Below are positions 1-23,715 of a stretch of 23,715 nt of DNA, in pieces (positions within the stretch are counted from its first letter, which is position 1; the number at the start of each line of letters is the position of its first letter). The DNA is from a virus. The notes beneath the pieces are model-generated. The model ran no database searches, was not told the origin of the DNA, and saw only the letters and a list, made by a program, of their open reading frames with translations. Made by a program: the position numbers and the translations under genes. Location of the stretch: positions 1-23,715 of IMG/VR virus record IMGVR_UViG_3300014720_000187; one strand, written 5' to 3'.

Positions 1-1667
1 CTATCAGCAAGCATAAAATTAATTTACCAACACCTGTAATGGCAGGAGTAAGAACTCCAAGTAGAAATTATGCAAGTTGTTGTTTAATTGGAGTAGACGA
101 TTCTCGTGATAGTATTACTGCTAGTGCGACTGCTGTTAGTATGGCAACTGCTAGTAGATGCGGTATCGGTATTGATGTGTCTAAAATTAGAGCTATTGGG
201 TCACCTATTAAAAATGGTGAAGTAGTTCATACTGGTCTAATTCCATTCCTTAAAATCTACGAGAGTAGCGTAAAAGCATGGCAACAAAATGGATTACGAG
301 GTGGTAGTGCCACTTGCAATATTCAATGGTGGCATTATGAGATTGAAGATATTGTAGTGTTAAAAAATAACGCTGGAACAGATGATAATAGAGTTCGTAA
401 ACTTGATTATACAGTAGGTATGAGCAAACTTTTCTATGATAGAGTTTTAAAAGATGAAGAGATTACTCTCTTTAATACAGCTGAAGTTCCAGAGTTGTAT
501 GAAGTTTGGGGTACGAAAAACTTTGATAAAGTATATAAAGAATGTGAAAGTAAAAAATTAAAAATCAAAAAGAAAGTATCTGCTCGAAAACTATTCTCAT
601 TAATAATCAAAGAAAGAGTAGAAACTGGTAGAATTTATATTCTTAATGTTGACCACGCAAATGATCATGGTGCATGGTTAGATAAAGTTACAATGAGCAA
701 TCTTTGCACGGAAGTTATTCATCCGACTATGCCATTAAATGATTATCATGATAAAGAAGGCGAAATTGGCATGTGTATTCTTTCGGCAGTCAATATGCTA
801 GAAATTAAAAATTGGCAGGATCTTGAGAAGACTTGCGATCTTATCGTAAGATTTCTTGATGAAATCATTGAAATTCAAGATTACTTTAATATTGCTGCTG
901 AAAATTTTGCAAAGAAACGTCGTAGCCTTGGCATAGGCATCACAAATTTGGCAGCTTATCTTGCTAAAAATGAATTAAAATATACTTCTGATAAAACACT
1001 TCCAGTATTAGATGAATGGATGGAGCATTTTCAATATTATCTTTTGAAGTCTAGTCTTGAATTAGCTAAAGAAAAAGGTAAGTGCAACAAATTTGATAGG
1101 ACTAAATATTCTAAAGGTGTCCTTCCTATTGATACATATAAAGATAAAGTAGATGAAATTTGCAAACGCAAACTATCTCTTGATTGGGAAAAGCTAAGGA
1201 AAGACATTAAAGAATTTGGATTAAGACATTCAACATTATCATCTTGCATGCCTTGCGAGAGTAGTTCTGTTATTCAATCTTCCACAAATGGAGTAGAACC
1301 AATTCGTAGTCTTATTACTTATAAAATGAGCAAGATGGGCAAATTACCAGTATTAGTTCCAGGAATTGGTAAATATGATAAGAATTATGAATTAGCTTAT
1401 GAATTAAAAGACAATTCTGGATTACTTAAAATAAATGCTGTAATTCAAAAATATATTGACATGGCTATATCAACTAATGTATACTATAACTATTCTCATT
1501 ATGAAAATAATGTTTTACCAGATGCTAAAGTCATGAAAGAAATTATGCAAGCTTATGCTCTTGGACTAATTAGCTTGTATTACAATAATACTGATGATGG
1601 TGATAAAGAGCAGTTGATGAATCAAAAAGAAGATCGTGATTGTTCCTCTGGAGCGTGTAAATTATAA
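1..1667 (+). CDS. nrdA: Class Ia ribonucleotide reductase large (alpha) subunit, 5' end outside window
   Basis: Catalyses reduction of ribonucleoside diphosphates to deoxyribonucleotides with NrdB. The reading frame is open from window position 3, so the N-terminal ATP-cone and first part of the barrel lie upstream; the ATG at 39 is internal (it sits in the conserved PTPVMAGVRTP block). Visible active-site set: the redox Cys of ASCC (78-80), the finger-loop N-x-C-x-E (SNLCTE, catalytic Cys at 705-707), the second redox Cys in IGMC (774-776), the radical-relay Tyr-Tyr pair (1578-1583), and the C-terminal shuttle cysteines CSSGAC (1641-1643, 1656-1658). All E. coli NrdA-type residues expected in this part are present, so it should be active. 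It ends 3 bp before nrdB. Family assignment is certain; the missing N-terminus means allosteric type cannot be judged. Confidence 0.97.
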   Translation, partial: ISKHKINLPTPVMAGVRTPSRNYASCCLIGVDDSRDSITASATAVSMATASRCGIGIDVSKIRAIGSPIKNGEVVHTGLIPFLKIYESSVKAWQQNGLRGGSATCNIQWWHYEIEDIVVLKNNAGTDDNRVRKLDYTVGMSKLFYDRVLKDEEITLFNTAEVPELYEVWGTKNFDKVYKECESKKLKIKKKVSARKLFSLIIKERVETGRIYILNVDHANDHGAWLDKVTMSNLCTEVIHPTMPLNDYHDKEGEIGMCILSAVNMLEIKNWQDLEKTCDLIVRFLDEIIEIQDYFNIAAENFAKKRRSLGIGITNLAAYLAKNELKYTSDKTLPVLDEWMEHFQYYLLKSSLELAKEKGKCNKFDRTKYSKGVLPIDTYKDKVDEICKRKLSLDWEKLRKDIKEFGLRHSTLSSCMPCESSSVIQSSTNGVEPIRSLITYKMSKMGKLPVLVPGIGKYDKNYELAYELKDNSGLLKINAVIQKYIDMAISTNVYYNYSHYENNVLPDAKVMKEIMQAYALGLISLYYNNTDDGDKEQLMNQKEDRDCSSGACKL

Positions 1668-1670
1668 CCC

Positions 1671-2735
1671 ATGAAAAGCGTTCTAAATATAAAAAATATA
1701 GATCATACCAAACAACCATTATTCTTTGGCGAGGATCTTAATCTTCAGAGATATGATCGTTTCAAATATCCTATATTCTTTGAATTATTTAAGAAGCAAG
1801 AGGAGTTCTTCTGGTGGCCTCATGAAATTGCATTAAATAAAGATCGTGGAGATTATAGAGATCTTGCTGGTCAAGAAAGATTTGTATTCGATACTAATTT
1901 AAAATTCCAAACTCTTGGAGATAGTATGCTTTCTAGAAGCATTCATTCTCTTAAAGACTATGTCAGTAATCCAGAGCTCGAAATTTGCATGAATACTTGG
2001 CAAAGATTTGAAGGTATTCATAGTTACTCTTACTCTTATCTACTTAACAATGTTCATCCAGATGCCAGTAAGTTCTTTGATAGTATTATGGAAGATAAAG
2101 AAATTGTATCTCGCGCCGAACTAATTAGAAATAATTTTGATAAAATTCTTGGAGATGATGATAAAAAAGATTTAAAACAAAAGATTTTTGATTGTATTCT
2201 TTCGGTCAATGTTATGGAAGGGCTTGTATTTTATGCTAGTTTTGCTTGTTCATTCTACTTTGGATATCGTGGTAAAATGGAAGGTAATGCTAAGATTATT
2301 AAGTTTATTCAAAGAGATGAAGCTTTACATTTTGCAACAACTCAGAATTTAATTAAGATTCTAAGAGAAGAAGATAAAGAAGGTTTTACTTCTGTAGTAA
2401 AAAAAAGCGAAGATAAGATTTATGCGTTTTATGAACAAGCCGCGAAGAATGAAATTGAATGGGCAGAATATCTCTTTAGCAAAGGCTCTCTCTTGGGATT
2501 AAATGCAGAGGTTCTTGCTGGCTATTCTAAATGGCTTTGTGATGCTCGTTTACGATCATTAGGATATAAGAAAATTTTTAATCAAAAAGATAATCCTATC
2601 GCGGGATGGTTAGATAGTTATCTTGATAGCAGTAAAGTACAAGTCGCTCCTCAAGAAACAGAGATCTCAACATATAAAATTGGCGCAAGAAAAACAGATA
2701 TTTCTGATGATGATTTTGGCGATATGAAGCTATAA
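1671..2735 (+). CDS. nrdB: Class Ia ribonucleotide reductase small (beta) subunit
   Basis: Diiron-tyrosyl radical subunit that pairs with the upstream NrdA. At 354 aa it is a little shorter than E. coli NrdB. The diiron ligands can be placed: D84 (LGDSMLSR), E114 and H117 (FEGIHS), E183 (VMEGLVFYASFACSF), E217 and H220 (QRDEALH). The radical tyrosine is Y121, seven residues after E114 as in E. coli Y122. The C-terminus is acidic (DISDDDFGDMKL), as expected for the peptide that docks on NrdA. It starts 3 bp after the nrdA stop, with no clear Shine-Dalgarno between them, so translation is probably coupled. A 9-bp inverted repeat follows the stop at 2731-2757. Confidence 0.97.
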   Translation: MKSVLNIKNIDHTKQPLFFGEDLNLQRYDRFKYPIFFELFKKQEEFFWWPHEIALNKDRGDYRDLAGQERFVFDTNLKFQTLGDSMLSRSIHSLKDYVSNPELEICMNTWQRFEGIHSYSYSYLLNNVHPDASKFFDSIMEDKEIVSRAELIRNNFDKILGDDDKKDLKQKIFDCILSVNVMEGLVFYASFACSFYFGYRGKMEGNAKIIKFIQRDEALHFATTQNLIKILREEDKEGFTSVVKKSEDKIYAFYEQAAKNEIEWAEYLFSKGSLLGLNAEVLAGYSKWLCDARLRSLGYKKIFNQKDNPIAGWLDSYLDSSKVQVAPQETEISTYKIGARKTDISDDDFGDMKL

Positions 2736-2757
2736 TACAATCTAATAGTGTATTATA
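2731..2757. repeat. Perfect 9-bp inverted repeat at the nrdB 3' end
   Basis: TATAATACA at 2731-2739 and TGTATTATA at 2749-2757 are exact reverse complements around a 9-nt loop. It overlaps the nrdB stop and the AGTGTAT box of the next gene. It could be a weak RNA hairpin or an operator-like site; there is no GC-rich stem or clear U-tract for an intrinsic terminator. AT-rich repeats of this size can arise by chance. Confidence 0.45.
2747..2753 (+). promoter_or_regulatory. RGTGTAA-class box before the 66 aa gene
   Basis: AGTGTAT, one mismatch to AGTGTAA, followed by 8 nt and the GTG start at 2762. Same motif and spacing as at 2988, 18330 and others; proposed as the -10-like element of a phage-specific promoter class. 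Confidence 0.45.
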
Positions 2758-2761
2758 TAGT

Positions 2762-2962
2762 GTGATAGAAAATAAAAAAAAGAAAAAAGTTAATCAACTT
2801 AATATCAAAGAATGCGAATCTATACTTCATAGATTAGCTGGGCAAATCGAATGCAAATATTATCAGCATGTTTTAAAGCATTACAGAAGGCTTTTACCGC
2901 CTTTCTCTGCTTCAATCGACCTAGGCAAAGTCCCTAGCGATAATAATGCTACCTTGCCATAA
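2762..2962 (+). CDS. Small basic protein of unknown function
   Basis: 66 aa with a GTG start. I do not recognise a family. It opens with a lysine-rich stretch (ENKKKKKVNQ), then a helical, basic segment (ECESILHRLAGQIECKYYQHV and following residues) and ends in a low-structure tail (DLGKVPSDNNATLP). No membrane segment or signal peptide. Its start lies 8 nt after an AGTGTAT box, an arrangement shared with other genes here, which favours it being a real gene. No Shine-Dalgarno precedes the start. Confidence 0.55.
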   Translation: MIENKKKKKVNQLNIKECESILHRLAGQIECKYYQHVLKHYRRLLPPFSASIDLGKVPSDNNATLP

Positions 2963-2987
2963 TTTTAATTAAAAATATTAATCTATA

Positions 2988-2994
2988 AGTGTAA
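2988..2994 (+). promoter_or_regulatory. RGTGTAA-class box before the holin-like gene
   Basis: AGTGTAA followed by 8 nt (ATATATGT) and the ATG at 3003. No Shine-Dalgarno fits in the gap. An exact copy of the proposed phage-specific promoter element. Confidence 0.55.
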
Positions 2995-3002
2995 ATATAT
3001 GT

Positions 3003-3335
3003 ATGCATTTGGATTTAAATTCTTTATTTAATATAGTCCTAGGAGCATTAACCTTTTTAGGTGGATGGTTATTTACTAGAGTATTTTCGTTATTTGACAG
3101 ACAAGAAGACCTAATAAAAAATATAAATGATAAAACCTTTACGGATTTTATATCTTTAAGAAAAGAAGTGGAAGAAGAGAGCAGAAAACATCAACAAGAA
3201 ATAGCGGATTTAGCACTTAAAGTTAGCACTACTTATGTAACTAAAGAATCTTTTGAAGCTTATTTTGATAGAATTGAAGCTAAACTTGATCGTAATTTTG
3301 AAACTATACAACAACATTTAATGAATAAAAAATAA
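3003..3335 (+). CDS. Small membrane protein with coiled coil (holin/XhlA-like)
   Basis: 110 aa. One hydrophobic segment near the N-terminus (about residues 5-30, LFNIVLGALTFLGGWLFTRV) is followed by a long charged helical region (residues 35-108) with heptad-like spacing, suggesting a coiled coil facing the cytoplasm or periplasm. This layout is typical of phage haemolysin XhlA/BhlA-type holins or of small lysis accessory proteins, but it is not diagnostic. No endolysin is adjacent in the window, so a lysis role is inference only. It begins 8 nt after an exact AGTGTAA box. Confidence 0.7.
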   Translation: MHLDLNSLFNIVLGALTFLGGWLFTRVFSLFDRQEDLIKNINDKTFTDFISLRKEVEEESRKHQQEIADLALKVSTTYVTKESFEAYFDRIEAKLDRNFETIQQHLMNKK

Positions 3336-3337
3336 TA

Positions 3338-3356
3338 ATTAGATGTAATATCTAAT
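3338..3356. repeat. Perfect 7-bp inverted repeat around the promoter box of the 171 aa gene
   Basis: ATTAGAT (3338-3344), 5-nt loop GTAAT, ATCTAAT (3350-3356), ending directly before the GTG start at 3357. It contains the GATGTAA variant of the RGTGTAA motif, so it could act as an operator or as an RNA hairpin at the start codon. Confidence 0.4.
3342..3348 (+). promoter_or_regulatory. RGTGTAA-class box (variant GATGTAA)
   Basis: GATGTAA followed by 8 nt to the GTG start at 3357. It matches the TGTAA core and the spacing of the other sites but not the full heptamer. Confidence 0.35.
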
Positions 3357-3872
3357 GTGACTGTTTCTGAGAGAGATATAGACTTTTTTGCTAAGAGATT
3401 AGGATTATCACCAGAAAAGACATTCCTACTTATTCAAGATCCAGATTGTCTTCCAGAAATAATAAATAAAATAACTGAAGAAGACATAAATGGAATCGTT
3501 GATATTAGCTTTCCAGTTTTCGCTGAACTTACAGTAGTAAAATACAGTAAAGATATAAAATGCTCTTTTAAAGAAAAGGAATATGTATCTGAAGCAGTCG
3601 GTAGTAAATTTTATGATCTTATAGAATATCCTTTGCAAAATAAATATTTTTTTCAATTAGAACAAAATGAAGACACAGCTAAATCTGTCCTAGTATTTCT
3701 TGGATTTTTTTATAAAAATTTAGAAAAGCTTCGAAGATCATACCCTTCTGAAAGTACATACTATAATATTGCTAAAAATGGATTTGAGAATTCAAACAAA
3801 GACGAAGTTTCTTATCATCTAAAAGACTGGATAAAAGTATTAAGAAGAATCCAAAACGAAGTTTGGTACTAA
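3357..3872 (+). CDS. Protein of unknown function, 171 aa
   Basis: GTG start (VTVSERDIDFFAKRLGLS). I recognise no family. The sequence is soluble, mixed alpha/beta, with no signal peptide, no transmembrane segment and no obvious catalytic motif; the C-terminal third (residues about 110-171) looks helical and aromatic-rich. It follows the holin-like gene by 21 bp and ends directly against the stop of the convergent virion-type gene (3870-3872 versus 3873-3875, no spacer). Placement next to structural genes makes a virion or assembly role possible, but nothing in the sequence shows it. Confidence 0.75.
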   Translation: MTVSERDIDFFAKRLGLSPEKTFLLIQDPDCLPEIINKITEEDINGIVDISFPVFAELTVVKYSKDIKCSFKEKEYVSEAVGSKFYDLIEYPLQNKYFFQLEQNEDTAKSVLVFLGFFYKNLEKLRRSYPSESTYYNIAKNGFENSNKDEVSYHLKDWIKVLRRIQNEVWY

Positions 3873-4451
3873 TTACATATTTAATTTAACTAAACAATAA
3901 CCATTCTCATCAATTTTACTTAAAAACTTCCCTATAACTACAGTTGCGTCTGTCGCAATTCTTCCATTATCTCCTACATATGCAAAATCACCAATATTTG
4001 GATTTCCACCACCAGAAAAACGATTAGATGTATCTATATCATTAATATAAACAAGTCCTTTAGTCAATATTGGAACAGTTTGCACATTTGGCAAAACAAC
4101 TCCCATTTCTATAGCTTTCCTTGGATTATTTATGAGTCTTTCTCCGTTTTCATCATATTCCGCTACGGTATTTAAAATAATTCCAAGTGGAGATGGAATG
4201 TCATTATAATTTGCTACTGGAGCTACAGTTCCAACAATATCAAAAAGATTTGCCACTACATTTGAATAAGTCGCTCCAGCGCTATTTGATCCTAATTTTA
4301 ATGGACCAGCTGAAGATAATTCTGTCCCAGAATTGTCTTTCCATGATCTAGTAGGTTTAACTAATGTTCCTTTAGTCGCTGATATTGTACAACTAAATAT
4401 ATTTACAACATCATGTTCAGAATAATCTCTAAATGGTCGAAGATTAGGCAT
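3873..4451 (-). CDS. Virion-type structural protein (decoration-like)
   Basis: 192 aa beginning MPNLRPFRDYSEHDVVNIFSC, then a Gly/Ser/Ala/Asn-rich, beta-type sequence without signal peptide or membrane segment. The opening (an N-terminal RP-x-R-DYSEHDVVN block followed by a beta-rich body ending in a G-x-x-L-x-KI-x-x-x-GYC-x-V hairpin) resembles small head decoration or fibre-base proteins seen in large phages; this is a resemblance, not a firm family call. It is the only minus-strand gene in this structural block, convergent with the gene at 3357 and divergent from the intron and 512 aa gene. Its start lies 9 nt after an exact AGTGTAA box on the minus strand. Confidence 0.7.
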   Translation of the reverse strand: MPNLRPFRDYSEHDVVNIFSCTISATKGTLVKPTRSWKDNSGTELSSAGPLKLGSNSAGATYSNVVANLFDIVGTVAPVANYNDIPSPLGIILNTVAEYDENGERLINNPRKAIEMGVVLPNVQTVPILTKGLVYINDIDTSNRFSGGGNPNIGDFAYVGDNGRIATDATVVIGKFLSKIDENGYCLVKLNM

Positions 4452-4460
4452 ATATAAATA

Positions 4461-4467
4461 TTACACT
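4461..4467 (-). promoter_or_regulatory. RGTGTAA-class box, minus strand
   Basis: TTACACT on +, AGTGTAA on -, followed by 9 nt to the ATG at 4451. With the plus-strand copy at 4480-4486 it forms a divergent pair. Confidence 0.55.
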
Positions 4468-4479
4468 TTTTTAAAAATT

Positions 4480-4486
4480 AGTGTAA
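4480..4486 (+). promoter_or_regulatory. RGTGTAA-class box upstream of the group I intron
   Basis: An exact AGTGTAA. Here no main gene starts at the usual distance. Instead the group I intron begins within a few tens of nt, and the gene it serves starts at 4806. Transcription from this box would put the intron almost at the 5' end of the mRNA. Confidence 0.5.
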
Positions 4487-4489
4487 ATG

Positions 4490-4804
4490 TTTTCAGTTCT
4501 TAAAAAACAAAATTGTCCATTTTGGGTGAATTCGGTGGAAATCTCAAGTAGACTATACCGAGCCAAGACGACTGGGAAAGATAGGTCGTAAGGTGTAACG
4601 ACTAGGCGATTGAGTCCCAACAATAAAATTGCCCATGAGCGCCCAAACTTATTTAAAATAAGAAGATATAGTCTGAACTTTATAGTGATATAAAGATATT
4701 AAATATAAACAATTTAATGATAACAATTTGATCTGAATTCATTTCCGAATTCAGCCCCCCACGAGAGGGGGCTGAGGTAAGCGAATTATCACAACGGGGA
4801 TAAA
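4490..4804 (+). ncRNA. Group I intron (IA2, T4 td-like), no internal ORF
   Basis: Boundaries are approximate. Core helices can be drawn: P3 TTTGGGTG (4521-4528) with CGCCCAAA (4640-4647); P4 TCGGT (4532-4536) with ACCGA (4557-4561) enclosing the GTAGACTAT segment; P7 GACTA (4600-4604) with TAGTC (4669-4673); P8 hairpin at 4648-4662; P9 CTTTATA-GTGA-TATAAAG (4678-4695). The extra segment between P7 and P3' fits the P7.1/P7.2 insertion of subgroup IA. The string AAGATATAGTCTGAACT is shared with T4 td as I remember it. Two hairpins follow: CTGAATTC/GAATTCAG (4733-4754) and CAGCCCCC/GGGGGCTG (4752-4774). No homing endonuclease fits inside. Splice sites and P1 are not resolved. Confidence 0.88.
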
Positions 4805-4805
4805 T

Positions 4806-6344
4806 ATGAGTTTGTCGAAGAAAGATTTAACGCGTTTAGGATTTGGCGGAGTTTTAGGCGCAAATAAAGAAGCGTCATTTGTTGATGATAATAAAATATC
4901 TCACAAAAAAATGAGAGATATAAATATAGATATTATCAATAAAGGCACTTTAAGAAAACAAGATCCAGTTTTGATTATTAGAGAAAATATAGACAATCAA
5001 AGAACTTGGAAAACGGATATGATTACAGATCTTTTGGACAAAGAAGATAAAAATTTTTATTCTGAATATACATTAGAGCAAATTCCTTTTGGACAAATTT
5101 CTTTTTTTAATAGCGATAAATTATACTATGGTTTTAATAATAATGATTTTTTTGCTCCTTTTACAGAATTTAAACAGCCAAACATGAATTTTGGTTCAGA
5201 CAATGATTTTCAATATGTTAGGCTTTCTTATCCAATTGCTCAAAATGCAACTTCAATTATTGGCAAAAGAAATACACGCGAAGGTTTACAGGATGTTATA
5301 TATAATGGAGCAACAGTTACATTTCCTGGAATTAAAACAATTAGAAAAAATCGTCAATTTAAAACATGGATAAGTTCAAATACTGAAAAATATAACGCTG
5401 AAAATTATACAAATTTTTATATACCATACCCAACAACTCTACAAAATTATAACTATAATGCTTATAATTGTGATATTAAAATAGCCCCATTTCTTAATCA
5501 ACTATCATCTTTTGCGCAAGATATGAATGGGCTTTTAATAATATCAACGGGTAATAATATTTCTCAAAAAATTTGTTATATCTCTCCACACGGTTTAAGT
5601 ACTGGATATAGAAATACGATAGTATACATTTCTGGATACTCAAAAAATCCTAGCACGAATTTAGTAGGACAAAGAAAAATAGCCACAGGAATATTAGCTC
5701 CATGTTTACTAATAGGATCAGAGTATTATTCTGGAGATATATTTCCAACTACTGGCGTAACATACAATGGAGATATACCCAGTGGAGAATATTCTAAAGA
5801 TTCTGTTACTGGAATTAGTGGTTTTGTAAATAATATGAAATTAGACCAAGATCAATGCTTATTTCAATCTACTCCAATTCAAGATACATTATATTATAAA
5901 TTTTATAATAGTATATATACAGGCATAAAAGATTTTAATACTGGTACTTGGAGTGGAATTATACCTTCTGGAACACCATTTTCTATAGAATTAGTTTCTG
6001 TAGAATTAAATAAAGAAATTGGTACAAAAAATCAATTTTACATTCTTTATTCTGGTTTTGGAACTAATGATACAATAGACGCATTAATAACTAAATATTT
6101 AACTAGAAATAATATTGAATCTGGAAATTTCATTGGAACAAATATTTATGTTGGAGAAGAAAAAACATATAAAGGAACTGGTAGGAATATAGATCCTAAT
6201 CCACAAAAATCATTAATTAATGCAATTATTGATTCACGTTATATTATACTTACAAAAATAAGTAATCTTATTAAAAAATATGTTCCTCAAATTATTAAAG
6301 AAAATAGAAAGTTAAGAAAGTTACGAGCCTATCTTAATAGGTAA
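4806..6344 (+). CDS. Large structural-type protein downstream of the group I intron
   Basis: 512 aa, no recognised family. It opens with a basic, helical N-terminus (MSLSKKDLTRLGFGGVLGANKEA), then a long Asn/Tyr/Ser/Gly-rich, beta-type body with many aromatic residues (NFYIPYPTTLQNYNYNAYN), and ends in a basic helical tail (about residues 475-512, LIKKYVPQIIKENRKLRKLR). That composition is typical of phage tail, baseplate or fibre-associated proteins. No signal peptide or membrane segment. The reading frame remains open upstream of the ATG for at least eight codons, so a spliced N-terminal extension from an upstream mini-exon is possible; the ATG is the simplest start. It is followed by the Cys-rich gene, separated by 15 bp including a good ribosome-binding site. 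Confidence 0.8.
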   Translation: MSLSKKDLTRLGFGGVLGANKEASFVDDNKISHKKMRDINIDIINKGTLRKQDPVLIIRENIDNQRTWKTDMITDLLDKEDKNFYSEYTLEQIPFGQISFFNSDKLYYGFNNNDFFAPFTEFKQPNMNFGSDNDFQYVRLSYPIAQNATSIIGKRNTREGLQDVIYNGATVTFPGIKTIRKNRQFKTWISSNTEKYNAENYTNFYIPYPTTLQNYNYNAYNCDIKIAPFLNQLSSFAQDMNGLLIISTGNNISQKICYISPHGLSTGYRNTIVYISGYSKNPSTNLVGQRKIATGILAPCLLIGSEYYSGDIFPTTGVTYNGDIPSGEYSKDSVTGISGFVNNMKLDQDQCLFQSTPIQDTLYYKFYNSIYTGIKDFNTGTWSGIIPSGTPFSIELVSVELNKEIGTKNQFYILYSGFGTNDTIDALITKYLTRNNIESGNFIGTNIYVGEEKTYKGTGRNIDPNPQKSLINAIIDSRYIILTKISNLIKKYVPQIIKENRKLRKLRAYLNR

Positions 6345-6359
6345 TATAAGGAGAAAAAA

Positions 6360-6938
6360 ATGGGATCAAAATGTTGCGATTGTAAAACAAATTACTGGCT
6401 CGAAGAAAAAACAGTAATTTTATATGCTAGACCACAAGGCAGTATTTCAATTACTCCAAGCAAACCAACTCCATCGAATAAATACTGTAGAGTTATTTTA
6501 AGAGGTCCCGACGCTTCTGAATACGGATGGCCCCAAGATACTCTTACTAGTTCTCAAATATATAAAAGGCAAATATTTCAAAATCCTTCATTTACATGTG
6601 AGTGCCTTAATGTTAATGGAGGAATTGAAATTGATAGTACTCTTATAAGCATAGATCCTAGAACTCTTACATCAAAAGTTAGAACAAGTAGAGGTTGGTA
6701 TTGGGAAGTTACTTGTCCAAGTTTATTTGGGTCGTCCCTTCAAAAAATTCCATGCGTAGGAAAACAAAATTATAATTTTGTTGCAGAAACTAAAAGAATG
6801 GTTTATGAATATGCAAAAGAGCATAAATGTGGCCCTGGTTGTCCAGGAAATGGATTCTATGTTCCAATAATAATGGATAAAGAAATTCCAATATTTACAG
6901 AACTTTATAAAATATCTTATCTACATCAATGGCCCTAA
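6360..6938 (+). CDS. Cys-rich protein of unknown function, virion-associated by context
   Basis: 192 aa with a strong Shine-Dalgarno (AAGGAG, then AAAAAA before the ATG), the expected pattern for a downstream gene in an operon with the 512 aa gene. It contains ten cysteines: C5, C6, C8, C43, C80, C82, C119, C132, C157, C161, including CCDC, CEC and CGPGC clusters that could bind zinc or form disulphides. The sequence otherwise looks beta-rich (VILYARPQGSISITPS, CRVILRGPDASEYGW). No signal peptide. I do not recognise the family. Co-transcription with a structural-type gene suggests a virion or assembly role. Confidence 0.75.
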   Translation: MGSKCCDCKTNYWLEEKTVILYARPQGSISITPSKPTPSNKYCRVILRGPDASEYGWPQDTLTSSQIYKRQIFQNPSFTCECLNVNGGIEIDSTLISIDPRTLTSKVRTSRGWYWEVTCPSLFGSSLQKIPCVGKQNYNFVAETKRMVYEYAKEHKCGPGCPGNGFYVPIIMDKEIPIFTELYKISYLHQWP

Positions 6939-6954
6939 TTAAAATAATTTAATT

Positions 6955-7293
6955 TTAAGATTTTGGATGTTTTTTACCCTTTCTTTTTTTAGACCAATCT
7001 TTATAATATTTTTCTTTAACTGGATCCTTACCGTATAGTTGAGTTCTTTTTTCTGAAAGCTCTCTACTTCTATCCCAAAGGTCTCCAACGTGACCTTTTT
7101 TATTTTTAGTTTTTTCTGCAAAATCTTTAGCTGTGCTATTAGCGTCTAATTTACAGTCTACATTAACTTGAGGCACAGTAAAAATCCTATTCCATTTGAT
7201 CCCAGCTTCTATATACTCATGTTTGTCATGAACGCTTTGAATGATTTCTTTTACTTCGCTGGTTTTTGGATTCTGATAAATATAAATTGGCAT
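6955..7293 (-). CDS. FmdB-like small protein lacking the zinc cysteines
   Basis: 112 aa. The start MPIYIYQNPKTSEVKEIIQSV matches the pattern of FmdB/zinc-ribbon proteins (MPxYxYxC...), and the block ends in RIFTVPQ as those proteins do, but the CxxC positions are replaced (QNPKT) and no zinc knuckle remains. Phages commonly carry such small FmdB-like proteins; their function is unknown. The C-terminal half is strongly basic (KKRKGKKHPKS), suggesting nucleic-acid contact. It is the last gene of the minus-strand unit, starting just after the glycosyltransferase stop. A 60 aa overlapping minus-strand frame (6939-7121) is a shadow. Confidence 0.7.
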   Translation of the reverse strand: MPIYIYQNPKTSEVKEIIQSVHDKHEYIEAGIKWNRIFTVPQVNVDCKLDANSTAKDFAEKTKNKKGHVGDLWDRSRELSEKRTQLYGKDPVKEKYYKDWSKKRKGKKHPKS

Positions 7294-7294
7294 A

Positions 7295-8383
7295 TCATTT
7301 TAATAGTTCTATTATATTTGATGCAGTTTCATCTAACGTATATTTTTTTTGAAGGGCTATGCCATTTTCATTGACTCTATTTTTTTCTACTCTATCTATA
7401 GCTTTTTCGCAAGCATTAATAAAATCATCTTCTTTAAAAGAAAAGATATTACCTTGATTATATGGAGACCCTTTATGAAAGAACATATTATCATATACTT
7501 CAATTTTTTCCGAAGGCTCTACCATTACAGAGTTAGAATTATTAGCCCAATCTTTATATGAATGTGCATTTAAAAAGACTCCATGTTTACCTAAAGCCAG
7601 AGAATGAAATTCTGGTAATCCCCAACCTTCACCACCACTCATTCCTAATATTATATCTGCACTGTTTAAATAATCATTATAGACTTGATTAGTCTGCATA
7701 AAACTTAGAAAGGAAATATTAAAATATCTTTTGCCATCCAATATCGAATTTATTAATGTATTCTGGTCTTCTTGTTTTAAGAAGTGGTTATAAACTGAAC
7801 ATTGTAAGAAATACTTTGGATTATTACCAAACTTCTTTAACCAAGCTTGAATTGTCTTTTTATGATTCTTTCTTTTTTCTAGTTTACCTACTAAGTTAAA
7901 AGTTATTCTATCGTCTTGAAAATACTTTTTATTCGTTATTTTAAAATTATTTTCATCAAAAAATAATGGAATATATTTTACATTATTACAGCCATAAGCT
8001 TTAAATATATCACATGTGTATTTAGAAGAAAATACAACATTATGATTATTTTTTACTATATTCAGTTCCGTTTTTGTTGGAGTGTCTAGTTCGTAGAAAG
8101 ACAATAATACCTGTTTATTACAAAAACTCTCTAATGAGCCATTCAAGTGCCACAATTTGAATATAGTATCATCTCTTCTTATCTCTTCAAGAGAAGATGA
8201 AATTGAAACTCTTAGCCAATCAGCAAAATCTTTATTAACGTTACTTTGCGAAGAAATATCTACATTATTTGCAATTGGTATAATTTTTGTATTATATTTT
8301 TTTTCGTAGAAATATTTTACTAAAGCAAAAGATATTTGTCCAAAACTAAGATTATTTAAAGCTAAATTTAGATTTACATCCAT
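7295..8383 (-). CDS. Glycosyltransferase, GT4 (group 1) type
   Basis: 362 aa, GT-B fold expected: an N-terminal acceptor-side half (residues 1-155) and a C-terminal donor half with FNLVGKLEKRKNHKKTIQAW (about 162-181), the usual GT4 opening with the basic phosphate-binding residues, followed by GGEGWGLPEFHSLALG (250-265), the GT4 E-x7-E block. The first Glu is E252; at the position of the second Glu there is H260, and a Glu is instead found at E258. No signal peptide or membrane helix. Likely transfers a sugar from a nucleotide donor, either to modified phage DNA or to a surface or virion target; the sequence does not tell which. Its ATG directly follows the stop of the upstream DUF736-like gene. 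Confidence 0.85.
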   Translation of the reverse strand: MDVNLNLALNNLSFGQISFALVKYFYEKKYNTKIIPIANNVDISSQSNVNKDFADWLRVSISSSLEEIRRDDTIFKLWHLNGSLESFCNKQVLLSFYELDTPTKTELNIVKNNHNVVFSSKYTCDIFKAYGCNNVKYIPLFFDENNFKITNKKYFQDDRITFNLVGKLEKRKNHKKTIQAWLKKFGNNPKYFLQCSVYNHFLKQEDQNTLINSILDGKRYFNISFLSFMQTNQVYNDYLNSADIILGMSGGEGWGLPEFHSLALGKHGVFLNAHSYKDWANNSNSVMVEPSEKIEVYDNMFFHKGSPYNQGNIFSFKEDDFINACEKAIDRVEKNRVNENGIALQKKYTLDETASNIIELLK

Positions 8384-8722
8384 TTATAGGAGTTCTTCGT
8401 CAGCTTCAACTTCTACAGTTTTCTTTGAAACCTTTTTAGGTGCTTCTAGCTTGGATTCTACATTAGTTTTTGAAGCGATAGATGGTTCTTTTGCTTCAGA
8501 CTTTTGCACATCTTTTGATAGATAGACTCTAAAATCTGGAGCCGTATCTTTAGATTTATTTTTATTACTAAAAACTACTACATTTACTTTAGTTTGAGTT
8601 CCAAGTTCGTCAATAGTTAAATATCCAGAAAGATACTTTTGGCTTGGGCCATCTTTTTTCCAAAGCGCGCCGATTTCTCTTTTAGACCATTCATTGTTTT
8701 TATTGTTATTTTGTGTATTCAT
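8384..8722 (-). CDS. DUF736-like small protein with acidic tail
   Basis: 112 aa. The first 70 residues carry IGALWKKDG (18-25), KYLSGYL (29-35), VVVFSNKNKS and APDFRVYL (61-68), the pattern of small bacterial and phage proteins in which an IGALWKK/KYLSG strand pair is followed by PDYRVY; it resembles DUF736. From residue 70 the protein is a low-complexity Lys/Glu/Ser/Ala tail ending EVEADEELL. A compact beta domain with an acidic tail recalls ssDNA-binding proteins, but that is only an analogy. It has its own perfect sigma70-type promoter (8732-8760) in the 38-bp gap behind the sigma-factor gene, so it may be expressed more strongly than the genes upstream. Confidence 0.7.
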   Translation of the reverse strand: MNTQNNNKNNEWSKREIGALWKKDGPSQKYLSGYLTIDELGTQTKVNVVVFSNKNKSKDTAPDFRVYLSKDVQKSEAKEPSIASKTNVESKLEAPKKVSKKTVEVEADEELL

Positions 8723-8731
8723 ATTATTTAT

Positions 8732-8760
8732 ATTATATATCTCCTTTATATAAATGTCAA
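8732..8760 (-). promoter_or_regulatory. Perfect sigma70-type promoter
   Basis: On the minus strand TTGACA (8760-8755), 17-bp spacer, TATAAT (8737-8732), then only 9 nt to the ATG at 8722. An AAGGAG lies inside the spacer, upstream of the -10, so it would not be in the transcript. The expected start site falls within about 3 nt of the ATG, giving a leaderless or near-leaderless mRNA. Confidence 0.85.
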
Positions 8761-9345
8761 CTAAATATTATCATTAAAATTATTATTTTTGACTTTATTT
8801 TTTAATAAGATAATATATTTATTGTACAAATTTATTGCGGTTTGCGTGCTTATTTTTAGTTTTTTACCGATAGCACTCCAAGATCTGTCTTTTTTATTCT
8901 TAGAATAAAATCTCATTTTAAATATTTTATATATTCTTTTATCTTTTATAGATTTAAGGATATTCAATAAATAATCACAATTTTCTTTTGTTAGGTCTAA
9001 TTTGATATCTTGCGCATTTTCTATAGTATTCTGGATATAAGAATTATCCGTAGGATGATAATGGGAGTATTTGTTTAAAAAATTTAGACAGTGATACCTA
9101 GCCTGATTACCAAGCCAAGTTGAAAATTTAATATTTTTTTCTTCATTAAATGATAAAGCAGATTGATATATAACCATTTCTTTGTCTTCAAACAAGTCTT
9201 TTGGATCGTGACCATTTTGAGATATAAAATGCTGATATCTTTTGACAATTTCACAAAAAATACCGCTATGTCTATTAACTAGGTCTTTTAAAGAATCGCT
9301 ATCTTGTTTATGTTTTATATTCTTAATTAAATCTAAGTCTGTCAT
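8761..9345 (-). CDS. Sigma-70-family RNA polymerase sigma-like factor
   Basis: 194 aa with two sigma domains. Region 2: residues about 20-93, with DLVNRHSGIF, EDKEMVIYQSALSFNEEKNIKFSTWLGNQARYHCLNFL; the F-x-x-EKN-x-KFSTWL block is the classic region 2.3-2.4 signature. Region 4: residues about 125-185, with a helix-turn-helix WSAIGKKLKISTQTAINLYNKYI. There is no region 1.1 or 3, so it is ECF-sized, similar in scale to the T4 late sigma-like gp55. It probably redirects host core RNA polymerase to phage promoters; the RGTGTAA boxes in this window are the obvious candidates (inference). The start overlaps the end of the dNMP kinase gene by 23 bp, so they are co-transcribed from the promoter at 9915-9943. 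Confidence 0.85.
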   Translation of the reverse strand: MTDLDLIKNIKHKQDSDSLKDLVNRHSGIFCEIVKRYQHFISQNGHDPKDLFEDKEMVIYQSALSFNEEKNIKFSTWLGNQARYHCLNFLNKYSHYHPTDNSYIQNTIENAQDIKLDLTKENCDYLLNILKSIKDKRIYKIFKMRFYSKNKKDRSWSAIGKKLKISTQTAINLYNKYIILLKNKVKNNNFNDNI

Positions 9346-9907
9346 AAATTTTTTCTAAGTTTTTTCTTGTTAGTTCATATAAAGCGTTTACATCTTGGCA
9401 TGTATCCCAACATATAGAAAAATCTGAAACATTTTTTAATTTATTATCATTTGATTTCTCTTCAATATTGGCTGGTTGTACCAAAGATCCGTCATCAAAT
9501 TTCCTAGAAATATGTATTAAAATACCATCATTGTTTTTAAGCCAAGCATATTCATCATCTTTGTATTCTATATATCGAATGTCAGTTATTACTGGGATAA
9601 TGTTATTTTTTCTAAGTTCTTTTATTTTTGGTTCTGCAAGAGAAGTCCAATATTTTCCATCAGTTTGTATTCTTCTACACTTACCATAAGCTACCATAAG
9701 TGGTCTAATCAATTCTTTATCTTGGCCATCGCATTTATTAATATTAATTTTAAATTTTTTTTCTATGAAATCTTGAAGCTCTGTTTTCAACTCATCAGCT
9801 AAAGCGACCCTATCTGAGTCAATATTTTTTTCTTTTAAAAATCTTTTTAAGATTGAATAGAATGTATCTTTACCTGATCTTGCGACGCCAGTTATTCCTA
9901 TGAGCAT
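9323..9907 (-). CDS. Deoxynucleoside monophosphate kinase
   Basis: 194 aa. A Walker A P-loop lies at the N-terminus (GVARSGKDT, residues 7-15), in the form typical of T4 gene 1-type dNMP kinases (GxKRSGKDT). Further P-loop-kinase features: DRVALADELK near residue 32-41 and PVITDIRY in mid-protein as the Walker-B-like strand. It would phosphorylate dNMPs (in T4: dGMP, dTMP and 5-hydroxymethyl-dCMP) to dNDPs, which host NDP kinase converts to dNTPs. First gene of a minus-strand operon under a near-perfect sigma70 promoter, ahead of the sigma-like factor, consistent with early or middle expression. The phage substrate preference cannot be read from sequence. Confidence 0.88.
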   Translation of the reverse strand: MLIGITGVARSGKDTFYSILKRFLKEKNIDSDRVALADELKTELQDFIEKKFKININKCDGQDKELIRPLMVAYGKCRRIQTDGKYWTSLAEPKIKELRKNNIIPVITDIRYIEYKDDEYAWLKNNDGILIHISRKFDDGSLVQPANIEEKSNDNKLKNVSDFSICWDTCQDVNALYELTRKNLEKIYDRLRFN

Positions 9908-9914
9908 AATTTGT

Positions 9915-9943
9915 ATTATAATTTAAATAAAATATCTTGTCAA
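9915..9943 (-). promoter_or_regulatory. Perfect sigma70-type promoter for dNMP kinase/sigma operon
   Basis: Minus strand TTGACA (9943-9938), 17-bp spacer, TATAAT (9920-9915), then 7 nt (ACAAATT) to the ATG at 9907. No Shine-Dalgarno downstream of the -10; near-leaderless transcript expected. Confidence 0.9.
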
Positions 9944-9954
9944 GAATATAAAAG

Positions 9955-9974
9955 CATTGTATTATAAAACAATG
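9955..9974. repeat. Inverted repeat in the divergent intergenic region
   Basis: CATTGT (9955-9960), 8-nt loop, ACAATG (9969-9974). It sits between the divergent dNMP kinase and dCMP deaminase genes, just upstream of the kinase -35 box. A possible operator; short enough to be chance. Confidence 0.3.
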
Positions 9975-10027
9975 GAATTGAATTTTGTACTAATTGTACT
10001 ATTTTCTATATATTTATATTTTAATTT

Positions 10028-10438
10028 ATGAATAGATTTTCTATTGAAGATTTAGCTATGGAAATAGCTTTAAATGCTTCTAAAAGATCGGAAGATTTTT
10101 ATAAAAAAGTAGGGTGCGCTATCTTCAATAAAGATGGAAGATTACTCAGTATAGGATATAATGGCTTTGCTCCAAAACAAAATGTTCCAAATAAGATTTT
10201 AGCAAATCGGGACGAAAGAAGAAAATATATAATTCATGCAGAAGCAAATGCTCTTTCATGTATTTCCAGATATGAAAATCCAGAGCTGTTAGCTTGTACT
10301 CTTCTACCTTGCTCCTCTTGCGCTATAAATATAGCTTCGTATGGTATAAAAAAAGTTATATATAAAGAGGAATATACAAAAGATAAATTAGCGCATGATA
10401 TATTTAAATTTTATAAAATACAAATAGAGAAGCATTAA
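10028..10438 (+). CDS. Deoxycytidylate (dCMP)-type deaminase
   Basis: 136 aa cytidine/deoxycytidylate deaminase fold. Zinc site: HAEANAL (the His ligand and catalytic Glu) followed by PCSSC (two Cys ligands). N-terminal FSIEDLAMEIALNASKRSEDFYKKVGCAIF and GYNGF are typical of dCMP deaminase/ComEB proteins rather than of tRNA adenosine deaminases. Reaction: dCMP to dUMP plus ammonia, feeding thymidylate synthesis; fits the RNR and dNMP kinase in this window. At 136 aa it is shorter than T4 Cd and has no obvious allosteric insert. The start lies behind AT-rich sequence with a possible TATATT 7 nt before the ATG. The next gene begins 2 nt after its stop. Confidence 0.85.
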   Translation: MNRFSIEDLAMEIALNASKRSEDFYKKVGCAIFNKDGRLLSIGYNGFAPKQNVPNKILANRDERRKYIIHAEANALSCISRYENPELLACTLLPCSSCAINIASYGIKKVIYKEEYTKDKLAHDIFKFYKIQIEKH

Positions 10439-10440
10439 AT

Positions 10441-10824
10441 ATGGAAATACTTTTACCTATATATAAAACAAGCTCAATAATCTTTCCTCCAGAAAGAATT
10501 TATAAAAATTTTTATAGATTTTTTTCTAATATAGATTATGAAATCATCAATGAAAGAGAGAATATAATATCTTCTGGTTTTTTCTTGAAGAATATTACAT
10601 TTTTAGTAACGCCAAGCGATATATATAAAAAATATAATATGATTGCATCCTCCTTTATAAGTGATGGGGCTGAACTTGCAGTTAATGCCGTATGTTATAA
10701 AAAGAATAAAAAAGATCCTTTTTTTGCGGAAAGATATAAAGTAATCGAAAAAAAGACTTGCATTTTTTATTTAAATATACTATCATCATCGAATGAAGAA
10801 GATTACATTTTTAATATTGTTTAG
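10441..10824 (+). CDS. Protein of unknown function, 127 aa
   Basis: No family recognised. A soluble, aromatic-rich sequence (ERIYKNFYRFFSN, GFFLKNITFLVTPSDIYKKYNMIASSF) without signal peptide or clear membrane helix. The ATG follows the dCMP deaminase stop by 2 nt, and the 3' end overlaps the signal-peptide gene by 32 bp, so it belongs to the operon 10028-11665. A pattern of FLVTPSDIYKKYN then a beta-strand region could be an enzyme-like domain, but I see no catalytic motif. Confidence 0.65.
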   Translation: MEILLPIYKTSSIIFPPERIYKNFYRFFSNIDYEIINERENIISSGFFLKNITFLVTPSDIYKKYNMIASSFISDGAELAVNAVCYKKNKKDPFFAERYKVIEKKTCIFYLNILSSSNEEDYIFNIV

Positions 10825-11083
10825 TTTCTATAGTTTAAACTTAGGACTAGCTCAAGATAAAACATATATTTATAAAAATTACGAAAATTCTATTATACGT
10901 AAACCATATCCTGGCTATGTAATTCAAGGTCAATATATATACAGGCTTTATCCAAATTCAATTATTAGAAAACCATATCCAGAATTTACTATAAAAAGCA
11001 ATTATATATATAGAAATTATGAAAATTCTATTATTAGAAAACCTTATCCTATAGGTACTTTAGATGGAGAATTATCAGAATAA
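10793..11083 (+). CDS. Secreted protein with three 23-residue repeats
   Basis: 96 aa. Residues 1-20 (MKKITFLILFSFYSLNLGLA) form a clear Sec signal peptide: basic start, hydrophobic core, A-x-A-like end before Q21. The mature part is almost entirely three repeats with a 23-residue period: YIYxxYxNSIIRKPYP at residues 25-40, 48-63 and 71-86, separated by 7-residue linkers. Aromatic and Pro-rich repeats of this kind suggest an extended or beta-helical surface or periplasmic protein. No family recognised. A phage-encoded exported repeat protein could act at the cell envelope (exclusion, receptor masking, lysis), but that is inference. It overlaps the preceding gene by 32 bp and the next by 20 bp. 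Confidence 0.75.
   Translation: MKKITFLILFSFYSLNLGLAQDKTYIYKNYENSIIRKPYPGYVIQGQYIYRLYPNSIIRKPYPEFTIKSNYIYRNYENSIIRKPYPIGTLDGELSE
10865..11050 (+). repeat. Three in-frame tandem repeats of about 69 bp
   Basis: Three copies encoding YIYxxYxNSIIRKPYP with 7-codon linkers inside the secreted protein gene. The DNA copies have diverged at third positions (for example CCATATCCT versus CCTTATCCT), so protein selection rather than recent duplication maintains the repeat. Confidence 0.8.
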
Positions 11084-11402
11084 TATATTAATTGCTATTG
11101 GCTTAAATTCTACAATATTAACTGTATGGTTTTTAACGAATGCATTTTTTGAATACTTTAAATATTTAAATTTTATATTTAAAGATTATAACGAAGAGAT
11201 AAAAAAACAATATATCTATTTTACTGATTTTCTTTCTAAAAAACAAGATTTTTTATCTAAACTTTTTTCTTGTCCATTTTGCATAGGGCTTTGGTCAAGC
11301 GCTATTATCTCTATATGTATTTTAAATATTTGGTTTACAGGTGTAATATATATTGCTTCGTTACTAATATTTTTTAGTATGAAGAAATTATGTTGCAGCT
11401 AG
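11064..11402 (+). CDS. Membrane protein with CPFC motif (DUF1360-like)
   Basis: 112 aa. An N-terminal hydrophobic segment (about residues 8-27, ILIAIGLNSTILTVWFLTNAF), a charged middle (40-62), the motif SCPFCIGLWSS (69-79), then one or two membrane helices (80-105, IISICILNIWFTGVIYIASLLIFF). The CPFCxGxW motif directly before a membrane helix is the hallmark of DUF1360-type bacterial and phage membrane proteins, function unknown; the Cys pair (C70, C73) could be a thiol-redox or metal site. It overlaps the repeat protein upstream (20 bp) and the next gene (13 bp). Adjacent to an exported protein, so an envelope-directed module is plausible. Confidence 0.7.
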   Translation: MENYQNNILIAIGLNSTILTVWFLTNAFFEYFKYLNFIFKDYNEEIKKQYIYFTDFLSKKQDFLSKLFSCPFCIGLWSSAIISICILNIWFTGVIYIASLLIFFSMKKLCCS

Positions 11403-11665
11403 TAGAATTCAAAAACTCAATAGACTATTTAAACCTTTTGCAAAAATTGGTACCAATTAAACCTAACGATATGGCTCTTCAAGCTGTACTGTCACAAGTA
11501 TTAAGCTTAGAATCTGGATGTAGATGCAATAGGACTGGTAGATATAATCAAGCAAGAAATAAAATAAATTTTTATGTATCGAATCTCTCGGAAGAAGACT
11601 TGTTATTTTTGAAAAAAGAATACGATACTGAAAGCTTAATATTTAAAGATTTAGTAATGTATTGA
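11390..11665 (+). CDS. Small protein of unknown function, 91 aa
   Basis: Soluble, helical, no recognised family. Features: LNLLQKLVPIKPNDMALQAVLSQVLSLES, then a compact CRCNRTG with two Cys (about residues 44-46) and NQARNKINFYVSNLSEEDLLFLKKEYD. The GCRCNRTGRYNQARNK stretch is Arg/Lys-rich and could contact nucleic acid. It overlaps the CPFC membrane protein by 13 bp and is the last gene of the 10028-11665 operon. Confidence 0.65.
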   Translation: MLQLVEFKNSIDYLNLLQKLVPIKPNDMALQAVLSQVLSLESGCRCNRTGRYNQARNKINFYVSNLSEEDLLFLKKEYDTESLIFKDLVMY

Positions 11666-11686
11666 TTTTTATTAAGAATTTAAAGC

Positions 11687-11715
11687 TTGATTTTTTTATT
11701 AAATTATATTAGAAT
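11687..11715 (+). promoter_or_regulatory. Sigma70-type promoter for the cupin-guaC operon
   Basis: TTGATT (11687-11692), 17-bp spacer, TAGAAT (11710-11715), 6 nt (TTAAGT) to the ATG at 11722. No Shine-Dalgarno in the gap; near-leaderless mRNA expected. Confidence 0.65.
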
Positions 11716-11721
11716 TTAAGT

Positions 11722-12264
11722 ATGGATGTAAGTCTATTCTTAAAGAAACATAAAGATATCCTTCATCTTGACGACCTATCTTTAGGTAAGGATGAATTAA
11801 CAGATTTTGCTTTTAATTTTTTCAAACATAGGCTTTTTTTTTACACACCTCAGAATAGCGTCTACATCGTAGAGGGTGTAAAAGGAGTAGTTTTATACAG
11901 GGAAAATAATAAACAAGTCCAATTATTTATAGTAGAACCAAACTCGGTTATTCCTTCGCATCATCATCCAGATGTAGATAGTTATGAGATGCTTTTATGC
12001 GGTATGGAATTTAATATTAATAATAAAATCGTACTACCCCTAAGATTTTCCAGATTAACAGATAAGAATAATCACCCATTAGGAGCAAGATATCTTTTGA
12101 GGGTCAAACCAAATGATCCTCATGGAGGAAAGTCTGGACCAAATGGAGGAGCCTTTTTATCAATACAGTGCTGGTTAAATGGTAAAATCCCCACAAGTGT
12201 TGGGGAAAATTGGGTTGGAGAAACTATGGGCGGAATACATCAATCTAAGGTGCTAAATAAATGA
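11722..12264 (+). CDS. Cupin-fold metal-binding protein
   Basis: 180 aa. Cupin motif 1 is visible as PSHHHPDVDSYEMLLCGMEF (two metal His, then the metal Glu followed by G), and motif 2 as VKPNDPHGGKSGPNGGAFLSI (P-x-x-PHGG supplying the third His). The core is flanked by N-terminal helices and a C-terminal WLNGKIPTSVGENWVGETMG segment. Single-domain cupins include dioxygenases, isomerases and epimerases, so substrate is unknown. It is the first gene of the operon with guaC (4-bp overlap: ATG at 12261, stop at 12264), the JAB/NlpC pair and the aminotransferase, so it may serve either small-molecule metabolism or virion assembly. Confidence 0.65.
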   Translation: MDVSLFLKKHKDILHLDDLSLGKDELTDFAFNFFKHRLFFYTPQNSVYIVEGVKGVVLYRENNKQVQLFIVEPNSVIPSHHHPDVDSYEMLLCGMEFNINNKIVLPLRFSRLTDKNNHPLGARYLLRVKPNDPHGGKSGPNGGAFLSIQCWLNGKIPTSVGENWVGETMGGIHQSKVLNK

Positions 12265-13367
12265 AAGAACAATTTAAAGAAGCGTTAGGATATGACGACA
12301 TATCTTTATTACCAAACTTTTCTAATATTGTATCAAGAAAGGAAGTATCAACAGTAACAAAAATTAGTAGGAATAAATATATTGATATTCCAATCATTCT
12401 GTCTCCAATGGACACGGTTTCCTCTGTTAAAACATGCATAAAGATAAATCAAATAGGTGGTGCTGGGGTGCTGCACAGATTCATGTCAATAGAGGATCAA
12501 AAGACAAAAGCGAAAGAGATTAAAGACAATAGTAATTTTTGTATAAATGCAATTGGTTTAAAGGATAGTTTTAATAGAATCGAAACTTTAAGTCCATATA
12601 CGGACATATTCTTTTTGGATACGGCAAATGGATTATCTATCCAAGTAGAAGATTTCTTGATAGCTTACAAACAATCTAATTTCACTCAAGATATTATCGT
12701 AGGCAATACATTAACCAAGCAAAGCGTTTATAGACTAGCCAATCTTAAATCTGATGGCTTTAGGCATTTAATTGGTCCTGGAAGTATGTGCCTTACTCAA
12801 ATGAAAACTGGAATTGGATGTCCTAGTGTTACTGGATTATATTACGCTTGGAAAGCTGTTAGAAATTGGCATCTTTCAAATTTAGATTATTTTAGGCATG
12901 AAATCCCAAAAGAAGAAAATAGACCCAGTATATTAGCTGATGGCGGTATAAGATATCCTAAAGATTTAGTTAAAGCAATCGCGAGCGGAGCAGATGCTGT
13001 TATCTGCGGGAAAATTTTTGCTGGATTAATCGATACAGTAGAAGAAAAAGACCTGATTAAAAAAGACGATAAATATTATGTTAAATATCGTGGAATGGCA
13101 AGTCAAGATGTCGTAGAAGATTACGATTTATATGATGGCACAAAGAAAAATTTATTTGTAGAAGGCGATAAAACATTAGTTGAAGTTTCGACAAAAACTA
13201 TAGAAGATATCGTCTATGATTTTGCTAATGGCTTAAGAAGCGCAATGAGTTATTTAGGATTTAGATCAATAGAAGAAATGAGGGGTGGATTGTGGGTAAA
13301 TAAAATTCAAGCCGTTAGAACTACTATCAATAATATGTATGAGGGTTTTGCTCATGGAAAAGATTGA
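12261..13367 (+). CDS. guaC: GMP reductase-like protein (IMPDH/GMPR family, no CBS domains)
   Basis: 368 aa TIM-barrel of the IMPDH/GMPR family. Catalytic loop GPGSMCLTQMKTGIGCPSVTG, with Cys177 and Thr179; GMP/IMP phosphate site ILADGGIRYPKDLVKAI (224-240) and GLRSAMSYLG (324-333). Three points favour GMP reductase over IMP dehydrogenase: LDTANG (120-124, ANG as in GMPR), no CBS insertion and GMPR-like length, and a flap reading EGDKTLVEVS (301-310), which aligns with GMPR EGKTV and lacks the Arg-Tyr of the IMPDH flap. Expected reaction: GMP + NADPH to IMP + NH3, supplying IMP to PurA at 16547. Clear family, direction inferred. The 3' end overlaps the next gene by 14 bp. Confidence 0.8.
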   Translation: MKEQFKEALGYDDISLLPNFSNIVSRKEVSTVTKISRNKYIDIPIILSPMDTVSSVKTCIKINQIGGAGVLHRFMSIEDQKTKAKEIKDNSNFCINAIGLKDSFNRIETLSPYTDIFFLDTANGLSIQVEDFLIAYKQSNFTQDIIVGNTLTKQSVYRLANLKSDGFRHLIGPGSMCLTQMKTGIGCPSVTGLYYAWKAVRNWHLSNLDYFRHEIPKEENRPSILADGGIRYPKDLVKAIASGADAVICGKIFAGLIDTVEEKDLIKKDDKYYVKYRGMASQDVVEDYDLYDGTKKNLFVEGDKTLVEVSTKTIEDIVYDFANGLRSAMSYLGFRSIEEMRGGLWVNKIQAVRTTINNMYEGFAHGKD

Positions 13368-14109
13368 AGAGAATCTATTACTAGAAATCAAAAAGTATTT
13401 TTTAGAAAATAAAAATGAAGAATCATGTGGGTTAATTTTAAAAGACGACAATGGTTTAAACTTTTACAGAACAAAGAATATTGCTAATTTAAAAAAAGAT
13501 AATTTTATTATAGATTCAGAAGACTATATACAAGCTAAAAAAAATGGGGAAATAATATGGTACTGTCATTCGCATATAAAAGATCGCTCGTTCTCTATTC
13601 AAGATGTAAGAAATTCATTAAATCATAAAATTAATCATTTGCTATATAATATACAAAGAGATAAATTTTATTTTTTATTTACAGAAAAATTTTTAAAATA
13701 TAAAAAATATCTTGATAAAGATTTTATCATTGGCAAGAATGATTGTTCTACATTAATATCATTATTTTATAATCAAGAATTAAATCATGACTTTAAAATT
13801 CAACCACCTCACCTTAACAAAGATATTTCATATGACGATATAAAAAAAGATAATAAACATATTTGGTCTATACAAGATTATAAAGAGAACACTAAAGATT
13901 TTGTTATTTTTCATCCAAAATCGTACGAAGAACTAGAAGAGAATGATATAATAGTATTCAAAGACAAGCATGATCTACCAACTCACGGAGCAATTTACCT
14001 CGGGCAAGAACTAATATTACATCAAAGATTAGATTCAAAATCATTAATTGAGGGGCTTAGAAAAGCTCACGTTAGATATATAAAATATGTTGCTAGAAAA
14101 ATCAAATGA
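13354..14109 (+). CDS. JAB/JAMM plus NlpC/P60 tail-tip-type peptidase, copy 1
   Basis: 251 aa, two domains as in phage lambda tail protein K. Residues 1-115: JAB metalloprotease with ESCGLIL (E23), H72-S-H74, S81 and D84 (HxH-x6-SxxD). Residues 120-251: NlpC/P60 cysteine peptidase with NDC (Cys131), THGAIYLG (His211) and LILHQR (His223). All catalytic positions are present. Would cut peptidoglycan or process the tail tip during infection. I chose ATG 13354 over the in-frame ATG at 13339 because GAGGG lies 8 nt upstream. It overlaps guaC by 14 bp and the next, paralogous gene by 4 bp (ATGA). Placement inside a metabolic operon is unusual for a tail gene. Confidence 0.82.
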   Translation: MEKIEENLLLEIKKYFLENKNEESCGLILKDDNGLNFYRTKNIANLKKDNFIIDSEDYIQAKKNGEIIWYCHSHIKDRSFSIQDVRNSLNHKINHLLYNIQRDKFYFLFTEKFLKYKKYLDKDFIIGKNDCSTLISLFYNQELNHDFKIQPPHLNKDISYDDIKKDNKHIWSIQDYKENTKDFVIFHPKSYEELEENDIIVFKDKHDLPTHGAIYLGQELILHQRLDSKSLIEGLRKAHVRYIKYVARKIK

Positions 14110-14849
14110 AATTTGAACAAGACATCTTAGACAAGATAAGAAGGCATTGCCTTTTAAAACCAAATCAAGAGTCATGCGGCCTCATATACAATGTAGATAA
14201 TCAAGATAAAGTTTATTTCTGTAAAAATATAAGCTCAAATCATAAAAAAAATTTCTTGATAGACCCAGAAGACTATAGATTTTGTTCGATTAAAGGAGAA
14301 GTATTATGTTGCTATCATTCTCATATAAATAATAGAGGATTTTCTTATGAAGATATATATAATAGCTTAAAGTCTGAAATACCATATTTATTATATAATC
14401 TTAAACAAGATGAATTTTTCTTTTTTGATCCTATAAAAGATCAAACATATAAGAAGTATATAGGATTAGATTATAAGAATGGCGTAAATGATTGTTGGTC
14501 AACTATTGAAAGATACATTTCTGAAGAATTGAAGATTCCAATAGCAGATCCAGAATCCAAAAGATCTGAAAAACCAGATGAAAACCTTTCTTGGGCATAT
14601 GAAGATAGAAAGGAATGGATGAAAAAAATGAATTTAGAAAAAATAATTCCAAATAGCATAAAGGATTTAAAAGAAAATGATATATTAGTTTTAAAAAGTT
14701 TAAACGAAAAAATTCCTACATCTGGCGCGATATTACTTAAAAATAAATTAATACTTCATCAAAGAGATCATGATATTTCTAAAATAGAATGCCTTAGAAA
14801 GGCCCATTTTAAAATGATATGTTATATAGGAAGATTCAAAAGTGAATAA
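14106..14849 (+). CDS. JAB/JAMM plus NlpC/P60 protein, copy 2, NlpC His replaced
   Basis: 247 aa paralogue of the gene before it, same domain order. The JAB half is intact (ESCGLIY with E22, H71-S-H73, S80, D83). In the NlpC/P60 half Cys130 (VNDCWS) and the distal His218 (LILHQR) remain, but the catalytic His position reads PTSGAILL: Ser206 where copy 1 has His211. The peptidase half is therefore probably inactive or altered, while the JAB half may work. Both copies share DxEDYxxxxxxGE, YLLYN and LRKAH blocks, showing an old tandem duplication rather than a recent one. ATG overlaps the previous stop (ATGA); its 3' end overlaps the GTG start of the aminotransferase by 8 bp. Confidence 0.8.
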   Translation: MKFEQDILDKIRRHCLLKPNQESCGLIYNVDNQDKVYFCKNISSNHKKNFLIDPEDYRFCSIKGEVLCCYHSHINNRGFSYEDIYNSLKSEIPYLLYNLKQDEFFFFDPIKDQTYKKYIGLDYKNGVNDCWSTIERYISEELKIPIADPESKRSEKPDENLSWAYEDRKEWMKKMNLEKIIPNSIKDLKENDILVLKSLNEKIPTSGAILLKNKLILHQRDHDISKIECLRKAHFKMICYIGRFKSE

Positions 14850-16071
14850 TAAAATTTTACAAAAGTCATTAAAGAATAAGATTAGTGGAGCATTTTATAT
14901 GCCATTATCTTTTGATACGGCAAAAGGATGCATCATAAAGGATATAGAAGGAAACAAGTATATAGATTTGTCTTCTGGATATGGAGTCGCAAACATAGGA
15001 TGGCAAAACGACGAAATGCTTCAGCATCAAATTAAATGCATTAATAAATCAAACTATGCCCCACCATGGCTAGCTACAAAAGAAGCAGACGATTTAGCAA
15101 CAAAATTAATTTCTTTTTTTCCTAATGCTAATTATAAATGTTTTCGTACAACTGGCGGAGCAAATGGAAATGAAGTTGCAATATCCGTATTTTATAATAT
15201 TAATAAATCTAATATAGGTACTTTCGAAAGATCCTATCACGGATGGAGTCAAGCGACAATTGGGATGGGGGAAATCAAAAAATATAAAATGCCTTTTGTA
15301 AAAAAAGAATATGAATCTAAAAAAATACCACCGCCAAACAAATCTTCATTAGAAGAAGTTGATTTATTTTTTAAAAAAAATCAAGATGTAAAAATATTTA
15401 TAGCAGAACCAGTTTTGGGTAGTGGGGGAGTGATTGTACCAGATAAAGGATATTGGAAAAAATTTTATAAAATATGCCAAGAAAATGAAGTATTTTTAAT
15501 TATGGATGAATGCATAACTGGGTTTGGCCGAGTAGGGAAAATGCTTGCTTGTCATCATTACGATATTGAACCAGATGCAATTATATTAGGGAAAGGCATA
15601 TCTTCTGGTTATAGTTCTATCGGGGCAGTCTTGGTAAAAGAAGAACATTTAAAAAATTATAGATTTGGAGATGTATCGGCAACTTTTTCATGGACACCGT
15701 TTGCTTGTAGTGTAGTTTTAAAGAATATAGAAATCATTGAAAAAAATAAGCTTTGTGAAAAATCGAAAATCATAGGCGAATTATTTAAAATTAAATTGAC
15801 AAATATTTTTAAAGAATTAAATTTTGATAAATATGAATTACGCATTATTGGATCAATGATCGGGCTACAATTTTTTAACAAAGAAAATCAGCCAGACATT
15901 TATCTTCATGGAAGACTGCTTTATGAATTTGCAAAATCTAATATAATCATATGCACATCAGGAGATAATGATTCTATTATATTTTTACCACCATTATCAA
16001 TTGATGAAAAGACGCTTAACTTATCAATAAGTAGAATAAAAAAGATATTTCAAACCAAATTTATTTATTGA
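14842..16071 (+). CDS. PLP-dependent class III aminotransferase
   Basis: 409 aa, full length for the family (ArgD/GabT/BioA/HemL type). Visible PLP site: TTGGANGNEVA (103-113, cofactor phosphate loop), YHGW (132-135, ring-stacking), AEPVLGSGG (188-196), LIMDECITGFGRVGK (219-233, D222 contacts the pyridine N) and ILGKGISSGY with Schiff-base K251. The GTG start overlaps the upstream stop. Substrate not readable. Known phage roles for PLP enzymes include building hypermodified thymines; sugar-amine synthesis and glutamate-semialdehyde-type reactions are alternatives. It is the last gene of the operon 11722-16071. Confidence 0.85.
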   Translation: MNNKILQKSLKNKISGAFYMPLSFDTAKGCIIKDIEGNKYIDLSSGYGVANIGWQNDEMLQHQIKCINKSNYAPPWLATKEADDLATKLISFFPNANYKCFRTTGGANGNEVAISVFYNINKSNIGTFERSYHGWSQATIGMGEIKKYKMPFVKKEYESKKIPPPNKSSLEEVDLFFKKNQDVKIFIAEPVLGSGGVIVPDKGYWKKFYKICQENEVFLIMDECITGFGRVGKMLACHHYDIEPDAIILGKGISSGYSSIGAVLVKEEHLKNYRFGDVSATFSWTPFACSVVLKNIEIIEKNKLCEKSKIIGELFKIKLTNIFKELNFDKYELRIIGSMIGLQFFNKENQPDIYLHGRLLYEFAKSNIIICTSGDNDSIIFLPPLSIDEKTLNLSISRIKKIFQTKFIY

Positions 16072-16096
16072 TTTTATCTAAATATTAATATATAAT
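16068..16096 (+). promoter_or_regulatory. Strong sigma70-type promoter for the purA operon
   Basis: TTGATT (16068-16073), 17-bp spacer, TATAAT (16091-16096), then only 6 nt (CCTTAA) to the ATG at 16103. It overlaps the aminotransferase stop. Near-leaderless mRNA expected. Confidence 0.85.
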
Positions 16097-16102
16097 CCTT
16101 AA

Positions 16103-16312
16103 ATGAAGCAAAAAAATTCTATTAAATTTAATATCTTGAAAAGAATGCTAGGTAAAAGAGTTGCAGTTATTACTGATTATGCTAAATTTGAACACTTTTA
16201 TGGAGAAGTCTCTGAAGTTCTTAATGAAGAGCTTCTACTAATTAAGAGTGATAAGGGTGAAGATTTAAAAATTTCAATCTTTGATGTAAGAAATCCTTCT
16301 CAGGAACTATAA
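16103..16312 (+). CDS. Small beta-barrel-like protein (SH3/Sm-like pattern)
   Basis: 69 aa. After a basic N-terminus, the pattern GKRVAVITDYAKFEHFYGEVSEV ... ELLLIKSDKGEDLKISIFDVRNP alternates strands and turns like a five-stranded SH3/Sm-like or KOW-type barrel, often used for RNA or protein binding. This is pattern reading, not a family match. First gene of the operon with the SEC-C protein (overlap by 1 nt) and purA, behind a strong sigma70-type promoter. Confidence 0.65.
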   Translation: MKQKNSIKFNILKRMLGKRVAVITDYAKFEHFYGEVSEVLNEELLLIKSDKGEDLKISIFDVRNPSQEL

Positions 16313-16563
16313 TGGAACAAGAATCTAAAAAAATAGAATTTACATCTGAAAATGTAAGTTTATATGTTCAGCCGTATATGAACGGTCCAATTAGAAGACT
16401 TGCGCCAAAGATGCAGAGGAATGATTTGTGCCCAGTTAATGATGTAAAATTTAAAAAATGCTGTGGCCAAGACGGTTCAAATTTTTGTAAAAAAATGCTT
16501 TCTGATTACTTAAATGAATTGCAAGAAGCTCAAAATAAATTAAAAAATGATCAGAGCGGTTGA
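16312..16563 (+). CDS. Small protein with degenerate SEC-C zinc motif
   Basis: 83 aa. Residues about 36-53 read RNDLCPVNDVKFKKCCGQ, clearly the SEC-C motif (RNDPCPCGSGKKYKKCCG) found at the SecA C-terminus and in many small proteins. The second Cys of CxC is Val, leaving three ligands (C, then CC), so zinc binding may be weakened or use another residue. The C-terminus is helical (SDYLNELQEAQNKLKND). SEC-C domains bind SecB or ribosomes in known cases; here the role is unknown. Starts at the base where the previous gene stops and overlaps purA by 17 bp. Confidence 0.7.
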   Translation: MEQESKKIEFTSENVSLYVQPYMNGPIRRLAPKMQRNDLCPVNDVKFKKCCGQDGSNFCKKMLSDYLNELQEAQNKLKNDQSG

Positions 16564-17539
16564 TGTTATATTCGGATTAGCTTGGGGCGATGAGGGTAAG
16601 GGTAAGATAAGTAATGCAATATCTAAAGATTATGATATAGTTTGTCGCTGGAATGGTGGACCAAATGCGGGTCATACAGTTTATTTAAATGACAAAAAAT
16701 ATAAAACACACATTATCCCTTGTGGAGTATTTCAAAATAAGCTTAGTATAATCGGGCCAAATTGCGTAGTAAATGTAGATAAATTTTTTGATGAGATAGA
16801 TTATCTTAAAAAAGAAGGATTCGATACCTCTTTGATTAAAATTAGTCCTAAAGCTCATATAATTACTCATAAGCACATTCAATATGATCTTCAAATTCTC
16901 AAAAAGAAACTTGGCACAACAGGTCAAGGCATAGCCCCTGCATATAGCGATAAAATGTTGAGAACTGGTAAGCTTGCTAGAGATTATATTGATAAACAAT
17001 ATCTTTGGGATGGTAGTTTACATGGAGATATACTTTGCGAAGGGGCGCAGAGTTTTTGGCTTGATATAAATTATGGAGAGTATCCATATGTTACCAGTAG
17101 CGAAACACTGCCATACTCTGCATGTTCATTAGGCTTTTCTCCTAAAAAGATCAGACAAATTATAGGAGTAGCTAAGATTTATGATACGAAAAGTGGTGTA
17201 GATCCACTTTTTCCAGAGAGTCTTTGGGAAGATCCAGAATTAAATTATATAATTGAGATCGGAGAAGAATTTGGCTCTACAACTGGAAGAAAAAGAATCG
17301 TGAATTGGTTAAATCTAAATAAATTAATTACAGCGGTTAAAATATCTGGCACAACTAAACTAATAGTTAATAAATGCGATGTTTTAGAAAAAATTCATAC
17401 TTATAAACTTTTTCAAAATAATAATCTTTATAAATTTAATACAATGCAATCTATGCAAAGTTTTATAAAAAGCCAGTTAAATTACAGTCTAAATGATTTT
17501 GTCGAAATTTTGTTTTCTGGAAATAAATCAGTTATTTAA
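16547..17539 (+). CDS. purA: Adenylosuccinate synthetase, short archaeal/phage-type form
   Basis: 330 aa, about 100 shorter than E. coli PurA and close to the archaeal and phage PurA/PurZ forms. Reaction: IMP + Asp + GTP to adenylosuccinate. Motifs: GDEGKGK (14-20, catalytic D15), NAGHT (40-44, catalytic H43), GTTGQGIAPAY (123-133), EGAQSFWLDINYGEYPYVTSS (165-185), EFGSTTGRKR (241-250, substrate Arg pair) and NKCD (275-278), the guanine-specificity motif. Retention of the catalytic Asp and of NKxD argues for IMP and GTP, i.e. PurA, rather than PurZ (the 2-aminoadenine-genome enzyme, in which, as I recall, that Asp is replaced). No DatZ or MazZ gene is in this window. Works with the GMP reductase-like protein at 12261. 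Confidence 0.9.
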   Translation: MIRAVDVIFGLAWGDEGKGKISNAISKDYDIVCRWNGGPNAGHTVYLNDKKYKTHIIPCGVFQNKLSIIGPNCVVNVDKFFDEIDYLKKEGFDTSLIKISPKAHIITHKHIQYDLQILKKKLGTTGQGIAPAYSDKMLRTGKLARDYIDKQYLWDGSLHGDILCEGAQSFWLDINYGEYPYVTSSETLPYSACSLGFSPKKIRQIIGVAKIYDTKSGVDPLFPESLWEDPELNYIIEIGEEFGSTTGRKRIVNWLNLNKLITAVKISGTTKLIVNKCDVLEKIHTYKLFQNNNLYKFNTMQSMQSFIKSQLNYSLNDFVEILFSGNKSVI

Positions 17540-17542
17540 ACT

Positions 17543-17931
17543 TGGACCTGCTCGGAGTTGAACCGAGGTCTTTTAGAAATATAAATTAAAATACTACAAG
17601 TTTAGTTTATCTTAAATTTTAGCTTTGTATAGATAATAAACAAACATACTAGGCGTATTCTATCTTGAATATTATTATTTAAAGAATAGAAAAACTATTA
17701 AATAATAAACATCTAATAACGCAATTATCCAATAGATGTGTCATGGTAATCACGCTGTAGAACTTAGGCTACAGAGGCGGTCTCTTCGACTAAAGAAACT
17801 CTAGCAGAAAGATGACCTTTGTATTTAGCTGTTTTGGCAGTTAATACTTTTAAGGCTTTTTAAAGAGTCCCACCTAAACCTCTACTTGCATTTTAATTCT
17901 AACCACTAAAATCGAAACCAAATTCAGGCCC
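17543..17931 (-). ncRNA. ssrA: Transfer-messenger RNA (tmRNA), phage-encoded
   Basis: 389 nt on the minus strand. Acceptor stem GGGCCTG (17931-17925) pairs with CAGGTCC (7 bp, one G-U), then discriminator A; CCA is not encoded. T-arm CTCGG-TTCAACT-CCGAG. The D-analogue GGTTTCGA follows the 5' end as in tmRNA. A long H2 helix forms between the two ends (TTTTAG/CTAAAA, ATTAAAAT/ATTTTAAT, GCAAG/CTTGT). Pseudoknot PK1: AGAG/CTCT with AGGTTT/AAGCCT. The tag frame starts at GCC (17838) with TTAACT upstream (A at -4) and ends in TAA (17764-17766): 24 residues, starting AKTAKYK and ending EETASVA. The stop sits in the loop of hairpin CTGTAG/CTACAG. AT-rich PK-like helices follow. Convergent with purA, 3 bp from its stop. 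Confidence 0.93.
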
Positions 17932-17952
17932 AATGTCAATGAACTATATAAT

Positions 17953-17981
17953 ATAATACATTACATTTAGATTTTTTTCAA
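17953..17981 (-). promoter_or_regulatory. Sigma70-type promoter for the tmRNA
   Basis: Minus strand TTGAAA (17981-17976), 17-bp spacer, TATTAT (17958-17953). The expected start is about 14-16 nt before the mature 5' G at 17931, leaving a short leader for RNase P to remove. Divergent from the small ORF at 18001. Confidence 0.7.
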
Positions 17982-17996
17982 ATTATTTATTATAAT
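17968..17996 (+). promoter_or_regulatory. Possible sigma70-type promoter for ORF 18001
   Basis: TATAAT (17991-17996) with a weak -35, TAGATT (17968-17973), 17 bp upstream. Only 4 nt separate TATAAT from the ATG at 18001; an alternative -10, TATTAT at 17988-17993, gives 7 nt. It overlaps the tmRNA promoter on the other strand. Confidence 0.45.
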
Positions 17997-18000
17997 ATAT

Positions 18001-18162
18001 ATGGATAAGATAATTTATTTATTAGATCAAATAATAGAAAAGAATATTTGGGAAGACTCCTTAACAAAAAAGTCTGGAGACACAGGAGATAACTGGAATG
18101 TTCATCATCTTAAACTTCTAAAATCTTTAATATTAGAGGAGTCAAAAAATGCCAAAAACTAA
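18001..18162 (+). CDS. Small protein of unknown function, 53 aa
   Basis: MDKIIYLLDQIIEKNIWEDSL, a short linker (KKSGDTGDNW), then a second helix (HHLKLLKSLILEESKNAKN): a likely helical hairpin. No family recognised. Support for a real gene: a TATAAT box just upstream, and a Shine-Dalgarno inside its 3' end that serves the next small ORF, which overlaps it by 14 bp. Confidence 0.5.
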   Translation: MDKIIYLLDQIIEKNIWEDSLTKKSGDTGDNWNVHHLKLLKSLILEESKNAKN

Positions 18163-18313
18163 AAGAAAAAAATATTACGCAATCTATTCTAAAAATGATA
18201 ATTTCCTTCATGGAGTTTTTCCTTTATCAAAAGAAGGATTTAAAGAAGCCAAAATATACATACAGAAAATTTCCCCTAAAAATCCAAAAAATTTCTATAT
18301 AGAAGAAAAATAA
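18149..18313 (+). CDS. Small basic protein of unknown function, 54 aa
   Basis: Starts MPKTKRKKYYAIYSKNDNFL and continues GVFPLSKEGFKEAKIYIQKI, a beta-beta-alpha-like pattern with a very basic N-terminus. No family recognised. Good ribosome-binding site: GAGGA at 18136-18140 with 8 nt to the ATG. Overlaps ORF 18001 by 14 bp, so it is likely translated as its partner. Confidence 0.55.
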   Translation: MPKTKRKKYYAIYSKNDNFLHGVFPLSKEGFKEAKIYIQKISPKNPKNFYIEEK

Positions 18314-18329
18314 TACAAATATACCCAAC

Positions 18330-18336
18330 AGTGTAA
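18330..18336 (+). promoter_or_regulatory. RGTGTAA-class box before the 68 aa gene
   Basis: An exact AGTGTAA, 8 nt (ATTATTAT) before the GTG start at 18345. No Shine-Dalgarno. Confidence 0.55.
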
Positions 18337-18344
18337 ATTATTAT

Positions 18345-18551
18345 GTGAAAGCTGAAATTGCAATTTGTCAAGAGTTTTCTGATAAGATTCACTATAAAGA
18401 ATCAGAGAAAAGCATTCTTATTTCTATAAATACTGATTATTTTGAAGATTTAAAAAACCAATTAGATAAATTAAATTATAAAGTAATATCAAAGAGCACA
18501 GAGAAAGATAAATTAACAGTAGAATTCGCTAAAATACATAAAGTTTATTAA
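18345..18551 (+). CDS. Small alpha/beta protein, paralogue of the gene at 21725
   Basis: 68 aa, GTG start. Pattern: AICQEFSDKIHYKESEKSILISINTDYFEDLKNQLDKLNYKVIS. It lines up with the 69 aa product at 21725 through AIC-x-EF, a beta strand, xxxYxxxLxxxLxxxNYKxxS, so the two are paralogues despite lying 3.2 kb apart. The fold looks like strand-helix-strand. No known family or active site. Both genes follow an AGTGTAA box at the same short distance, suggesting shared timing. Confidence 0.65.
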   Translation: MKAEIAICQEFSDKIHYKESEKSILISINTDYFEDLKNQLDKLNYKVISKSTEKDKLTVEFAKIHKVY

Positions 18552-18870
18552 ATTAGCGTGTGGCGCAATTATTGGTGGATCATGGGTTAGCGCAAATGAC
18601 GAAAGCATAACACAATATAACATAAGTGCAACCTCATTTAATCCTACTGGCGGCTATAGATTTGACGCGGGTTTTGCTTTGGCTGGAGGACAAGGAGCAG
18701 GAAAATATCAAGGTAGTGATACTGTAGACGCTCCAAGTACAGCTAGACAAAATTATATAGCTCAAAATATAGATGGAAATGATAGTAATGTTTTCGCTTT
18801 AATTGCTACGAATTTGACAACCACAAGTACGGACGTATTTGCTTCAATGCAATGGCGTGAAGTTAAATAA
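18538..18870 (+). CDS. Probable exported or virion protein, start codon unclear (ATA?)
   Basis: The frame is open from the TAG at 18520-18522. No ATG/GTG/TTG lies in the early part; the best N-terminus is an ATA at 18538, giving (M)KFIKLACGAIIGGSWVSA-NDES, which looks exactly like a Sec signal peptide with cleavage after VSA. The body (SITQYNISATSFNPTGGYRFDAGF ... STDVFASMQWREVK) is Gly/Ser/Thr-rich and beta-type, like a virion or surface protein. The first conventional start, TTG at 18679, would cut off half the protein. Options: a non-canonical ATA start, a frameshift from the overlapping gene at 18345, or a start-codon mutation. No family recognised. Confidence 0.5.
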   Translation: MKFIKLACGAIIGGSWVSANDESITQYNISATSFNPTGGYRFDAGFALAGGQGAGKYQGSDTVDAPSTARQNYIAQNIDGNDSNVFALIATNLTTTSTDVFASMQWREVK

Positions 18871-18895
18871 TTTATAAGTATAATTTTAATTTTAA

Positions 18896-18902
18896 GGTGT
18901 AA
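18896..18902 (+). promoter_or_regulatory. RGTGTAA-class box before the structural gene at 18914
   Basis: GGTGTAA followed by 11 nt to the ATG at 18914; the loosest spacing in the set. Confidence 0.45.
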
Positions 18903-18913
18903 TATCAACTGAT

Positions 18914-19306
18914 ATGCCTAATATTAATTTAAATGACCCTACAGAAAAGAGAATATCTCTTGTATATGACCCAAGCACAGACTCTTACAAAGCTCAAGAA
19001 GCTATTACTTTAGACGATTTAACTTCTAAAGGTTCAATAATGTCTAATAATACAATAAGTGGTTCTAATGGTACGATTTTAGAGGAGAATAGCAATAGAG
19101 AAGAACTTTTTATACAAAATTTACAAAGTGGTTTACTTTATGTAAAATATGGCACTTCTGCTAATTCTAATTCATTTAATTTTGTTTTAGCTGCAGCTAC
19201 AGCATCAGGTGCTGGCGATGGTGGTAGTTTAAGTGATTTAAATTATTCTGGCATAGTAAGTGTTAGTGGTGCAATTCCAAATTATATTTGTTGGGAACGT
19301 TCATAA
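18914..19306 (+). CDS. Phage structural protein, small beta-rich
   Basis: 130 aa. The C-terminal half, NREELFIQNLQSGLLYVKYGTSA...FNFVLAAATASGAGDGGSLSDLNYSGIVSVSG, follows a pattern I know from small phage virion proteins (LFIQNL-x-xG-LYVK-G, then F-F-L and G-SVSG), probably head- or fibre-associated. The N-terminus (MPNINLNDPTEKRISLVYDPSTDSY) lacks a signal peptide. Function inside the virion is not known. It precedes the gene at 19308 by 1 nt and follows a GGTGTAA box. Confidence 0.7.
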   Translation: MPNINLNDPTEKRISLVYDPSTDSYKAQEAITLDDLTSKGSIMSNNTISGSNGTILEENSNREELFIQNLQSGLLYVKYGTSANSNSFNFVLAAATASGAGDGGSLSDLNYSGIVSVSGAIPNYICWERS

Positions 19307-19307
19307 A

Positions 19308-20153
19308 ATGAATAAAAAAGAACTAGAGATTGATTTTACCTCTATTCTAGCCGAAAAGAAAAAAAGCAAAGCGCCATTAAATAAACCATTTAGACTTCCT
19401 TCTGGCAGTAAAAAGAAATTTGGCGTTTATGTAAAAAACGATAAAGGCAATATTGTAATGGTTAAATTTGGTGATCCAAATATGTCCATTAAAAGAGACA
19501 ACCCAGAAAGGCGCAAAGCATACAGATCTCGTCATGGTTGCGATAATCCAGGACCAAAATATAAAGCAAATTATTGGAGTTGCAAAATGTGGAGCGCAAA
19601 ACCAGTTAGCAAGATAACTGGAAGTGAAGAAGAGATTACTTTAGAGGCAGAAATTCAAGCCAAAGGCAAAGGTCTTTGGTATAATATTCAACAAAAGAAA
19701 AAAAGAATGGGTAAAAATTATCGTCCAGCGCCAGAAGGTTCTAAGGACCGCCCAAGTAAAGAAGCTCTTAAAAAAGCTCAAGGGTCTGATTATGAAAATG
19801 AAGCATATGAATGGGATGGAGAGACTGAATTTGATCAAATAGAACTTTTAAAAATAGATCAAAATTTAGCTCAAGTAGAAGAAGTAGAAGAAGCAGAAGA
19901 AGCCGAAGTAGAAGCATCTACAATGTTTGAAGTTGGTGATAAAGTAAAAAATATTAATCCAAGTTGCAAGCACTATGGTAGCGAAGGAGTAGTTAAAGAA
20001 ATTTTAGACCTCGGTATTCGTGTCGAAGGTCAATCTCAAGGGATTCTAGAAGACATAGGATATGCAGTAGTTTACGAATGCACAAACGAAGGAATGACTT
20101 GGAAAAAAGGCGATTTGTTGGGCAAAACAGAAATCCAATTAAAAAAAATATAA
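19308..20153 (+). CDS. Phage protein with RHxCDNPG/YWSCKMW motif and KOW-like C-terminus
   Basis: 281 aa. Residues 36-95 hold a motif widespread in phage proteins: KKFGVYVKN...VKFGDPNMSIKRDNPERRKAYRSRH-GCDNPG...ANYWSCKMW. Residues 118-158 hold a second phage block, KGKGLWYNIQQKKKR...GSKDRPSKEALKKAQ. A Glu-rich linker (190-204, VEEVEEAEEAEVEA) leads to a C-terminal SH3/KOW-like barrel (207-281, FEVGDKVKNINPSCKHYGSEGVVKEI). Exact role unknown; homologous motifs are usually seen in virion or head-morphogenesis proteins. I chose the ATG at 19308, 1 nt after the previous stop; the longer frame from 19260 overlaps the upstream gene. Confidence 0.75.
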   Translation: MNKKELEIDFTSILAEKKKSKAPLNKPFRLPSGSKKKFGVYVKNDKGNIVMVKFGDPNMSIKRDNPERRKAYRSRHGCDNPGPKYKANYWSCKMWSAKPVSKITGSEEEITLEAEIQAKGKGLWYNIQQKKKRMGKNYRPAPEGSKDRPSKEALKKAQGSDYENEAYEWDGETEFDQIELLKIDQNLAQVEEVEEAEEAEVEASTMFEVGDKVKNINPSCKHYGSEGVVKEILDLGIRVEGQSQGILEDIGYAVVYECTNEGMTWKKGDLLGKTEIQLKKI

Positions 20154-20176
20154 TTTAATAAAAATATATTATTATA

Positions 20177-20182
20177 TATAAT
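20177..20182 (+). promoter_or_regulatory. Possible -10 box before the sulfotransferase-like gene
   Basis: TATAAT, 5 nt before the GTG at 20188. No convincing -35, and the region is almost all A/T, so chance is likely enough. Confidence 0.3.
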
Positions 20183-20187
20183 ATATT

Positions 20188-20883
20188 GTGATAATATATC
20201 AAGTAACACCCTGTAGACTTTATCCAGATATTTTAAAGAACATCTTATCTTCTATAAGAATAGAATCTTTAGATTTTCATTATCCATTTGATTTAAAAAA
20301 CGATAATGATTATACAAATCCAAACAATATCATGAAATCTATACCAAAGACTTTTAAACATTTAAGATTTGATGGATTTTTATATGGATCTTTTAATAGT
20401 TTACATTTAAATAAAAATGAACAAGACTTTGTTTTTACTATAATAAACGATCCAGTAGATCATATATATGAAATCTATGCTTATTGGAATTTCGTTAAAT
20501 ACATAGAAGATCGTCATCCATCTTCAAATATTTGGCAACATAAAATGGGAATAGAATTAATAAAAATTAAAAATTTTTTATCAATTGAAGAATATATAGA
20601 TTCAATTTTAGAACAAAAAGAAATATCTATAAAATATAAAGACGTAGAATATCAAGTAACGAAAGAGATTATTTTTGGATATAAGCGCTCAAACTTTAAT
20701 TATATAGGTACACTTTCAAATTTAGATAAAACTATGGAAAAATTAAGTGAAATTTTTAATTCTAAAATATTAAATTTGAAAAAACCATACTACATTAATG
20801 CTTATAATGGAGTTTATTACAGGAAAGACGATTTAAAAAAAATATTTGAAGAACAGATTGATTTTTATAATAGCTTAAAATAA
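20188..20883 (+). CDS. Sulfotransferase-like protein, degenerate
   Basis: 231 aa, GTG start. The block DFVFTIINDPVDHIYEIYAYW (80-100) has the spacing of the sulfotransferase PAPS 3'-phosphate site (FxFxxxRdPxxRxxSxY), with Asn for the first Arg and Glu for the usual Ser; NYIGTLSNLDKTMEKLSEIF (171-190) matches the family's later IGxxExLxxxLxxL block. The N-terminal phosphosulfate loop (P-K-x-G-x-T/S) is not evident. It may be an inactive or divergent member, or a look-alike. If real, it would sulfate a sugar or surface polymer. No signal peptide. Neighbours are structural and DUF6065-type genes. Confidence 0.5.
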   Translation: MIIYQVTPCRLYPDILKNILSSIRIESLDFHYPFDLKNDNDYTNPNNIMKSIPKTFKHLRFDGFLYGSFNSLHLNKNEQDFVFTIINDPVDHIYEIYAYWNFVKYIEDRHPSSNIWQHKMGIELIKIKNFLSIEEYIDSILEQKEISIKYKDVEYQVTKEIIFGYKRSNFNYIGTLSNLDKTMEKLSEIFNSKILNLKKPYYINAYNGVYYRKDDLKKIFEEQIDFYNSLK

Positions 20884-20885
20884 TA

Positions 20886-20914
20886 TTGACTTTTTGTTAT
20901 TACTATGTAAAAAT
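20886..20914 (+). promoter_or_regulatory. Possible sigma70-type promoter for the DUF6065-like gene
   Basis: TTGACT (20886-20891), 17-bp spacer, AAAAAT (20909-20914), 8 nt to the ATG at 20923. The -35 is good, the -10 poor. Confidence 0.45.
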
Positions 20915-20922
20915 TATAGGAT

Positions 20923-21711
20923 ATGAACCCTATTACTCAAGAGCATAAACTTGATGAAAAAAATTCATATATAAAAGAAGATTTAAATATAAAAGCATGG
21001 TTTTTATACACAAACCATTATGATGTTGAATACTATAAAAAGTTTATCATACCCGCTAAAGCCAAGAGAGAATGGATGGATCAGGAACATACAAAATATG
21101 CATATAATTGTATTCCATTAGTTTCTGCAAATTCTTTAGGATGGTGGATCTTAAATTCTCAAGATATTAAAGTTAAATGGAATGGAGGGAATAATTTAGC
21201 AGATGTTGAGATTGAAGATAATACCTCAACGAGAAATTATAAACTTGTTGCTAGTCATTTTGGCTCTGGCATATTAACATTTAGCATACCAATCGTATTT
21301 GAAACGCCACCAGGATGGGGATTGATTGTAAATGGCCCATCAAATTATTATATAGATGGTTTATACCCACTTGAAGGAATAGTAGAAACAAATTGGTCGC
21401 CTTTTACATTTACCATGAATTATAAAATAACTCGACCAAACCATGAAATACACATACCATTTAAAATGCCAATCTGTAGAATAATCCCAATCCCATTAAA
21501 TTTAAATGAAAAAACTAGGATAATTTTAAAACCTATTGATAAAAATAAAGAACTAGATACAAGGCAAAGAGAATGGCATGACGAAAGAAGAAAGCATTTA
21601 GATGAAGAAAAACCAGGAAGGATGTTCCACTATAGAGATGGCATAGATGTTAGAGGATGTCCATTCAAAGGCTTTCATAAAATGTTTTATAAATATAAAG
21701 AAATAGAGTAA
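20923..21711 (+). CDS. DUF6065-family protein
   Basis: 262 aa. Diagnostic blocks as I know the family: YNCIPLVSANSLGWWI (108-ish region of the first half), VKWNGG, HFGSGILTFSIPIVFETPPGW, LIVNGPSNY, LEGIVETNWSPFTFTMNYKI and IPFKMPICRIIPIP. These form a beta-sandwich-like protein of unknown function found in bacteria and phages, often near sugar or surface-modification genes. A charged C-terminal helix (TRQREWHDERRKHLDEE) and a final GCPFKGFHK follow. A distant relative lies at 22356. No signal peptide or catalytic motif visible. Confidence 0.72.
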   Translation: MNPITQEHKLDEKNSYIKEDLNIKAWFLYTNHYDVEYYKKFIIPAKAKREWMDQEHTKYAYNCIPLVSANSLGWWILNSQDIKVKWNGGNNLADVEIEDNTSTRNYKLVASHFGSGILTFSIPIVFETPPGWGLIVNGPSNYYIDGLYPLEGIVETNWSPFTFTMNYKITRPNHEIHIPFKMPICRIIPIPLNLNEKTRIILKPIDKNKELDTRQREWHDERRKHLDEEKPGRMFHYRDGIDVRGCPFKGFHKMFYKYKEIE

Positions 21712-21717
21712 GTGTAA
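21711..21717 (+). promoter_or_regulatory. RGTGTAA-class box before the 69 aa gene
   Basis: An exact AGTGTAA directly after the upstream stop, 7 nt before the GTG at 21725. Confidence 0.5.
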
Positions 21718-21724
21718 CTTGTTA

Positions 21725-21934
21725 GTGAACAATAAAGAAGAAGTCCTAGCCATATGCTCCGAATTTACAGAAGAATATGGATTCAATATAGAAGAAGAAG
21801 ATACCCTAGTCGTATATATTAAAAGTGAATATCTTAATGAATTAAGGAGAATGCTTGAAAAGCAAAACTATAAAATACATTCATATCAAGTATATGGCGA
21901 CGAAATGTTAGCATATTTTATACCAAATAATTAA
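21725..21934 (+). CDS. Small alpha/beta protein, paralogue of the gene at 18345
   Basis: 69 aa from the GTG at 21725 (a TTG at 21719 would add two residues but leaves only 1 nt behind the AGTGTAA box). Sequence pattern AICSEFTEEYGFNIEEEDTL, VVYIKSEYLNELRRMLEKQNYKIHSYQ, then a final strand MLAYFIPNN. Shares AIC-x-EF and YLxxLxxxLxxxNYKIxS with the 68 aa product at 18345. Acidic first half; no catalytic residues evident. Function unknown. Confidence 0.65.
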   Translation: MNNKEEVLAICSEFTEEYGFNIEEEDTLVVYIKSEYLNELRRMLEKQNYKIHSYQVYGDEMLAYFIPNN

Positions 21935-21935
21935 A

Positions 21936-21964
21936 TTGACTTTTTAATATATATTTATTAAAAT
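21936..21964 (+). promoter_or_regulatory. Sigma70-type promoter for the 21971 operon
   Basis: TTGACT (21936-21941), 17-bp spacer, TAAAAT (21959-21964), 6 nt to the ATG at 21971. No Shine-Dalgarno in the gap. Confidence 0.75.
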
Positions 21965-21970
21965 ATATAT

Positions 21971-22156
21971 ATGAGGATTTTATTATCTAAATTTTTATAC
22001 CATATTGGCGACTTTATAAGCAGAACAATTATGGTATACGGAGATGGATATGGATATTCAATATATAGAAAATTAATGCTTTGGAGTTGCGATTTAGATA
22101 AAGAAGGAAAAATTTGGAAATATGTAAAAAATAAAAAGGAGACTAAAAGAAAATGA
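21971..22156 (+). CDS. Small conserved-type phage protein, 61 aa
   Basis: MRILLSKFLYHIGDFISRTI ... SIYRKLMLWSCDLDKEGKIWKYV. The pattern LLYxIGDxxSR ... xxYxKLMLWSxDLDxxGxIWxxV is one I associate with small uncharacterised proteins of large phages and metagenomic viruses; function unknown. The N-terminal amphipathic segment may touch a membrane. First gene of a tightly packed operon reaching the window end; overlaps the next gene by 4 bp (ATGA). Confidence 0.7.
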   Translation: MRILLSKFLYHIGDFISRTIMVYGDGYGYSIYRKLMLWSCDLDKEGKIWKYVKNKKETKRK

Positions 22157-22356
22157 TAAGCATAAAAGATATTTCGAATCTTAAACTTTCAAAAAAGCAA
22201 AGAAAAAAACTACTTGCAAAAGGTAAACTTAGAGACCCATTCGAAATATGGGTTGATCACCATAATCATAAACTTGAAATTATAAGAACTTGTGCTAGCT
22301 TTATAGGAGCCATAGTGTCTTCGATTGTTATGCTTAAAGTTTTTGGCATTTTATAA
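22153..22356 (+). CDS. Small basic protein with C-terminal membrane helix
   Basis: 67 aa: a lysine-rich N-terminus (LKLSKKQRKKLLAKGKLRDPFE), a short middle (IWVDHHNHKLEIIRT), and one hydrophobic segment to the end (CASFIGAIVSSIVMLKVFGIL). Tail-anchored layout. Shine-Dalgarno AAGGAG about 14 nt upstream of the ATG. No family recognised. The stop overlaps the next ATG by 1 nt (TAATG). Confidence 0.65.
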   Translation: MISIKDISNLKLSKKQRKKLLAKGKLRDPFEIWVDHHNHKLEIIRTCASFIGAIVSSIVMLKVFGIL

Positions 22357-23087
22357 TGACAAAAAAAATATATTATAACTATGGGATATCCGAAACGAAT
22401 GATAATGGTTTAGAACCATTTCCAGATGATTTTTTTTCTGGTGAATTAAGAAAAGCTTCAAGTGAAATAAATGAAATATACGAGCATTCAAAATGTCCAT
22501 CTGTTTTAGAGTGGTATAAAAATACTTGGATTGTCGAAATGCCATTCGATTTAGAAATAAATTATGATTTATCTCAAAAAAAAGTGGAGGTAATAAAGCC
22601 AGAAAGAACAAAAGAAATATTTAACTCAGAATTTTTAAAAGTACACGAGTCATATCTAAAAAACGATGGTATACTAGAATTGCAACTTATATACTTTTAT
22701 TTGTTTTGGACAAATCAAAAAGATATATGGGTAGAAATATCTCATCATCCTGCTCTTTGTAGACTCGGTATAGAATTAATTCCAGGAACTTTTCCAGTAT
22801 CAAGCTGGACGAGACCATTGAATTTCGCTTTTAAGATATCTAATACAGAAAACAAACGTATATATATTCCTAAAAATATGCCAATATATTATATAAAATT
22901 TTATTCAAAATATGGAGGCATGAATATTAATTTTTCATTAGAAAAAAGATATCCATCTGAAGACGTTCTTAAGAGATGGAATAAAGAAGGGCTTATAAAA
23001 TATTTTAATTCAAGAGACTCTTGGAATTTTTTAAAGAATAGAGAGCTAAATGCAAATAAATGTCCATTTAGTTTTTTTAATAAATGA
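22356..23087 (+). CDS. DUF6065-related protein of unknown function
   Basis: 243 aa. Blocks: CPSVLEWYKNTWIVEMPFDLEINYD (48-72), then WVEISHHPALCRLGIELIPGTFPVSSWTRPLNFAFKI and RIYIPKNMPIYYIKFY. The second part lines up with the gene at 20923 (G-x-x-x-x-x-W-x-P-x-x-F-x-x-x-I ... IHIPFKMPICRIIPI), and both end in a Cys-Pro-Phe motif (GCPFKGF versus KCPFSFF). So it is a divergent relative, probably the same beta-sandwich fold. No catalytic motif, signal peptide or membrane segment. Overlaps the next gene by 4 bp. Confidence 0.65.
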   Translation: MTKKIYYNYGISETNDNGLEPFPDDFFSGELRKASSEINEIYEHSKCPSVLEWYKNTWIVEMPFDLEINYDLSQKKVEVIKPERTKEIFNSEFLKVHESYLKNDGILELQLIYFYLFWTNQKDIWVEISHHPALCRLGIELIPGTFPVSSWTRPLNFAFKISNTENKRIYIPKNMPIYYIKFYSKYGGMNINFSLEKRYPSEDVLKRWNKEGLIKYFNSRDSWNFLKNRELNANKCPFSFFNK

Positions 23088-23686
23088 AACCAATTACCTT
23101 AACAATCATTAATGGATCTATTGGCGGAAAAAATGGAAATACTGCATCCTTAATTAAAAAAATTAGAAAAAAGATAAATAAGATTGATCCAAATATAAAA
23201 ATTAAAATCTTGCATCTTCATAAAGATTTCTTCTGGCCGAAAGTAAGGCATATAATTAAAGAAAGCGATGCTTTAATTTTTTGCACAGGAACATATTGGG
23301 ATTCTTGGGGATCTAATATGCAACAACTTTTTGAAAAGATGACAGAAATTGAGGGCAAAAAACACTTGCTTGGCAAACCAGCAGGAGTAATTGTAACCAT
23401 GCACTCTGTTGGCGGTAAAGAAGTAGCGTCTAGGATGCAAGGCGTTCTTTGTTCTATGGGGTGTGTTCTACCACCATTTTCTGCTTTTGCTTATAGTTAT
23501 GCAGATCATGTGGCGCATCAGTCTAGATATCTTGGTAAAAAATTACTTGACGATGTATGGCATATTGAAGATCTGCAAGCATTTCTTTCAAATATCATAA
23601 ATTATTCAAAAGGTGAAAAAATTTGGCAAGTTTGGGATTATCTTGATACTGAAGCTTATAATCCTACATCTGTTTGGTTAAAATGA
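23084..23686 (+). CDS. Flavodoxin-fold NAD(P)H-dependent FMN reductase-like protein
   Basis: 200 aa. N-terminal strand plus phosphate-binding loop LTIINGSIGGKNGNTASL (6-23) as in NADPH-dependent FMN reductases; DALIFCTGTYWDSWGSNMQQLFEKM (about 63-87) is the second FMN-contact block, followed by KPAGVIVTMHSVGGKEVASRMQGVL and SMGCVLPPFSAFAY, the dimer and isoalloxazine region. It likely binds FMN and reduces flavin, quinone or another acceptor. The partner in this phage is unknown. Overlaps neighbours at both ends by 4 bp (ATGA), so it is translated together with the DUF6065-related gene and the epimerase start. Confidence 0.78.
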   Translation: MKPITLTIINGSIGGKNGNTASLIKKIRKKINKIDPNIKIKILHLHKDFFWPKVRHIIKESDALIFCTGTYWDSWGSNMQQLFEKMTEIEGKKHLLGKPAGVIVTMHSVGGKEVASRMQGVLCSMGCVLPPFSAFAYSYADHVAHQSRYLGKKLLDDVWHIEDLQAFLSNIINYSKGEKIWQVWDYLDTEAYNPTSVWLK

Positions 23687-23715
23687 ATATATTAGTTACT
23701 GGATCTGAAGGGTAC
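23683..23715 (+). CDS. NAD-dependent epimerase/dehydratase (SDR), truncated at window end
   Basis: Only 11 codons: MNILVTGSEGY. The strand plus VTGSEGY is the start of the Rossmann GxxGxxG motif of extended SDR nucleotide-sugar epimerases. The ATG overlaps the upstream stop (ATGA). The call rests on a short motif. Confidence 0.55.
   Translation, partial: MNILVTGSEGY

Follow-up and report, generated by a model that had tools for sequence, protein, structure and literature searches.

A phage-encoded one-piece tmRNA gene with a long conserved tag in a group of uncultured phages

A gene for tmRNA next to purA on a viral DNA fragment raises the question of whether it is a working gene of the phage and, if so, how much of ribosome rescue the phage would supply for itself. 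The window analysed here, which is the whole stretch of DNA, is a 23,715-base (23.7 kb) fragment of an uncultured virus from a record classed as virus (G000). ARAGORN places a one-piece tmRNA at exactly the coordinates given by a sequence-only reading of this DNA (17543-17931, minus strand) and calls no other RNA gene in the window. When the whole window was scanned with cmscan against Rfam 15, RF00023 was the only family to reach its gathering threshold, with a match at 17542-17931 on the minus strand that covers the full model (1-374) and scores 110.8 bits against a cut-off of 47 bits (E 7.4e-43). Both programs, which that reading had proposed as its check, detect the tmRNA on the minus strand, with a score well above the cut-off. 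Since the gene order is standard and the RF00023 match is contiguous, the gene is not circularly permuted. CCA is absent from the gene, and in most copies AG comes after the discriminator A. The parts that had been named from the sequence (7-bp acceptor stem, T-arm, D-analogue, long H2 helix, PK1, tag frame and a stop codon in a hairpin loop) were all found, and PK2-PK4 were found as well (Table 1). The gene had also been described as antisense to the flanking genes, which is correct as to strand but not as to overlap, because it lies clear of both the purA stop codon (17539) and the small plus-strand ORF that starts at 18001.

Table 1. Features of the tmRNA locus; coordinates are those of the window unless a locus is named
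Feature	Position	Strand	Basis or remarks
One-piece tmRNA gene (ssrA), 389 nt, CCA not encoded	17543..17931	-	ARAGORN, RF00023, 40 distinct copies
Acceptor stem, 5' strand GGGCCUG	17925..17931	-	Pairs with 17544-17550 (CAGGUCC); G3-U70 wobble
Helix H2, 5' strand	17884..17911	-	Pairs with 17571-17601; helices 1-3, 98-100% of cells paired
Pseudoknot PK1	17850..17883	-	Helices 4 and 5
Tag frame, 24 codons + UAA, AKTAKYKGHLSARVSLVEETASVA then stop	17764..17838	-	ARAGORN; 40 copies show third-position bias and an excess of synonymous changes; codon table
Hairpin inside tag coding sequence, stem GCUAGAG/CUUUAGU + outer pairs	17779..17817	-	Helices 6 and 7
Helix H5, CUGUAG/CUACAG, stop UAA (17764-17766) in loop	17755..17774	-	Helix 8; 40/40 copies
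Pseudoknot PK2	17709..17754	-	Helices 9 and 10
Pseudoknot PK3	17658..17708	-	Helices 11-13
Pseudoknot PK4	17605..17654	-	Helices 14 and 15
T-arm, 5-bp stem, loop UUCAACU	17551..17567	-	Both-side changes at 5/5 pairs, 99.3% paired
Putative sigma70-type promoter, TTGAAA-17-TATTAT	17953..17981	-	-10 ends 21 nt before tmRNA; backed by relatives only
purA-like adenylosuccinate synthetase gene	16547..17539	+	PF00709 5.5e-81, NCBIfam; convergent, ends 3 nt from tmRNA 3' end
Small ORF (53 aa)	18001..18162	+	Divergent neighbour; similar to ORF at same place in L094
HNH/EndoVII-like endonuclease ORF	L009:12487-13083, L131:2501-3097 and 18 more loci	Same as tmRNA	Protein scan; absent from window

Relatives were collected by a search with the PurA protein, which gave 80 viral loci, and with a 22-base piece of the tag region, which gave 12. 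Counting the window copy, ARAGORN called 40 distinct tmRNAs of this type, and the other copies are 71-88% identical to that of the window. RF00023 scores above its cut-off in 27 of 29 larger related records. The window-type tag is present in 25 of these 29 records, so this tmRNA is near-constant in the uncultured phage group, and two more records carry a different tmRNA (G024, with the tag ANESLMAVAA, and G025, with another RF00023 tmRNA that ARAGORN missed). The tmRNA is often only a few kilobases from purA and may have either orientation, and its position varies, since no tmRNA lies within reach at 50 of the 80 purA loci, none of which exceeds about 21 kb. That the gene is phage-encoded, as had been proposed, is borne out by the virus record and by the retention of the same tmRNA among related phage records. 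No homologous tmRNA was found by DNA similarity in annotated phages or plasmids, and a search of 50,697 phage records gave no nucleotide relative, the sole match being one of 72 nt at 76% to a Campylobacter phage. Other kinds of tmRNA occur in two PurA-bearing phage records that are less closely related (L112:1501-1860 and L119:1303-1739); that of L112 also has the tag ANESLMAVAA, and positions 2646-3095 of this record match a group I intron.

The pattern of substitutions among the copies indicates that the RNA fold is maintained. The 40 distinct copies keep all seven acceptor pairs, with compensatory changes at pairs 5 and 6, and pair 3 is an invariant G-U. The G3-U70 pair is the identity element recognized by alanyl-tRNA synthetase (AlaRS). 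The D-arm analogue GGUUUCGA (expected GGNUUCGA) aligns to the RF00023 consensus and is kept in all rows of alignment A1 but one. Pairs were counted over 27 aligned sequences on the classical tmRNA fold with four pseudoknots, written by hand; standard pairs occupy 96.6% of 2943 cells (27 sequences, 109 pairs) and both-side changes occur at 37 of the 109 pairs, the sequences being related copies whose counts are not independent events. The covariation score for this fold is 0.270, compared with 0.132 +/- 0.005 for shuffled alignments and 0.044-0.072 when pairing partners were slid by 1-3 columns. RNAalifold, used without pseudoknots, returned 31 pairs with both-side changes, and the fold of the single strand is more stable than those of 100 dinucleotide shuffles (z -3.7). 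Compensatory changes occur in H2, the T-arm and all four pseudoknots. The weakest helix is stem 2 of PK1, which is 80% paired and has one mismatch in each of two sublineages, while covariation says little about H5 because its pairs hardly vary.

The tag runs from a GCC resume codon to UAA and has SVA as its C-terminal residues, in keeping with the small or hydrophobic ending expected of a tmRNA tag. Pairwise differences among the 40 copies at codon positions 1, 2 and 3 number 1013, 1177 and 4187, respectively, and tag codon differences are synonymous in 3715 cases versus non-synonymous in 1707, where random single changes on the window tag are expected to give 56:160. From this third-position bias and synonymous excess it appears that the tag is translated and selected, and the 24-codon frame evolves, by these measures, as coding sequence. 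The entire 24-residue tag is nearly invariant among the copies, its end included. Within the coding sequence lies an additional hairpin (columns 117-155 of the 27-sequence alignment), in which codon 12 pairs with codon 16 through their third bases (T-A, A-T or C-G) in 38 of 40 copies; the Fisher value for this covariation ignores shared ancestry and is indicative only. The tag sequence was not found in the literature. Tag length alone is not new, as other long tags occur in chlamydiae and mycoplasmas. The majority of bacterial tags have LAA, or a sequence close to it, at the C-terminus, and it is the final residues that ClpX recognizes; the -SVA ending is compatible with this.

The sequence-only reading had assigned the gene its own sigma70-type promoter. 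Judged from the window alone that assignment was rejected, since promoter-like sites there are at chance level (7 found versus 7.0 expected), and it was accepted only after comparison with relatives. A promoter scoring at least 9 of 12 ends 14-25 nt upstream of the tmRNA in 25 of 41 copies, compared with 2.7 +/- 1.5 in Markov controls, and most of the remaining copies have TTGCCA or a close variant, a 17-nt spacer and a TATAAT that ends 28-29 nt upstream. The recurring pairs have a TTG-type -35 and a spacing of 16-18 nt, the -10 ends 17-29 nt upstream of the tmRNA in the relatives that keep the pair, and a leader AGTTC(T/A)TT is common to both promoter types. A putative sigma70-like promoter is thus conserved across the relatives.

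The complete anatomy, selected tag, compensatory changes, conservation across the phage group and conserved promoter together make it very probable that this one-piece tmRNA gene (ssrA) of the phage is functional and, transcribed from its own promoter, would perform ordinary trans-translation with host proteins. The earlier suggestion that the phage supplies its own ribosome rescue is borne out for the RNA half only, as SmpB (PF01668) was detected neither in the window nor in 26 relatives' records of up to 177 kb (27 records, all fragments), whereas control genomes matched. Given that result in fragments, host SmpB is probably needed, and most likely the phage would supply the RNA only and borrow SmpB, AlaRS, the CCA-adding enzyme and a protease from the host. 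From the sequence we infer expression, charging, SmpB use, timing, tagging, proteolysis and benefit as follows. Transcription by host RNA polymerase would start at the sigma70-like promoter, and the transcript would be trimmed by a 3' nuclease and host RNase P, completed at its 3' end by the host CCA-adding enzyme and charged by host alanyl-tRNA synthetase. With host SmpB the tmRNA would then enter ribosomes that have stalled on mRNAs lacking a stop codon, a situation expected to be frequent while host mRNA is degraded during infection. The nascent chain would receive alanine and the phage tag, the ribosome would be freed at UAA, and a host protease, for example ClpXP, may recognize the C-terminal -VA and degrade the tagged product. 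The phage would gain in that ribosomes are kept free for its own translation in infection.

It counts against this explanation that the tag ends in -SVA and not the usual -LAA and that SmpB was not found in the fragment records. It is possible that the phage tmRNA mainly interferes with or re-targets rescue, competing with host tmRNA for SmpB and swapping in a phage tag that is degraded differently, which would give rescued proteins another fate. Such a role would fit the near-invariance of all 24 tag residues, rather than just the end, and the -SVA terminus, but the coding part, the resume-codon context and the stop codon are all kept, which would be needless for a pure decoy, and conservation of the tag may partly stem from its internal hairpin. 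Moreover, -VA is still a plausible ClpX signal; an engineered LVA variant of the tag is degraded. Interference or re-targeting as the main role is therefore considered unlikely.

A passive origin has to be weighed as well, because integration commonly takes place at host ssrA and prophages can contain ssrA fragments (PMC9004378), so that the locus could be a non-functional piece of host ssrA left by recombination or an integration-site scar. This reading is already contradicted by the substitution pattern: the gene is complete, with compensatory changes in the four pseudoknots, H2 and the T-arm and coding selection on the tag, and it is kept in most related records; a relic is accordingly very improbable. 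The metabolic genes in the window (purA, IMP dehydrogenase, ribonucleotide reductase and aminotransferase) might suggest instead that the DNA is bacterial and the tmRNA that of the host, a reading to which we give almost no credence. G000 has been classified as viral, terminase is present in relatives of up to 172 kb, and NrdA of the window matches phage families, its closest match among phages being Pelagibacter phage Mosig (55%), though NrdA is often exchanged. In addition, a search for the start of the tag in about 85,000 bacterial and archaeal species (GTDB) gave two unrelated matches, neither with an ARAGORN RNA gene. TerL of the relative G020 is about 25% identical to that of isolates, too distant to name a family or host, and a search with capsid Gp23 picked up a single relative, the distant G025.

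An endonuclease ORF, absent from the window, lies on the same strand 22-92 nt downstream of the tmRNA in about half of the relatives. Its protein is up to about 200 aa long and matches phage endonuclease families (phrog_3322, 9.5e-24), with no match to a Pfam family. The tmRNA is directly upstream in 27 of 28 endonuclease copies (ARAGORN missed two of these tmRNAs), and the remaining copy, L020, runs into the contig end. A separate protein scan of viral_contigs placed a tmRNA 42-69 nt upstream in 19 of 19 loci, many of which are the same contigs. Most copies also have, between tmRNA and endonuclease, a short piece that resembles a tRNA or tmRNA 3' half, beginning at the T-loop, e.g., AGTAAACGATTCCCTTCGGCTCCA. 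Such T-loop-type remnants, scored by eye and pattern and uncorrected for ancestry, were found in 20 of 24 copies with the endonuclease gene versus 1 of 16 without it. They lie in the first 40 nt past the tmRNA 3' end (e.g., L013, L002 and L018), and some end in GGCTCCA or TAGCTCCA, fitting a tmRNA end with G3-U70. By its placement the gene looks like a putative free-standing homing endonuclease attached to the tmRNA locus, which suggests that phage tmRNA genes are also targets of mobile elements. A bolder proposal, which is put forward only tentatively and is more doubtful than not, is that the phage-specific structured 24-residue -SVA tag gives rescued proteins an unusual fate and that the tmRNA locus has a parasite of its own, a homing endonuclease associated with the 3'-end remnants derived from the T-loop.

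That tmRNA genes are known in only some phages, as the sequence-only reading stated, agrees with a 2021 count of 402 among 18,146 genomes (about 2%), with 133 unique structures (PMC9004378). Because phage tmRNAs are already known, the window copy is an additional case and not a new kind. In its full match to the bacterial one-piece ssrA model, its G3-U70 acceptor stem, T-arm, H2, PK1, tag, H5 with UAA, and PK2-PK4 it resembles bacterial tmRNA, from which it differs in the extra covarying tag hairpin, AT-rich helices and unencoded CCA. Its tag of 24 residues also differs from the commonest tmRNA tag length of 10 aa (PMC11915505). Mycobacteriophages (Bxz1, Catera, Wildcat and DS6A) and Bacillus phage G likewise carry tmRNAs (PMC4131195), that of Wildcat being very highly expressed (PMC7474061), whereas the window tmRNA lacks a nucleotide relative in the phage records searched. 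B. elkanii phages with tmRNA have also been described (PMC12656738). The Melnitz-like methylophages are, similarly, large aquatic phages with NrdA/NrdB, and among phages the NrdA of the window is closest to pelagimyophage NrdA; their tmRNA, however, is two-piece (permuted) (PMC9004378), and that of the window is one-piece, with different neighbours and no riboswitch match in the window. Huge phages encode tmRNA together with SmpB (PMC7162821) and share with this group the phage-encoded parts of translation rescue, but no SmpB was found in the fragments of this group. No description was found of a long conserved -SVA tag with an internal hairpin, or of an HNH-type endonuclease only just downstream of this tmRNA. 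Selection on both RNA structure and tag across a large group of uncultured phages would imply that some large phages benefit from encoding ribosome rescue, and with the alignment of 40 copies the role of the tag can be tested.

The neighbouring PurA is short (330 aa) and retains the WGDEGKGK motif. It was also considered as PurZ (2-aminoadenine), and PurA is preferred because the motif is kept and the score is 103 against a PurZ cut-off of 300. A second purine gene accompanies purA in the window, encoding a 368-aa protein of the IMPDH/GMP reductase family (12261-13367). A class-III aminotransferase (14842-16071) and a cupin-like PCO_ADO-related protein (11722-12264) are unusual auxiliary genes for a phage, and the best NCBIfam match of a dCMP-deaminase-like protein (10028-10438), at 1.3e-17, is to 'anti-phage dCTP deaminase' but falls far short of the cut-off for that family. 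Many related loci, not including the window, have a conserved tRNA-Ser gene with anticodon ACU (A34; e.g., L003:10997-11086); bacteria use GCU, and ACU is very unusual among them.
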